From Vreelandella profundi (GTDB lineage Bacteria > Pseudomonadota > Gammaproteobacteria > Pseudomonadales > Halomonadaceae): DNA of 64,000 bases. Location of the stretch: the NCBI RefSeq assembly GCF_019722725.1, contig NZ_CP077941.1, forward strand, positions 1,922,001 through 1,986,000, in the 5' to 3' direction. The translations under genes were made by a program, and so were the position numbers. Shown here in pieces: positions 1 to 64,000 of this stretch (positions within the stretch are counted from its first letter, which is position 1; each line of letters opens with the position of its first letter). The notes under the pieces are model-generated. The model was not told where the DNA came from, made no database searches, and saw nothing but the letters and a program-made list of their open reading frames with translations.

Positions 1-125
1 AGGTTAACGCCAAAGCCGGTGCGCTTTATCGACTTCAAAAACTGCTTTGGAATAATCAAATCGGTATCGACGTTGGCGCGATCAAGCGGCGCGACCAGGC
101 CTTCAAAACGGGTAAACTTTTTCAT
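1..125 (-). CDS. leuD: 3-isopropylmalate dehydratase small subunit, N-terminal part (cut by window edge)
   Basis: Only the first ~41 codons are present. The translation starts [20 protein letters not shown] and continues with [11 protein letters not shown], the conserved N-terminus of LeuD, the small subunit that pairs with LeuC to isomerise 2-isopropylmalate to 3-isopropylmalate in leucine synthesis. The start lies 3 bases beyond the leuC stop. Its Shine-Dalgarno (AGGAGG on the minus strand, about 132-138) sits inside the last codons of leuC, so the two are translationally linked. The remainder of the gene, and probably leuB, lies before position 1. Confidence 0.93.
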
Positions 126-128
126 GGC

Positions 129-1580
129 TTAGGCCTCCTGAGCGTGAGTGGCGTCATTGGCTGGCAAGGTGCGCACGTCAACAAAATGACCGGCGATCGC
201 CGCTGCAGCAGCCATAGCGGGGCTGACCAAGTGAGTGCGGCCACCGTAGCCCTGGCGGCCTTCAAAGTTGCGGTTAGACGTTGAGGCACAGTGCTCACCG
301 GCACCCAACTTATCCGCATTCATGGCCAAACACATAGAGCAGCCCGGTTCGCGCCACTCAAAACCTGCTTCAATAAAGATTTTATCTAAGCCTTCGGCTT
401 CTGCCTGACGCTTCACCAAACCCGAGCCCGGCACGACCATAGCAAGCTTAATCGAGCTAGCCACTTTTTTGCCCTGGGCAACCTTGGCGGCCTCACGCAG
501 ATCTTCAATGCGCGAGTTAGTGCAGGAACCAATAAAGATTTTATCAAGCTTGATATCGGTGATTTTCTGGTTAGCGTGCAGCCCCATGTATTCGAGCGCG
601 CGGGTATGGCTGCGCTGTACGGTTTCATCTTGCGCGGCGAATGGGTCAGGCACCTGGCCAGAGATACCGGTGACCATTTCAGGGCTGGTGCCCCAGCTCA
701 CCTGCGGCTCAATGTCTTCAGCGTTAAGAACAACCACCTTATCGAACGACGCATCCGCATCCGAAACTAATTGGCGCCAGTCTGTCACCGCCGCTTCCCA
801 CTGTTCGGCGGTGGGCGCAAAGGGGCGCTTGCCAAGGTAGTCAATTGTGGTGTCGTCTACCGCAATCAAACCCACCCGCGCGCCGGCTTCAATCGCCATA
901 TTACACACGGTCATGCGGCCTTCCATAGAAAGCGATGCAATCGCACTGCCGGCAAATTCAATGGCATAGCCTGTGCCGCCTGCGGTGCCTATTGTGCCAA
1001 TAATCGCTAGCACCACGTCTTTAGCAGTCACGCCTAGACCCAGTTCGCCGTCAACGCGAACCTGCATATTTTTCATTTTTTGCGCCAGCAGGCACTGAGT
1101 CGCCAACACATGCTCAACTTCCGAGGTGCCAATACCGTGAGCAAGGGCGCCAAAGGCACCATGGGTGGCAGTATGGGAGTCGCCGCACACCACGGTCATG
1201 CCCGGCAGTGTTGCGCCCTGCTCAGGGCCGACTACGTGAACGATGCCTTGGCGCGGGTCATTAATTTTGAATTCTTCAATGCCGTACTCAACGCAGTTAT
1301 CGTCCAGTGTTTGCACCTGAATCAGCGACACCGGGTCTTTGATACCGCTATTGCCCTCGGCACGTTCTTTCACCGTGGTTGGCACGTTGTGATCGGGCGT
1401 GGCTAAGTTGGCATCCAAACGCCATGGCTTGCGATTAGCTAAGCGCAGGCCTTCAAACGCCTGGGGCGAGGTCACTTCGTGAAGCAACTGGCGATCAATA
1501 TAAATCAACGCGGTACCGTCATCGCGCTGTTTGACTAAATGCTGGTTCCAGAGTTTGTCGTAAAGCGTTTGACCTGACAT
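129..1580 (-). CDS. leuC: 3-isopropylmalate dehydratase large subunit
   Basis: Aconitase-family enzyme that, with LeuD, isomerises 2-isopropylmalate to 3-isopropylmalate in cytoplasmic leucine biosynthesis. The 483-residue protein is slightly longer than the ~466 usual in enterobacteria, owing mainly to its C-terminal end. The three [4Fe-4S] cysteines are visible: one in GSCTNSR near residue 352 and two in GCSMC near 413 and 416. The N-terminus [16 protein letters not shown] and the stretch [15 protein letters not shown] are typical. It is first in a minus-strand leuCD operon and divergent from a LysR regulator that probably controls it. Confidence 0.97.
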
Positions 1581-1714
1581 GTGATTCTCCCGGGCGGCGC
1601 CCTTTTCTTGCTAGTTGGTCGTGCTAATGGGTCTTGCTGGCATCTCTGTGCCAGTGATGATTAGAGTGTTACGCGGGCTGCGCATAAAAGCAATTCATGT
1701 TATTCATAGTTTAG

Positions 1715-1729
1715 ATTCCAAATAGGAAT
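1715..1729. promoter_or_regulatory. Candidate LysR-type operator between leuC and the regulator
   Basis: The perfect inverted repeat ATTCC-AAATA-GGAAT fits the T-N11-A pattern of LysR-type operators. It ends 6 bases before the regulator's ATG and overlaps the AGGAA Shine-Dalgarno, so bound protein could repress its own gene. leuC starts about 135 bases away on the other strand. The dyad is directly visible; operator function is inferred from position. Confidence 0.5.
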
Positions 1730-1735
1730 ACCAAA

Positions 1736-2653
1736 ATGGATACTCAAAGCCTACAGGCTTTTCTGGCCGTGGCCGATACGCAAAGTTTCTCGCGCGCGGC
1801 CGAACAGCTCCACCTAACCCAGCCAGCCGTGAGCAAGCGCATTGCGACGCTTGAATCCCAGGTGGGCACGCGTTTATTCGATCGCATAGGACGACGCATT
1901 GCATTGACAGAGGCTGGCAGCGTGCTGCTACCTCAAGCCCGAAGCATTCTATTTACCGTAGAAGATAGCCGCCGTGCGCTAGCCAACCTTTCCGGCCAGG
2001 TGGGTGGGCGCCTAACGCTTGCGACCAGCCATCACATCGGCTTACACCGTTTACCGCCGCTACTCAAGCAGTACACTCAGCGCCATCCAGAGGTAGAGCT
2101 AGACCTGCACTTTCTCGATTCAGAACAGGCGTATCAAGGTGTGTTAGACGGCACCTTGGAAATGGCGGTGGTGACACTGGCACCTCACTCCTATGCACAG
2201 CTGCACGTAGTCGAGCTATGGCGTGACCGGCTGTGTTTTGTTTGCGCAACGGACCACCCTCTCGCCAGTCACTCCCAGGCCCGCCATCGATCGATGGGTC
2301 ATAAAGGCCTGTCACTCGCGGCGCTGTGTGACTATCACTGCGTGATGCCCGGGGCAAAGACGTTTACCGGCTCGCTCATTGCTCAGCGGTTCAATGAAGC
2401 AGGCCTTCAGCTACCGGTCAGTATGGCCACCAACTACTTAGAAACGCTTAAAATGATGTGCAGCGTTGGCTTAGGCTGGAGCCTGCTACCAGAGAAAATG
2501 ATCGACAATGAGCTGGTAGAACTCAATGTAGACACTGCGCCCATCTATCGCCCGTTAGGCTATTTAGTACATACCAACCGTACGCCTTCTAACGCCGCTC
2601 GCCGGATGATCGAACAGCTAGAGCAAGCTTCCCAAGATGCAGCGCTTCTATAG
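1736..2653 (+). CDS. LysR-family transcriptional regulator, probably of leuCDB
   Basis: A 305-residue LysR-type regulator. An N-terminal winged helix-turn-helix (about residues 1-60, with SFSRAAEQLHLTQPAVSKRI) is followed by the inducer-binding domain (about 90-295). It is transcribed away from leuC across a 155-bp gap, the classic arrangement for a LysR protein that controls its neighbour. Pseudomonads and their relatives carry a similar regulator beside leuC. The effector is unknown; a leucine-pathway intermediate is a guess. The start is set by AGGAA spaced 7 bases from the ATG. Confidence 0.9.
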   Translation: MDTQSLQAFLAVADTQSFSRAAEQLHLTQPAVSKRIATLESQVGTRLFDRIGRRIALTEAGSVLLPQARSILFTVEDSRRALANLSGQVGGRLTLATSHHIGLHRLPPLLKQYTQRHPEVELDLHFLDSEQAYQGVLDGTLEMAVVTLAPHSYAQLHVVELWRDRLCFVCATDHPLASHSQARHRSMGHKGLSLAALCDYHCVMPGAKTFTGSLIAQRFNEAGLQLPVSMATNYLETLKMMCSVGLGWSLLPEKMIDNELVELNVDTAPIYRPLGYLVHTNRTPSNAARRMIEQLEQASQDAALL

Positions 2654-2665
2654 AGCCTTAGAGAC

Positions 2666-2705
2666 ACCTATAGCGATTTAGTTATACCTATAGCGTTTTA
2701 GTAAT
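2666..2705. repeat. Two tandem 20-bp repeats upstream of pgaA
   Basis: Two adjacent 20-bp units, 2666-2685 and 2686-2705, share 18 of 20 bases (ACCTATAGCG, A/T, TTTAGT, T/A, AT). They lie just after the LysR gene and about 210 bases before pgaA. Two binding sites for a regulator, or simple replication slippage, would both explain them. Confidence 0.55.
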
Positions 2706-2914
2706 CCTGCTATTCTGAAGCGTCTGCGCATTGCCTAGCTAAAAGTGATGAGCAAACAAAAACAGGCATTAGAATTCTCACCCTTTTTGCTGACAACAAC
2801 CCTTTTCAAGTTCACGTTTTAGTCGTGCACTGACTTCAAAGATACTCCTATACACTAAGCAGATACATTTGATTACAAAATGTCGCCACTGCCCTTCAGT
2901 GTAGGAACCTCATT

Positions 2915-5341
2915 ATGCACAGCCGCCCTAACGCCCTACTGCCGATTTGCCTGCTCGCCTGCCTAACCGCTGGAGCAGCGCAGGGGCAGACCACGACGGA
3001 TGCGCAACGCGAGGCTTTGGTTGTCCAGGCGCGCCAAGGGGCGCTGCAAACCTCTATTAATGGTCTGCAAACCCTTTATTACCAAACCCAAAATGTGCGT
3101 GTACGCGAAGACTTAGTGGCTTTACTGGTGCGCGCTGATCGTTACCAGGAAGCATTGGCTGTGTGTAGCGGGTGCCAAACAGACGACTATAGCGATTCTG
3201 AACTTGCCAACCTTGCCGGCGCGGCGCGCAGCGCGGGTGACTTTCCGCAAGCACTGGTATTGTTTCGCGCCTTAACGTATCGCAACCCGGCAAACGCGCA
3301 GGGCTGGCTGGGGCAAGCCCTGGTGCATACCGATATGGGTAATCACACCCTCGCGGATATTTCTCTACAGCAGTACAACCAAGTCGCAGGCACTACCACC
3401 GCAGGGCTTGAGGCACGAGGCTACTTGGCGGCACGTACCGCCAACGCCATGCAAGAGCTGAGTGCCCGGCAGGCGCTAGTGGCGCAAGACCCAGGCAACA
3501 CGAGTGAATTACATGCGCTTTATCGCTTAGCCGTCGGCTTAGGGGCGAGTTCGGCAGCTCGGCGCATCATGCAGACCAATCCTGATACGTTTACTAGCAG
3601 CGATCGTCTCTGGCTTACCTATTACGAAGGCGTCACTGACATCCGTCTGGGCATTCATACGGATCAGCCCTTTCGCGTTCGCAGCGGCTTAGATGAGTTG
3701 AATAGCGTCCTGAGTGAGCCCGACGCCCCGCCTGAGCTGATCACTATCGCTGAATATGACAAAGTCGTGGCCTTGGCAGAATTGCGGCGCTTTTCAGAAG
3801 CAGAGGCACTCGCGGTAAGGCTGGAAAACCAGCACGGCCAGCTGCCAAGCTACGTTTCCCGAGCGAGAGCCTATGCCCTGAATGGCATGGGACGGCCAGA
3901 TGAAGCCATCACTCTGTATGAAAGCTTGATACGCCAGTCCCCCGAACAGGCGACAAATCCCGATGACCCTCTTAACGAAGGGCTGTTTTTTAGTTACACC
4001 GATGCCCAGCGTTTTCGTGATGCCGACAAGTTACTGCAACAGTGGATGTCCAGTGAACCCGAACAGCGCCTGGACTTCACCCGAACACTGCGCATAGAAA
4101 ACCCCAACTACCAAAAAGTATTGCTGCTTGGCGTACTTCTTGATGCCTGGCGAGGCCGTGCGGAAGAAGCCAGCGAACAGCTCGCTGCCTATCAAAACCA
4201 AGCGCCCGCCGATCCCTATCTTTGGCTAATGAAAGGTGATCTTGAACGCAGTCGAGGCTGGCCTAGGCAAGCAGAAGACTCCTATCAACATGCCGCTCCT
4301 CTACTTCAGCCCGACAATCAGGACGCCGCTCGCCACGGCGTGTTACTCGCAAGGTTACAGCGCGGCCAGTGGGAAGGTACCACCACGGAGGTCGCTAAAG
4401 AAATTGCACAGGCCCGCCCCAGCGCGACACGTGACGACCTAGTCCGTGAATGGCGAGAACTTCGCGCCCCCCAGTTGAGCAGCTCGTTCGAGCGCAGTGA
4501 AGGTCAGGGAAGCGGTACCCAAGCATCACGGGAATGGCAATATGAAGTTCTTCTAGAAGGCCCCCGCAACAGCAGCGGTTCGCGCCCCTTCGCCCAGCGA
4601 ATTGGTCAATATGGCGAGTTTGAAGGCGAGAATCTTTATGCGTCTTATAACGTGGCGGGATATGAATGGAATCTGCATCCTGCCACCTTAAAGTTAGCGG
4701 CTGGACAAGGGACACAGCTCAATGAAGATTTTCTGGCCCTGGCAGAACTACGCTACGCCCCTACCGATCATTTAACGACCACTCTCGCCGTTGAAATCAA
4801 TACCACCGATACCCCGCTACGCGCCTTACGCGATGGCATTAACGCTGACCGCTATCGAGGTGAATTAGCCTATCGCCGCGATGAACGGGGTGCCGGTGCC
4901 ATTGGCGTGATGGCCACCGACTTTGACGACAGCAACTTACGCCAATCTATTTACGGCTACTGGAATCAGACGCTCTATCACTTGGACCGCTGGCAGCTTA
5001 ATGGCGAGATACAGGCGTCCACCTCACGCAATGATGATGTTGAAGCCAGCTATTTCAATCCGGGCCGCGACGCCAGCCTAGCCGGTGTATTGACGCTCAA
5101 CTATGAGACGCCCATCGATTATCGACAGTCTTTCATACAGTCGCTTTCAATCGGCTCAGGGCGTTACTGGCAAGAAGACAACGACAGCGAAAACACCTGG
5201 GCAGTGGGTTACAAGCATCAGTGGGAGCTAGTCCCTACCGTCAGTTTCGAATACGGAATTGCGCGGGAACGCGCCGTCTATGACGGCACGCCTGAATACG
5301 ACAATGTTATTTCAGCCGGCTTTGTATGGAGATTCCTATGA
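2915..5341 (+). CDS. pgaA: Poly-beta-1,6-N-acetyl-D-glucosamine export porin PgaA
   Basis: Outer-membrane exporter of partly deacetylated PNAG. The 808-residue protein opens with a signal peptide (residues ~1-25, LLPICLLACLTAGAAQG). Roughly 460 residues of TPR-like helical repeats for the periplasm follow, then a C-terminal beta-barrel (about 510-808) rich in alternating aromatic strands and ending VWRFL. Length and layout match E. coli PgaA. It is first of four overlapping genes. Its stop overlaps the pgaB start as ATGA at 5338-5341, so translation is coupled. Confidence 0.9.
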   Translation: MHSRPNALLPICLLACLTAGAAQGQTTTDAQREALVVQARQGALQTSINGLQTLYYQTQNVRVREDLVALLVRADRYQEALAVCSGCQTDDYSDSELANLAGAARSAGDFPQALVLFRALTYRNPANAQGWLGQALVHTDMGNHTLADISLQQYNQVAGTTTAGLEARGYLAARTANAMQELSARQALVAQDPGNTSELHALYRLAVGLGASSAARRIMQTNPDTFTSSDRLWLTYYEGVTDIRLGIHTDQPFRVRSGLDELNSVLSEPDAPPELITIAEYDKVVALAELRRFSEAEALAVRLENQHGQLPSYVSRARAYALNGMGRPDEAITLYESLIRQSPEQATNPDDPLNEGLFFSYTDAQRFRDADKLLQQWMSSEPEQRLDFTRTLRIENPNYQKVLLLGVLLDAWRGRAEEASEQLAAYQNQAPADPYLWLMKGDLERSRGWPRQAEDSYQHAAPLLQPDNQDAARHGVLLARLQRGQWEGTTTEVAKEIAQARPSATRDDLVREWRELRAPQLSSSFERSEGQGSGTQASREWQYEVLLEGPRNSSGSRPFAQRIGQYGEFEGENLYASYNVAGYEWNLHPATLKLAAGQGTQLNEDFLALAELRYAPTDHLTTTLAVEINTTDTPLRALRDGINADRYRGELAYRRDERGAGAIGVMATDFDDSNLRQSIYGYWNQTLYHLDRWQLNGEIQASTSRNDDVEASYFNPGRDASLAGVLTLNYETPIDYRQSFIQSLSIGSGRYWQEDNDSENTWAVGYKHQWELVPTVSFEYGIARERAVYDGTPEYDNVISAGFVWRFL

Positions 5342-7299
5342 CACTTTGGCGCGTCATTTTATTGGGTGCTGTTTTGCTGGTGGTCGTTAATATTCAGCAA
5401 GTCCAGGCCGCACGCTCACCAAATGATTACGTGGTAATTAGCTACCACGACATTGTGGATGCCAGCGTCACTCCCGAGATGGATATCTATTCACAAACCA
5501 TTACACGCAGCCGATTAATCGAACATTTCAATCTCATCGACGCAGGGGGTTATCAGCCCGTTAGTTTGCAGCAAATCATTGATGCCAAAGCGGGAGGCCT
5601 ACCGCTGCCAGACAAAGCAGTACTGCTGACCTTCGATGATGGCTATCGCAGTTTTTACGATATCGTCTTTCCATTACTCCAGCTGTATAACTTCCCCGCC
5701 GTTCAAGCCGTGGTCGGTAGCTGGCTGGATGTACCTGCTGGCGGGCAAGTGCCGTATGGCAGTATTACGCTGCCTCGTGAGCGTTTTTTATCGTGGGCAC
5801 AAGTCAAAACGTTAGACGCGTCTCCGCTGGTTGAAATTGCCTCTCACTCGTACGGCCTGCATTACGGCGTGGTCGGCAACCCCATGGGTAACGAACAGGC
5901 AGCGGCAGTGACCAGCATTTGGAATGCCTATAGCGGGTACGAAAGCGAGGCAGAATACCTTGAGCGGGTGCGGCAAGACATGGCGCAAACGCAGCGACGC
6001 TTCCAAGAGCAGACTGGGCGTAGCCCACGCATTATCGTGTGGCCCTACGGCGCTTATAGCGAAGCAACGCTTAACATTGCAGCGGAATATGGCATGGACT
6101 ACACATTCAGCTTGCTTAGCGCCCCTAACCAGTTAAACGACTCAATGCGTACCATGAACCGCTACCTCATCGACCAGGAAACCAGCCTGCAAACCATTGA
6201 TGAGATCCTTTCCAACAGAGTGTGGGAACCTGAAGAGCTGCGCATTGTGCATGTCGATCTAGACTATGTGTATGACCCTGACCCGATTCAACAGGAGCAA
6301 AATCTTGACCGCCTGATTGAGCGCATTTCTCGCTACGGCGTTAATACCGTTTACCTTCAGGCCTATGCAGACCCGGATGGTGACGGCGTGGCGGACGCAC
6401 TTTACTTCCCTAACCGCCACCTGCCGGTAAGAGCGGACCTGTTCAATCGCGTGGCCTGGCAGTTAAAGAAACGCGCTAACGTAAAGGTATACGCCTGGAT
6501 GCCGGTGCTGTCGTTTGACCTGGGAACGGGGTACCAATATGTCACCGACGTCCGAACCGGCGCGGAATCACCTGATAACTACCGCCGGCTCTCGCCCTAC
6601 GTGCAAGAAAACCGCCGTATCATTCGGGAAATCTATCAAGATCTTGGTCGGCTGACCAAGTTCGATGGACTGCTGTTCCACGATGACGCCTTCTTCACCG
6701 ACTTTGAAGATGCCAACCCTGACGCCATCGCCGCCTATGAAGATGCGTCATTGCCAAGCGATATCAATGCAATACGTAACGACGATGGCTTAATGACTAC
6801 CTGGGCGCGCTTCAAAACGGCGTATCTAACTGACTTCACCTACGAGCTTGAACAGGCCGCGAACTACTATCGTCAGGCTGACAACAAAGTATTTACCACA
6901 TCGCGCAATCTGTATGCCGTCACGGTGATGGAGCCTCGTAGCCAGCGATGGTTTGCCCAGGATATTCAAAGCTTCGCCGCCGGCTACGACTTTGTGGCGG
7001 TCATGGCGATGCCGTATATGGAAGAAGCAGAGAATCCCGATGAATGGCTGCGAGCACTCGCCCAGCGTTCGCTCGCGCAGGTAAGCGCCGAACAACTGGT
7101 CTTTGAGCTACAAACGCAGAACTGGCATACCCAAACCCCGATTCCCAGCGAAGAGATAGCTCAATGGGTACGTATTCTGCGCGAAGAAGGCATCAAGAAC
7201 ATTGGCTATTACCCGGATGATTTTTTACAAAACCATCCAGACGTTAATGTCATGAGGCCAGTCTTTTCCATTGGACGCCGGTTTAGGGCAACGCCATGA
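5338..7299 (+). CDS. pgaB: Poly-beta-1,6-N-acetyl-D-glucosamine N-deacetylase PgaB
   Basis: Periplasmic enzyme that removes some acetyl groups from PNAG so that it can be exported through PgaA. The 653-residue protein has a signal peptide, a CE4 deacetylase domain with metal-binding TFDDGY (about 98-103) and SHSYGLH, and a C-terminal glycoside-hydrolase-like domain containing FDGLLFHDDA. The ATG at 5338 is chosen over one 12 bases upstream because it gives the ATGA overlap with pgaA. The signal peptide ends VQAARS with no lipobox cysteine, whereas E. coli PgaB is a lipoprotein, so this one is probably soluble. Confidence 0.92.
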   Translation: MTLWRVILLGAVLLVVVNIQQVQAARSPNDYVVISYHDIVDASVTPEMDIYSQTITRSRLIEHFNLIDAGGYQPVSLQQIIDAKAGGLPLPDKAVLLTFDDGYRSFYDIVFPLLQLYNFPAVQAVVGSWLDVPAGGQVPYGSITLPRERFLSWAQVKTLDASPLVEIASHSYGLHYGVVGNPMGNEQAAAVTSIWNAYSGYESEAEYLERVRQDMAQTQRRFQEQTGRSPRIIVWPYGAYSEATLNIAAEYGMDYTFSLLSAPNQLNDSMRTMNRYLIDQETSLQTIDEILSNRVWEPEELRIVHVDLDYVYDPDPIQQEQNLDRLIERISRYGVNTVYLQAYADPDGDGVADALYFPNRHLPVRADLFNRVAWQLKKRANVKVYAWMPVLSFDLGTGYQYVTDVRTGAESPDNYRRLSPYVQENRRIIREIYQDLGRLTKFDGLLFHDDAFFTDFEDANPDAIAAYEDASLPSDINAIRNDDGLMTTWARFKTAYLTDFTYELEQAANYYRQADNKVFTTSRNLYAVTVMEPRSQRWFAQDIQSFAAGYDFVAVMAMPYMEEAENPDEWLRALAQRSLAQVSAEQLVFELQTQNWHTQTPIPSEEIAQWVRILREEGIKNIGYYPDDFLQNHPDVNVMRPVFSIGRRFRATP

Positions 7300-8546
7300 A
7301 CATACTCAACGCTATGGCTATCTTCACCCTCGGCTATCCCAGCCTGATGGCGACCATATGGATCTGCGGGGGCATCTACTTCTACGTTCATTGGGAGCGC
7401 AAGCAACCCTGGCCCCAGACGTTTTCCTGGGATGAAAATGCGCCAAAGGTGACCGTCCTACTGCCTTGCTATAACGAAGAGGCAAATGTAGATGAGACGA
7501 TTCACCACCTCTTCAACCAGAACTATCCGCATATGGACGTCATTGCCATTAACGATGGAAGTACGGATAACACTGCCACAAAGCTGGATGCCTTGGCGCT
7601 TATTCATCCCACGTTAAAAGTGCTGCACCAGCCTAATCAGGGCAAAGCCAGCGCCATGAACAACGGTTTAAGCCAGGCGATAGGCGACATTATTGTCGGC
7701 ATCGATGGCGATGCGATCATGGACTACGACGCCATTGGCTATATGGTCGGCCACTTCCTTGGCAGCCCGAAAGTTAGCGGGGTCACCGGTAACCCGCGAG
7801 TTAGGACGCGCTCAACGGCCATTGGTAAAATTCAAACCGGCGAATTTTCAGCCATCATCGGCCTGATAAAACGTGCCCAGCGCATTTACGGAATGGTATT
7901 TACTATTTCTGGCGTTATTTGTGCCTTTCGGCGCAAAGCATTAGAAGAGATCGGCGGCTGGAATACAGACATGGTGACCGAAGATATCGATGTGAGCTGG
8001 CGGTTACAGCTGGCCGGTGGGCAGGTACGTTATGAGCCTAGAGCGATGTGCTGGGTGCTAATGCCGGAAACGCTACGTGGCCTGTTCAAACAGCGGCTAC
8101 GGTGGGCACAGGGTGGCGGCGAGGTCTTTCTACGCTACTTTCCACAGACAGTGCGCTGGAAAAACAGCCGTTTCTGGCTGCTGATGCTGGAATACATTAT
8201 CAGCGTGGTTTGGTGTTACTCGGTTATCACTCTGATACTTGTTTGGTTGGTATCTCATCTCTTAATGCCGATGGAGTGGCCCGTTACGGCAAGAGTACTT
8301 TCCTATTTTGGCAGCATCTTAATCGCCGTCAGCTTCATTCAGTTTACCGTTAGCTTTTATATCGACAGTCGCTACGACAAACAGATATTCCGCTGCGTTT
8401 ACTGGAGTATCTGGTACCCCTTCGCCTACTGGCTTATCAATATGGCTACCGTGGTCATTGCCTTCCCCAAAGCCATGATGCGGCAAAAAGGCAGGCTTGC
8501 CACTTGGAATAGTCCTGACCGCGGGGAGCAATTCAATGAGCAATAA
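7296..8546 (+). CDS. pgaC: Poly-beta-1,6-N-acetyl-D-glucosamine synthase PgaC
   Basis: Inner-membrane family-2 glycosyltransferase that polymerises UDP-GlcNAc into PNAG. The 416-residue protein has an N-terminal membrane segment, a cytoplasmic GT2 domain with DGDA near residue 135, a TED motif and QRLRW near 265, and several C-terminal membrane segments. It overlaps pgaB by ATGA and pgaD by 11 bases. In E. coli the PgaC-PgaD complex is activated by c-di-GMP. Diguanylate cyclase-type genes lie elsewhere in this window, but no specific link can be shown. Confidence 0.94.
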   Translation: MNILNAMAIFTLGYPSLMATIWICGGIYFYVHWERKQPWPQTFSWDENAPKVTVLLPCYNEEANVDETIHHLFNQNYPHMDVIAINDGSTDNTATKLDALALIHPTLKVLHQPNQGKASAMNNGLSQAIGDIIVGIDGDAIMDYDAIGYMVGHFLGSPKVSGVTGNPRVRTRSTAIGKIQTGEFSAIIGLIKRAQRIYGMVFTISGVICAFRRKALEEIGGWNTDMVTEDIDVSWRLQLAGGQVRYEPRAMCWVLMPETLRGLFKQRLRWAQGGGEVFLRYFPQTVRWKNSRFWLLMLEYIISVVWCYSVITLILVWLVSHLLMPMEWPVTARVLSYFGSILIAVSFIQFTVSFYIDSRYDKQIFRCVYWSIWYPFAYWLINMATVVIAFPKAMMRQKGRLATWNSPDRGEQFNEQ

Positions 8547-8910
8547 GCTAGTGCCCGTCATTATCGACAACCCTTACCAAAAAGGCTGGGGCTATCGCGT
8601 TCGCGATACCATTATCACCCTCGCTACGCTGGCGTTATGGGTGCTTGTGGTAGCAAAAATGTACATGTTCTTCTTTGTGGAAGAGGAGATTCTGGGTCAG
8701 CTTTATGACTCGGTTATGATCAAGTTGGTGCTAATCGGCTTTGTCGTCACCTTCCTCACCTTTCACTGCTGGGCGGTTTACAACCAGTTCCTGTATACCC
8801 GCCTATTAAAACGCCAGCTGCGCCACGTGCAGCCGACAGTGACGGCTATAGATAACGACGCAGAAGAATCTCTAGAGTGCAGTAAGGTGTATGAACAAGA
8901 GAAAGTCTGA
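8536..8910 (+). CDS. pgaD: PNAG biosynthesis protein PgaD
   Basis: Small inner-membrane partner of PgaC, 124 residues with two hydrophobic segments (about 25-50 and 65-90), as expected for PgaD. The ATG at 8536, inside the end of pgaC, is preferred to an ATG 39 bases upstream because it gives the usual PgaD N-terminus (MSNKLVPVIIDNPYQ). In E. coli PgaD binds c-di-GMP together with PgaC. PgaD sequences diverge strongly; the call rests on position, size and topology. Confidence 0.85.
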   Translation: MSNKLVPVIIDNPYQKGWGYRVRDTIITLATLALWVLVVAKMYMFFFVEEEILGQLYDSVMIKLVLIGFVVTFLTFHCWAVYNQFLYTRLLKRQLRHVQPTVTAIDNDAEESLECSKVYEQEKV

Positions 8911-8960
8911 ATTCCCAATCAAAAAATGCTGCTGACCCCATAATTTGATGGGAACGGGAG

Positions 8961-9080
8961 ATGAAACGATCAGAATATGAGCAGCGGCTAACAACAGAAG
9001 GTAAAGCTCAAGCGGACGCTTGGCTGGATCAGCATGGCAGAGAGTATCGCGCAGGGCTGGTGGCGGAAGGTAAGTGTTGA
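8961..9080 (+). CDS. Possible small protein of 39 residues
   Basis: A short reading frame between pgaD and rlmF begins at ATG 8961, after a GGGAG-like ribosome-binding sequence, and ends with TGA at 9080. The peptide starts MKRSEYEQRLTTEGKAQADA and is hydrophilic and rich in glutamate and glutamine, with no signal peptide or membrane segment. I do not recognise a family. A chance frame of this length cannot be excluded. Confidence 0.35.
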   Translation: MKRSEYEQRLTTEGKAQADAWLDQHGREYRAGLVAEGKC

Positions 9081-9169
9081 AAGTGATGCGCCTAGCATAA
9101 GCAAGCGTTATCAAGCGTACTTGCATACAATGTAAGTCCATTTGAACGCCAAGCCTCAGGCCTATTACT

Positions 9170-10108
9170 GTGACCACCCTGCATCGAAATGAAAAAAGCC
9201 GAGCTAAGCCTGTTGGCAAAGGCCTACACCCGAAGAATCTACACAACCAAGGCTATGATTTCCCAGCGCTCGTAAAAAGCCACCCTGCTCTAGCCCCCCA
9301 TGTAAAACCGAATGCTCATGGCAAGCTTTCTATCGATTTCGCAGACCCTTTGGCAGTTAAAACGCTTAACGCCGCGTTATTAAACCGCTACTACAATATT
9401 GCCGATTGGGATATTCCAGATGGCGCGCTTTGCCCTCCCATCCCAGGCAGGGCTGACTATATCCATTACATGGCCGATTTAATTGGGCTTGAGCGCGAAC
9501 AGCCCAGCATCAAGCTGCTCGATATAGGAACGGGGGCGAATGGCATCTACCCGCTACTGGCCTGCCAAATTTACGACTGGCAGTGTGTGGGTAGTGACAT
9601 TAACGCTCAATCGCTTGAGAACGTAGCCACGATTATCACCCGCAACCCCACGCTCAAAGATCGCTTCACGCTGCGCACGCAGCACGATAAAAACCATATG
9701 TTTGAAGGTATCATTCAAGCTGGGGAGTTCTTTGACGTCAGCGTATGCAACCCACCCTTCCATGCTTCCCTTGATGAAGCACTGAAAGGCAGCCAGCTTA
9801 AGCTCAACAACCTGGCGCGTAGTCGCGGTGAGCAAAAAGCAAAAACCAACTCTCCCACTTTGAATTTTGGTGGGATGGGGGCAGAGCTTTGGTGTAAGGG
9901 AGGCGAACAGCTGTTTCTTAAAAAGCTAATAAAAGAAAGCCAAGTGTATTCAACTCAATGCCGCTGGTTTAGCAGCCTGGTTTCAAAAGCCGACAATGTA
10001 AAACCTGCCACGAAGTTGATGCGTAAGCTCGGTGCCGTTGATATACGGGAAATAGAGATGACGCAGGGAAATAAGATGACGAGGATATTGGCCTGGACAT
10101 TCATCTGA
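9170..10108 (+). CDS. rlmF: 23S rRNA (adenine(1618)-N6)-methyltransferase RlmF
   Basis: SAM-dependent methyltransferase that modifies A1618 of 23S rRNA. The 312-residue protein matches the family throughout: NWDIPDG-like (DWDIPDG), CPPIPGRADYIHYMADL, a SAM-binding LLDIGTGANGIYPL loop, the catalytic NPPFH motif near residue 194, and LNFGGMGAELWCKGGE. The start codon is GTG. The 3' end abuts the degenerate integron: an IS-like fragment begins 24 bases past the stop. Confidence 0.94.
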   Translation: MTTLHRNEKSRAKPVGKGLHPKNLHNQGYDFPALVKSHPALAPHVKPNAHGKLSIDFADPLAVKTLNAALLNRYYNIADWDIPDGALCPPIPGRADYIHYMADLIGLEREQPSIKLLDIGTGANGIYPLLACQIYDWQCVGSDINAQSLENVATIITRNPTLKDRFTLRTQHDKNHMFEGIIQAGEFFDVSVCNPPFHASLDEALKGSQLKLNNLARSRGEQKAKTNSPTLNFGGMGAELWCKGGEQLFLKKLIKESQVYSTQCRWFSSLVSKADNVKPATKLMRKLGAVDIREIEMTQGNKMTRILAWTFI

Positions 10109-10131
10109 GGCGTTTTTGAGGTGACGGATGA

Positions 10132-10204
10132 GCATGCTGATCACTCTTCGTCTGTTTTCCCCTACCAAAACCTAGGCATCAGCTGGGTTTTCTACAGCCT
10201 CAAC
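10132..10204 (-). mobile_element. IS1182-like left-end fragment, copy 1
   Basis: About 73 bases closely match the stretch at 11052-11119, in the same orientation. Shared blocks include TTCTACAGCCTCAAC, TACCAAAAC and GCATGCTGA. In copy 2 this stretch leads straight into a transposase start codon, so it is read as the 5' end of an insertion sequence. Here the match stops right at the ATGC, and rlmF flanking DNA follows. Its outer end coincides exactly with the attC core at 10198-10204. Confidence 0.65.
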
Positions 10205-10255
10205 GCTATACACAGTGGTGCGCTTTAGCGCATCCACTACTGTGGCTTGTTAAGC
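10198..10255 (-). other. attC-like site after higBA (58 bp)
   Basis: Bounded on the minus strand by GCTTAAC (10249-10255) and GTTGAGG (10198-10204). The arms between them fold into an imperfect hairpin: CACAGTGGTGCGC pairs with GCGCA-T-CCAC-TAC-TGTG across a TTTA loop, leaving unpaired bases on one arm, as attC sites have. The higA stop codon lies inside the GCTTAAC core. At 58 bp it matches the short class of attC sites. The GTTGAGG end departs from GTTRRRY at its last base. Confidence 0.7.
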
Positions 10256-10543
10256 TGCTTCGAAATCTAGCGGATGAATATCGTCCAAATTCAGTGTGCT
10301 GCGGGCTACCCAAAGATCGTACATATCTTGCATCGCAAGCCAGCTTTCGGGAGAGCGGCCGACCACTTTTGAAAGCCGCAGAGACATCTCAGGGCTTACG
10401 CCACTATCTTTCTTAAGAAGCCGAGACAGAGTAGAAGGCGAGACACCGAGACTTGAGGCTAGCCGACGTGAACTAATGCCAAAAGGCTCCAAATATATAT
10501 CCCGGATGAACTCACCAGGATGCGGGGGATTATGCATGATCAT
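10250..10543 (-). CDS. higA: HigA antitoxin, XRE/HTH family
   Basis: A 97-residue antitoxin of the HigA addiction-module family. MHNPPHPGEFIRDIYLEPFGIS followed by a Cro/C1-type helix-turn-helix (LASSLGVSPSTLSRLL, about residues 28-45) is diagnostic. It neutralises HigB and represses the operon. Its ATG overlaps the higB stop as ATGA (10541-10545 region), the toxin-first order usual for higBA. The stop codon lies within the adjoining attC core, so the pair makes up the coding part of an integron cassette. Confidence 0.93.
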   Translation of the reverse strand: MIMHNPPHPGEFIRDIYLEPFGISSRRLASSLGVSPSTLSRLLKKDSGVSPEMSLRLSKVVGRSPESWLAMQDMYDLWVARSTLNLDDIHPLDFEAA

Positions 10544-10821
10544 CAGTGATAATCCTCGTAACCAAGTATGTAAGCGTTGCCGTCACGAAATTCAAACGTC
10601 AGGCGCCAATTGCCATTGACCCAAACTGACCATCGCCCTTTGTCTGTACCTTTCAGTACGTGCAGCCGGAAGCCCGGGATATCCATGTCATCCACTGACA
10701 CTGCAGTATCAAGGGCAGCAAGCTGCATGCGCAGTTTTTTGGCATGATCAGCCTGTATACCTGACGCGCTACCCGTCGAGTAGAATCGTTTCAGCCCTTT
10801 GTGACGGAATGATTTAATCAT
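10543..10821 (-). CDS. higB: HigB mRNA interferase toxin
   Basis: A 92-residue RelE-superfamily toxin that cleaves mRNA on the ribosome. It starts MIKSFRHKGLKRFY and ends WRLTFEFRDGNAYILGYEDYH, the HigB hallmark, with the IPGFRLHVLKG and GRWSVWVNGNWRLTF strands in between. The frame stays open upstream to 11055 through an insertion-sequence remnant, but the HigB fold begins at 10821. A good promoter places the transcript start at or one base before that ATG. That implies a leaderless message; no Shine-Dalgarno is visible. Confidence 0.92.
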   Translation of the reverse strand: MIKSFRHKGLKRFYSTGSASGIQADHAKKLRMQLAALDTAVSVDDMDIPGFRLHVLKGTDKGRWSVWVNGNWRLTFEFRDGNAYILGYEDYH

Positions 10822-10827
10822 TGCACA

Positions 10828-10856
10828 ATAGTAGCACGATGCGCACCACGCAACAA
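10828..10856 (-). promoter_or_regulatory. higBA promoter within the cassette
   Basis: On the minus strand, TTGTTG (-35, 10851-10856) and TACTAT (-10, 10828-10833) are separated by 17 bases. The expected transcription start is at 10821-10822, essentially the A of the higB ATG. Cassette toxin-antitoxin genes commonly carry their own promoter, so they do not rely on the integron promoter. Confidence 0.65.
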
Positions 10857-10890
10857 TAAGTGAGCGCCTAAGCTCAGTTTCGAAGGAGGG

Positions 10891-11119
10891 TCCGGTCGCA
10901 TCGTTGCGATACTTGGGATGGAAAACCGACAAATCCAATTTATGCTCGATCAGATAATGCACCGCGTATTCAAAAATGCCTGGCTGGAGCTTGTCTTGAT
11001 AGTTGATCACGACCATTGCGCTCTGATCGTGATTATAGGGGTTGAAGCGCGGCATGCTGACCACTCCCCTTGATCTTACCAAAACTTAGGCGTCAGCGGA
11101 GTTTTTCTACAGCCTCAAC
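10891..11119 (-). mobile_element. IS1182-like left end with transposase N-terminal fragment, copy 2
   Basis: An IS left end (11052-11119) leads into a transposase reading frame from ATG 11055. Its first ~55 residues (MPRFNPYNHDQSAMVVINYQ, then LIEHKLDLSVFHPKYRNDATG) match the N-terminus of IS1182-family transposases as I recall them. The match ends near 10891. The frame then continues without a stop through the higB promoter region into higB, a chance in-frame fusion of 170-odd residues. No catalytic domain remains. The family name is from memory. Confidence 0.75.
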
Positions 11120-11205
11120 GCAAAGCTAAGCGGCGAGCGAATGCGAGTCCACAGCCCGCCGCGTAGCGGTAAATTTAGGGCTTATGCTTCAGCGACTTGT
11201 TAATT
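11113..11205 (-). other. attC-like site after the membrane/coiled-coil cassette (93 bp)
   Basis: On the minus strand it is bounded by AATTAAC (11199-11205) and GTTGAGG (11113-11119). The inner boxes pair as GCTT-C-AGC with GCTAAGC, leaving one extrahelical base, a typical attC feature, and GC-rich arms fill the middle. The cassette gene's TAG stop is two bases before the AATTAAC core. The GTTGAGG core is also the outer end of the IS fragment. Confidence 0.68.
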
Positions 11206-11206
11206 T

Positions 11207-11788
11207 CTAACTAGGCTTAAGTGAATATTTCTCAACTAGCTCAGGTTCAATCACATGAGAAGATAGCTGCATATAAGCAACTGCGTATTCATTACATTTT
11301 TCAACAATTTCAATCATTTCGAGTTTATGGAAATCTTCAGAGCCAAATTTTGCAGCCATCGAAAAATCTGCACATAACTCAAAGAACTCCTGAGCTTCAC
11401 CCATAATTTTATTTATATACGGAATATAATCTGGGAAATACAACTGAATTAAAATGTGGACCTTATTCACCCGGCTATCAATACTCATCAACAACTGACT
11501 CATTTCCGATGCCGTATAGTTTTTACTGAAATTATTAAACCAGCTATCAAAAACGTCTTCGACACGAGCTATATCTAAAACTTGAATATTAATAGCTTCA
11601 ATTAGCTCTTCTTTTTTCTTTAATCTTAACTCTTTATCTTTAAGTGCAACTTCATGCTTATGAGCCATTTTCTGACGCCAATCCAACCATAGTTGACTCA
11701 ATATGACTGCGAATATTGCCAATATACCAGTACTTAATGTGGCTATGGATTGATTTGCCTCTAAATATGTAAATAGTTCTTTAAACAA
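11207..11788 (-). CDS. Cassette-encoded membrane/coiled-coil protein of unknown function
   Basis: A 193-residue protein without a family I recognise. One hydrophobic segment near the N-terminus (about residues 16-34, TLSTGILAIFAVILSQLWL) is followed by a charged, probably coiled-coil stretch (about 38-66, rich in Lys and Glu), then a helical C-terminal domain. The topology suggests a single-pass inner-membrane protein. The gene is clearly AT-richer than the surrounding chromosome and sits between two attC-like sites, so it is a gene cassette. It starts at ATG 11788, about 35 bases past the preceding attC. Confidence 0.75.
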   Translation of the reverse strand: MFKELFTYLEANQSIATLSTGILAIFAVILSQLWLDWRQKMAHKHEVALKDKELRLKKKEELIEAINIQVLDIARVEDVFDSWFNNFSKNYTASEMSQLLMSIDSRVNKVHILIQLYFPDYIPYINKIMGEAQEFFELCADFSMAAKFGSEDFHKLEMIEIVEKCNEYAVAYMQLSSHVIEPELVEKYSLKPS

Positions 11789-11822
11789 CCTAGCACCTCA
11801 AAACCTTAAGGAAAAAAAAAGA

Positions 11823-11926
11823 AATTAACGCCCGGCTTACCGAGCAAATTTTTGTTGGCGGCTTTTGTGCATATTTTGCACAAAAGGTGGCGGCGAAAAT
11901 TTGTCCGGTGCAGCCGTTTGTTAGGA
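11823..11926 (-). other. attC-like site after the HEPN cassette (104 bp)
   Basis: The cores are TCCTAAC (11920-11926 on the minus strand) and GTTAATT (11823-11829). CGGCT/AGCCG and TACCG/CGGTG pair with one extrahelical C between them. A long inner palindrome built on TTTTGTGCA/TGCACAAAA and CAAATTTT/AAAATTTG completes the fold. This is the architecture of long attC sites such as Vibrio cassette repeats. The HEPN gene's TAA lies inside the TCCTAAC core. Confidence 0.78.
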
Positions 11927-12394
11927 GTTGGCTGCACGAACCAACCCACCTTCGTGTTCTTTGCACCAAATATTTACAACCTTGGCACAGTTGAGCATGG
12001 CCTCTGGTGGGAAATGCGTAACAACTTCACCGTATCGAATTTCATTGGGGTACACAGAGCCACCAGCGAGGCTAGAATCTAGCAACTTGCCTACAGTGCC
12101 ATTTGCTATGTTTGGCACAACTTCTTTACTACGAATAGAGGTTGCTCTCTGGTTTGTGCCAGTGATTTTACAAGTACCGATGACATTAAGCAGATCATCG
12201 AGTTTATGTGAGTGCTTTTTAAGTTCATCTGGCCTATAGCCACAGCTCTCCAATAGAGCTTTTAGGCTAATCTCACACGAGAGACAACTTAAATATAATA
12301 TGGCTCTGCCTGCTTCCTCTTTCTCAGAAGAACTATGAAAAATTGCTTCAGCTGATTCGATAAGCCTTTCTGAAAATTCTAAACTATATTCCAT
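11921..12394 (-). CDS. HEPN-like protein, first integron cassette
   Basis: A 157-residue helical protein. The stretch LSCLSCEISLKALLESCGY followed by HSHKLDDLL resembles HEPN-domain proteins, which often act in RNase-type toxins, abortive infection or nucleotidyltransferase pairs. RPDELKKH fits the loose R-X4-6-H pattern, but its placement does not prove RNase activity. The gene starts 13 bases after the presumed attI junction (GTTAGGA, 12407-12413) and its stop lies inside the next attC core. It is therefore the first, and potentially best expressed, cassette. No partner nucleotidyltransferase is nearby. Confidence 0.75.
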   Translation of the reverse strand: MEYSLEFSERLIESAEAIFHSSSEKEEAGRAILYLSCLSCEISLKALLESCGYRPDELKKHSHKLDDLLNVIGTCKITGTNQRATSIRSKEVVPNIANGTVGKLLDSSLAGGSVYPNEIRYGEVVTHFPPEAMLNCAKVVNIWCKEHEGGLVRAANS

Positions 12395-12406
12395 GCTATG
12401 AAAGAG

Positions 12407-12413
12407 TCCTAAC
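12407..12413 (-). other. Presumed attI/first-cassette junction
   Basis: GTTAGGA on the minus strand lies 13 bases upstream of the first cassette gene, on the integrase side. It matches the GTTRRRY core used for cassette insertion except at the last base. An imperfect palindrome (GCGCGT...ACGCGC, about 12422-12452) lies next to it. The attI limits cannot be set from sequence alone. Confidence 0.5.
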
Positions 12414-12611
12414 AGGTATTAGACAGCGCGTCCTATGATTGGGCGAACGCGCCAGCATGTTTACTTAGCAAATGTAGCCCACCTGTTCGCATATAACCAC
12501 ATGATTTTAAATTAAATTAAATTAAATTAATATTAATTAGGCTGTATTTTCACAATTCGCACGCTTGCGCGTTTAGCCAAACTCAATAAAACTGTACATC
12601 CATACACCATC
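12414..12611. promoter_or_regulatory. Integron control region: candidate Pc promoter, AT-rich pentamer tract, integrase promoter
   Basis: This gene-free stretch separates the dead integrase from the cassettes. On the minus strand, TTGTGA (12550-12555) and TATTAA (12527-12532), spaced 17 bases, make a plausible cassette promoter Pc. Its -10 overlaps a run of about five TTAAA/TTAAT pentamers (about 12506-12540). Pointing the other way, the integrase promoter should lie near 12565-12590, just before the LexA box. Confidence 0.5.
12592..12607 (+). promoter_or_regulatory. LexA (SOS) box upstream of intI remnant
   Basis: CTGT-N8-ACAC (N8 = ACATCCAT) departs from the gammaproteobacterial LexA consensus CTGT-N8-ACAG at one base. 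It ends 4 bases before the likely intI ATG at 12612. LexA control of intI is established for Vibrio and class 1 integrons. Its survival here supports the reading of the adjacent pseudogene as a former SOS-regulated integrase. Confidence 0.72.
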
Positions 12612-13136
12612 ATGGTCGATGACCAAATGGATATGCAAAACAACCCACCGAAGCTAATGAATCGTGTCAAGGCAGTGATGCGGGTAAAGCACTACAGCCC
12701 ACGTACTGAAAAAGCCTACTGTTATTGGATACGCTAATTCATTCGCTATCATGGCATACGTCACCCTGCCACTATGGGCCCTTTTGGGGTGCAGGCTTTT
12801 CTTAAGCACCTTGCCGTTGAGCGATACGTAGCAGCAACGCTGAATCAAGCGCTTAACGCACTTGTATTCCTCTATCGCCATGTACTCAATAAGCCACTGG
12901 GCGATATTGGCACTTTTTCCCGAGCTAAACGCCCACGTCGACTACCCATTATGCTATTAAACCAGTTATCTGGCTCGATACATCTAAATGGCTATTTTGA
13001 TGTATGGCTCGGGGCTGCGGCTCATCGAAACATGCCGTGTGCGCTGGATCGTAAGTATCCAAACGCGGGTATTTCCTTGGGCTGGCAATGGCTGCTTCCT
13101 GCAAGCCGCCCATGCTGTGATAATGCCGTTGTATAA
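12612..13136 (+). pseudogene. intI: Integron integrase (IntI-type tyrosine recombinase), inactivated
   Basis: Translation from ATG 12612 gives VMRVKHYSPRTEKAYCYWIR, an in-frame TAA (12735-12737), then FIRYHGIRHPATMG and onward to KRPRRLPIMLLNQ: the SAM-like N-terminal domain of integron integrases. The catalytic core survives as scraps. LMYGSGLRLIETCRVR reads in the +1 frame near 13000-13050. ALDRKYPNAG, the patch specific to integron integrases, follows back in the first frame. About 80 residues between them are missing, as are the second Arg box and the nucleophilic Tyr. One nonsense codon, frame changes and a deletion make it non-functional. Confidence 0.88.
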
Positions 13137-13348
13137 AAGCGTTGCCTCTGGGGCCAACAGTTTGTTGGTTGCATTGGCCTAGTACCGCTCTTCGCTCGTT
13201 ACCACGCACTACATGATGTGGTTGTGCATTTAGTGGCACCAATTCTCCCCCGTGCGTAAAAATCTCTTCCTTTTGCTACATAACACGTTGCTGCTAGCCT
13301 TCTGCCGTAAATCCGATTAGCCTGCTAATTCATTACTAAGGGTTTGAC
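13137..13348. other. Gene-free stretch after the intI remnant
   Basis: About 210 bases with no supportable gene. Short decayed integrase-like residues may run on to about 13150. No terminator or attC-like structure was recognised. The end holds the ribosome-binding region of the next gene (AAGGG before ATG 13349). Confidence 0.4.
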
Positions 13349-14662
13349 ATGCAAGAGACAACTTCATGGCAGCGCTTGGCAGGCGTGCTGATTCTGCTTA
13401 GTTTAATTGCACAAATTATTGGTTTTACTGACTGGCTTTCCACCGCACACGCGGTGAGCTATTTGCTATGGGCGGCGGTTGTGTTGCTGTGGCGAGATAT
13501 TCCGAGACGCTCAAGGCTTCAGGCGGGCGTACTTATCGCGCTTGGTGTGCTGATGTTGTTAGTAGCAAGGTTTGTGTACGGTGCGGAGATAGATTGGCCC
13601 AGCATGTTGCAAGGCAACATTTTTGTGGTCTCGATGCTGGTGGGGGTTAGCTTTATCTCTCTGATTGGTAAGCAAGGCAATAAAGGGGCGACGGGGCAGC
13701 GGGTAACCGGTGCTGGCGGTGTGCTGAGAACGTGGTTGGGCGTTCACTTCCTGGGTACCATCTTAAATCTATCGACGGTGTTGATGGTGGGCGACAAATT
13801 GGCCCGCCGTGGGCCGCTCACGACACCGCAGTTATTAGCACTCAACCGAGGTCTTTCCAGTGCGGCACTGTGGTCACCGTTTTTTGCCTCCATGGGGCTT
13901 GTCCTCGCACTGGTGCCGGACGTTCAGTACGCGCAAATTGCCATCGTAGGGTTTCCTCTGGCGATGCTATCAGGGCTACTCACCACGCTGGAGCTAAAAC
14001 GCCGCTTTGATTTAACCGAAGTCGATGGCTTTTCTCTAGCGCCAAGCAGTTTGATGATGCCTGTGGTCATGGCGTTACTGGTGATGCTATTTCACTTCTT
14101 GCTCACACCAACCCTTTCCATCATCAGCATTATCACTTTCCTGCTGCCCTGCGTGGCGGTGCTGAGCAACCTACGCGATGGGCCGCGCTTTACTCTGCGG
14201 CGCATTCTTCAGCACACCACTACCCGACTACCCGCCATGCGCGGTGAGCTTTCACTGTTTTTAGCGGCAGGACTTTTGACGATTGGACTTTCGACACTGG
14301 TAACGGCAGTGGCAGGCAGCGACTGGACACTCTTCGCACGCTTTGGCACACCGCAAGCAATGATCAGCTTTGCGGCGATTACCTTAAGCGCATTAGCGGG
14401 CTTGCATCCGATTATTGGCGTGTCGGTGCTGGCGTCAATGCTCAATTTACACAATGGCGAGCAGACCCTGTTTGCGTTTGTCGCATTAAGCTCGTGGGCA
14501 GTAGGCACTAGCGTAGGGCCACTTTCAGGCATCAATCTATCGCTACAAGGCCGCTACGGTGTGAGTGGCTATCGTATGATGAAAAACAATCTTCCCTATG
14601 CTGCGGTGATGAGCCTGCTTTCGCTAGGGGCGATTGCAGGCATCAGCTTGATGGTTATTTAG
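13349..14662 (+). CDS. Polytopic inner-membrane protein of unknown function
   Basis: A 437-residue protein with about eleven or twelve hydrophobic segments across its whole length and no long soluble domain. It has the look of an ion- or solute-transporter. A small-residue motif near the C-terminus, SSWAVGTSVGPLSGINLSLQ, could line a substrate path. I do not recognise the family. AAGGG lies 7-8 bases before the ATG. It ends 4 bases short of the convergent zinc-ribbon gene. Confidence 0.75.
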   Translation: MQETTSWQRLAGVLILLSLIAQIIGFTDWLSTAHAVSYLLWAAVVLLWRDIPRRSRLQAGVLIALGVLMLLVARFVYGAEIDWPSMLQGNIFVVSMLVGVSFISLIGKQGNKGATGQRVTGAGGVLRTWLGVHFLGTILNLSTVLMVGDKLARRGPLTTPQLLALNRGLSSAALWSPFFASMGLVLALVPDVQYAQIAIVGFPLAMLSGLLTTLELKRRFDLTEVDGFSLAPSSLMMPVVMALLVMLFHFLLTPTLSIISIITFLLPCVAVLSNLRDGPRFTLRRILQHTTTRLPAMRGELSLFLAAGLLTIGLSTLVTAVAGSDWTLFARFGTPQAMISFAAITLSALAGLHPIIGVSVLASMLNLHNGEQTLFAFVALSSWAVGTSVGPLSGINLSLQGRYGVSGYRMMKNNLPYAAVMSLLSLGAIAGISLMVI

Positions 14663-14666
14663 CAGA

Positions 14667-15188
14667 TCACGTTTCGATAATTTTATTAGGGAAGCGGTAG
14701 AAATAACGATGGCCACACTCATGACAGGGCTCTAGGCGCGCCACGGTGGGCAGCGTGACCTGGGCATCGCAATGTACGCAGGCCATTAAGCCGGGTGCGG
14801 CCATTTCGCCTTCGCAGTAATCGGCGCGGGCTGCTTCTAAATCATCCTCGAAGCGTTCACGGTCCACTACGCTGCGATCGGCAACTGACAGCAGTGATTC
14901 CGCTACGCGCCGGGAAAGGCCGTCCAGGTCGATACCTAGCCAGCTGGCTACCTGCTTACCGGTATCGGCCATGTAGTAGCGCATGTCTTTCAAATCGCGC
15001 TCTACCCAGGCTCGCAGCAGGGCTAGCTCGTCTTTGGTGTATTCTTCAAGGTCTGATTCGAATTCAACCGCATCGTCCAAATCCTTCTGTAAGTTTTGCC
15101 AAGTTAGCTCGTTAGCGCCTCCCTGCATCCGCTCTAACAGTCGTTCGTAGCCTTCGCGTAGGCGGTTGTCATTCTGATGTTCACTCAT
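14667..15188 (-). CDS. Zinc-ribbon protein of the YbeL/DUF1451 family
   Basis: A 173-residue cytoplasmic protein. A charged helical N-terminal region (about 1-125) is followed by a C-terminal zinc ribbon with two CxxC knuckles (ACVHCDA and CHECGHRYFYRFP). Size, layout and position divergent from leuS match E. coli ybeL, which holds the same place. The function of the family is not established. The start codon is preceded by AGGAGAGGCACC-like sequence. Confidence 0.82.
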   Translation of the reverse strand: MSEHQNDNRLREGYERLLERMQGGANELTWQNLQKDLDDAVEFESDLEEYTKDELALLRAWVERDLKDMRYYMADTGKQVASWLGIDLDGLSRRVAESLLSVADRSVVDRERFEDDLEAARADYCEGEMAAPGLMACVHCDAQVTLPTVARLEPCHECGHRYFYRFPNKIIET

Positions 15189-15259
15189 GGTGCCTCTCCT
15201 TTTGTCGACGCATGCAGTTTCCTATCATCGGCTTACCGTTCAAGGATACACCTGCATAG

Positions 15260-18440
<3,181 letters not shown>

Positions 18441-18444
<4 letters not shown>

Positions 18445-19508
18445 AAGTATTTGCCGACCAGCTACCCGCTGCCTTGGCAAAGAAGCTGCCGCGCGTGGTC
18501 ATTGTGGCCGGCGACGAGCCGCTACAGCATCGCGATGCCTGCGATGCGGTAAGAACCATGGCCCGTCAATCTGGTATCGAAGAGCGAGAAGTACTGGACG
18601 TTGAGGCGAACTTTGCCTGGGGGCGCTTGATTGAAGTAGCCAGCAATCTCTCGCTCTTTGCGACCAATAAGCTGCTGGAATTACGGGTAGGCAACCACAA
18701 ACTTGGCCAAGACGGCAGTAAAGCGCTGGCACAGTACGCCGAAACCTTGGATAACAGCGACGACATACTCCTCATCAGCATGGGGAAGCTAGACGCCAAG
18801 CAGCAAAAAAGCGCCTGGTTTAAAGCGTTAGATAAGCAAGGTTTGTTTGTACCGGTATGGCCCGTCGATGCCTCGCGTTTGGGTTATTGGCTGCGTGACC
18901 GCGCCTCGCGACACGGCTTACAAATAGACCTGGATGCGGCGCGCCTATTGGGCGAACGCACTGAGGGCAATTTGCTCGCCGCTGATCAAGAGCTGCAAAA
19001 ACTAGCGTTGATTCACCCTCAAGGCATGCGCTTGAATGTAGAAAGCATTGCCCAAGGAGTCGAAGACAGCACTCGGTTTGATGTATTTAATTTGGCCGAC
19101 GCCTGTTTGAAAGGTGAGCCCAGTCGCGCGTCTCGCATTGTTAATGGATTAAAGAGTGAAGGCATAGAAGCGCCGATTGTGCTTTGGGCGCTGAGTCGCG
19201 AGCTGAGAACATTGCTTTCGCTGCACCAACATCTGGATCAAGGGCAAAGCTTTGAGCACGCCTGTAAAACGCAGAAGCCGATGATTTTTGACAAGCGGCG
19301 CCCTGCTTACCAAAAAGCCATCGCCCGCCTGCCCATGAAGCGTCTTCACAAACTGCTGCTAATGGCACAGCGGCTAGATCTAGCCGTAAAAGGCGCAGCG
19401 GCCGTTCCCCTATGGCCTGGGCTACATGATTTAGCCATGACCATTGCCGGTGGCCGTGGGCTACTCGCAGAAACGGCCTGGACCTATCGCGTGAATGCGC
19501 ACGGTTAA
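18441..19508 (+). CDS. holA: DNA polymerase III delta subunit
   Basis: Delta subunit of the clamp loader, which opens the beta sliding clamp. The 355-residue protein starts at GTG in a GTGA overlap with lptE. VVIVAGDEPLQHRDACDAVR and the segment LDAARLLGERTEGNLLAADQELQKLAL are characteristic of HolA. Length is close to the 343 residues of E. coli. In E. coli nadD follows holA; here nadD is 35 kb away in another operon. Confidence 0.95.
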
Positions 19509-19663
19509 TCGGCAGTGTAAGTGCGATGATGAACACCCGTCTTTAGTGCAAATAATGAGTACTTTTGCTCTTGGGCTTAAAAATGTGGCAAATTATTTCT
19601 ATACTGTTGATTCAAGCGACAAAAAAGCTTGTACTCCCCCTGACTAGTCTAAGGAACAAGACG

Positions 19664-20068
19664 ATGAAATCATTGCGTGCTTACCTCTCTACCCTGCTGA
19701 TTGCGGCGCTCGTTATTACCAGTTTGCCCGTCGCTGCAGCGCCTGTTACGCCTCACTCAATGGATCTAGTCTCTACCCAATCTGTTTTAGCAGGTGATCG
19801 TGCTGGCGCTGATCGCGAGCGTATTAATGAAGTGTTAGCTCGCGCAGATGTGCAAGATCAGCTACTAAAGCAGGGTGTTGACCTAGACGAAGTAGATGCG
19901 CGTGTTGCGGCGCTTAGCGATTCTGAAGCGCAGCAGATGGCTGATCAGCTAGACCTAATGCCTGCTGGTGCGGGTGGCGGCGTTATCGGCGTACTGTTTG
20001 CGGTATTTATCATTCTGCTAATTACCGACATTCTCGGCCTGACAGACGTATATCCGTTTACCCGTTGA
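19664..20068 (+). CDS. PA2779-like small membrane protein
   Basis: A 134-residue protein with a signal peptide (about 1-26, ending VAAAP), a mid region of short helices (GADRERINEVLARADVQDQL) and a C-terminal glycine-rich hydrophobic segment ending in DILGLTDVYPFTR. This layout is that of the PA2779 family. The ATG at 19664 is chosen because of AAGGAA 8 bases upstream. It is paired with the C39-like lipoprotein gene 10 bases downstream, as in Pseudomonas PA2779-PA2778. The role is unknown. Confidence 0.8.
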   Translation: MKSLRAYLSTLLIAALVITSLPVAAAPVTPHSMDLVSTQSVLAGDRAGADRERINEVLARADVQDQLLKQGVDLDEVDARVAALSDSEAQQMADQLDLMPAGAGGGVIGVLFAVFIILLITDILGLTDVYPFTR

Positions 20069-20078
20069 TAGGCAGCAC

Positions 20079-21017
20079 ATGACCAACACGTTTTTTTACG
20101 CCCGCTTTGCGGGCGTTTTTATGATACTCCTGCTCCTTAGCGCCTGTGCCCGTAATCCGGTATTGCTACAAAGCAGCTACAGCAACCTTCCCGCGCACGC
20201 TGAAATAGACAGCGTGCCGTTTTACGCTCAAACGGAATTCCAATGCGGGCCTGCCACGCTTGCCATGGTGCTTAACTATCAAGACGTGGACGCAGAAGTT
20301 GATACGCTCATTCCCCAGGTGTTTTTACCCGGGCGCGATGGCAGCGTACAGCCCGAAATGCTGGCAACCGTTAGACGCTACGAGCAGCTGGCATATCCCG
20401 TTCGTGGCACGATGGATGCGTTACTCGGCCACTTAGCGGCAGGTGACCCGGTGGTGGTGATGCAGAATTTATCTCTACCTATTTATCCTATGTGGCATTA
20501 CGCCGTTGCGATTGGCTATGACCTGCCTAGCGAAACGCTGATTCTGCGCAGCGGTGAGATTGAACGCCATACCATGTCATTTAGCCGCTTTGACGCGACC
20601 TGGGCGCGCACCCATCGCTGGGGATTTGTGGTCGCAGAGCCAGGCTCATTACCTGCCGGCATTACCGCACGCAATGCGCTAGAAGCCATTAGCGCCTATG
20701 AAGAAACCCATGGGGCTCAAGCAGCGCTTTCAAGCTGGCAAACGTTTGTAGAGCACCACCCTGCTGATGCAATTGGGCAGTTCGCGCTAGGCAACGCTCT
20801 TTATGCAGACCAGCAACCCGACCAAGCGCTTCAGGCATTTGAGAAGGCAACCGACATTGACCCTAAGATGGGCGCGGCCTGGTTAAATAGCGGCCTCCTA
20901 CTTCTTCAAAAAGGATCGACTGATTTAGCTAGAGACGCATTAACTCAGGCGGCTTCACTATCAGGAAGTTGGCAGGACAAAGCACTCTCCGCATTAAGCA
21001 CGCTAGATAATCATTAG
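20079..21017 (+). CDS. PA2778-like lipoprotein: C39-type cysteine peptidase with TPR tail
   Basis: A 312-residue lipoprotein precursor. The lipobox is LLSAC (Cys 23). A C39-like papain fold follows, with Cys 56 in FQCGPATLAM and His near 166 in MWHYAVAIGYD. The C-terminal ~90 residues carry TPR-type helices (IGQFALGNALYADQQPDQAL). It probably cleaves or binds an envelope peptide; its partner is likely the PA2779-like protein just upstream. Its first codons contain a perfect terminator-like hairpin. Confidence 0.85.
   Translation: MTNTFFYARFAGVFMILLLLSACARNPVLLQSSYSNLPAHAEIDSVPFYAQTEFQCGPATLAMVLNYQDVDAEVDTLIPQVFLPGRDGSVQPEMLATVRRYEQLAYPVRGTMDALLGHLAAGDPVVVMQNLSLPIYPMWHYAVAIGYDLPSETLILRSGEIERHTMSFSRFDATWARTHRWGFVVAEPGSLPAGITARNALEAISAYEETHGAQAALSSWQTFVEHHPADAIGQFALGNALYADQQPDQALQAFEKATDIDPKMGAAWLNSGLLLLQKGSTDLARDALTQAASLSGSWQDKALSALSTLDNH
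20098..20120 (+). terminator. Terminator-like hairpin inside the start of the C39 lipoprotein gene
   Basis: ACGCCCGC-TTT-GCGGGCGT followed by a T tract (20116-20120) is a textbook intrinsic terminator. It lies 30 bases past the PA2779-like stop but 20 bases inside the next coding region, where it encodes residues of the signal peptide. It may end most transcripts of the upstream gene and so set the ratio of the two proteins. Confidence 0.65.
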
Positions 21018-21179
21018 ATTTCAGCACTTTATAAGGATAGCTATTAAAATAACAATAATAATGAGTAAAGCTATAATCTCGCAATTAGTAAAGTTGAGGG
21101 ATGGCACACATTGCATACAAGTGCTTAAGTTGCATGAGGAAGAATCCATGGGCTACCTAACCAGCGAGGGAGCGGTGCC

Positions 21180-21290
21180 ATGCAGAATCTGTCTTTTCAG
21201 CCAAAGCGCTATAATCAGCCCAGGAAGCTATTATTAAGTCAGCATAAGAAAATAAATGGCGTCATTACGAACTACACGCTGGCCAAATAA
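21180..21290 (+). CDS. Possible 36-residue leader ORF before the diguanylate cyclase
   Basis: ATG 21180 follows GAGGGAG and opens a 36-codon frame (MQNLSFQPKRYNQPRKLLLS and on) whose TAA overlaps the next gene's start as TAATG (21288-21292). That tight junction suggests translational coupling. The peptide is basic with no recognised motif. It may be chance. Confidence 0.35.
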   Translation: MQNLSFQPKRYNQPRKLLLSQHKKINGVITNYTLAK

Positions 21291-22483
21291 TGATTATTCA
21301 TCATTGTTTTCGCCAGCCAAGATGGCGCTTTGCCGTTATTTTCGCACTGATGCTTTTGATATTGGCAGCTGCCACCGAGCGCTATGTGAACACTGCTTGG
21401 CAAAAGGCCAGCGTCGATTATAGCGTGCTAGCGAATGATATTATGCTGGCGCAGCAGGTGCCTCTTCAGCTGCAGGCTGTCGCAAAAGAAACCAGCCAGC
21501 TAAAAGATGCCAATATTATTGAATATCTCCACTATTTTATATTTCTTTCTCAACAACAGTTAGACAACTTGCAAACCAGTATCGATAAACATCACTTTCT
21601 TATACCCGGCGTTGCCTATCTTAGAAGCCATTTTATCGACCTTAATTATCAACTCATTAGATTAGCCCAGCGCGCCCGCATAGCTGAGGAAAATTCCGAA
21701 CATATTGCCCTCTTAAAAAGCGATGCAATGGCGCTGGGCGATCAACAGCAGTGGCTTTATAACAAGCTTCTTGATGAAATTCACACTGTTTCATTACAAC
21801 AGCGCACCGTCATGCGCCATCTCTGCATCGCTATTAGTATTTTGCTGGCATTAGTTATCAGCGCGGCCTTTACACTCACCATGGCAGCTTTCTATCTTTA
21901 TCGGCAGCGTAATCAAATGCATAAGTTGATGCTAACCGATGAGTTAACCGGACTTTATAATCGCCGTCATTTAGTCAACGTCGCATTTGCAGGACTGACT
22001 CAGGCTCAGCGGAATAAAACCTCGCTAAGCGTGTTACTAATAGATATCGACAAATTCAAATGTATCAACGACACCTACGGTCATCCGGTGGGTGATGATG
22101 TGCTGCGTCAGGTCAGTAAACGGCTGGAAAAATTGTGCCGTCCATCCGACACCTTAGCGAGAGTTGGTGGCGAAGAATTCTGCCTATTGATGCCCAATAC
22201 GTTGACGCACGACGCACTACAGGTGGCCGATAGGCTGCGCAATGAGATTGCATGCATGAGGCTCGACAGTATCAACGGGGTAGCTGCCACCATCAGTATC
22301 GGCGTCACGACCAGCGACGGTGGCGCTCACATTTTTGAGCATCTGTATTGCTACGCCGATAAAGCGCTCTATCAGGCCAAAACATTTGGACGTAACCGTG
22401 TTGAAAGTCTGCTTCCACCTGATATCTCTTTTCAAGCCGACGGCGAAACAGTATTTCTCCATCAGCTTGAGGCCACCCATTAA
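21290..22483 (+). CDS. Membrane-bound diguanylate cyclase (GGDEF)
   Basis: A 397-residue enzyme predicted to make c-di-GMP from two GTP. A membrane segment at residues ~13-30, a periplasmic helical sensor region, and a second membrane segment (~180-205) precede a GGDEF domain. The active site reads GGEEF near residue 293. RPSD lies five residues before it as an intact inhibitory I-site (RxxD). LTDELTGLYNRRHL and DKFKCINDTYGHPVGD are canonical. The input signal is unknown. PgaCD-dependent PNAG synthesis is one plausible c-di-GMP target in this genome. Confidence 0.92.
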   Translation: MIIHHCFRQPRWRFAVIFALMLLILAAATERYVNTAWQKASVDYSVLANDIMLAQQVPLQLQAVAKETSQLKDANIIEYLHYFIFLSQQQLDNLQTSIDKHHFLIPGVAYLRSHFIDLNYQLIRLAQRARIAEENSEHIALLKSDAMALGDQQQWLYNKLLDEIHTVSLQQRTVMRHLCIAISILLALVISAAFTLTMAAFYLYRQRNQMHKLMLTDELTGLYNRRHLVNVAFAGLTQAQRNKTSLSVLLIDIDKFKCINDTYGHPVGDDVLRQVSKRLEKLCRPSDTLARVGGEEFCLLMPNTLTHDALQVADRLRNEIACMRLDSINGVAATISIGVTTSDGGAHIFEHLYCYADKALYQAKTFGRNRVESLLPPDISFQADGETVFLHQLEATH

Positions 22484-22518
22484 ATACCCAGTGATAAGGC
22501 TTGATGGGTAAAGCGCGA

Positions 22519-23910
22519 TCAGAAAACGCGATTTAAACCATTTTGGGCAGCCACTCGGTAAGCTTCTGCCATCGTCGGATAGTTAAAGGTCGTGTTAACA
22601 AAGTACTTTAGGGTATTGGCCTCGCCCTTCTGCTGCATAATCGCTTGGCCGATATGTAAAATTTCAGAAGCCTGGTCGCCAAAGCAGTGAATGCCGAGTA
22701 TTTCCAGGGTGTCTTGGTGGAAAAGAATTTTAAGCATGCCTACGATATCGCCCGTAATCTGCGCCCGGGCGGTATCCTTAAAGAAAGCCTTGCCGACTTC
22801 ATAGGGCACTTTAGCTTCCGTCAATTCGCGTTCATTGGCCCCGAATGAGCTGATTTCAGGAATCGTATAAATGCCTGTCGGTACATCGCTGACAAACCGA
22901 TACTCTTTATCGAGCAGCTCATTACACAAGTTCAAGCCTTGATCGTAAGCGGCGCTGGCAAGACTGGGCCAACCTATTACATCGCCAGCCGCATAGACAT
23001 GCGAAACCTCGGTACGATAATGCTCGTCGACACTTAGCTGCCCCCGGCCATTCGCACTCAGGCCAATATTCTCCAGGCCCAGGCTGTCAGTGTTACCGGT
23101 ACGGCCGTTGGCCCATAAAAAAGCGTCGGCGCGCAGTTTTTTACCTGATTTCAAATGCACTATTACGCCAGACTCATCGCCTTCCACGCTTGCGTATTCT
23201 TCGTTATGGCGAATCAGAACACCGTGCTTACGCAGATGATAAGAAAGGGCATCGCTTATCTCATCGTCCAAGAACGACAGTAGGCTGTCGCGGTTATTAA
23301 TGAGATCAACTTTGACGCCTAGACCTGAAAAGATCGATGCATACTCACAGCCAATGACACCGGCCCCGAAAATCACCAGCGTACGCGGGGTGTGCGAGAG
23401 GCTTAAAATAGTATCCGAACAATAAATACGCGGGTGACGGAAGTTAATATCCGCCGGGCGGTAAGGGCGCGAGCCTGTAGCAATGACTATTTTCTTAGCG
23501 ACAAGCTCTTCCATGCCTTCTTGGCGATCACGCACTACTAAAGTGTGTTCATCTTTAAAACGGGCGACGCCATGGAACAGATCAATACGATTGCGCGCGT
23601 AAAACGTGGTGCGCATCTCTACCTGTTTGTCGATGGTTCCGCGTGAGCGCTCCATCACTTTAGGAAAAGAGAACCAGCGTGGCTCACCAATATCGCGAAA
23701 CATTCGGTTTGTGTTGAACGCCATGATCTGTTTGACCTGGTGGCGCAATGCTTTAGAAGGGATCGTTCCCCAGTGGGTACAGTTCCCCCCCACCTGGGCT
23801 TGTTTCTCAACAATCGCTACGCGCTTGCCATGCTTTGCAGCATTGATGGCAGCGCTTTCCCCTGCAGGCCCCGTACCGATTACCACGACATCGTAATTGT
23901 GAACCGCCAT
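22519..23910 (-). CDS. sthA: Soluble pyridine nucleotide transhydrogenase
   Basis: FAD enzyme that transfers hydride between NADPH and NAD+. The 463-residue protein has the N-terminal FAD fold ([18 protein letters not shown]) and [17 protein letters not shown]. The second redox cysteine of the related disulfide reductases is replaced by Thr, as is typical for SthA. The NAD(P) fold ([20 protein letters not shown]) and C-terminal dimerisation domain ([14 protein letters not shown]) follow. Length equals E. coli SthA within a few residues. Confidence 0.96.
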
Positions 23911-24001
23911 ACTCTCTGCGTCTCCCTCTTCCCGTTATACTCATCTCTCGTGATAAGCGCTGCTCGTTTTAAACAGACGCTTTTCGCTTAGCACATAGCG
24001 G

Positions 24002-24256
24002 CTATCGACGGGTCACATCGTAACCTAGATCGGCGCCGCGGCTTTCGTCACTGCGGCGACGAATACTGCCTTGCTTGCGGTTCTCTTCTTCACAAACTTC
24101 GTCTTTACCGCCGCAAATATCGCAACCTTCTTTTAATCCGAGCTGATTCAAGCCGCCACAGGTGCCCGCAATGGGTTTACGCCCCATAAGCACACCCACT
24201 GCCATGGCACACATGATCAGTGCCATAAAACCAAATGCCAGTAGCCAAATAGTCAT
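24002..24256 (-). CDS. nqrM: Na+-NQR maturation protein NqrM
   Basis: An 84-residue protein with one N-terminal membrane segment (MTIWLLAFGFMALIMCAMAVG) and a cysteine cluster (GTCGGLNQL and GCDICGG). This is the NqrM pattern; NqrM is needed to deliver iron for Na+-NQR assembly. The ATG at 24256 follows GGGAG. It lies downstream of nqrF on the same strand, but a terminator separates them, so it likely has its own promoter. No apbE flavin transferase gene lies between. Confidence 0.9.
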   Translation of the reverse strand: MTIWLLAFGFMALIMCAMAVGVLMGRKPIAGTCGGLNQLGLKEGCDICGGKDEVCEEENRKQGSIRRRSDESRGADLGYDVTRR

Positions 24257-24435
24257 ATCAATCTCCCAACACGGCCTATTTTCATAGTGATGCTTTGCTT
24301 GCACGTAAATTGTCTCTTGCAAGTAACTGTCGACAGCTGGCCTGCCAAGAAGTGCCTTACAAGATTACTTTGTACACTCATTATACATCAGCGGATCAGC
24401 GGTTATAAGCGCCCGCTTAACGTGAGCAATAGCCA

Positions 24436-24470
24436 TAAAAAAACGGGGCCAGCCAAAAGGCCAGCCCCGC
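24436..24470 (-). terminator. Intrinsic terminator of the nqr operon
   Basis: On the minus strand, CGGGGC-TG-GCC-TTTT-GGC-TG-GCCCCG forms a hairpin interrupted by one symmetric internal loop and is followed by seven T. It lies about 65 bases past the nqrF stop and ahead of nqrM. Confidence 0.82.
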
Positions 24471-24531
24471 TTATCACGTCTATATCTACTACGGCCTATC
24501 TAGGCTGTCGACTAACAGTCTTGCTGATCGA

Positions 24532-25764
24532 TTAGCCGCCAAAGTCATCCAATAGGATGTTTTCTGGCTCGACACCCATATCCAGCAGCAGCTTGATAAC
24601 AGAGGCGTTCATCATCGGCGGCCCACACATGTAGTACTCGCAATCTTCAGGCGCGGGATGATCCTTCAGATAGTTTTCGTACAGCACGTTATGGATGAAG
24701 CCGGTTGGCCCTTCCCAGTTGTCTTCGTCCTGCGGGTCTGAAAGCGCCAGATGCCATTCAAAGTTAGGGAATTCTTCGGCTAGCTGATCGTACTCTTCGT
24801 TATAGAACGTTTCGCGCCAAGAACGCGCACCGTACCAGAAGGTAATCTTGCGATCCGACTTCAAACGCTTCAGCTGGTCAAAGATATGGCTGCGCATTGG
24901 CGCCATACCTGCACCACCACCGATAAAGATCATTTCAGCATCAGTATCGCGAGCGAAGAACTCACCAAATGGCCCCATGACCGTCACCTTGTCGCCTTCT
25001 TTTAAGTTGAAGACGAAAGTAGACATCAAACCAGGCGCATGGCTAGTACCGGGAGGCGGCGTTGCAATACGAATATTGAACTTGAGGATACCCTTTTCAT
25101 CAGGGTAGTTCGCCATAGAGTAAGCGCGAATAATTTCCTCGTTGTTCTTGTGGGAAACTTTGAACATGTCAAATTTTTCCCAATCACCGCGGTATTCTTC
25201 ATCAATATCAAAATTAGAAAACTTGATGTCATAAGGCGGTGCAACTAGCTGCACATAGCCACCTGCACGGAAGGCAACTTCCTCACCTTCAGGCAGTTTC
25301 AAGTTCAGTTCTTTAATAAAGGTGGCAACGTTGGGGTTACCAACAACCTCACATTCCCATTTTTTAACACCAAAGACTTCTTCAGGAACTTCTACCTTCA
25401 TGTCCTGCTTCACAGGTACCTGACAAGATAGACGCCAGCCGTCTTTCTTCTCACGCATGGTGAAGTGCGATTCTTCGGTCGGCAGGATTGAGCCACCGCC
25501 CTCTTCTACACGGCACTTGCACTGCGCGCAGGAACCGCCGCCACCGCAAGCTGAAGAGAGAAAAATACCGTTTGCTGCAAGCGTGTTTAGCAGCTTACCG
25601 CCGGCTTGGGTGCTTAACGTATGCTCAGGGTCGCCATTGACTTCAATGGTCACGTCCCCGCTACTAACAAGCTTACTACGCGCTGCCAGAATGATTACCG
25701 TCAAACTAATAACGATAACCGTGAACATGACAACACCGAGCAAGATGACAGTTGTATCAACCAT
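24532..25764 (-). CDS. nqrF: Na+-translocating NADH:quinone reductase subunit F
   Basis: Electron-entry subunit that oxidises NADH. The 410-residue protein has an N-terminal membrane helix (~5-27). A plant-type [2Fe-2S] domain follows, with Cys 73, 79 and 82 in [14 protein letters not shown] and a fourth Cys near 114. An FAD domain with RAYSMANYP and an NADH-binding domain ([14 protein letters not shown]) complete it. It is the last gene of nqrABCDEF and is separated from nqrE by a 71-base gap holding a strong hairpin. Confidence 0.97.
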
Positions 25765-25796
25765 GTCGGTTTCCTATTGCTAGAGGTTTTATATAA

Positions 25797-25820
25797 CCCG
25801 GCGATGCGAGCATCGCCGGG
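25797..25820. repeat. Perfect 11-bp hairpin between nqrE and nqrF
   Basis: CCCGGCGATGC and GCATCGCCGGG pair perfectly across two bases (GA). In the nqr transcript it would be a very stable stem-loop with no T tract after it. It therefore more likely acts as an mRNA stabiliser or processing site than as a terminator. On the opposite strand it is followed by five A. Confidence 0.75.
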
Positions 25821-25835
25821 AAAAACCGGCTCCGA

Positions 25836-26453
25836 TTAAAGCTGAATGCCTGAGAAAGACATAAAGCCTAACGACATCAGACCCACGGTGATAAAAGTAA
25901 TGCCCAGCCCCTGAAGGCCACCCGGCACATCGCTGTACTTCAACTTTTCACGAATACCCGCCAGAGCGGCAATCGCCAGCGCCCAGCCAGTGCCTGCGCC
26001 AAAACCATAGACCACTGATTCGCCAAAGTTGTAGTTACGCTCAACCATGAACAGTACGCCACCTAAGATAGCGCAGTTAACGGTGATTAGCGGCAGGAAT
26101 ACACCTAACGCGTTGTAGAGCGAAGGCACGTACTTATCAAGGAACATTTCCATGATCTGTACAAGCGCAGCAATAACACCGATGTAGGAAAGCAGCCCAA
26201 GGAACGAAAGATCAATGTTTTCAGCACCACTGATACCCGTCCACGTTAGTGCGCCTTCTTGCAGCAAGTAGGTGAACACTAAATTGTTGATCGGCACCGT
26301 AACGGTCAATACAACAATAACGGCAATACCGAGACCAATCGCAGAGGAAACCTTTTTGGAAACAGCCAAGAAGGTACACATGCCCAAAAAGAAGGCCAGT
26401 GCCATGTTCTCAACAAACACCGAGGCAACAAAAAGACTCAGATAATGTTCCAT
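25836..26453 (-). CDS. nqrE: Na+-translocating NADH:quinone reductase subunit E
   Basis: A 205-residue integral membrane subunit with six hydrophobic segments, starting [20 protein letters not shown]. The Cys in [14 protein letters not shown] and the one in TVNCAILGG are the pair proposed to hold an intramembrane iron centre with NqrD. Length equals that of Vibrio NqrE to within a few residues. It lies one base after nqrD. Confidence 0.96.
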
Positions 26454-26454
26454 A

Positions 26455-27123
26455 TTACACGGCCTCCTTGGGCTTGGTGTTTTCCTTCATTTTGAACTCA
26501 TTACTTTCTACCTGCTCTGGATTAACCGAACGCATAATCCAAATCAGTAGACCAATAATGAAGAACGCCGAAGGCGGCAATAGCAGCAAGCCGTTAGGAA
26601 CGTACCAGCCACCGTCTTGAACCGTCTGGAGAACCGTGAAGCCAAAGATGCTTCCAGCGCCCAGCAGCTCACGCACAAAACCGACAACCAGCAGTACAAA
26701 GCCGTAGCCTAAGCCGTTACCAATACCGTCTAAGAACGACAGGCCTGGCGAGTTAGACATTGCAAAGCCTTCTGCACGGCCCATAACGATACAGTTGGTA
26801 ATGATCAGGCCTACAAACACAGAAAGCTGTTTGGACATCTCATAAGCGTAGGCTTTGAGAATCTGATCTACCACGATAACCAGTGATGCAATAATGGTCA
26901 TCTGCACAATGATACGAATCGATGACGGAATGTGATTCCTAATCAACGAAACGAACAAGTTTGAGAACGCAGTCACAAAGATAACAGCCAGCGCCATTAC
27001 CAGCGAAACGCTCATGCTTGTCGTTACTGCCAGTGCTGAACAAATCCCCAAAATCTGCAGTGCGATGGGATTGTCTCTAAAAATCGGCGCCGTTAAAACG
27101 CCTTTTGCATTTACGTCCGCCAT
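26455..27123 (-). CDS. nqrD: Na+-translocating NADH:quinone reductase subunit D
   Basis: A 222-residue integral membrane subunit homologous to NqrE but in inverted topology. [17 protein letters not shown] and [16 protein letters not shown] carry the conserved cysteines of the intramembrane iron centre. A short charged tail follows the last membrane segment. It is packed between nqrC (2-base gap) and nqrE (1-base gap). Confidence 0.96.
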
Positions 27124-27125
27124 GA

Positions 27126-27947
27126 TTAAGCCCCCTCAACGTCTTCGAAGTCAGTATCGGTGCCTTCGGCATCTTCCGGCTCAGTACCGCTGCGGAATTT
27201 CGCCAAATACGGTCCGAATGCTTCCTCGCTTAACCAGAACTGCAGCATGTTTGTCACGCCATTACTGGTTAGCGTAGCGCCAGATAACGCGTCCACTTCA
27301 TAGTCATCGCTCGCGCCGCCCTTAGTAAGGTGAATTGCCGGTGAGAGGTCGCCCTCTTCATCGTAAATTTTCTTACCTTCCCACTGGGCCTGCCAACGCG
27401 GGTTGTTTACTTCCCCACCCAGGCCTGGCGTTTCGCTGTGCTCGTAGTAGGTGATACTAACGATCGTGTTGCCATCACCCTCTACCGCTAAGAAGCCACG
27501 CATCAGTCCCCAAAGCCCTTGGCCACGAATAGGTAGCACAATCTGCTCTGGCTCGTTTTCGTCGCCAATCAGGTACACCGTCGCGTAGTTTTCTACCCGC
27601 GAGAGGCCTGCAATATCCTGATCACCTGAAAGTGTGCGGCCGGTAGCGGGGTCCCGCGAAGCCTCAAAGCTATCAAACGTATCGGGATCGAACTCATCCG
27701 TGTACTCGCCGCTATCCAAGTCGATAACGCGGGCGGTGATTTGCTCGCCAAAGGCCGCTTCAACGTCCATACCTGGCTCATAGAGTTTGGCAACGTTAAG
27801 GATATTGGTTTTACGGTCAAGTTCCTGGTTGAGCTGCTGAGCGGGGCGCAGTGCAACCGCCGCCGTCGAGACGATGACCGAGCACACAATACACAGTGCA
27901 AAGGCCACAATCAGGACTTTCTTGATGGAGTTATTACCTTGTGCCAT
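27126..27947 (-). CDS. nqrC: Na+-translocating NADH:quinone reductase subunit C
   Basis: Periplasmic FMN-carrying subunit anchored by one N-terminal helix (~8-30). The 273-residue protein has the flavinylation motif SGATLTS (about residues 222-228), where ApbE attaches FMN to threonine. The C-terminal tail is acidic ([18 protein letters not shown]) and longer than in Vibrio, in keeping with a halophile. Its start overlaps the nqrB stop by one base. Confidence 0.96.
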
Positions 27948-29173
27948 TAGGCAGTCTCCTCGGCCGGTACACCGGTACGCTTAACGCGGCGCTTGATATT
28001 GGCCTGGACGAAGAAATGGTCAATCAGCGGTGCAAACAGGTTCGCGAACAGAATCGCAAGCATGATGCCTTCTGGGAAGGCCGGGTTCACAACGCGAATT
28101 AAGACAGTCATCACACCAATCAGCGCACCAAATATCAGGCGGCCCTGGTTAGTCATCGAGGCTGACACCGGGTCAGTCGCCATGAATACCATACCGAAGG
28201 CAAACCCGCCAATAACCAGATGCCAGTACCAGGGCATGGCGAACATGGCGTTGGTATCGGAGCCTATCAGGTTAAAGAGTGTACTGGTGGCCACCATGCC
28301 CAGGAACACACCCAGCATGATTCGCCATGAGGCAATACGTGTCCACAGCAGTACCGCCGCCCCCATAAAGATGGCCAGCGTAGAAACCTCACCCACAGAG
28401 CCTGGGATAAAGCCAAGGAAGGCATCCCACCAGCTAAAGGTATTGGTCAGCGCGGTCATGCCGTCTTGGAAGGCCAGAGAAAGCGCGGTGGCGCCCGTAT
28501 AACCATCGGCTGCGACCCATACCGAGTCACCCGAGATTTGCGCCGGGTAAGCGAAGTATAGGAATGCACGCGCCGTTAGTGCGGGGTTCAAGAAGTTCTT
28601 GCCCGTTCCGCCGAAGATTTCTTTGCCAATCACCACACCAAAGGTGATGCCTAAAGCAACCTGCCAAAGCGGGATAGTCGCCGGAAGAATCAACGCAAAC
28701 AGCACTGACGTTACGAAGAAACCTTCGTTCACCTCATGGCCACGCTTAATCGCGAACAGTACTTCCCAGAAACCGCCCACTGCAAACGTTACTAAATAGA
28801 TAGGTAAGAAGTAGGTAGCACCAAGAACAAAGTTAGCCCATAAGCTGCTGGAATCATGACCCGACGCCAAGGTCATCATGATCGCTTCGCGCCAGCCACC
28901 CATTGATGCATAGCCCGCATCGATGGCGACGTTAGCTTGCCAACCGGCATTCCACATACCAAATAGCATGGCGGGGAACGTGCACAGCCAAACGGTGATC
29001 ATCATGCGCTTAAGATCAATACCATCGCGCACGTGGGCCGTCGTTTTAGCAACGCTCGGCGGTGAGTAGAAAATAGTATCTACCGCTTCAAATAGCGGAT
29101 AGAACTTTTCGTACTTCCCGCCCTTGTGGAAATGCGGCTCGATATTTTGGAGTGTCTGTTGAATACCCATCAT
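27947..29173 (-). CDS. nqrB: Na+-translocating NADH:quinone reductase subunit B
   Basis: Ten-helix membrane subunit, 408 residues, that binds covalent FMN and riboflavin and forms part of the sodium channel. The flavinylation motif TGATALS is near residues 226-232. [19 protein letters not shown] and [20 protein letters not shown] are conserved. Its start overlaps the nqrA stop, which marks translational coupling. Confidence 0.97.
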
Positions 29174-30537
29174 CAGGCCTCTTTCTCGATCATGGAGAGA
29201 TTGTCACGCAGGATGGGGCCGTATTCGTATTTGCCAGGGCAAACGTACGTGCACAGCGCCAGATCCTCTTCGTCCAGCTCAAGACACCCAAGCTGCATGG
29301 CAGCCTCAATGTCACCCACGATCAGCGAACGCAAAAGTTGAGTAGGCATAATGTCTAGCGGCATCACTTTCTCGTAGACACCGATGGGCACCATCGCACG
29401 CTCAGAACCATTCGTTGACGTCGTCGGCGCATAGTTGCTCAGCCCTTTAATTTTGGAAATATAAATTCCCAAAACCGAGTGGCGATTAGCACCGGGAGAC
29501 ATCCAGCCCATGAATGTGCGTTTATTGCCTTCTTCTAGCAAGCTCACTTGGTTACCGAAGCGGCCTAGATAGGTCAACTTGCCTTCTGCCGAAAAACCAG
29601 AAAAAACTGAACCAGAAATGACGCGAGTGTCATCAGGCTTGATAACGTCGCCGTCCAGCAGTTCATCCGTATTGGCACCTAGGCGTGTACGAATTAGCCG
29701 AGGATTCTCGGCACGTGGACCGCCGATGGCAATAACACGGCTCACGTCCAGCTTACCTTCTACAAACAGCTTGCCGAACGCAATCACGTCCTGATAGCCG
29801 ATGTGCCACACTTTTTTATGCAGTGCGACCGGAGAAAGATAATGAATGTGGGTCCCTACCAAGCCAGCAGGATGAGGCCCCCCAAAGCTTTCGGTTTTCA
29901 CACCGTCTACATCGCCGCCCGGAATAGAGGCATTTTCGCCTGTACCCTTTTCACCTGTACATAGGAAGACGTTGCCCTCGGTAAGGCGCGTTAACACCTT
30001 GAGGCCGTCCTCAAATGCCTGCGGCTGTTCATTAATGATCAGTGCAGGGTCAGGGCTCAGCGGATGAGTATCCACGGCGGTCACAAAAATATCGACCGGC
30101 GTGCTGTCGATAGCTGGCGTGCGAGAGAATGGACGCGTGCGTAGCGCTGTCCATAGCCCAGATTCCACCAGCTGATCAACTACGGCCTGACGATCAAGCT
30201 GTGCAATGGTATTACGATCATGAGCTGCGAATTCAATCGCCTCCTCAGTCTCGTCAACTTTAATCACAACAGATAGCAAACGACGTTTTTCGCCACGGTT
30301 TATTGCAAGCACTTCACCGGCAGCAGGCGCTGTATAGCGCACGCCATCAATCTTCTTGTCGGTGAAGAGCAATTGGCCTAGTTTGACCTTATCCCCTTCC
30401 TGAACTTCCATTGTTGGCTTCATGCCAACGTAGTCAGTACCCAGGATTGCCACGTGGTGCACAGGCCGCGCATCTTCAATACGCTGCTCGGGCGCTCCCG
30501 TGATGGGGAGATCCAGGCCTTTTTTGACTTCGATCAT
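29173..30537 (-). CDS. nqrA: Na+-translocating NADH:quinone reductase subunit A
   Basis: Cytoplasmic quinone-binding subunit, 454 residues, starting [53 protein letters not shown] and the C-terminal [17 protein letters not shown] are diagnostic. It is the first gene of nqrABCDEF, the primary sodium pump that couples NADH oxidation to Na+ export, an expected energy system for a salt-adapted bacterium. Confidence 0.97.
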
Positions 30538-30767
30538 AGTCTCGCCCAGTTGTTGGATCGGATATACGAAGGTATGGGGTTCGAATGCTTCTTTTCTGCT
30601 CAGTGAATTCTTGTTTTCTGCTCAGATTGTTACCAGTCAGGCCCAAGCAGCACTTGAACCACCCCGAAAAATCCCTCTTATTATAAAGACAAGCGCGTCC
30701 AATGACCACATCCCTTATGATCTTCAAAAGTGCTATATACATACACAAGAAGGTGAATTGAGACCAA
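30538..30767 (-). promoter_or_regulatory. nqr operon upstream region
   Basis: About 230 gene-free bases between the gap terminator and nqrA. The operon promoter must lie here on the minus strand, but no convincing -35/-10 pair stands out. Nothing else was recognised. Confidence 0.4.
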
Positions 30768-30796
30768 AAAAAGGCGCCACCCAGAGGTAGCGCCCG
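30768..30796 (-). terminator. Intrinsic terminator of the GAPDH gene
   Basis: On the minus strand GGCGC-T-ACC-TCTG-GGT-G-GCGCC is followed by seven T. It lies about 55 bases past the stop of the long GAPDH gene and insulates it from the downstream nqr operon. Confidence 0.85.
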
Positions 30797-30849
30797 TTTG
30801 TCCTGCTCGCATGAACGTCCAACGCACGGACTTTCCTACGACTAATTAC

Positions 30850-32304
30850 TTAGCGTGGTAACTTTAAGAACTGCACATTAGACATCTGCTGCAAAATACG
30901 CACTACCTGACAGCTGTAGCCAAACTCATTGTCGTACCACACATAAACGACAGCGTGATGACCGCTCGCAATCGTTGCCTTGGCATCCACGATGCCCGCA
31001 TGGCGGTTGCCAACGAAATCAGATGACACCACTTCAGCTGAATCAACGAAGTCAATCTGCTTCTGATAGGCGGACTCAATCGACATGCGGCGCAGGTAGT
31101 CATTTAGCTCACCAGCGTCGACTTCCTTATCCAGCGTCAGGTTTAGAATCGCCATGGACACGTTGGGGATCGGCACGCGAATCGCGTTTCCTGTTAGCTT
31201 ACCCTCTAGTTCAGGTAGCGCTTTAGCAGCAGCTTTAGCGGCTCCCGTTTCAGTCAATACCATGTTGAGCGCCGCGCTACGGCCACGACGATCGCCTTTA
31301 TGGTAATTGTCGATCAAATTCTGATCGTTGGTGTAGGCATGAACGGTTTCAACGTGACCATTCACAACGCCGTATTCGTCGTTGAGCACCTTTAATACCG
31401 GCACAATCGCATTGGTCGTGCATGATGCAGCGGAAACAATAAGATCGCTATCGCCAATCGACGCATGGTTAATGCCATAAACAATATTCTTGATGTCGCC
31501 TTTGCCCGGCGCCGTTAGCAGGGCCTTAGCAGTACCTTTACACTTCAAATGCTGACCCAGGCCGTCTTCATCACGCCAGATACCGGTATTATCAACAATC
31601 ACAGCGTTGTTAATGCCGTACTCGGTGTAATCAATCTCACTGGGGGAATCAGCGTAAATAACCTGGATAACGTTGCCATTAACCGTTAACGTGCGCGCCT
31701 GCGCATCGACGATAATCGTACCGTCAAACGGGCCGTGAACTGAATCACGACGCAGCAGGCTGGCGCGTTTTTCAAGATCTTTCGCCACGTCGCCACGACC
31801 GCGCACCACGATGGCGCGTAGCCGCAACAGATTACCGCCGCCGGCCTTCTCAACCATCACGCGCGCCAACAGGCGACCAATACGACCAAACCCGTAAAGC
31901 ACCACATCTTGAGGCTCGCCCGTGCTCGCGCCCGGCTGATAACCATCAATAATTTCATGAAGCTCTTTACGCAGGAAAGCTTCAACGTCACCGCCACCCT
32001 GGCGCTTAAACATCACCGCCAGCTTACCGACATCGACATGCGCAGGCCCAAGATTGAGCGCAATCATGCCTTTTAGGATGGGATACGTATCGTCGACAAA
32101 CAGCTCAGTCCCTTCCAGCTTGCGCACGAAGCGATGGTCTTTAAGAATGCGAATGACCGACCGCTTAATCAACGAACGTCCGAACATGGTGGCAACAACA
32201 TTATTTTGACGATAGAGCTGACCCACCATTGGGATCATCTGTTCCGCCAAAGCCTCGTTACCCTGCCATTCTTGAAAAACGTTTTCGAGAGCTTGCTGAC
32301 TCAC
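30850..32304 (-). CDS. gap: Long-form glyceraldehyde-3-phosphate dehydrogenase
   Basis: NAD(P)-dependent phosphorylating GAPDH of the long type known from pseudomonads. It has about 130 extra N-terminal residues before the usual fold. The nucleotide fold (VVLYGFGRIGRLLARVM) and catalytic Cys 295 in SAASCTTNAIVPVLK are visible. The GTG at 32304 is chosen: GAGG lies 6-7 bases upstream, and the product MSQQALENVFQEW aligns with pseudomonad homologues. Upstream alternatives give up to 13 more residues. It is divergent from mfd. Confidence 0.92.
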   Translation of the reverse strand: MSQQALENVFQEWQGNEALAEQMIPMVGQLYRQNNVVATMFGRSLIKRSVIRILKDHRFVRKLEGTELFVDDTYPILKGMIALNLGPAHVDVGKLAVMFKRQGGGDVEAFLRKELHEIIDGYQPGASTGEPQDVVLYGFGRIGRLLARVMVEKAGGGNLLRLRAIVVRGRGDVAKDLEKRASLLRRDSVHGPFDGTIIVDAQARTLTVNGNVIQVIYADSPSEIDYTEYGINNAVIVDNTGIWRDEDGLGQHLKCKGTAKALLTAPGKGDIKNIVYGINHASIGDSDLIVSAASCTTNAIVPVLKVLNDEYGVVNGHVETVHAYTNDQNLIDNYHKGDRRGRSAALNMVLTETGAAKAAAKALPELEGKLTGNAIRVPIPNVSMAILNLTLDKEVDAGELNDYLRRMSIESAYQKQIDFVDSAEVVSSDFVGNRHAGIVDAKATIASGHHAVVYVWYDNEFGYSCQVVRILQQMSNVQFLKLPR

Positions 32305-32485
32305 GTGCGGCCTCATTAATGTAGTGAAAAAGTGTAAAAACAATAAGTAAAAAACAATTTTCGTGCTGCATTATCCTAGCCAAGCGCCGTCGTCGCAATG
32401 AAAGGATGGTCGCACAGCGTGTAGGCGTATTACAGAATCGTCGATTTGACTACAAGCTTGCCGCGCAAGCCTCCAACGATTAGCA

Positions 32486-32551
32486 GCTGTCGATCAGCGA
32501 CAGCACTCTAACTGAAACGGGTGATCGTGTATGATCTGCTTTCCGTTTCAG
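32486..32551. promoter_or_regulatory. Two perfect inverted repeats between gap and mfd
   Basis: GCTGTCG-ATCAG-CGACAGC (32486-32504) is a 7-bp stem. Immediately after it CTGAAACGG (32512-32520) and CCGTTTCAG (32543-32551) form a 9-bp dyad with a 22-base spacer. Both lie ahead of the mfd start at 32572. They may be operators or leader-RNA structures; no known consensus fits. Confidence 0.55.
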
Positions 32552-32571
32552 CGCAAAACGATATCTTGATT

Positions 32572-35500
32572 ATGCCGACTTTTTCTCTGCTCGAACCGCC
32601 CCAGCCCGAAGGGACTCGCGATACGCTCTACTGGACATCGCCGCCGGGCAGCGCGACTGCGCTGGCACTTTCCCGCGTTGCAACCCAGGCGCCTTTATTG
32701 GTCATCACGCCCAATACGGCCAGCGCGCAGCGCCTTGAGCAAGATCTGTATTTCTACAGCGACGTACCGGTGCTGCCCTTCCCAGATTGGGAAACGCTGC
32801 CCTACGACAGCTTTTCACCCCATCAAGACATTGTCTCGGCACGACTACGCACGCTTCGTCAACTGCAAGATGGCGTACGCGGCATTGTACTGGTGCCAAT
32901 CAACACGCTGATGCAGCGCCTGCCACCGGTTGAATATATTGCCGGGCGAGTGATGACCTTAAAAACCGGCGAGCGATTGGACCGTGAGATCTTTCGCGAA
33001 TCATTATCGCGAGCGGGCTACCGTGCGGTAGAAACGGTTTATGAACCCGGCGAATACGCCATGCGCGGCGCGCTGATCGATCTGTTTGCCATGGGCATGG
33101 ATGAACCAATCCGTATCGACTTGTTTGATGATGAAATCGATACGCTGCGCCACTTTGATCCAGGCAGCCAGCGCTCTACGGATAAACTTGAGTCACTCGA
33201 GCTATTACCCGCCCATGAGTACTCGCTTAGCCGTAGTGCCATTGCCTGTTTCCGCGAAAAATTTGAAACGCTGTTTGACGTCGACCCACGCCAATGCCCG
33301 CTTTATAACGATGCATTAAAAGGTATTCCGTCACCGGGCCTTGAGCACTATTTACCGCTATTTTTTGAACATACCGCCTCGTTATTCGATCACCTGACGA
33401 ATGACACGCGGGTGGCCTTGCTGCCCGGGGTTTTCCAAGCTGCCGAGCAGCATTGGCAGGCAATAGATGCCCGCTTCGTCAACTTAGGCGTGGACAATAC
33501 GCGCCCGCTTCTGCCTCCGCACCGGGCATTTTTTCCAGTCAGCGACGTCTTTTCGGCCATCAAATCGTATCCGCGCATTGAGCTGACCGAAGACAGCCAT
33601 CAGCGCCATGCGCAGCTGCCTGAAGCCGCACCGCTTCCCACGCTGTCGATCAACTCGCGGGCCAAAAAACCGTTGGGCGATCTGTCCGCGTTTTTAAGCT
33701 CACACCCTAAAACACGCGCGCTGTTTGTAGCGGAATCCCGCGGCCGGCGCGAGGCATTAGAAGAGATACTGGCACCGCTGAAGCTATCGCTGCCCCACAC
33801 CGAAAGCTTCCATGCGTTTCTAGCTGGCAGCGAACAGTATGCGATTACCGAAGGTTTAGTCGACAGCGGCCTCTGGCTTAACAGCCCTAGCTTGGCGGTT
33901 ATCAGCGAAACCGAGTTATTTGGCGAAGTCGTACGGCAAAGTCGACGTCGTGAAAAAGTCACCGATGACAACGAGCTGGCAGTACGCCACCTATCAGAGC
34001 TGCGTGAGGGCGCGCCGGTGGTTCACCAGGCCCATGGCGTGGGCCGCTATTTAGGCCTTGAGACCCTTGAGGCAGGCGGTCAGGCAAATGAGTTCCTTGC
34101 GCTTTCCTATGCAGATGGCGCCAAGCTGTATGTGCCCGTCGACAGCCTACACATGATCTCCCGCTACAGCGGCGCCGACGACGAACTGGCGCCTCTGCAT
34201 AAGCTGGGCTCAGATCAATGGGAAAAAGCACGCCGTAAAGCCGCCGAGAAAATTCGTGATACCGCCGCTGAACTGCTGGACGTTTACGCACGCAGGGAAG
34301 CTCAGCAGGGCGTGGTCTACGAAGCCCCCGGGGAAGACTACCTACGTTTCTCAGCCAACTTCCCGTTTGAGGAGACACCCGATCAGCATGCGGCCATTGA
34401 GGCGGTGATTAGCGACATGACATCGCCACAGCCGATGGACCGTGTGGTATGCGGCGACGTAGGCTTCGGCAAAACAGAAGTCGCCATGCGCGCGGCGTTT
34501 CTAGCCGTGCAGTCCGGCCGTCAGGTCGTCGTACTGGTGCCGACCACTCTGCTAGCACGCCAGCATTTTGAGAACTTCCGCGATCGCTTTGCCGATACCG
34601 CCGTCAATATTGGCCTGATCTCACGTTTCACCAGCGCCAAAGAAGTTTCACAAACGATGGAAAGCATTAAAAACGGCCAAACAGATATTGTGATCGGTAC
34701 TCACAAGCTGCTCTCAAAAAGCGTTGAGCTACCTAAAATGGGCCTGCTCATTATCGACGAGGAACATCGCTTTGGGGTTGCCCAGAAAGAGAAGCTGAAA
34801 ACATTACGCGCTGAGATCGACATATTAACCCTGACCGCCACGCCTATTCCGCGCACGCTAAATATGGCCATGAGCGGCATCCGCGATCTATCGATCATCG
34901 CCACCCCGCCGGCGCGCCGTCTTTCGGTCAAAACCTTCGTACAGCAGCATGACGACAGCGTGATTAAAGAAGCCCTGCTGCGTGAAATATTGCGCGGCGG
35001 CCAGGTCTACGTGCTGCATAACGAAGTCAAAACGATCGAAAACACTGCAGAAAAAATTCGCGAATTGATACCCGAAGCGCGCGTTGGCGTTGCCCATGGC
35101 CAGCTGCCTGAGCGCAGCCTAGAACGCATCATGTCGGACTTCTACCACCGTCGATTTAACGTACTGGTGTGTTCTACCATTATTGAGACGGGCATTGATG
35201 TGCCTAGCGCCAACACCATCATCATTGAGCGCGCTGACAAGTTTGGCCTAGCCCAACTACACCAGCTGCGTGGGCGAGTTGGCCGCAGCCACCATCAAGC
35301 CTATGCCTATCTTTTGACCCCGACGCCAAAAGCCATGACGCGCGATGCGATAAAACGCCTTGAGGCTATCAGCGCTTCGGATGATTTAGGGGCGGGCTTT
35401 ACGCTGGCTAGCCACGATATGGAAATTCGCGGGGCAGGCGAACTGCTGGGTGATGAGCAGAGCGGCCAAATGGAAACCATTGGCTATACGCTTTATATGG

Positions 35501-36021
35501 AAATGCTTGATCGAGCAGTAAAGGCAATTCGTGCCGGCAAAACCCCCAATATCGACACCCCTTTCAATACCGGTGTCGAAATTAGCCTTAACCTGCCCGC
35601 CCTCATCCCCAGCGATTACATTCACGATGTGCAGCAGCGGCTAGTGATGTATAAGCGGATTGCCAATACGCAGAGCGATGGCGAGCTTAAAGAACTGCAG
35701 GTTGAGCTTATTGACCGCTTTGGCTTGCTGCCCGCGCCTTTGAAAAACCTTATTCGCCAAACCAAGCTACGCCATCGCGCTGAGCAGCTAGGTATCAGCC
35801 GAATAGAAGCCGGCGAAAGCCGAGGTCGGGTGCTATTTGAGAGCAGCACCCAGGTCGATCCAATGACGCTGGTGACCCTTATTCAACGCTCACCAAAACA
35901 CTACCGCTTGGACGGCGCGGACACGTTAAGATTTGAATTACCAATGGAAAGTGTTGATAAGCGCTTTCAGCAGCTAGAAAACTTACTCAGCACGCTTAAT
36001 CAAAAAGTAGCGGCGGCGTGA
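32572..36021 (+). CDS. mfd: Transcription-repair coupling factor Mfd
   Basis: ATP-driven translocase that removes stalled RNA polymerase and recruits UvrA. The 1149-residue protein nearly equals E. coli Mfd (1148). A UvrB-like N-terminal module (LPFPDWETLPYDSFSPHQD), an RNA-polymerase-interaction domain (VVHQAHGVGRYLGL), Walker A (GDVGFGKTEVAMRAAF), DEEH box (IIDEEHRFG) and TRCF domain appear in order. The ATG at 32572 (MPTFSLLEPPQ) is preferred over 32521 on length and because the earlier codons overlap the inverted repeat. Confidence 0.96.
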   Translation: MPTFSLLEPPQPEGTRDTLYWTSPPGSATALALSRVATQAPLLVITPNTASAQRLEQDLYFYSDVPVLPFPDWETLPYDSFSPHQDIVSARLRTLRQLQDGVRGIVLVPINTLMQRLPPVEYIAGRVMTLKTGERLDREIFRESLSRAGYRAVETVYEPGEYAMRGALIDLFAMGMDEPIRIDLFDDEIDTLRHFDPGSQRSTDKLESLELLPAHEYSLSRSAIACFREKFETLFDVDPRQCPLYNDALKGIPSPGLEHYLPLFFEHTASLFDHLTNDTRVALLPGVFQAAEQHWQAIDARFVNLGVDNTRPLLPPHRAFFPVSDVFSAIKSYPRIELTEDSHQRHAQLPEAAPLPTLSINSRAKKPLGDLSAFLSSHPKTRALFVAESRGRREALEEILAPLKLSLPHTESFHAFLAGSEQYAITEGLVDSGLWLNSPSLAVISETELFGEVVRQSRRREKVTDDNELAVRHLSELREGAPVVHQAHGVGRYLGLETLEAGGQANEFLALSYADGAKLYVPVDSLHMISRYSGADDELAPLHKLGSDQWEKARRKAAEKIRDTAAELLDVYARREAQQGVVYEAPGEDYLRFSANFPFEETPDQHAAIEAVISDMTSPQPMDRVVCGDVGFGKTEVAMRAAFLAVQSGRQVVVLVPTTLLARQHFENFRDRFADTAVNIGLISRFTSAKEVSQTMESIKNGQTDIVIGTHKLLSKSVELPKMGLLIIDEEHRFGVAQKEKLKTLRAEIDILTLTATPIPRTLNMAMSGIRDLSIIATPPARRLSVKTFVQQHDDSVIKEALLREILRGGQVYVLHNEVKTIENTAEKIRELIPEARVGVAHGQLPERSLERIMSDFYHRRFNVLVCSTIIETGIDVPSANTIIIERADKFGLAQLHQLRGRVGRSHHQAYAYLLTPTPKAMTRDAIKRLEAISASDDLGAGFTLASHDMEIRGAGELLGDEQSGQMETIGYTLYMEMLDRAVKAIRAGKTPNIDTPFNTGVEISLNLPALIPSDYIHDVQQRLVMYKRIANTQSDGELKELQVELIDRFGLLPAPLKNLIRQTKLRHRAEQLGISRIEAGESRGRVLFESSTQVDPMTLVTLIQRSPKHYRLDGADTLRFELPMESVDKRFQQLENLLSTLNQKVAAA

Positions 36022-36105
36022 ACCTTGGGGCAAACTTGTCAGTAGCTATGCCCTACTGGTCACCAAAACGCGCATTAGCAGTAAATTAACATATTAGGAA
36101 TGACT

Positions 36106-37221
36106 ATGAACATTCGACATACTTTCAATCTCTGGGGCCCCACCAGCTTGGCCGTGCTGTTAGCGGCTAGCCTGGCGACCCCTGCTTTTGCGCAATCTGC
36201 TGACGAGCAGGTAGACAGCCAGCAAGCGCAAGAAATCAACCTCGATGCCGTCGACAGCGCATCACAGGTTGCTAGCCGAGACGAGCTGCCCCGCGGCCAC
36301 TTCCGCCTACCTGAAACCGGCGACATCGTCGGAGAACGTTATACGGTAGTCGTCGAAGACCCTAGCCAGACACTCGTTGATGTTGCTCGACGCCACAATA
36401 TTGGCTATGAAGAAATTCGCATGGCCAATCCTGACGTCAGCCTATGGGTTCCTGGCGCAGGTACCGAGGTCGTTATTCCGGCGCAGTATATTCTACCCCC
36501 AGCCCCCCGCGAAGGCGTTGTGGTTAACCTATCTGAGCTGCGTCTTTACTATTACCCTGCCGACAATCCTGGCATCGTTGAAACCTACCCGATCAGTGTC
36601 GGCCGGGATGAGTTTGCAACTCCAATTGGCATCACTCGCACAACCGTTAAGGTTAAAGACCCGGCATGGGCACCGCCGGCTTCAATGCGCCGTGAGGCGG
36701 CCGAACGTGGCGATCCAGCGCCTTCGATTGTCCCCGCAGGCCCTGACAACCCCCTTGGCGAGCACGCTATCCTTCTGGCAATGCCTAGCTACTTAATTCA
36801 CGGCACCAACAAGCCAGACGGCGTAGGCATGCGCGTTAGCCGTGGCTGCATTCGCATGTACCCTGAAGATATCGCGTCCCTGTATGAGCGCTTACCGAGC
36901 GGTACTCAGGTCAACCTGATGGATGCGCCCTTTAAAGCAGGCTGGGGAGCCGACGGCACACTGTTCGTGCAGTCCTTCCCTCAGCTTGAAGAAAATGTTG
37001 GTGATTTCGAGCCGATGCGCAACGCAATTGACCGTGTTACGGCGCTAACTGAAGATCAAGTCGAGATCGACCCAGAGCAGATAGAGCGTGCCGTTGACGC
37101 ACCAGACGGCCAATTTATTGCCCTCTTTGGCCCCGGAGCACCTGAAATAAAACCCGAGCCTGTCGAACTTATCGACGAAATTGAGCTCACGGCAGCATCT
37201 AGCAGCGAAGAAAAAGCTTGA
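36106..37221 (+). CDS. L,D-transpeptidase with LysM-like domain (YbiS/ErfK type)
   Basis: Periplasmic enzyme that crosslinks peptidoglycan or attaches lipoprotein to it. A signal peptide (to about residue 30, ending PAFAQ) is followed by a LysM-like segment (GERYTVVVEDPSQTLVDVAR). A YkuD catalytic domain holds the His in YLIHGTNKPDG and the Cys in SRGCIRMYPEDI. The acidic C-terminal tail of ~80 residues is unusual. The ATG at 36106 is chosen for its AGGA spacing; ATG 36100 is too close. It faces an Lpp-like lipoprotein gene. Confidence 0.92.
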   Translation: MNIRHTFNLWGPTSLAVLLAASLATPAFAQSADEQVDSQQAQEINLDAVDSASQVASRDELPRGHFRLPETGDIVGERYTVVVEDPSQTLVDVARRHNIGYEEIRMANPDVSLWVPGAGTEVVIPAQYILPPAPREGVVVNLSELRLYYYPADNPGIVETYPISVGRDEFATPIGITRTTVKVKDPAWAPPASMRREAAERGDPAPSIVPAGPDNPLGEHAILLAMPSYLIHGTNKPDGVGMRVSRGCIRMYPEDIASLYERLPSGTQVNLMDAPFKAGWGADGTLFVQSFPQLEENVGDFEPMRNAIDRVTALTEDQVEIDPEQIERAVDAPDGQFIALFGPGAPEIKPEPVELIDEIELTAASSSEEKA

Positions 37222-37241
37222 TGCGCTGATAGCACAGCAAC

Positions 37242-37270
37242 AAAAAACCCCGCCGAGGCGGGGTTTTTTT
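37242..37270. terminator. Bidirectional intrinsic terminator
   Basis: CCCCGCC-GA-GGCGGGG is flanked by six A on the left and seven T on the right. It terminates the L,D-transpeptidase gene on the plus strand and can serve the convergent lipoprotein gene on the minus strand. Confidence 0.93.
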
Positions 37271-37361
37271 GTGTAGCTGTGTGCAAAGCTTCTTACATTA
37301 CAATCTACACATACAGCAACCGCTGAAAGAGTCTATTGACTCCCCAACAGCCCAGGCAGAA

Positions 37362-37625
37362 TTACTTCTGCATGGAACGCTGGAACATACGGTTCATTTC
37401 TTCACGGTTCTGCTCAGACATCTGCAGAGCAGCCTGCGCATCGCGCTGGGCTTGGTTTGCAGTGTTCATAGCCTGTGAAGCCATGCTGCGTGCTTCTGCA
37501 GCGTCAGCTTGTGCAGACTCAGCAGTCATGCGAACTTCTTCCAGAGCGCTGGTAGAAGCACAACCAGCTAGGATTGCCAGAGAAGCGGCAGCAGCAGTCA
37601 TTTTCAGAGTATTTTTCAGAGTCAT
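37362..37625 (-). CDS. oprI: OprI/Lpp-like alanine-zipper lipoprotein
   Basis: An 87-residue outer-membrane lipoprotein precursor. The lipobox is LAGC (Cys about 22). The mature part is an alanine-rich heptad coiled coil (SAQADAAEARSMASQAMNTA) and ends in lysine (QRSMQK). As in E. coli Lpp, that lysine could be joined to peptidoglycan. AAGGAG lies 6-7 bases before the ATG. It sits between two L,D-transpeptidases, the enzyme class that performs such attachment. Confidence 0.9.
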   Translation of the reverse strand: MTLKNTLKMTAAAASLAILAGCASTSALEEVRMTAESAQADAAEARSMASQAMNTANQAQRDAQAALQMSEQNREEMNRMFQRSMQK

Positions 37626-37680
37626 AATGTTCTCCTTGAGTCGTCCTTGGGTACTACATTAAGGGTATGACAAAGGTAAG

Positions 37681-37757
37681 GCTAAGCTCTTAGCTTAAAT
37701 TTGTCTACCTGCGGTGCAGGTTCTTTTAAATGACTTGTGCTGTTAAGCACGCAAGTC
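37681..37757. repeat. Inverted repeats in the oprI upstream region
   Basis: GCTAAG-CT-CTTAGC (37681-37694) and an imperfect longer dyad, GACTT-GTGCT-GTTA-AGCAC-GC-AAGTC (37732-37757), lie 55-130 bases ahead of the oprI start. They could shape the leader RNA or bind a regulator. No promoter hexamers stand out with certainty. Confidence 0.45.
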
Positions 37758-37839
37758 AAACGCTGTTTTATAATAGTCCACAGCGCTTGTCTATAGCCAC
37801 ATATTTAAAAACCTCGAACTTCCTTACAACGGCGCTAGC

Positions 37840-38469
37840 TTAACGGATCACTACACGGGTGCCAACACCCACTAGCTCTGCGAGGCGATCAATTTGCTCG
37901 TTGGTAACGGCAACACACCCCTGAGTCCAGTTATAGCGCCCGTGAATATCGGGATCCGCGCCGCCCAATCCATGAATACCAATAGCGCCACCAAGCGCCG
38001 TATTCTGGGATGGATGACCGTAACGGCGGTAGTATTCGAAGTAGTCTTCATAATCAGTTTGGGAGTAAATCCCGCTTTCCAATGCCATGCGTGCATGGGC
38101 CGGCGTTGGATAATCAATGGCCATAAAAGTGCGCCATTGGCTTTCGTAATTAAAACGATTGATACGAAACTCGCCCAAAGGGGTCACACTATCGCCACGT
38201 ACACGCTGCGTTTTTGCCCCGGCCCGCCCTAGCGATATCGGCGCAAAGCGCTCTAATAAGGCATTGCCACGAAATACGCTTAGCGTGGACTCCCGGTCAT
38301 CTATCAACACCCATAGTTCGTTGCTGTGCCTAGGCACATGAGCACGAGTGAGCATCGTCTCAACAAGATCTGGGACGCCTGATGGGCTAGGCGAATTCAC
38401 AGCAGCGCTCGCAACGGCGGGAAAACTCAGCGCCATAGCGAGAAAACGACGGCGATTGACAGGCATCAT
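37840..38469 (-). CDS. L,D-transpeptidase (YkuD family), possibly Tat-exported
   Basis: A 209-residue enzyme whose N-terminus NRRRFLAMALSFPAVASA looks like a twin-arginine signal. The YkuD domain has His in GAIGIHGLGG and the catalytic Cys in WTQGCVAVTN, with an Arg six residues before His-type spacing altered from the classic family. It belongs with the short YafK/ErfK-like group. It lies on the same strand as, and upstream of, the OprI-like lipoprotein gene, 214 bases away. Confidence 0.87.
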   Translation of the reverse strand: MMPVNRRRFLAMALSFPAVASAAVNSPSPSGVPDLVETMLTRAHVPRHSNELWVLIDDRESTLSVFRGNALLERFAPISLGRAGAKTQRVRGDSVTPLGEFRINRFNYESQWRTFMAIDYPTPAHARMALESGIYSQTDYEDYFEYYRRYGHPSQNTALGGAIGIHGLGGADPDIHGRYNWTQGCVAVTNEQIDRLAELVGVGTRVVIR

Positions 38470-38651
38470 GGTAGCTCTCGAAACACGTTAGCCTGTGGTT
38501 GACCCACAAGGCTCATCTGGTGGCTGTTATACATTATTCCCACATTCGCCGTTAGTATTTTCGTCATACGCGCAATACAGCTAACGCACAGTGAATAAAC
38601 ACGCTCATCAAAGCGTTACTGCAATGAGCGCTTTTGGTTATTTTAGTAGAC

Positions 38652-39113
38652 CTACCATTCCAAGCTAGTTTCCCGCAGAGCGCCTATTTCTCGCTTAGCC
38701 GCCTGGAGATTATCCAACAGCTGTTCTCGTAACCCCACCGGATTAGCCACTGCAATCATCGCGGGGCTGTGCGTCATACGCCGTGCGGCGCCATCGTCAC
38801 TGTGCAAGCGCTCAAGCTGGGCCACGAGCCAGTGCAACCAACTCTCAGGATGGGCTTTTAGATCGCGCAGGCGTTGCAGCTCTGCTAAATTCACACCATC
38901 TTCTGCTAGCAGAATACGCCAAGCATGCTCTGACAACCGTGCATGCTCAGTGACTTCACGCAACAGCGACTCTAAAGCCAGCTCAAAGAGCGCCAACGCG
39001 CCCTCCTCCTGGGCCATCTGTCTCGCCGTGGCATGTTCGTCATCCCCGGCTGATAACGTGGCTAGCAGCTCAGCCTGATAGAGCAGTTGATTGGTTCGGG
39101 ACTGCGCACTCAC
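38652..39113 (-). CDS. DUF6586-like cytoplasmic protein linked to topA
   Basis: A 153-residue, mostly helical acidic protein with no signal peptide. Its start overlaps the topA stop by 4 bases. The same small gene follows topA in Pseudomonas, and I place it in the DUF6586 family from memory. A conserved-looking core is [13 protein letters not shown] and [13 protein letters not shown]. Its function is unknown. Confidence 0.72.
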
Positions 39114-41737
39114 TTACGCTTATCCTCCACGTGCCATTTGCCGGCATCAAACGTGGCTTTCCAGCCAGTGGCCTTACCTTCTTCATCCGTCATCACAAAC
39201 TGCTCTTTACTCTTGCGAGAGTAACGAATCTGAGCCGGGCGGCCGTCAGGATCTTCACTAGGCGCCTTGAGAATAAAGTGATATTTCTCTGGTAGCTCAT
39301 CAGCATGCGCTTTTAATTCTTTGACTAACGGCGGCCGCGTTTCGCGATTTTTAGGGAATTTGCTGGCCGCTAGAAAGAGACCGCTAGCCCCATCGCGCAG
39401 CACGTAATGGTCGTCAACTTTCTGGCAAGCAAGCTCCAGCATCGGAATCGGATCCATCTTGGGCGGCGCCACTTCGCCACTTTTCAATAGCTTGCGCGTA
39501 TTTTTGCATTCGTCATTGGTACAGCCAAAATACTTACCAAACCGGCCTGATTTGAGCTGCATATCAGAGCCGCATTTATCGCACTCAATCAGCGGGCCAT
39601 CGTAGCCCTTAATCTTAAATTTGCCGCTCTCGACTTCGTAACCATCGCAGTCTGGGCTATTGCCACAGATGTGCAGCTTGCGCGTCTCATCGATTAGATA
39701 ACTGTCCATTGCCGTGCCACACTTGTGACAACGATTCTTCGCCCGCAGCGCGTTGGTTTCAGCGTCTTCTCCCGCGTCTTCGGCAACGGCTTCCTCACCC
39801 GGAATAAGATCGATGGTCGTTTTGCAGCGCTCCTTAGGCGGCAGATTGTAGCCGCTACAGCCGAGAAAAACCCCCGTTGAGGCGGTACGAATCTGCATGT
39901 GGCGGCCACATTTCGGGCAGTCTATGTCTGTCGGCACCGGCTGATTGGGCCGCATACCCTCATCGCTCTCTGCTTTAACAAGCTCTTCACGGAATTCACC
40001 GTAGAAGTCATCCAGCAATCCTTGCCAGTTGCGCTCACCTTCGGCAACCTCATCCAAGCCATCTTCCATACGAGCAGTGAACGAGAAATCCATCAAATCC
40101 GGAAACGATTCTTTTAGCCGTTCGGTGACAATATCACCCAGCTTTTCGGCATAAAAACGCCGGCTTTCTAATTTCACATAGCCGCGGTCTTGAATCGTAG
40201 AAATAATAGAGGCGTAGGTTGAAGGCCGACCAATACCCTGCTTTTCCAGCTCTTTAACCAGGCTTGCTTCGGTGTAGCGTGGTGCGGGCTTAGTAAAGTG
40301 CTGCAACGGATCAAGCGCCTCCAACGCCATAGGCGTGGCCTGCGGCAAGTCAGGCAGGGTCTGGTCTTCATTTTTACCGCCGGGCTTCATCACCCGCGTA
40401 TAGCCATCAAATTTGAGCACGCGGCCTTTGGCACGCAGCTCATAGCCATCGACTTCAACGCTCAGCGTGCTTGAAAGATACTGAGCAGGCGTCATCTGAC
40501 AAGCCACAAACTGGCGCCAAATCAATTCATAAAGACGCTCTGCATCGCGTTCCATGCTTGCTAAGTCGGTTGCTTTGCGCTCAACGCTTGAAGGACGAAT
40601 GGCTTCGTGAGCCTCTTGAGCACTTTCTTTACTGCTATAACGATTAGGCGCCTCCGGCAGGTAGCGCTCACCAAACTCTTCACTAATGTACTCACGCACG
40701 CTTTCCACTGCGTCTTTCGACAAATTGGTGGAATCAGTACGCATGTAGGTGATGTAGCCAGCTTCGTAAAGACGCTGAGCCATGGTCATGGTTTTCTTAA
40801 CAGAGAACCCTAACCGCCCGCTCGCCGCTTGCTGCAGCGTGGAGGTAATAAAGGGAGCCGTGGGCTTTGAACTGGTGGGTTTATCCTCACGCGAGGTAAT
40901 CGCCAGCTTGGCTTTTCTAAGCTGCTCAATACGCGCCAGCGTATCTTTTTCAGACGTAGGCCTAAACGCTTTGCCGTCCTGACGCACCAGCGCGAAGCGC
41001 ACTAGTTCACCCTCTGGTGAGGCTAAGTCAGCGTGAACATCCCAAAATTCTTCAGGAATAAACGCACGAATTTCACGCTCACGCTCAACAATTAAGCGCA
41101 CAGCTACCGACTGCACTCGGCCCGCTGATAGCCCACGCGCCACTTTCGCCCATAGCAGCGGCGAGAGCATAAAGCCCACCACGCGATCGAGAAAGCGTCG
41201 CGCCTGCTGTGCTTCTACACGGGGTATGTTGAGCACGCCAGGTGATTTGAAGGCGTCTTGAATGGCGTTTTTGGTGATCTCGTTAAACACCACGCGCTTG
41301 TAGCGATCGTTATCGCCACCGATGGTCTCGCGCAGATGCCAGGCAATGGCCTCCCCTTCGCGATCCAAATCCGTTGCGAGGTAGACAGCATCAGCCTTCT
41401 CAGCCAACTTTTTCAGCTCGGCAACGACTTTTTCTTTTCCGGGCAGCACTTCGTAATGAGCTTCCCAGCCGTTATTAGGATCGATGCCCATACGCCGAAT
41501 TAGCTGGTCTTGGCTTTTGCGCTTTTTATGCTCAACTTTTTCTTCCGCCGACATCTTGCGTGTCGCTGCGGCCTGGCGAGCGCGCTCCTTAGGGTCGGAG
41601 GCTGTCTTGCCTGAGCCGCTGGTCGGCAGGTCTCGGATGTGACCCACGCTCGACTTCACGATGAAATCGCTGCCGAGATATTTGTTTATCGTCTTCGCTT
41701 TAGCCGGCGACTCGACGATGACCAGTGACTTGCCCAT
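39110..41737 (-). CDS. topA: DNA topoisomerase I
   Basis: Type IA topoisomerase that relaxes negative supercoils. The 875-residue protein begins [20 protein letters not shown] and contains the [16 protein letters not shown]. The catalytic Tyr sits in [14 protein letters not shown] near residue 330. Three C-terminal zinc fingers follow ([24 protein letters not shown] with its CTNDEC partner). Length is close to the 865 of E. coli. Confidence 0.97.
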
Positions 41738-41973
41738 AGTGCTCCACTTTCCTAATGCACGGGCTGACTCTAGCGCGTGCTCTGAATTCGGTGCCGTATC
41801 GCCGGGAAACAGTCCATTAAGAAGATACGGATGAAAAAATGCGCCTACCCTACCCCAGCCCTTAGCTAAGCGCCAGTAGCAACTAGATAGCGATGTGAAT
41901 CCTTAGATTTTAGATAAAGAGTAGCTAGACACTAGACTGCCCCCGGCGTTACGGCAACCCAAAAAGTGCTGAA
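41738..41973. other. Gene-free stretch upstream of topA
   Basis: About 235 bases between the DUF3141 terminator and topA. The topA promoter must lie here on the minus strand. The only frames are a dozen codons or shorter. No repeat or RNA gene was recognised. Confidence 0.4.
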
Positions 41974-41977
41974 ACAA

Positions 41978-42014
41978 ACAAAGCGCCCCCACCAAATAGG
42001 CGGGGGCGCTTTGA
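41978..42014 (-). terminator. Intrinsic terminator of the DUF3141 gene
   Basis: AAAGCGCCCCC and GGGGGCGCTTT form an 11-bp stem around a 10-base loop. On the minus strand it is followed by GTTTGTTTC. It lies about 15 bases past the stop codon. Confidence 0.85.
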
Positions 42015-42028
42015 GCTAAACGACTGAT

Positions 42029-44560
42029 TTAGCGCTTGGGCGGTGTCTTTTTACCCGCGCCACTCGCTGGCTTCGTGGTTGATTTGCTCACTGCCTTCTT
42101 CTCGGCAGCGGCTGACGGCTTAACCGATTGCAGTTTAGCGGGTGCACGCTCAGCGGCTTTTGGCGCTGGCGTTGCAGCGGCTGATGCCGCCGACTTACTC
42201 AACTGATCGCTACCCGCTGCCTCAGCATTCTCCGATGACGGCTTAGTCAGCGCTGGCTTAGTCGGCACTGGCTTTGGCGTAGCGGGCTTTGGCGTGGTGG
42301 GCTTAGCAGCGGGCTTGGGCTTAGCAATCGCCTTGGTGGGCGCTTTTGCCGGGGCGGCGGCGGGCTTGGCTGGCCTTGCTTTATCAAATAGCGTTTTAAT
42401 CTGAGCAAAACGCTCTGCTGCACGCTCTGAAAGCTCGCCGCTGGCGGCGAAAACATGCTCCAGCTGCTTCACATGGCCATCAATATCCGCATTACTTTGT
42501 CCATTGAGCAGCTCTGGCAACACGTTTAACGCCTGCTCACGGTCAAGCTTCAATATGAAGAACTGCTCACGCACCAAACGCTTAAACTCACTGAGCTTAA
42601 TACCCGGCTCAAGCTCAGATCGCGAGGCGCGCAGCCGCTTGAAATTACGCTCATCGGTTGCGGGTGCGCCGCCGAGCACATAAATAAGCGAGCGCATGAC
42701 CGCTTCATGGGCGCCACCTTGGGCAATTTTTTCACGAATCTCTTCCTGGCGCTGCTTAACAAAGCGACGATGCTCAGGTTCTGCACCCGGACGGCGACGA
42801 TGTATGTGGGCATCGCCATGAAGACCCACAGCCGCCTGTAAAAACGGCTGACCATAGATGTCCATGAACATTTTTTCAGTATTGGCGTCGCGTAAATCGC
42901 GCATGCTGTTTAGGCTCGCCACAAGCTGATCTGAGCCCATGACCTCAAGTGATTTAAACAGGTTGTCTTGAGAGACAGAGTGACGATTTTTGCGCACTGC
43001 CTCTGCCATTACCGGCAGCGGCACTGACAATGGATTACGGTCAGAAAGCAGCTTATAGCCTAAACGAATGGGGTGCATGCGGCGTATCCAGCGCGCGGCC
43101 TCCGGCGTCATGGTAGCTTTGAGCCAGGGCTGAAGGAACCGGCGATACATGCCCAAATTAATTTCGGAGACACGTGCAACCGTTGCAAAACGGCGGTCGT
43201 CCTCCGGCTTATGCATCACGTCTCGATCAAGCTCTGTAAAATTACGAGGCGTGAACTCCAGTAAATAATCGCGCTCAATTAACTCTGGATCATTACGATC
43301 ATCGACATGCGTCACCGTGGTTTCATACAGCCCCGGTGGCATCACATCGATATAATCCATATTGGCCGTAAATTCGGTATGCTCTTTACGCGAAACGCTG
43401 CCTGATACAAAAATCCCTAGATGGCCGGTAGTGTCATGCTGGCAGTAGACAATAGTCTGCTCATTGGCAATAAGATCGTCTTCGTCTTCATAAAGATCGC
43501 GAATCCAGCCCAGGGCTTGAGGCGGCGGCGTTATATCATCGCCTTTTGAGCAGAACACGACGACCGGTGAGCGGACATTACGCAGATCAATGCGGCGGCC
43601 GTCCTGGGTAACTAGCTGTGCGGTCGAGAGCCGATTACCGACAAAAAGGTTATCGACGATGTATTGAATTTCTTCACCACCCAGCACAACGTGGCCACCC
43701 CACCAGCGTTCAAAATCAAGGTAGCGACCCGCTTCGGTGTCGATGTTGTCGTAAAGATGATATTGCTTTTTCCAGTAGGTATTGGCTGGATTGAGGCGCT
43801 CAAAATTCTGCACCAGCCAGGCACCGTCAAACAGACCGCCACCGATATCGCTCGTTAACGCAGTAATCCAACTTCCGCCCGACATCCCACCGGTATAACG
43901 CATGGGTGCCTTACCGTGCTCGCCAGCCCAGTAGGAAAGCGGCGCGCCGGCGATCAATATAGGGCCAAACACATCAGGCTCTAAGGCAGCCCCCATCATG
44001 AGCTGCCAACCCGCCTGGCAGTTGCCAACAACCATGGGTCTTTCGGTGGTTTCTGGATGCAGCTCTATAACGTGACGCAAGAAGGCGATTTCAGCCTCAA
44101 CCACATCCTCAACGGTCTGACCCGGCTCAGGGAACGGCAAAAAACCAATGAAATAACAAGGGTGGCCAGCTTTAAGCGCGACGCCTAGCTCGCTGTCAGG
44201 CTTAAAACCACCGATGCCTGGCCCATGCCCTGCACGCGGGTCTACGACGACAAAAGGACGTTTTTGTAGATCAATCTCGGTACCTTCATGGGGCAATACG
44301 CGCAGTAGCTCATAGTTAGTTGGCCGCGGCAGCGTGCGCCCGTCCATTAACACTTCGGTATCAAAGCCCAGCACATTGGGCTTTGTTTGCTCCATATGCT
44401 CAAGGTATTGATTGCCGCGTTCGCGCATGACGTCTAAATACAAAACGCTGCGCTCAACGCTATCGCGCCAGTAATCAAAGGCCGCACGCCCAAATCCAAA
44501 CGGATCAAACAAAGGCGTAAGCGTGGAACTAGAAAGCAAAGGATTTGCCAGAAAATTCAT
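42029..44560 (-). CDS. DUF3141 protein (PHA-synthase-like alpha/beta hydrolase) with Ala/Pro/Lys tail
   Basis: An 843-residue cytoplasmic protein. The first ~560 residues resemble an alpha/beta hydrolase of the polyhydroxyalkanoate-synthase group. In the nucleophile-elbow position it has VVGNCQAGWQLMM, a G-x-C-x-A-G motif; PFVVVDPRAGHGPGIGGF is typical of DUF3141. The last ~150 residues are a low-complexity tail of KPKPAAKPTTPKPATPKP-like repeats reminiscent of DNA- or granule-binding histone-like tails. The ATG at 44560 follows a G-rich Shine-Dalgarno. The activity is not established. Confidence 0.82.
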   Translation of the reverse strand: MNFLANPLLSSSTLTPLFDPFGFGRAAFDYWRDSVERSVLYLDVMRERGNQYLEHMEQTKPNVLGFDTEVLMDGRTLPRPTNYELLRVLPHEGTEIDLQKRPFVVVDPRAGHGPGIGGFKPDSELGVALKAGHPCYFIGFLPFPEPGQTVEDVVEAEIAFLRHVIELHPETTERPMVVGNCQAGWQLMMGAALEPDVFGPILIAGAPLSYWAGEHGKAPMRYTGGMSGGSWITALTSDIGGGLFDGAWLVQNFERLNPANTYWKKQYHLYDNIDTEAGRYLDFERWWGGHVVLGGEEIQYIVDNLFVGNRLSTAQLVTQDGRRIDLRNVRSPVVVFCSKGDDITPPPQALGWIRDLYEDEDDLIANEQTIVYCQHDTTGHLGIFVSGSVSRKEHTEFTANMDYIDVMPPGLYETTVTHVDDRNDPELIERDYLLEFTPRNFTELDRDVMHKPEDDRRFATVARVSEINLGMYRRFLQPWLKATMTPEAARWIRRMHPIRLGYKLLSDRNPLSVPLPVMAEAVRKNRHSVSQDNLFKSLEVMGSDQLVASLNSMRDLRDANTEKMFMDIYGQPFLQAAVGLHGDAHIHRRRPGAEPEHRRFVKQRQEEIREKIAQGGAHEAVMRSLIYVLGGAPATDERNFKRLRASRSELEPGIKLSEFKRLVREQFFILKLDREQALNVLPELLNGQSNADIDGHVKQLEHVFAASGELSERAAERFAQIKTLFDKARPAKPAAAPAKAPTKAIAKPKPAAKPTTPKPATPKPVPTKPALTKPSSENAEAAGSDQLSKSAASAAATPAPKAAERAPAKLQSVKPSAAAEKKAVSKSTTKPASGAGKKTPPKR

Positions 44561-44969
44561 AGGTTCCCCCCATTGGGTAGATGCACAGGCATCAGACCCG
44601 AAAGCAATGATGCTGCAACGCAACATAGTTTAGGACACTCCCTGCATAACGTCGATCTTTAGTCCAAAATAAATGCCGGCACTACTTGTTACGGCTATTT
44701 TCCCGGTCTCTTTTTCCGAGATTATCCAATACCGTTCCGTGGCCATGGTGACGCGGCACCTGCACCCTTAACACGCTAGACCGGAGGCCGGTTAGACACG
44801 CACTTACAGTAGCGCCTATCGGTGTCCTGTTGACGACGAGATATGTTACATTAGTGCCCATTAGGCTAAAGAATTATCCAGCGAGTTACGCATCAACTGG
44901 CAGGCTGAGTGAGAGGTGAGCGCCCCCTCCTTTACCATGCCTACCGCACAATAGAGAGGCTCTGTCCCT
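44561..44969. promoter_or_regulatory. Divergent intergenic region between DUF3141 gene and lipA
   Basis: About 400 gene-free bases containing both promoters. No clear -35/-10 pair, dyad or RNA gene was recognised. The lipA ribosome-binding sequence (AGAGG) lies near its right end. Confidence 0.4.
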
Positions 44970-46028
44970 ATGAGCAAGATTCCCTCGCAGCGCGTGTCTA
45001 GCGGTGAAAAATTCCGCAATGAGCATGGCATGTCGGTAATCAAGGATGGCATGAAGCAGCGCAAGGAGCAGGCAGAATCCCCGACTCTTGAGCGCAAGCC
45101 AAAGTGGCTACGTGCCCAGATTCCGGGTGGCGAGCGCTTTGAAGCAGTTAAGAAAAACGTCGCCACGCACCGGCTCAGCACGGTATGTGCAGAATCACAC
45201 TGCCCCAATATGGGCGAGTGCTGGAGCAACGGCACGGCCACCATCATGCTAATGGGCTCCGTCTGCACCCGCGCATGCCGCTTCTGCGCAGTAGACACTG
45301 GCAACCCACAAGGGTGGCTGGATCTTGAAGAGCCTGACAACACGGCTAAGTCAGTCGAGCTGATGGGGCTGCGCTATATTGTACTCACCTCGGTAGATCG
45401 TGATGATCTCGACGATGGCGGTGCAACGCATTACGCCAACTGCGTACGCGCCATTAAAGCGCGTACGCCAGACGTTGTCGTTGAGGCGCTAACACCCGAT
45501 TTTGATGGCGAACTCACGGCGATTGAGCGGGTCGTTGATTCCGGGCTGCAGGTATTTGCCCAAAACGTTGAAACCGTTGAGCGCCTAACCGGACGCGTAC
45601 GTGACCGGCGTGCAGGCTATCGTAAAACCCTTGATGTGCTTGCTCATGCCAAGCGCTACCGCCCGGACATCATCACCAAAACCAGCATAATGCTGGGATT
45701 AGGTGAAACCGATGAAGAAATCTTACAAACGTTTGACGACTTGCGTGAAATAGGTGTCGACATTGTGACGCTTGGGCAATATCTGCGCCCAACCAAGAAC
45801 CACTTGCCGGTAGAGCGCTGGGTAACACCAGAAGAATTTGACCGCTACCGTGAGATTGGTCTTGGAAAGGGCTTTATGGAAGTTCCTTCCGGCCCGCTCG
45901 TGCGCTCTAGCTATCGCGCTGACCGCGTGTTCGAAAAGAATAATCTAGGCCTTGCCTCACCAGCGGCCATTCCCGGCCAGCATCAAGAGCCCGACCCTAA
46001 TCGTATTCCTACGTTCAATGTAGGCTAG
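44970..46028 (+). CDS. lipA: Lipoyl synthase
   Basis: Radical-SAM enzyme that inserts two sulfurs into octanoyl groups on lipoyl domains. The 352-residue protein has the auxiliary cluster cysteines [12 protein letters not shown], the radical-[11 protein letters not shown] (CX3CX2C), and the C-terminal serine ligand in [10 protein letters not shown]. The N-terminus is ~20-30 residues longer than in E. coli. It converges on lipB instead of following it, although the two are usually co-directional neighbours. Confidence 0.97.
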
Positions 46029-46032
46029 GCAT

Positions 46033-46086
46033 AAAAAAGCCGCTGTACTGAAAGCTCATCTATAGGCTCTCGGTACGGCGGCAATT
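46033..46086 (-). terminator. Terminator between convergent lipA and lipB
   Basis: A long imperfect stem, GCCGC-T-GTAC...GTAC-G-GCGGC, lies in the 105 bases between the genes. On the minus strand it ends with six T (from the A run at 46033-46039), so it suits lipB and its operon best. On the plus strand it may also end lipA. Confidence 0.65.
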
Positions 46087-46133
46087 TATAGCATTAGGAA
46101 ATCATGCCCCTAGAAAACAACTGATTTAGAAAC

Positions 46134-46799
46134 TTAGCGTGCTGGCAACGACTCAACGGGCAATAATCGACGCTTTAACTGTGCCGCTAGCGCTTGCGCC
46201 AACTGCTCGCCTACACAGTGATCGTCAGGTAATGCCACAAAATCTGCCAATTTCGCCATCGGCATGCCGGCATAACCGCACGGATTAATGCGTAAAAAAG
46301 GCGATAAATCGCCGTCCACGTTTAACGCTACGCCATGAAAACTGGCGCCCCGCCGAATACGCAGCCCAAGCGAGGCCATTTTTGCCTCACCTGCTTTCCC
46401 GGAAACATAAACACCTGGAGCGTCAGGTTTTGCATAAGCGTTAAGCCCGTAGCTGCCCAGCACCTCGATCACCGCGCGTTCCAGCGCGGTCACCAAGTCA
46501 CGAACGCCGATTTTACCCCTGCGCACATCTAAAAGCGGATAAAGCACCACTTGGCCAGGCCCATGGTAAGTCACCTGGCCACCGCGATCAGTCTGCACAA
46601 CAGGAATATCGCCGGGCATTAGCAAATGCTCCGGCTTACCTGCCTGACCCTGAGTAAATACAGGGTCGTGCTCAACTAGCCAGAATTGATCCGGCGTGTT
46701 CTCGTCTCGGGTATCCGTCAGCGAGCGCATCGCCTCCCATATCGGAAGATACGGCTGGCGACCTAATCTATGCAGTTCAATCGGCGCCGAGTCGTACAC
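46134..46799 (-). CDS. lipB: Octanoyl-ACP:protein N-octanoyltransferase
   Basis: Transfers octanoate from acyl carrier protein to lipoyl domains, the first step of lipoate synthesis. The 221-residue protein has [13 protein letters not shown] and the catalytic Cys in INPCGYAGM. It is the last gene of the minus-strand envelope cluster, 2 bases after the YbeD-like gene. Confidence 0.96.
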
Positions 46800-46801
46800 G
46801 A

Positions 46802-47113
46802 CTACACCACCATGTGGACGCGACCGGTGGCCTTTAGCGCATCAAACAGTGCTTTAATTTGCTGCTCACCCGTCGCCGTAATTACCACACGCACTGACTG
46901 GAAACGACCGTTTCGACTGTCAACCACCTGCATCGTGGTCGCATCGAAATCAGCTGCGTACTGTACAATGACTTGGCAGACGCTGGCCGCAAAATCTTCC
47001 GCGGCGTCTCCTACGATTTTTAACGAATAATCACAGGGAAAGGTGATCTTAGGCGGTTCCTGTACCGCCGGCTGGCGCAAATCGCGGACTCCCTGAGGAA
47101 CACCTTTTTTCAT
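46802..47113 (-). CDS. ybeD: YbeD/DUF493-family small protein
   Basis: A 103-residue cytoplasmic protein of ferredoxin-like fold. [17 protein letters not shown] and [25 protein letters not shown] are typical of YbeD. It lies between dacA and lipB, the conserved place for this gene. A regulatory, ACT-like role has been proposed from its fold, but the function is unproven. Confidence 0.88.
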
Positions 47114-47172
47114 AGCAAACCTTTCATCGTCAATATACGTTTTGGCTAATCAGCGAACATACCAACGTCAGA

Positions 47173-48372
47173 CTAGTCGGTAAAGTTACTGATCAAGCCG
47201 CTAAAGAAGCGCTGAACCTGATCAAACAGACGCTTAAACAGCCCACCCTCTTCAACATTTTCCAAAGCGACTAAACGCCGCTCGCCTACGATTTCATCAC
47301 CCAGGTGCACTTCTAGCGTACCCACCTCGTCACCAATCGCAATCGGCGCTTTCAGGTCAGGATCAAGATTCAGGCGAGCGCGAAGTTCTTCATTACGATT
47401 GCGCGGCAGAGTCATGAAAACTTCTTCATCAACGCCGACCCGCAGTTCGTTAATATCACCACCCCAAACGCGCGGAGTAGCAAGCACAGCGCCCCGCTCG
47501 TAAAGCTTCATCGTTTCAAAGAAGCGGAAGCCGTAGCTAAGCAGCTTTTGCGTTTCCTGAGCACGCGCCTCGTCAGAATTGGTGCCCATGACAACAGAAA
47601 TCAAACGCATGTCTTCACGCTTTGCTGAAGATACTAAGCAGAAACCCGCTTCGGTTGTCCAACCGGTCTTAAGACCATCGACCGAGGTATCACGCCACAG
47701 CAAGCGATTGCGGTTGGGCTGATCAATGCCGCCAAAGGCAAAGGAACGGTGCGAGTAGATTTCATAATGGTCAGGATAATCATTGATGATATGACGTGAT
47801 AAGCGCGCCAGATCATGGGCAGTTGAGTAATGATTTTCAGCAGGCAAACCGGTGGCGTTCTGGAAGTTAGTGTCGTTCATACCCAAACGCGTGGCGTGCT
47901 GATTCATCAGGTCGGCAAAAGGCGCTTCGCCACCGGCCAAATGCTCGGCCATGGCCACACTAGCATCGTTGCCTGAAACGATAATGATACCGTGGAGCAG
48001 GTTATCGACAGAGACTTGGTCGCCTACTTCAATAAACATTTTCGAGCCGCCGGTGCGCCAAGCGTTCTCGCTGACATTCACCATGTCGGTCAGATTAATA
48101 GTGCCGCGATTAAGCTCACGCTCAACCAAGTAAGCGGTCATCAGCTTAGTCAGGCTCGCAGGGGGAAGACGTTCATCCGAGTTATGCTCGGCCAATATGC
48201 GCCCGCTATTGGCATCCATGAGTATCCACGAACTTGCCGCTAGCTGTGGTGCCGCCGGAATAATTGTTTGCGGCTGAGGAATGACCTGGGCAGCGGCAGG
48301 CAAAGTAACAGTCGCCATGGCAGCAAAAAGGCACAGCCGTGCAGAGCGGCCAATGGATGTAAACACGTTCAT
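47173..48372 (-). CDS. dacA: D-alanyl-D-alanine carboxypeptidase (PBP5/6 type)
   Basis: Periplasmic enzyme that trims the terminal D-Ala from peptidoglycan pentapeptides. The 399-residue precursor has a signal peptide (~1-28, ending PAAAQ). The penicillin-binding motifs are present: SLTK (SxxK), SGN (SxN) and KTG in GLKTGWTTEAG. A C-terminal domain ends in an amphipathic helix (FKRLFDQVQRFFSGLI) for membrane attachment. The ATG at 48372 is used because it begins the signal peptide. Confidence 0.94.
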   Translation of the reverse strand: MNVFTSIGRSARLCLFAAMATVTLPAAAQVIPQPQTIIPAAPQLAASSWILMDANSGRILAEHNSDERLPPASLTKLMTAYLVERELNRGTINLTDMVNVSENAWRTGGSKMFIEVGDQVSVDNLLHGIIIVSGNDASVAMAEHLAGGEAPFADLMNQHATRLGMNDTNFQNATGLPAENHYSTAHDLARLSRHIINDYPDHYEIYSHRSFAFGGIDQPNRNRLLWRDTSVDGLKTGWTTEAGFCLVSSAKREDMRLISVVMGTNSDEARAQETQKLLSYGFRFFETMKLYERGAVLATPRVWGGDINELRVGVDEEVFMTLPRNRNEELRARLNLDPDLKAPIAIGDEVGTLEVHLGDEIVGERRLVALENVEEGGLFKRLFDQVQRFFSGLISNFTD

Positions 48373-48457
48373 AACGTCAGTCTCACTTACTTGAAAGCTT
48401 ACTTGGAAAAAAACAGCGGCGCGTAAGTCGCGCCGCCAGAAATAGATAGGCAATTAA

Positions 48458-49510
48458 TTATCGCACAACAAACACCTGAGGGAAGCCCGCTTGACGTAAC
48501 GCTTCACGTGCTTGAGATTCTTGCGCAGGTGCAATAGGCCCTACCTGCACACGATACATATCCGCGTCGTTCATTATACGCACTGAGTGCGGTTGTTCAC
48601 CCTCCAATCGTTGCTGTAACTGCTGTGCACCTTCAGGACTACCTAATGCGGCAATCTGTAGATACATAGCATCACTGCTAGCACCGACGGCCGCAGGTGC
48701 TTGAGCAACAGGCGCTTGAGCAACAGTTGCTTGCACAGGAGCGGCTGGCACGGGCGCAGCGTGCTGCATAGCAACGCTAGGTGAAGGACGAGTCGCGGGC
48801 ACCTGGCTCACGGCTTGAGCACGTACTGGGGCTGAACCACCACGTTCAGCGACCCAGCGCTCGGAATCAATAGCCTCAACTTTTACAGGCCCCGTACCAT
48901 TATCGAGAAACCCTAGCCGAGCCGCTGCCGCGTAAGAAAGATCGATTTCACGATCACTGTGGAACGGGCCACGGTCGTTGACCCTGACAATAATCGACTG
49001 GCCGCTATCGAGGCTTGTTACGCGCGCATAGGTAGGCAATGGCAAAGAACGGTGAGCTGCCGACATTTTATACATGTCGTAGATCTCTCCGTTTGAGGTG
49101 GCATAGCCATGAAATTTTTCACCATACCACGACGCCGTACCGCGTCTTTCATAGCCTGTCGCATCGGGCAACACATGGTACGTTTTCCCCCACACTTCAT
49201 AGGTGGAACGGTTGCCACCCGCTGAGGGCTGCTCAATACGCGGCTCTGCATCAGGTACTTTGGTAACATCCGGCGGTTCAATCGGATAAGCATCGCCCGT
49301 TAACGCATAGCGCCCTCCCGCCGTGTTGACAGCCGTTGGCGCTGGCGCCGTAGCAGCAGCTTGATTGGCGGAGCTGGGCGTATCAGTGCGCTGAACGTTG
49401 TTACTCGCGCAGCCGCCAACCATTGCCAGTATGGCGAGCAAGCCGCCCGCCCGTAAAGGCACTGTTAGCTGCGTTTTCGCTAATCGTAACGCTGATAAAT
49501 GAGCCTTCAT
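48458..49510 (-). CDS. rlpA: Septal-ring lytic transglycosylase RlpA
   Basis: Lipoprotein that cleaves peptide-free glycan strands at the division site. The 350-residue precursor has lipobox GGCAS, a double-psi beta-barrel domain (GTASWYGEKFHGYATSNGE and VRVNDRGPFH), a Pro/Ala/Gln-rich linker, and a C-terminal SPOR domain (YLQIAALGSPEGAQQLQQRL) that binds denuded glycan. Its ATG overlaps the mltB stop as ATGA. Confidence 0.93.
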   Translation of the reverse strand: MKAHLSALRLAKTQLTVPLRAGGLLAILAMVGGCASNNVQRTDTPSSANQAAATAPAPTAVNTAGGRYALTGDAYPIEPPDVTKVPDAEPRIEQPSAGGNRSTYEVWGKTYHVLPDATGYERRGTASWYGEKFHGYATSNGEIYDMYKMSAAHRSLPLPTYARVTSLDSGQSIIVRVNDRGPFHSDREIDLSYAAAARLGFLDNGTGPVKVEAIDSERWVAERGGSAPVRAQAVSQVPATRPSPSVAMQHAAPVPAAPVQATVAQAPVAQAPAAVGASSDAMYLQIAALGSPEGAQQLQQRLEGEQPHSVRIMNDADMYRVQVGPIAPAQESQAREALRQAGFPQVFVVR

Positions 49511-50556
49511 TCCTCGTCCTCATATCGCTCAGCAATCGCTTCTGATAGCTCAGCCACGGCCATTGCATACAGGTGACTATGGTTATAGCGGGTAATAACA
49601 TAAAAATTATACTCGCCAAGCCGGTAGTGCGTTTCACCATCAGCGAACTCAAGGGCCAGCGGTATCACCGGCAAGTCGCTGTCTAACGGCGCGTTAGGCT
49701 CGATGCCGTGAGCGGAGAGCTCTGCAACACTCACCGTAGGCGCTGAGGTTTGGTTGAACGAGAGTTCATCCAGTAGCTCGACGGGCAATACGTCGGGGCC
49801 ACTGGCCAAGTGATAGATAGGCGCGTCCTGCTTCCAGCCATGTACGGCGAAGTAGTTAGCGACGCTGCCTATAGCATCGACCGGATTCTCCCAAAGATCA
49901 CGGATTCCATCACCATCAAAATCAACGGCGTAGGCTTGATAACTAGTAGGAATAAACTGCGGATAGCCCATAGCCCCCGCGTAAGACCCCTGTAACTCAG
50001 CGGGATCAACATGCTGCTCATACGCTATGCGTAAGAAGGCGGCCAGCTCTCCACGAAAAAATGCCCCCCTTGTGGGGTGATAAAACGCCAGCGTCGTAAG
50101 CGAATCTAGCACGCGGTGCTGACCTTTATGGCGCCCGTAATAAGTTTCAACGCCGATAATGGCGGTGATAACTTCAGCGGGAACGCCGTAGGTGCTTTCG
50201 GCACGCGCTAAGGTATCAGCATGGGCTTCAATAAATTCAGCGCCCTCTTGAATCCGCTGCTCGGTCATAAAAATATTGCGGTACTCGTACCAGCGCAGGC
50301 GACGCTCCGCCGCCCCTTCCATGGCATCTAGCACGCTTTGCGTGTAGCTCGCTTGGCCGAGCGCTTCCGTCACCCACGCTTCTGGCATGCCGTCTGCGAC
50401 GAGTTCATCGACCAGCGCTTGACTATCGGCATTGTACTGCGGAGCAACCTGCTGTTGAGAAGCCTGCGTAAGCTCATCGGCTAACGCCGCGGGCGTCACC
50501 CAGCACATCAGTGCTGCTAAAAAATAGCGGCTCGTCTTGCCGTGAATTCCGTTCAT
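49507..50556 (-). CDS. mltB: Lytic murein transglycosylase B
   Basis: Cleaves glycan strands to give 1,6-anhydromuropeptides. The 349-residue protein starts at ATG 50556 after AGGAG; the frame is open further upstream only because it runs through rodA. The signal peptide ends ALADEL with no lipobox, so it is probably a soluble periplasmic form. The catalytic Glu sits in IIGVETYYGRHKG, and AMGYPQFIPTSYQAYAVDFDGDG is diagnostic. Confidence 0.93.
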   Translation of the reverse strand: MNGIHGKTSRYFLAALMCWVTPAALADELTQASQQQVAPQYNADSQALVDELVADGMPEAWVTEALGQASYTQSVLDAMEGAAERRLRWYEYRNIFMTEQRIQEGAEFIEAHADTLARAESTYGVPAEVITAIIGVETYYGRHKGQHRVLDSLTTLAFYHPTRGAFFRGELAAFLRIAYEQHVDPAELQGSYAGAMGYPQFIPTSYQAYAVDFDGDGIRDLWENPVDAIGSVANYFAVHGWKQDAPIYHLASGPDVLPVELLDELSFNQTSAPTVSVAELSAHGIEPNAPLDSDLPVIPLALEFADGETHYRLGEYNFYVITRYNHSHLYAMAVAELSEAIAERYEDEE

Positions 50557-50645
50557 TTTTCTACTCCTGAACCTTTCATTCCTGAGGCCTCCATTCCCGA
50601 GCAAAGCGCGCGCGAACAGCACAAGTGGAGACCTGCACATTATCT

Positions 50646-51806
50646 TTAGCGCGACAGCAGCCGACGGTGGGCATGTATAGACATGAGAATACCGAAACCC
50701 GCTAACAAGGTCACGCTTGAGGTACCACCATAACTCACCAGCGGTAGCGGCACGCCTACCACGGGCAGAATTCCGCTCACCATGCCCATGTTGACAAACA
50801 CATAGATAAAAAACGTCAGTATGATGCTGCCTGCGACCAGGCGACCAAAGGTGTCCTGAGCCGAAGTTGCCATCCATAAACCGCGGCTCACGATCAGCAG
50901 ATACAGACACAGCAGCACTAACATTCCCACCAAACCAAACTCTTCGCCTAGTACGGCAATGATGAAATCCGTATGCCGCTCGGGTAAAAACTCTAGCTGC
51001 GACTGAGTGCCTTGAAGCCACCCCTTGCCCCATACCCCACCGCTGCCAATGGCAGTCGTGGATTGAATAATATTCCAACCAGAGCCTAGCGGGTCGCTTT
51101 CAGGGTTTAAGAATGTCAGCACCCGCTGACGCTGGTAATTATGCATATTCGCCCACAGCACCGGAACGCCTGCAGCGCCCAGCGCCGTAATAAATCCTAT
51201 TAACCGCCATGACAGACCTGCTAGCAGCACCACAATAAGCGCCGCGCTGGCGACTAATAGCGAGGTTCCCAGGTCTGGCTGGATTGCCGTAAGCACTACC
51301 GGCACCCCAATAATCACACCACATACGATGATATCGCGAAGGCGCGGCGGTAGCTCACAGCGATTCAGGTAGGCTGCCACCATCAAGGGGGCCGCTAGCT
51401 TCATCATCTCTGAGGGCTGAAAACGAATCACGCCGGGAATTTCCAGCCAACGTTTGGCCCCCATCCCCACATCGCCAACTAAATCAACCGCCAATAGCAT
51501 TGCCACACCGACCCCGTAGCCAAGCGGCGCCCAGCGTAGAAAGGTCGACGGAGAGAACTGCGCAATAATCACCATCACCGTCAGCGCTAGGCAAAAACGC
51601 ACGCCTTGCGCAATGACTGAATCAATAGACTGGCCAGAAGCGCTGTAAAGAACCACTAAACCACCGCCCATCAGGACGAGCAGCAGCCCCAGCAGCCAGG
51701 GGTCGAGATGGATTCGTTCCCAGATACTTTTACGCCGTGAAATCCCGCTATCCGGCGGACGGACGGGGTAGCCACGCATTGATCGAGTTATAAAATGCCA
51801 CGGCAT
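50646..51806 (-). CDS. rodA: Peptidoglycan glycosyltransferase RodA
   Basis: SEDS-family membrane polymerase of the elongation machinery. The 386-residue protein has about ten membrane segments. QSTTAIGSGGVWGKGWLQGT, LPERHTDFIIAVLGEEFG and VPLPLVSYGGTSSV are diagnostic. It follows mrdA by 3 bases, so the polymerase and its transpeptidase partner PBP2 are co-expressed. The N-terminus is slightly longer than in E. coli; an in-frame ATG nine codons later is also possible. Confidence 0.96.
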   Translation of the reverse strand: MPWHFITRSMRGYPVRPPDSGISRRKSIWERIHLDPWLLGLLLVLMGGGLVVLYSASGQSIDSVIAQGVRFCLALTVMVIIAQFSPSTFLRWAPLGYGVGVAMLLAVDLVGDVGMGAKRWLEIPGVIRFQPSEMMKLAAPLMVAAYLNRCELPPRLRDIIVCGVIIGVPVVLTAIQPDLGTSLLVASAALIVVLLAGLSWRLIGFITALGAAGVPVLWANMHNYQRQRVLTFLNPESDPLGSGWNIIQSTTAIGSGGVWGKGWLQGTQSQLEFLPERHTDFIIAVLGEEFGLVGMLVLLCLYLLIVSRGLWMATSAQDTFGRLVAGSIILTFFIYVFVNMGMVSGILPVVGVPLPLVSYGGTSSVTLLAGFGILMSIHAHRRLLSR

Positions 51807-51809
51807 GGC

Positions 51810-53717
51810 TTAGTTTCCCTCCACATTGGCATTATCGTCCGCTAGCGCTTCGCGTACTTCTTCCACGTCAGGTGCGTCGTCCTCTAGCAGCCAAGCATCG
51901 GTCATTGCCCGCGCCAGGTGGGCAGCATGCGTACTACCGCCGCCGGCATTCTCAACAATAACGGAAACTGCAATTTGCGGATCATCTAGCGGTGCAAACC
52001 CCACAAATAGCGCGTGGTCACGTAGCCGCTCTGCTAACTCATCTGCGTTGTAGCGCTGGTCCTGGCCTAGCGAAAATACTTGCGCGGTACCTGACTTACC
52101 GCCCATGCGATACTCAAGCCCCACCCCGGTGCGGCGAGCGGTTCCTTCGCTACCGCTTAACACTTTTTCCATACCGCTGAAAACGCGATCCCACCAGCTA
52201 TCATTAGCCAACGTAATATCATCCAAGGTACCCGGAAGATCTTGGGGAACAGGCGTATCGCCAATTTTGCGCGCTAGCCGTGGTCGCACCCAGTGGCCAC
52301 GGTTGGCCAGCGTCGCGGTGGCGCTGGCAAGCTGCAAAGGCGTCACCTGCCAGTACCCCTGACCGATACCGACCGACAGCGTTTCACCCGGGTACCAGGG
52401 CTGGTTAAAGCGCCCACGCTTCCAATCCCGTGAGGGCATCAAAGCGCCGCTTTCGCCCTGAACGTCGTACGCTACGCGCTGACCGAAGCCAAAGTTACTC
52501 ATTCGGTCATGCAGGCTATCGATACCCAGGTCATGGGCAAGAGTATAGAAGTAAGTGTTATTCGATACCGCTAACGCTCGCTCTAAATCTACCCGCCCGT
52601 GCCCCCAGCGCAGCCAGTTACGGTAGCGGCGCGTATCGTTTGGCAATTGATAGTAACCAGGGTCGTTAATCGTACTGTCGGGCGTAATGACACCCTCGGA
52701 AAGCCCGGCCAGCGCTAAAAAGGGCTTAATCGTAGAGCCGGGTGGATAGTGGCCGCGTATGGCGCGGTTAAACAAAGGCAGATCCAGATCTTCCTGCAGG
52801 GCGCGATAAGAAGCCACATCGATGCCAGTAACAAATTGGTTACTATCAAACCCCGGCGTGGACACCATCGCCAGAATCTCGCCCGTTGCAGGCGCGATGG
52901 CGACGATGGAGCCGCGGCGGCCATCAAGCAGCTCGTAGGCGAGCATTTGAAGCGATTTATCCAACGTTAAGGTCAGATTTTCGCCTGGCACAGGGTCGGT
53001 TCGCCCCAGCTCCCTTAAGACTCGACCGCGCGCGTTGGTTTCTACTTTACGCAAGCCCGCTTGGCCGTGAAGCTCTTCTTCGTAAAAGCGTTCAATGCCC
53101 GTTTTGCCGATAAAATGCGTGCCCGCGTAGCGGCCGGCATCCAGCGTCTCCATTTCTTCAGCGTTAATACGCCCGACATAGCCCAATGCATGGGCCATGA
53201 TTTCAGCGTTGGGATAAAAACGCAGCGGCTGAGCTTCCACTTCCACGCCAGGCAATCGATGGCGATTAACCGCCAAGCGCGCAATTTGCTCTTCGCTAAG
53301 ATCGCTGGTCAATAGCGCGGGCTGATAAGGTCGCTGGCGCTGGCGTGAGCGAACATTAAATGCCTCAATCTCTTCTTCAGGCAATTCAAGTAAGTCGACT
53401 AAAAGCGCCAGCGTTTCATCTAAATTATCGACCCGCTCACGCACCAACGTTAAATTATAGGTTGGACGATTTTCTGCCAGCAGAACGCCATTACGGTCGT
53501 AAATCAACCCTCGGTTAGGCGGCAATGGCTCCACGCGTACACGGTTATTTTCAGAGCGCGTGCTGTACAAATCATGTTGAACGATTTGTAAGTAGACCAA
53601 TCGGCTCGTTAATAGGCAGGCAAGTAACAGTACGACTAAAATAGCGATCAGCGCCCTGACTCGAAAAATACGCAGCTCTTGCTCGGAGTTTTTAAGCGTG
53701 TTGGGGCGCTTGAGCAT
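51810..53717 (-). CDS. mrdA: Penicillin-binding protein 2 (elongation transpeptidase)
   Basis: Class B PBP that crosslinks lateral-wall peptidoglycan with RodA. The 635-residue protein equals E. coli PBP2 (633) in length. An N-terminal membrane anchor (~18-40), a pedestal domain with LPPNRGLIYDRNGVLLAENR, and catalytic STIKPF (SxxK), SNN and KSGT motifs are seen. The ATG at 53717 is chosen because an earlier one would overlap rlmH. Confidence 0.96.
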   Translation of the reverse strand: MLKRPNTLKNSEQELRIFRVRALIAILVVLLLACLLTSRLVYLQIVQHDLYSTRSENNRVRVEPLPPNRGLIYDRNGVLLAENRPTYNLTLVRERVDNLDETLALLVDLLELPEEEIEAFNVRSRQRQRPYQPALLTSDLSEEQIARLAVNRHRLPGVEVEAQPLRFYPNAEIMAHALGYVGRINAEEMETLDAGRYAGTHFIGKTGIERFYEEELHGQAGLRKVETNARGRVLRELGRTDPVPGENLTLTLDKSLQMLAYELLDGRRGSIVAIAPATGEILAMVSTPGFDSNQFVTGIDVASYRALQEDLDLPLFNRAIRGHYPPGSTIKPFLALAGLSEGVITPDSTINDPGYYQLPNDTRRYRNWLRWGHGRVDLERALAVSNNTYFYTLAHDLGIDSLHDRMSNFGFGQRVAYDVQGESGALMPSRDWKRGRFNQPWYPGETLSVGIGQGYWQVTPLQLASATATLANRGHWVRPRLARKIGDTPVPQDLPGTLDDITLANDSWWDRVFSGMEKVLSGSEGTARRTGVGLEYRMGGKSGTAQVFSLGQDQRYNADELAERLRDHALFVGFAPLDDPQIAVSVIVENAGGGSTHAAHLARAMTDAWLLEDDAPDVEEVREALADDNANVEGN

Positions 53718-53788
53718 GGCAAAAATGACTCTCAAATCGAATAATGAGCGCCGCCAGTCGAGAACAGAGGTTACCCACCATTCAATCC

Positions 53789-54256
53789 TTAGCGGTGATA
53801 GGGATGGCCCACTAGCAGTGTCCAAGCGCGATAGAGCTGCTCAGCCAGCATAATACGAACCAAAGGATGAGGTAGCGTTAAAGGAGAAAGCGACCAGGCT
53901 TTTTCCGCCATCGCCGAAAGCGAAGGCTCAAGGCCATCGGGCCCACCGACCAGCAGAACAATATCGCGCCCGGTCATGCGCCAATCGCCGGCTTCTTGGG
54001 CTAATTGCTCGGTGGTCCATGGCTTTCCCTTCACTTCCAAAGCCACAACGTACTCATCACCGCGCAGCTTATCGCGAATCCGCTGCGCCTCTTGAGCACG
54101 CGCTTTGGCAATATCAGCATTTTTGCCTCGCTGACCAAGAGCAATTTCTTCAATTTCGAGATAAAAATCTCGCGGCAGCCGTTTGCGGTAGGTTTCCACG
54201 CCTTCTTCTACCCAGGCGGGCATTTTGTTACCTACGGCTAACAGCCGAATCTTCAT
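53789..54256 (-). CDS. rlmH: 23S rRNA pseudouridine(1915)-N3-methyltransferase RlmH
   Basis: SPOUT methyltransferase acting on pseudouridine 1915 in helix 69 of 23S rRNA. The 155-residue protein matches the family end to end: MKIRLLAVGNKMPAWVEEG, VLLVGGPDGLEP in the SAM-binding knot, and the terminal EQLYRAWTLLVGHPYHR. It overlaps rsfS by ATGA. Confidence 0.97.
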   Translation of the reverse strand: MKIRLLAVGNKMPAWVEEGVETYRKRLPRDFYLEIEEIALGQRGKNADIAKARAQEAQRIRDKLRGDEYVVALEVKGKPWTTEQLAQEAGDWRMTGRDIVLLVGGPDGLEPSLSAMAEKAWSLSPLTLPHPLVRIMLAEQLYRAWTLLVGHPYHR

Positions 54257-54639
54257 GACATATTGGCCCGCTCGCGGAAGCGCTCAAGCGTTTCGTCAAT
54301 GGCGCCAGAGTCACTCGGCAAATCAGCCCACAGGCGCTCTAAGTCATATAAAAGACGCGCTTCGGGCATCATGACGTGCACCACGATGTCGCCTAGGTCG
54401 ACAAGCACCCAGTCAGCGTTATCGCCACCCTCAACACCCAGAGGCCTAAGTCCGGCCGCTTTGGCTTTTTCAACCACGTTTTGGGCAATAGCCGCCACAT
54501 GCCGAGTAGATGTACCACTGGCAATCAGCATGAGGTCAGTAACCTCGGTTAATTTGGAAACATCCAAGTGCGTAATGTCACGTGCTTTCAGCTCTTCTAG
54601 CGCGTCAACCGCTAGGCTTTTCAATGTATCGATGTGCAT
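54253..54639 (-). CDS. rsfS: Ribosomal silencing factor RsfS
   Basis: Binds ribosomal protein L14 and blocks subunit joining when nutrients are scarce. The 128-residue protein includes DITHLDVSKLTEVTDLMLIASGTSTRH and EGGDNADWVLVDLGDIVVHVM, both diagnostic. The ATG at 54639 is preferred to a TTG 15 bases upstream; AGGAG precedes it, although only 2 bases away. Confidence 0.94.
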   Translation of the reverse strand: MHIDTLKSLAVDALEELKARDITHLDVSKLTEVTDLMLIASGTSTRHVAAIAQNVVEKAKAAGLRPLGVEGGDNADWVLVDLGDIVVHVMMPEARLLYDLERLWADLPSDSGAIDETLERFRERANMS

Positions 54640-54724
54640 GACTCCTAAAGACAACCTCGTTCAGTAACCGGTCAATAAAGCCGGCCATTGTAACGGCTTC
54701 TTTGCTGACTGCCAGCGCTATATC

Positions 54725-55378
54725 TCACTGCTGATAAAGTCCGTGGTGCTTAATGGCTTGTTCAACGGGCTCCGGCACCAAATAACGCACGCTTTTACCC
54801 TGATATAAACACTCGCGAATGCGCGTGGCGGAAATTGCCAACAATGAAGGCAACTCCAGGCCTAAATATCCCCCACAGGGGCGGTGCATTAATTCTTCTA
54901 CGCTATCGACTCCGCGCTGCTCGACCAGTTCCGTTAATGCTGCAGGCAGCGCATCACTGTAGCCCGGCCGCGCGATGACCACTAAGTGAGCTAGCGCAAA
55001 TATGCGCTCAGGCTGATGCCACTGCCCAAGTCGCAGGAAGGCATCATAGCCAATGGCCATCACTAAGCGGGCCTGCTCGCCATAATGGCTGCGCAGCTCG
55101 GCCAGCGTATCGACACTGTAGGAAGGTCCGTCACGCTGCAGCTCACGGTCATCGGCGACAATCCCTGGGGTGTCGTCGATACCTGCCTGTAACAGCGCCA
55201 AACGCTGCTGGGCAGACACCTGCGGCCGCCCGCGCAGCGGGGGCTGCTGCGCTGGAATCATATGCAATTGATCAAGCGCCAGCGCCTCGTGCAGCTCCAC
55301 CGCACTGCGCAAATGGCCCAGATGAACAGGGTCAAACGTACCGCCCAGCATGCCGACACGAAGCTCATGACTGCTCAT
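54725..55378 (-). CDS. nadD: Nicotinate-mononucleotide adenylyltransferase
   Basis: Joins nicotinate mononucleotide and ATP to give deamido-NAD. The 217-residue protein has the nucleotidyltransferase motif GGTFDPVHLGHL and the C-terminal ISATRIRECLYQGKSVRYLVPE. It is followed by rsfS and rlmH, the usual order, and preceded 25 bases upstream by proA. Confidence 0.96.
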   Translation of the reverse strand: MSSHELRVGMLGGTFDPVHLGHLRSAVELHEALALDQLHMIPAQQPPLRGRPQVSAQQRLALLQAGIDDTPGIVADDRELQRDGPSYSVDTLAELRSHYGEQARLVMAIGYDAFLRLGQWHQPERIFALAHLVVIARPGYSDALPAALTELVEQRGVDSVEELMHRPCGGYLGLELPSLLAISATRIRECLYQGKSVRYLVPEPVEQAIKHHGLYQQ

Positions 55379-55403
55379 TTCATTCCCTTATTCTTCCACT
55401 CAA

Positions 55404-56711
55404 TCACTGCCGCACCTGGCCGTCACCAAACACCACATACTTACGCGTTGTGAGCCCTTCTAATCCTACTGGGCCGCGGGCATGAAGCTTATCGGTTGAA
55501 ATACCAATCTCAGCGCCTAAGCCGTACTCAAAACCGTCGGCGAAACGCGTAGATGCATTGACGATCACGGAGCTAGAATCAACTTCCGCCATAAAACGTC
55601 GTGCGAGCGAGTAATCTTGAGTGACAATTGCATCGGTATGATGGGAGCCGTAAAACTCAATGTGCGCAATGGCTTCATCAATGCCGTCCACGATTTTGAT
55701 AGCCAGAATGGGCGCTAAATACTCCGCCGACCAGTCGGCATCTGTCGCGGCAATGGCTTGGGGAAGTAACGCCAGCGTGCGCTGGCAGCCACGCAGTTCA
55801 ACGCTATGCTCGCCATAAGCGCGCGCTAGCTCAGGCAACAGCAGGTCTGCAATCGGCGCATCCACCAGCAGTGTTTCCATCGTGTTACAGGTGCCATAAC
55901 GATGTGTTTTGGCATTGACGGCAATCGCTAGCGCCTTAGCGGGATCCGCCGTTGTATCAATGTACACATGGCATACGCCGTCCAAATGTTTGATCACCGG
56001 CACACGCGCCTCACGGGAAATACGCTCAATAAGTGATTTCCCTCCCCGCGGAATAATGACATCTACATACTCGGGCATGCTGATCATTTCACCGACGGCC
56101 GCGCGATCAGTGGTTGCCACCACCTGCACGCTTCCGGCGGGCAATCCAACATCCGCAAGCCCTGCTTGAATACAGGCACTGATGGCAGCATTGGATTCAC
56201 TAGCCTCAGACCCGCCGCGTAAGATGCAGGCATTGCCCGATTTCAAGCACAGGCTTGCAGCTTCCAGCGTCACGTTAGGACGTGACTCATAAATAATACC
56301 GATAACGCCTAGCGGCACGCGCATTTTACCCACCTGAATACCGCTGGGGCGGTACCGCATATCGTCAATTTCACCCACTGGGTCAGGTAACGCGGCCACA
56401 TGATGAAGGCCTTCAATCATGCTACTTACACGCACATCATCCAGCGCTAAACGATCCAGCAGCGCGCTCTCTAAGCCGTTTTCGCGACCGTGCTGTAAAT
56501 CCGCCGCATTGGCGTCTAAAATGCGTTCGCGCGCGGCCTTTAAGCGCTCGGCAATGGCGCATAAAGCACGATTTTTCAAGCCAGTATCCGCTCGTCGCAG
56601 CTCACTGGCAGCGTGCCGAGCCGCCTGCCCCAGTGCCTGCATGTAGGCGGGCACATCACCGCTAGAAAGGTATTGAAGGGCCCCGCTTTGGAACGGTGTT
56701 GAAACGCTCAT
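55404..56711 (-). CDS. proA: Gamma-glutamyl phosphate reductase
   Basis: Second enzyme of proline synthesis, reducing gamma-glutamyl phosphate to glutamate semialdehyde with NADPH. The 435-residue protein has [20 protein letters not shown] and the catalytic Cys in [14 protein letters not shown]. It heads the minus-strand cluster that runs to lipB. proB is not adjacent. Confidence 0.96.
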
Positions 56712-56984
56712 GCTGTCTCCGCGCGTCGTCGCGCATACTCGGTTATAAGTGCCCTAAACACTGGCTAGGGCCGTCAACTAATACTGCTGCTTCAAGGCCG
56801 GCAAGGATGCTCGCATTGCCGTTTGTCACGCTGATAAAGATGTTACGCCTTTTGGACGTTATGCTAAGGGTGACTAAGGCGCTAATGTATACAGCGTACG
56901 CTTACCATCCTGCGCTCACCCATTTGCCTAAGCGCGCCAGGTTATTCAGGACGACAGCTTACTCAGGACGAATAATAAGCCACC
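56712..56984. promoter_or_regulatory. Divergent region between proA and the GGDEF-like pair
   Basis: About 270 gene-free bases that must hold both promoters. No convincing hexamers, dyads or RNA genes were recognised. Confidence 0.35.
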
Positions 56985-57833
56985 ATGCAAAGCAAGTACA
57001 AAATCGGTCTATTAAGAGCCAATCTATTCGCCGCCGCCGCCGCATTAGCGCTGTGGACACCCGCCCCATTCAACGTTGCTAGCATAGTACTTTGGCTTTC
57101 CATTGGCTGGCTGTGTATCACTGCGCTAATGCTCGACTTTAGCCACCGCCGCTCACGAAGGTTGCCATGGCAAATAGTGCCAGGGATGCTTTTAATGGGG
57201 TTAATAGTCACAGCACCAGAGCAGCACAGCATTTTAATTTGGGCATGGGCTGCCATGCTGATGTTACCGCAACGTATGTGGATCGCCGCCTTTAATCTAA
57301 GCGCCGCGCTGATCAGCACCGCAATGGTGGCACCTCAGTTGGGCACCCCCACATTTATATTTTTATTAGCTAGCCTGCTAACACTCAGCTTGATCGCCCT
57401 GTCGCGAGCACAGCAGCTTATCGATATGAACGGGGCCATCCGCCAACGCTTACGCTTGATTCCAGGTCTAAACCTATGGGCTGAGGAACAGCTGCTTCGT
57501 GATATACCGCGCGAGCAACGGCGCTGTAAACGCGAGGGGACGCACGCCGAAATATTTATCTTGCACGTGAAACGCCACCAGCTTTGGCCCACTGCACAAA
57601 AACTGTGCCAGCTGACTCACGTGTTCGAAAACGTCTACTACATTAACAGCACTACGCTTGTCACGTTACTGCTTGCGCGCTCTGAGCAAGAGACAGCCCA
57701 CCGGCGCCGCACACTGCTAACTGCGTTACCAGATATCACCACAAGCGAACATTTTGTATTAGCAGATATCGATGCCGCGACTCTCACGCTATCGCAAATG
57801 AGCAAGCCATCGATAGCGCGGGAGGCAACATGA
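56985..57833 (+). CDS. Membrane protein with highly degenerate GGDEF-like domain (first of a pair)
   Basis: A 282-residue protein with about five membrane segments (residues ~10-140) and a ~130-residue cytoplasmic domain. That domain (RRCKREGTHAEIFILHVKRHQLW...) has the size and rough pattern of a GGDEF domain but lacks the GGDEF and nucleotide-binding motifs entirely. It cannot be a cyclase. It overlaps the next gene by 4 bases. The GGDEF relation is inferred mainly from the clearer neighbour. Confidence 0.6.
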   Translation: MQSKYKIGLLRANLFAAAAALALWTPAPFNVASIVLWLSIGWLCITALMLDFSHRRSRRLPWQIVPGMLLMGLIVTAPEQHSILIWAWAAMLMLPQRMWIAAFNLSAALISTAMVAPQLGTPTFIFLLASLLTLSLIALSRAQQLIDMNGAIRQRLRLIPGLNLWAEEQLLRDIPREQRRCKREGTHAEIFILHVKRHQLWPTAQKLCQLTHVFENVYYINSTTLVTLLLARSEQETAHRRRTLLTALPDITTSEHFVLADIDAATLTLSQMSKPSIAREAT

Positions 57834-58762
57834 CACGGCACCGCATCCCAAGGCGCTTAATGACGCAAGCCTACGGTTTAAGCATTGTGCTGATGGCGGG
57901 ATATGCGCTATGGCTTTATGCCATGGGAGAATATCGTGATCTATTGATTCCTACCTTTACATCATTGCTGCTCATATCGGCACTTTTGATGCACATGGGG
58001 CAAAAGCTAACGGCCCACCTACCCCGCATGATTTTATTCTGCAGTGTCTACGCCGTGGTGCTTGGCGCATTTTACTATCAGCCGCAGGTGTCGCCTATTT
58101 GGCTAGGCCTGCCTGTGATCGCCGCATATTTGCTATTGCCGTTGTCGGCTGCGATCCTTATCAATATCGTTTTAGGGCCGCTATGGTGGCTATTGCCCGC
58201 CGTGGCTAATGGGTCATCTTCGACCGTGGTGGGCTACGTCGCATTAACGCTGCTTCTCGCTTTACCGCGCTGGGAGCATGCCCGCCGTCGAGCTCTTCTA
58301 CGCGCCACTGACCCCAACGACAGCGACTGTAACGCTTATCATATTGATACGCTTAAAGAGCGCCTGAATAGTGAATACCAGCGCGCAGAGATGCTCAATA
58401 AGCCGTTAGCCCTGTTAGTATTGCATCTTCCCCAGCTAGACATGGCCGAGGAGCAGTTTGGCCATCGCGCCAAAACAGCACTGCTAGGCGCCCTGTGCAG
58501 TGAGGTTAACAGCCGCTGTCGCGACCATGATGTGCTGGGACGTACCAGCAATGCTACTTTCTGGCTTGTGCTGCCCGATACCAGCGAAAGCGGTGCGTTA
58601 TTGGTGCGCGAACGCTTGCAGCGGGCACTTTCACAGTGTGTCTTGGTCGAAACGGGTCAACTTGAAGTGCGTATTGCCGCCTGTATGCCTGCTCGTACAG
58701 AAAGTTTTGAACGCTACTTAAACCGCCTAGATGCACGCGGCGCTGCCCTCGCGCACGCTTAG
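57830..58762 (+). CDS. Membrane protein with inactive GGDEF-like domain (second of a pair)
   Basis: A 310-residue protein with about five membrane segments followed by a degenerate GGDEF domain (~165-305). YHIDTLKERLNSEYQRAEMLNKPLALLVLHL parallels the start of such domains. DVLGRTSNATFWLVLPDTS stands where R-x-GGDEF-x-xLLP should be, so the signature is lost. It probably acts as a c-di-GMP-independent scaffold or sensor. It is translationally coupled to the upstream paralogue-like gene by ATGA. Confidence 0.7.
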   Translation: MTRHRIPRRLMTQAYGLSIVLMAGYALWLYAMGEYRDLLIPTFTSLLLISALLMHMGQKLTAHLPRMILFCSVYAVVLGAFYYQPQVSPIWLGLPVIAAYLLLPLSAAILINIVLGPLWWLLPAVANGSSSTVVGYVALTLLLALPRWEHARRRALLRATDPNDSDCNAYHIDTLKERLNSEYQRAEMLNKPLALLVLHLPQLDMAEEQFGHRAKTALLGALCSEVNSRCRDHDVLGRTSNATFWLVLPDTSESGALLVRERLQRALSQCVLVETGQLEVRIAACMPARTESFERYLNRLDARGAALAHA

Positions 58763-58804
58763 CCTCCATTGACTTATTATTCATAAATTTAGCTGGAGAG
58801 GCTT

Positions 58805-60202
58805 GTGTCCTTCGCTGATACGCTACAGTCATTAACGCTATCCCCACCGCTGTTACTTTGCTTAGTAGTGGTTATTGCGCTTGTCGAGTCTCTGGCGCTA
58901 GTGGGCCTGCTCGTACCCGGCGTTATGTTAATAACCACGATGGCTTCATTAGCAGGCCATCAGGATATTGCTCTTGCATGGTTGATAGGTGCAGCCTTTA
59001 TCGGCGCCATTTTAGGCGATGGCATTAGCTTTTCACTGGGCTTTAGGCATCGCGAGCAGGTGATCCAGCGCTGGCCACTGTCACAGCATCCTGAATGGCT
59101 AGACCGGGGGACGCGTTTTTTTGAGCGCTATGGCGTGTCTTCCGTTTTTATTGGCCGTTTTGTGGGGCCAGTAAGGCCTATTATCCCACTAGTAGCGGGC
59201 ATGATGCGTATGCCGCCGCGCACGTTCATATGGGCTAACATAACCTCGGCAGCGCTTTGGGCGCCCGCCTATATACTGCCCGGCTACTTGCTTGGCCGCA
59301 CTTGGCAGCACCATCTAAATCTACCGCCCGGCTTAGAAGCAGGCTTATTGATACTTGCGTTTATTATTATTGTATTAGCGATTATTTTCTCCTGGGGCCG
59401 GCACCAGGCGTCGCGCCACGGTCGGCTTTATCGCACCATTGCCGGAAGCATTCGTCGTATCCCACTCTTACGACGCCCGTGGCTCGCGATGAGCCAAACG
59501 GGCGATGTCCCGTTAGCGTCATTACTGTTACTAGTGATCGCGCTAGGTAGTTTGTCTGGCTGGACGTTGCTGGTTATCAATCATCACGGCCCGCTGGAAA
59601 TGGATTTACTCGTTCAGCGCATGTTCGTTTGGCTGCATAGCGATCCTACCTACATGATCGCGAATATTTTTGCTCGAATCGGCGATACCTACGGCATTAT
59701 CGCATTAACGCTGCCCTGGGCAATTTGGATGCTGGTACGCCACAGATGGGATGCTCTGTTACATTGGTGTGGCGCATTAGGTGGCGTAGCACTCCTTAAC
59801 ACATTGATTAAGGAGCTGTTTGCTCGCCCTCGCCCAGGCACGCCTGACTACCTCATTGGCTCGTTTTCTTACCCCAGTGCCCACACGTCAACGACCGTGG
59901 TGCTATTAGGCCTGGCGGCCGCTTTCATTGCTGCCGAACTGCCGCGACAAAAGCGTTTTTGGGCTTACTGGGTAGCGCTTTCTTTTGCGCTGCCAATGGC
60001 GCTTTCACGGCTGGTGATTGGCGTACACTGGTTTAGCGATCTTGTTGGCGGGGCATTATTAGGCTTAGTGGTGTGTGCACTGACGTTGCTTCACTGGCAG
60101 CAGCAGCCGCGAGCTAGTTTACGTCCCTGCCCATGGCTGCTGCTATGCATCGCATCATTAGTGCTTATCAGCGCCCGCGTAGGACTGCTGCCGCCGGTTT
60201 AG
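58805..60202 (+). CDS. DedA-PAP2 fusion: membrane lipid transporter/phosphatase
   Basis: A 465-residue membrane protein of two parts. Residues ~1-210 are a DedA/VTT domain (GLLVPGVMLITTMASLAG, then ERYGVSSVFIGRFVGPVRPIIPLVAGM). Residues ~240-450 form a PAP2 phosphatase with the three signatures KELFARPRPG, PSAHT and SRLVIGVHWFSD. The fusion suggests recycling of undecaprenyl or phospholipid phosphates, with flipping and dephosphorylation in one chain. The start is GTG after GGAG. Confidence 0.92.
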   Translation: MSFADTLQSLTLSPPLLLCLVVVIALVESLALVGLLVPGVMLITTMASLAGHQDIALAWLIGAAFIGAILGDGISFSLGFRHREQVIQRWPLSQHPEWLDRGTRFFERYGVSSVFIGRFVGPVRPIIPLVAGMMRMPPRTFIWANITSAALWAPAYILPGYLLGRTWQHHLNLPPGLEAGLLILAFIIIVLAIIFSWGRHQASRHGRLYRTIAGSIRRIPLLRRPWLAMSQTGDVPLASLLLLVIALGSLSGWTLLVINHHGPLEMDLLVQRMFVWLHSDPTYMIANIFARIGDTYGIIALTLPWAIWMLVRHRWDALLHWCGALGGVALLNTLIKELFARPRPGTPDYLIGSFSYPSAHTSTTVVLLGLAAAFIAAELPRQKRFWAYWVALSFALPMALSRLVIGVHWFSDLVGGALLGLVVCALTLLHWQQQPRASLRPCPWLLLCIASLVLISARVGLLPPV

Positions 60203-60216
60203 CGGCTAACTATTAG

Positions 60217-60840
60217 CTAACCTAACGCCAGCCATAGTCCCACGCCAATCATCAGCGTACCGGCTATGCGATTTAGCAAACGCACGTTGCCGCTTTTTCC
60301 CAGCACATTGCGCAACGTTTTGCCGCCGGTGGCATAGACCAGCATGCTCGCAAACTCGATAGTCAAAATCACTGCGATCAGAAGACTGAGCTGACCTAAA
60401 AGGGGGCGCTCACCGTCCAGAAATGGCGGCAGTAACACCATAAAAAAGGCCCAGCCTTTGGGATTGGCGACGGCCGTGACAAAGCCTTGCATAGCCAACT
60501 GAAGACGGCTGGCCGGTGGCCCAGCATTTAGCTCGCTAGGGATCGCCATACGCCCGCGCGAGCGCCACATCATGATGCCTAAATAAACGAGATAAGCGCC
60601 ACCCACCCATTTAAACAGCACAAATAATTCAGGCTGACGCAGCATGAGCGCGGCAACGCCCGCACCGGCGGCGGCGGCAACTAAGCCCACGCCCACCAGC
60701 TCCCCGATCATCATCCATAGCGTCCGCTTAACGCCCTGGGTCATCCCAAGCACCATGGCGAGCGTCATGCACATCCCTGGCGTTAGTGAAACAAATAGAA
60801 ACGTTGGCACAAAAACTGAAAGTGTCGCCCAAGACATCAT
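60217..60840 (-). CDS. LysE/RhtB-family amino-acid exporter
   Basis: A 207-residue inner-membrane protein with six hydrophobic segments. The N-terminal FLFVSLTPGMCMTLAMVLGMTQG and the VANPKGWAFFMVLLPPFLD motif mark the LysE/RhtB superfamily. The substrate cannot be predicted; homoserine, threonine or other amino acids are usual. It lies 3 bases past ubiX in the same direction. Confidence 0.9.
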   Translation of the reverse strand: MMSWATLSVFVPTFLFVSLTPGMCMTLAMVLGMTQGVKRTLWMMIGELVGVGLVAAAAGAGVAALMLRQPELFVLFKWVGGAYLVYLGIMMWRSRGRMAIPSELNAGPPASRLQLAMQGFVTAVANPKGWAFFMVLLPPFLDGERPLLGQLSLLIAVILTIEFASMLVYATGGKTLRNVLGKSGNVRLLNRIAGTLMIGVGLWLALG

Positions 60841-60843
60841 CTA

Positions 60844-61509
60844 TCAATCTTCCTGTGCAGAAGGAGGAGTCGCCGCACTGCCCGCTTCGCCCCAGCGAGG
60901 GACCAGCGTATGTTCAATGCCCAGCTGGTTAAGAATACGCGCTACGATAAAATCAATAAGATCATCAATGCTTTGAGGGCGATGATAAAATCCTGGCGCA
61001 GCAGGCAAAATGACCACCCCCAGGCGGCTCAACGCCAGCATGTGCTCAAGATGAATAGGCGACAGCGGGCTTTCGCGCGGCACCAGCACCAGCGTGCGAC
61101 GCTCTTTAATGGCGACATCCGCCGCTCGCTCAATCAGGTTATTGCTGGCCCCGGTTGCGATAGCTGACAGCGACCCAGTAGAGCACGGGCAAACGACCAT
61201 GGCCGAGGGCGCGCCTGACCCTGATGCCACGGGTGCCATCCAGTCTTCACGCCCAAAGCAGCGAATTTGCCCAGCCTGCGCGCCACTGCGTTCAGTTAGC
61301 GCTTCCACTAACCGCTGTGGCTGCGCGGGGAGTGAAAAAGACGTTTCAGTTGCGATCACCATGTGGGCTGCTTTTGACACCATGACCCACACTTCATGCC
61401 CGGCGGCGACCAATACATCAATCAGGCGTAAACCGTATTGCGCTCCCGAAGCCCCCGTCAGCGCCACAGTGATAGGCTTTTTGAACGATATACTGCTTGT
61501 GTTTGTCAC
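60844..61509 (-). CDS. ubiX: Flavin prenyltransferase UbiX
   Basis: Makes the prenylated FMN cofactor of the UbiD decarboxylase in ubiquinone synthesis. The 221-residue protein has the N-terminal TVALTGASGAQYGLRLIDVL, VVCPCSTGSLSAIATGASNNLIERAADV and LVLVPRESPLSPIHLEHML, all diagnostic. It starts at GTG, overlapping the mpl stop by 4 bases. Confidence 0.96.
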   Translation of the reverse strand: MTNTSSISFKKPITVALTGASGAQYGLRLIDVLVAAGHEVWVMVSKAAHMVIATETSFSLPAQPQRLVEALTERSGAQAGQIRCFGREDWMAPVASGSGAPSAMVVCPCSTGSLSAIATGASNNLIERAADVAIKERRTLVLVPRESPLSPIHLEHMLALSRLGVVILPAAPGFYHRPQSIDDLIDFIVARILNQLGIEHTLVPRWGEAGSAATPPSAQED

Positions 61510-62900
61510 GCTTGACTCTCCTTGGCGACTGTTAGCGCGGCAAGCAGGCGCTCATGAACACCTTCAAAACCACCGTTGGACATAACCACAACGCGATCTA
61601 GCGGTGACGCCTGACTAATCACGGCCTCTACTAGCGCCGTAATCTGGCTAAATAGCTGCCCACGGCCATCTTGTTCGGCGACAAGCTTCTCCATCGACCA
61701 GTCCAGCCCGCTCGGTTGAAACCAAAACACAGCATCAGCGTCAGCAACGCTTTCAAGCAAACGCTCGCGTAGCGCGCCTAGGCGCATGGTGTTTGAGCGT
61801 GGCTCAATAACCGCCAGTAAGCGTCCTTTGGTAGTGGCGGCGCGTAGCCCTTTGAGCGTCGCGGCAATCGCCGTAGGGTGATGGGCAAAGTCGTCAATCA
61901 CCTGAATGCCATTGATTTCACCGCGCACTTCCTGGCGCCGCTTGGGCGTTTCAAAGCGCGCCAACGCGGCGCAACCCCGGGCTAAATCAACCCCGCACAG
62001 GTGCGCAGCTGCTAGCGCGGCAAGCGCATTACGCGCGTTATGTTCTCCCGTTAGCGGCCACTCAACGACAGCGTCTTCATCCTGGCCATGCTCATCCGCA
62101 CAATGGATGACCTGAAAGCGGCTGGCATCAGCACGTTCCAGGCGCAGCTGCCACTGGCTATTATCTTGATCGCCAAAGCGCTCGACCGGCGTCCAGACAC
62201 CCTGCTCCAAAACGCGGTCAAGGGCGGGCTGCTCGTCGGCAACCAGCAAATGGCCCTGACTGGGCACGGTACGAATCAAGTGATGGAACTGGCGCTCAAT
62301 GGCAGCCAAATCGGGAAAGATATCGGCATGATCAAATTCAAGATTATTGAGAATTGCGATGTTCGGGCGATAGTGAACAAACTTGGATCGCTTATCGAAG
62401 AAGGCCGTGTCATATTCATCGGCCTCGACCACAAACGGCGCCCGTGGATCGCCTAGCCGTGCCGATACGCCAAAGTTGCGCGGCACGCCGCCAATTAAGA
62501 AGCCCGGCGCTAAACCGGCACTTTCTAACAGCCACGCAACAATGCTCGCCGTCGTGGTCTTGCCATGGGTGCCGGCAACGGCAATAACGCGCCGTCCTGG
62601 CAGAACGTGCTCCGCTAACCATTGCGCACCCGAGGTATACGGCAAGCCGCTATTGAGTAGTGCTTCGACCTCTGTATTACCGCGTGATAGCGCATTACCT
62701 ACGATGACAAGATCGGGAGCTGGCGATAAATGCTCTGCTGCATAGCCCTCCATCAAGGTAATCCCAGCATCAGTCAACTGAGTACTCATGGGCGGATAAA
62801 CATTCTTATCAGAGCCGCTAACTTGATGACCCAACTCGCGCGCCAGTAGCGCTAGGCTGCCCATAAAGGTGCCGCAGATACCAATAATATGAAGGTGCAT
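61506..62900 (-). CDS. mpl: UDP-MurNAc:tripeptide ligase Mpl
   Basis: Murein-recycling ligase that joins the salvaged L-Ala-D-Glu-mDAP tripeptide to UDP-N-acetylmuramate. The 464-residue protein starts MHLHIIGICGTFMGSLALLA and has the ATP loop GTHGKTTTASIVAWLLE and EADEYDTAFFDKRSKFVHY. The ATG at 62900 matches the family start; a TTG 24 bases upstream would add eight residues. Confidence 0.95.
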   Translation of the reverse strand: MHLHIIGICGTFMGSLALLARELGHQVSGSDKNVYPPMSTQLTDAGITLMEGYAAEHLSPAPDLVIVGNALSRGNTEVEALLNSGLPYTSGAQWLAEHVLPGRRVIAVAGTHGKTTTASIVAWLLESAGLAPGFLIGGVPRNFGVSARLGDPRAPFVVEADEYDTAFFDKRSKFVHYRPNIAILNNLEFDHADIFPDLAAIERQFHHLIRTVPSQGHLLVADEQPALDRVLEQGVWTPVERFGDQDNSQWQLRLERADASRFQVIHCADEHGQDEDAVVEWPLTGEHNARNALAALAAAHLCGVDLARGCAALARFETPKRRQEVRGEINGIQVIDDFAHHPTAIAATLKGLRAATTKGRLLAVIEPRSNTMRLGALRERLLESVADADAVFWFQPSGLDWSMEKLVAEQDGRGQLFSQITALVEAVISQASPLDRVVVMSNGGFEGVHERLLAALTVAKESQA

Positions 62901-63178
62901 GCCTCTCGCCCCGTTAATCGCCAATAAATGATTCCAACTAGTTAACTGCCCATAAATGCATTACAAAACAGTCAAAATAGGCGTAAAAATAGCTAAATAG
63001 CCTAGCATGCTGGTGCAATTTGCTCATCACCTCATCGCTATAAACCGCGATTAACGCCAGGCAAACCTCTTCAAGTGACAAATCTCTTCAGTTGTTGCAG
63101 GATGCGGCCACTCTTTATGCGTTTTATCGCCAATTTATTGACCCACTTGCCACGCTGTTATCAGCCAAGGAGCCCTAT
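62901..63178. promoter_or_regulatory. Divergent region between mpl and the glutaredoxin-like gene
   Basis: About 280 gene-free bases that should carry both promoters. No repeat, RNA or clear hexamer pair was recognised. Confidence 0.35.
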
Positions 63179-63565
63179 ATGCGCATTCTTATTCGCTACT
63201 TTTTCCGTGGTCTTCGCGTCGTACTCGCCCCCGTCATGATCATGTCGGAAAAGCTCACTACGCCGACGTCAATTGAGCGCACCCCTGAAGATCAGGCTCG
63301 CGTTGATCTAGCGTGCCAGGGCCTTGCACTGTATCAATTTCGCACCTGCCCTTTTTGCATAAAAGTACGTAAAGAGATTGCGCGCCTGGGATTGAATATC
63401 GAGCTACGCGACACTCAGCTTGACCCCGCTCACAAGCAGGCGCTCTTCGAAGGCGGCGGCCAAAGTAAAGTGCCGTGTTTAAAGATCACTCATGACGATG
63501 GGCGTGAGGAATGGATGTACGAGTCAGATACTATTAATAGCTGGCTGCATCAGCAGTTCGGCTAA
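63179..63565 (+). CDS. Glutaredoxin-like protein with N-terminal membrane segment
   Basis: A 128-residue protein. A basic, hydrophobic N-terminus (MRILIRYFFRGLRVVLAPVM) probably anchors it in the membrane. A glutaredoxin/GST-N fold follows, with the redox motif CPFC in YQFRTCPFCIKVRKEI and the cis-proline region SKVPCLKI. The ATG at 63179 follows AAGGAG by 5-6 bases, so the longer open frame upstream is not used. The target of its thiol chemistry is unknown. Confidence 0.85.
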   Translation: MRILIRYFFRGLRVVLAPVMIMSEKLTTPTSIERTPEDQARVDLACQGLALYQFRTCPFCIKVRKEIARLGLNIELRDTQLDPAHKQALFEGGGQSKVPCLKITHDDGREEWMYESDTINSWLHQQFG

Positions 63566-63602
63566 GCGACACAAGTAGGCCCGGCGACGCTGGGCCTTAG
63601 AT

Positions 63603-64000
63603 TTAAAACTCTATTTTCTGCGCCTCGATATCAAACGTTACATCAATATCAATGCTTTCGTTCGGATCAGGCGGATCACCTAACTGAACTTGAAGCGCCA
63701 GCATCCCTTGGATGGTGCCCGCTACATGCAAGGCTTGGCCATCGCGCTCGTAGTGCGTCAGAGAGACCGTCACGTCACCGCCGTCAGAAGTATATAAAGG
63801 CGGAGACGTCGATGTGCCAATAAGCTGAAGAACGTCGGCTCTCATCAGCTGACCATCACGCACGGTTAGGCTAATAGACAGCGCCTCTTGCGCATCCCAG
63901 CGCTCAGGGTCGATAAAACCGGTGATCTCGATGTTAATGTCGTCACCAAATTCGACGAACGAGGCATTTGAGTCATCACCTTGGCTTAATACAAACCATT
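63603..64000 (-). CDS. Hypothetical protein, C-terminal part (cut by window edge)
   Basis: The minus-strand frame is open from the window edge to a stop at 63603, giving at least 132 residues (…WFVLSQGDDSNASFVEFGDD and on to DVTFDIEAQKIEF). It is acidic with an alternating beta-strand pattern and no Cys. No family is recognised. The start lies beyond position 64000; a GTG near 63863 is in frame but internal. Confidence 0.65.
   Translation of the reverse strand, partial: WFVLSQGDDSNASFVEFGDDINIEITGFIDPERWDAQEALSISLTVRDGQLMRADVLQLIGTSTSPPLYTSDGGDVTVSLTHYERDGQALHVAGTIQGMLALQVQLGDPPDPNESIDIDVTFDIEAQKIEF

Follow-up and report, generated by a model that had tools for sequence, protein, structure and literature searches.

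The window, the whole stretch of 64,000 nucleotides that was analysed, very probably carries a dead, sedentary, chromosomal integron of Vreelandella (Halomonas sensu lato), a genus used in biotechnology, with three cassettes and with IS1182-like insertions at the second and third attC sites. The original prediction had been a fossil integron in the chromosome next to rlmF, holding three cassettes. This is borne out by a family-matched integrase, by an attC model trained independently, and by comparison with relatives, which share the attI boundary and in which intact integrons occupy this chromosomal site; the divergent order and orientation of integrase and cassette array also hold. The array's far end is bounded by rlmF (9170..10108, plus strand; NCBIfam NF008725, 4.9e-126). 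On the integrase side the conserved neighbor is a transporter-like gene (13349..14662, plus strand), which was named by eye and gave no Pfam or NCBIfam match. It is on balance probable, in addition, that a DDE family of IS1182-like elements present in several gammaproteobacterial families homes to attC. Its members would insert in one orientation, immediately behind the crossover GTT, duplicating 3 bp of target and restoring a usable R' box, so that the element rides on the next cassette and the site stays intact; two fossil insertions of this kind would lie in the window.

The integrase remnant (12627..13127, plus strand) was delimited by NCBIfam TIGR02249 'integron integrase' and by tblastn pieces. 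Positions 12774-13133 and 12612-12737 match this model with E 2.1e-21 and 4.6e-4, respectively. With 99.6 bits and one in-frame TAA the remnant is the top TIGR02249 match of the genome, below the curated cut-off of 265 bits, and no integrase above that cut-off was found in the whole genome. Compared by tblastn with intact relatives, it keeps residues 1-129, 130-148 (in another frame) and 205-237. The defects are an in-frame stop, a frameshift, an internal deletion and loss of the C-terminal part. The predicted dead integrase is thus confirmed by family match and broken frame, an IntI-type gene being present as a fragment below the cut-off. Because the C-terminal part is gone, no recombination activity would be expected in cis, judging from the sequence.

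The attI and leader region (12407..12600, minus strand) joins cassette 1 at about 12411. To the right of this point the sequence is conserved in 14 of 16 aligned relatives, and the left side is unlike by eye; first cassettes vary among relatives while the boundary stays. An attI therefore lies beside intI, with the cassettes inserted there. The candidate Pc promoter of the original prediction was not recovered, as a consensus scan of 12380-12660 gave no sigma70-like site (shuffles average 1.3). The proposed LexA box is weak. A one-mismatch site is present (12592..12607, plus strand) at a position that coincides with boxes in some relatives, but such sites are not enriched in the window (13 observed, 19.7 expected), and most aligned loci of the window's integrase lineage lack one within one mismatch at this place. 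Perfect LexA boxes occur in six loci of the two other integrase lineages.

The attC model, R1, was trained on 50 sites of relatives, none from this genome; the training sites were chosen by a scan that required pairing, and the R1 pair counts are hence partly circular. Three places in the 64 kb matched R1 at E<1. They are those claimed for attC-like hairpins, and each match lies on the minus strand; a fourth match listed elsewhere had E 1.1. The model thus returned attC1 (11823..11926, E 1.3e-6), the best preserved, attC2 (11113..11205, E 9e-3), which is degraded, and attC3 (10197..10255, E 1.7e-3), with all E-values taken over the window. On the whole-genome scale, with 150 of 1853 candidates scored, attC1 had E 8.0e-5 and attC3 E 0.10, and attC2 was not among the matches listed. 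Fold z-scores against shuffles were -6.58 for attC1, -2.84 for attC3 and +0.56 for attC2, which folds no better than shuffles. The three sites stand as R1 matches, attC2 with a poor fold; attC sites at cassette ends in a single orientation number three over the window, and two of the three are in the genome-wide list. The terminal four bases of attC2 and of attC3 are supplied by an IS end. All three cassette genes stop in or next to the R'' box, as had been predicted, their reading frames ending at 11921, 11207 and 10250 against attC starts at 11926, 11205 and 10255. A simple strict-box scan of the window, superseded by R1, had found attC3 only. An Rfam scan of 8000-16000 listed seven matches, all below gathering scores, and was uninformative; three of them are miRNA models overlying the attC1 hairpin.

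The cassette 1 gene (11921..12394, minus strand) encodes a HEPN-like protein of 157 aa without Pfam or NCBIfam match. The 109 relatives listed are from marine gammaproteobacteria, and some are named HEPN domain-containing; homologues turned up in 2 of 369 class genomes, this one included, too few to judge whether they lie beside attC elsewhere. Cassette 2 (11207..11788, minus strand) encodes 193 aa of unassigned function with no significant Pfam or NCBIfam family match. Nine proteins were listed for it, itself included, with identities of 90% in Psychromonas, 89% in Pseudoalteromonas and 61% in Shewanella. Cassette 3 carries the antitoxin gene higA (10250..10543, minus strand; TIGR02607, 5e-30) and the toxin gene higB (10543..10821, minus strand; PF05015, 9.7e-24; start picked by eye), both with intact frames. 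Genes 88% (higA) and 85-86% (higB) identical are carried by the arrays of L042 and L043, whose integrons are intact, and in L042 higBA is a cassette with an attC directly 3' of it. Cassette proteins reach 88-90% identity to proteins of named distant marine bacteria.

In relatives, an integrase precedes the same transporter gene. The comparison of this locus in related genomes, proposed in the original prediction, showed an intact integrase in six (L041, L042, L043, L044, L045 and L046). The transporter gene, present in 81 of 82 genus genomes, lies 3' of the integrase in syntenic loci, and at the other end rlmF flanks the array in several relatives too, the arrays extending to it. The same chromosomal site was found in 24 genomes by our own count. 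The Vreelandella site is seen in states from intact to ruined, so that the decay of integrons can be followed from species to species. What becomes of orphan cassettes is likewise open to testing, as attC sites at E<=0.01 occur in 80 of 82 genus genomes and an integrase over the TIGR02249 cut-off in 19 of 82.

How the integrase came to these genomes, and whether the window array is truly dead, was weighed against three other readings. Vertical inheritance of the integrase gene from the genus ancestor in all carriers is distinctly unlikely. It accords with the single chromosomal site in 24 genomes and with the divergence of the window integrase (25-27%; 38% from L054), which is near that of the transporter (20-24%). 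Twelve other carriers, however, differ among themselves by 5-21% in the transporter but, over the initial 390 bases of the integrase gene, by 2-9%; the site holds either of two integrase lineages that are about half identical to each other, and six loci, perhaps L054 too, share one truncation point. Integrase and host-gene distances are weakly correlated (Mantel r 0.37, a value reached in 225 of 5000 permutations), and the platform is therefore not simply inherited; spread of the integrase by recombination is more likely for those carriers. That the array is no fossil but a live reservoir, mobilised in trans by an integrase after horizontal transfer, is unlikely, if somewhat less so. The well-preserved attC1, the intact frames of the cassette genes and the integrases over the cut-off elsewhere in the genus speak for it, while the absence of such an integrase from this genome and the decay of attC2 speak against it. 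HigBA and HEPN proteins are found in many islands, and attC2 is poorly folded and not listed genome-wide, so the hairpins and small genes might belong to an ordinary defence or toxin-antitoxin islet beside unrelated integrase debris. That reading has next to no probability in view of the three matches at the three expected places, the 64 kb having no further one at E<1, the gene ends at R'' boxes, the conserved attI boundary and the intact integrons of relatives at this site.

The dead integron can be set beside known systems. Vibrio sedentary chromosomal integrons have intI divergent from the array, attI, attC and toxin-antitoxin cassettes. The locus resembles such integrons of Vibrio and Xanthomonas in all these features; it differs in genus, in site (between a transporter gene and rlmF), in having three cassettes and in its dead integrase. 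Xanthomonas integrons, according to one report (PMC12444791), have a usual site and show repeated intI loss with arrays persisting. Clusters of attC without integrase (CALIN) are represented by an entry for Halomonas sulfidaeris SST4 in one table of PMC10295459. The genome's 28 further attC candidates (E<=0.2), at eight other places, are like CALIN; unlike CALIN, the window locus retains an integrase remnant and attI, and it is therefore read as a decayed complete integron. The suggestion of an unreported integron lineage is upheld only as regards the locus itself, for which no paper was found in the open literature searched; integron integrases of Halomonas, Vreelandella and Chromohalobacter are already named in databases.

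Two left-end fragments of one insertion sequence lie in the array on the minus strand. The smaller (10132..10201) adjoins attC3 and extends to the rlmF flank; it lacks the transposase start and shares the repeats D1, D3 and D8 with 11052-11152. The larger (10893..11116, lower limit approximate) adjoins attC2 and holds the start of the transposase frame, as seen from an N-terminal transposase match. The terminal repeat GAGGCTGTAGAAA is found with 0 mismatches at 10201 and likewise at 11116, and the right ends of both copies are gone. These fragments were absent from the original prediction. The transposase of a relative (L046:4388-5962) matches PF13751 (DDE_Tnp_1_6, 6.8e-28) and PF05598 (DUF772, 2.5e-15). 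The element shares an NF033551 match (1.8e-76) and both domains with the IS1182 family, and is named IS1182-like because its 258 bits fall short of the family cut-off of 270 bits. Full copies in relatives end directly in inverted repeats and are flanked by a 3-bp target duplication.

Association with attC was counted over 70 distinct left ends, i.e., 94 rows less 18 duplicates (two also false), three cut by contig ends (L205, L229, L232) and four without plausible terminal repeat (L051, L061, L075, and L194 at 25), with the remnant at 10201 of the window added. Short remnants without transposase start were left out (L044, L068 at 5388, L075 at 3845). CGTT precedes 67 of the 70. A called attC lies exactly at the junction in 53 of 70, against a chance of 0.1-0.2 reckoned from all matches listed; a random-position control of 0.1 used typed matches only, which in array loci are mostly junction ones. 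Two of the 53 (L049, L198) rest on a four-base extension of matches that stop four model positions short, and 51 of 70 remain without it. None of the 53 is an R1 training row, and one attC orientation was covered. Junction calls have E<=0.01 in 46 of 53; the others are L055 (0.32), L204 (0.19), L199 (0.09), L203 (0.056), L176 and L225 (both 0.021) and L237 (0.013). The 17 left ends without a call include 7 of the 16 from outside the family. By eye, the junctions of L194, L202, L206 and L209 are attC-like, with no R1 call there. Among 26 right ends, 24 are followed directly by GTT.

The same pattern could mimic targeting if one old insertion had been spread by integron recombination. Crossover occurs 5' of the IS, and shuffling alone would be expected, from integron mechanics, to give varied left flanks around a constant IS. 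Such shuffling would, however, keep the right flank, and all 26 non-duplicate right flanks differ by eye. No two of the 70 left flanks are the same, and other genera and families are represented among them; copies without an attC call follow CGTT or ATT, one (L185) having ATT on either side. Recombination spread without homing is therefore very unlikely. The history of the locus is very probably as follows. A rightward-read integrase would have captured circular cassettes at the attI beside its own gene, building the array on the opposite strand, as in known integrons. Loss of the second half and of the reading frame, seen in the remnant, then froze three cassettes in place. IS1182-like elements inserted separately into attC2 and attC3 at the crossover triplet, GTT, where their ends now lie; the end with the transposase faces the attC hairpin, and its frame is read in the direction of the cassettes. 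The 3-bp duplication is taken from full copies in relatives, as the window copies have lost their right ends. Since GAG is the first triplet of the IS, a struck attC retains the sequence GTTGAGG, which is close to GTTRRRY. Such an IS may thus occupy the 5' end of the following cassette and leave the site usable, and the cassettes would now be movable only with an integrase in trans.

To our knowledge, the attC-targeting elements are IS1111-type elements and group IIC introns only, and no paper on attC homing by the IS1182 family was found in the literature searched. A DDE insertion sequence that homes to attC would seem to be a new sort of attC-targeting element. Insertion sequences targeting attC ends were reportedly described by Tetu and Holmes in 2008 and by Post and Hall in 2009. 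According to PMC11187229, IS1111-attC elements (e.g., ISKpn4 and ISPst6) target one end of attC. These elements have a DEDD transposase, a seekRNA and subterminal repeats. The IS1182-like element, by contrast, has a DDE transposase and strictly terminal repeats, and it duplicates 3 bp of target. Group IIC-attC introns, which target attC hairpins according to PMC7923331, are retroelements, unlike this DDE element. If homing is real, a classical DDE transposase would recognise a target that serves integrases in folded, single-stranded form, and attC recognition would have arisen independently of the RNA-guided IS1111 elements, which makes target choice a testable question. No group II intron reverse transcriptase was noticed in window positions 9000-14500; one adjoins an IS copy in L075. 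On plasmids, two records carry transposases distantly related to that of the IS, with 39-42% identity (E<=1e-80).

The genome of Vreelandella profundi consists of a single contig of 3.64 Mb. In the window, two reading frames, 12612-12737 and 12774-13133, hit the SAM-like N-terminal domain PF13495; against the NCBIfam integron integrase model TIGR02249 they give E 4.6e-4 and 2.1e-21, respectively. This remnant, with 99.6 bits and one TAA, is the best TIGR02249 match in the whole-genome search; neither the remnant nor any gene of the genome passes the 265-bit cut-off of the model. Compared with the intact integrases of relatives, it retains residues 1-129, followed by residues 130-148 in a different frame and then residues 205-237, and the remainder is gone. 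The missing end is where the later half of the catalytic residues lies.

For a model, attC sites were collected from the cassette arrays of relatives using a simple box-and-pairing scan, which gave 110 sites (91 without near-copies). Fifty of these, picked by score and box, were aligned and used to train a covariance model, R1, whose structure has 14 base pairs; no sequence from the window's genome is in the training set. Standard pairs make up 90.1% of the pair cells in the alignment versus 65.4% in shuffled ones, counts that are partly circular because the collecting scan asked for pairing. Over the whole window, R1 returned four matches up to E 10, namely the three attC-like hairpins of the original prediction (1.3e-6, 1.7e-3 and 9e-3) and one at E 1.1. 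Folding of the bottom strand as single-stranded DNA gave z-scores of -6.58 for attC1 (11823-11926), -2.84 for attC3 (10197-10255) and +0.56 for attC2 (11113-11205), all on the minus strand; attC2 is thus decayed. Over the whole genome (150 of 1853 candidates scored), attC1 was found at E 8.0e-5 and attC3 at E 0.10, and attC2 was absent from the matches listed.

Up to E 5, this genome-wide search (150 of 1853 candidates scored) gave 25 attC candidates, two of them in the window. Eight fetched stretches of the chromosome outside the window contain 28 candidates up to E 0.2. Of these, 25 lie at seven places (L160-L166; E≤0.2) as clusters, pairs and two single sites, and the genome-wide TIGR02249 search listed no integron-integrase match there. 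The eighth stretch, L071 (G000:C1, ~880-884 kb), holds a second integrase fossil, an N-terminal piece (L071:5878-6123) nearer another lineage (~69% identical); three attC candidates (7233-9203) lie on the side divergent from this piece. In the genus, 80 of 82 genomes contain one or more attC sites at E 0.01; the other two are incomplete (66% and 88%). In a family sample, attC was found in 103 of 121 genomes and in none of the other 18; R1 therefore does not match everywhere.

Cassette 1 (11921-12394) encodes a HEPN-like protein with 109 relatives among the matches listed, up to 96% identical; those from named genera include proteins of Marinomonas (88%), Vibrio, Aliivibrio, Photobacterium and Halomonas. 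For cassette 2 (11207-11788), nine proteins are among the matches listed, itself included, with 90% identity in Psychromonas and 89% in Pseudoalteromonas. Such high identity between distant genera points to transfer. Cassette 3 carries higB (PF05015) and higA (TIGR02607), both with intact frames; the intact integron L042 carries the pair in its array at 85-88% identity, and an attC (11400-11471) follows its higA directly.

The region upstream of the integrase was aligned for the window and 16 relatives and read by eye. A boundary was seen at TAACAGGTATTAGAC (window ~12411). To its right, the window resembles 14 of the 16 relatives, the exceptions being two integrons of its own integrase lineage located at other sites, L062 (unlike) and L063 (alike in the first bases only). 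To its left, the sequences differ, by eye, among the aligned loci. Such a pattern is expected if different first cassettes were inserted into one attI. The attI leader (12500-12540) contains an AAATT repeat that is 10 bp longer than its counterpart in the aligned relatives. The predicted LexA box was located at 12592 with one mismatch; the window contains 13 boxes of this quality against 19.7 expected, so they are no rarity there. Boxes within one mismatch occur at the same place in L044, L062 and L063, and are missing in most loci of the window's lineage; perfect boxes near the integrase start are found in L046, L048, L058, L064, L065 and L068, which belong to two other integrase lineages. 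The candidate Pc promoter was not recovered, as a consensus scan of 12380-12660 found no sigma70-like Pc.

Within the genus, 19 of 82 genomes have an integrase above the TIGR02249 cut-off, and 15 of the 19 cover nearly the whole profile without internal stop. By our own count (matches ≥40% identity), an integrase, intact or broken, precedes the transporter-like gene (13349-14662) in 24 genomes including the window's, 17 with the window's lineage and seven with another; a 46% identical integrase piece in L059 would make a 25th. The integrase at this site is intact in six loci (L041-L046). The gene rlmF (9170-10108 in the window) or its remnant lies on the far side in nine loci, namely the window, L037, L038, L039, L045, L050, L051, L052 and L055. 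L045 is the living version of the window locus: its integrase has no internal stop, the simple scan gives 14 candidate attC sites, and rlmF closes the array. L056 and L061 kept rlmF and transporter, and neither integrase nor attC was found in them; in L057 and L060, attC sites are present and no integrase was found. No integrase beside the transporter was found in 27 more distant loci (L123-L151 minus L127 and L147). At least six loci (L038, L039, L050, L051, L052, L053), and perhaps L054, share, by eye, a truncation point of the integrase. The window does not have this point, so the integrase died more than once.

Distances in the first 390 integrase bases were compared with those in the neighboring transporter over 14 loci. 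Twelve carriers are 2-9% apart in integrase and 5-21% in transporter, and this closer likeness of integrases between species suggests recombination-driven spread of one platform, a broken one included. The window integrase is 25-27% from the twelve and 38% from L054; for the transporter, the window's distance is 20-24%. The two distances correlate weakly (r 0.37; 225 of 5000 permutations as high). We infer that the window's platform is an old resident and that a similar platform spread later among the other species. No account of the window locus was found in searches of the open-access literature. A study screened 104 halophile genomes, and the word Halomonas is absent from its main text (PMC7923331).

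Two direct repeats (10132-10237 and 11052-11152) are left-end copies of one IS1182-like insertion sequence, both beginning inside the R' box of an attC. A full relative, L046, encodes a transposase of 524 aa that contains DDE_Tnp_1_6 and DUF772 and scores 258 bits against the IS1182 model (cut-off 270). Copies were found in 23 of 82 genomes of the genus (E≤1e-60), in 30 of 250 of a family sample (E≤1e-150; 14 of the 30 in other genera) and in 13 of 369 of the class (E≤1e-100). In a third remnant in the window's genome, L162:5511-5965, the left end again meets an attC (5961-6070).

CGTT precedes 67 of 70 distinct left ends. An R1 attC with its R' box ≤2 bases from the junction was found at 53 of the 70 (two counted after a four-base extension of the match; seven with E >0.01, the highest 0.32 in L055), against 0.1-0.2 for random positions, partly by our own reckoning. 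The 53 comprise 27 of 35 left ends in Vreelandella (two in the window), 17 of 19 in other genera of the family and nine of 16 in other families; their single orientation is built in, since the test counted attC on the transposase strand. The other 17 have no R1 attC call at the junction. Among 26 non-duplicate right ends, 24 run into GTT, L180 into GCT and L185 into ATT; L185 has ATT on the left as well, a 3-bp duplication. By eye, no two of the 26 right flanks are alike, which argues against one insertion having been spread by cassette shuffling. No account of attC homing by IS1182-type elements was found in searches of the open-access literature.

In L075, a gene for a group II intron reverse transcriptase (2023-3303) neighbors an IS1182-like copy for which no left end was found; the IS end may be where the intron inserted. 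In a genome of the class (L203:1339), one IS copy abuts another at the GTT of the latter's right end.
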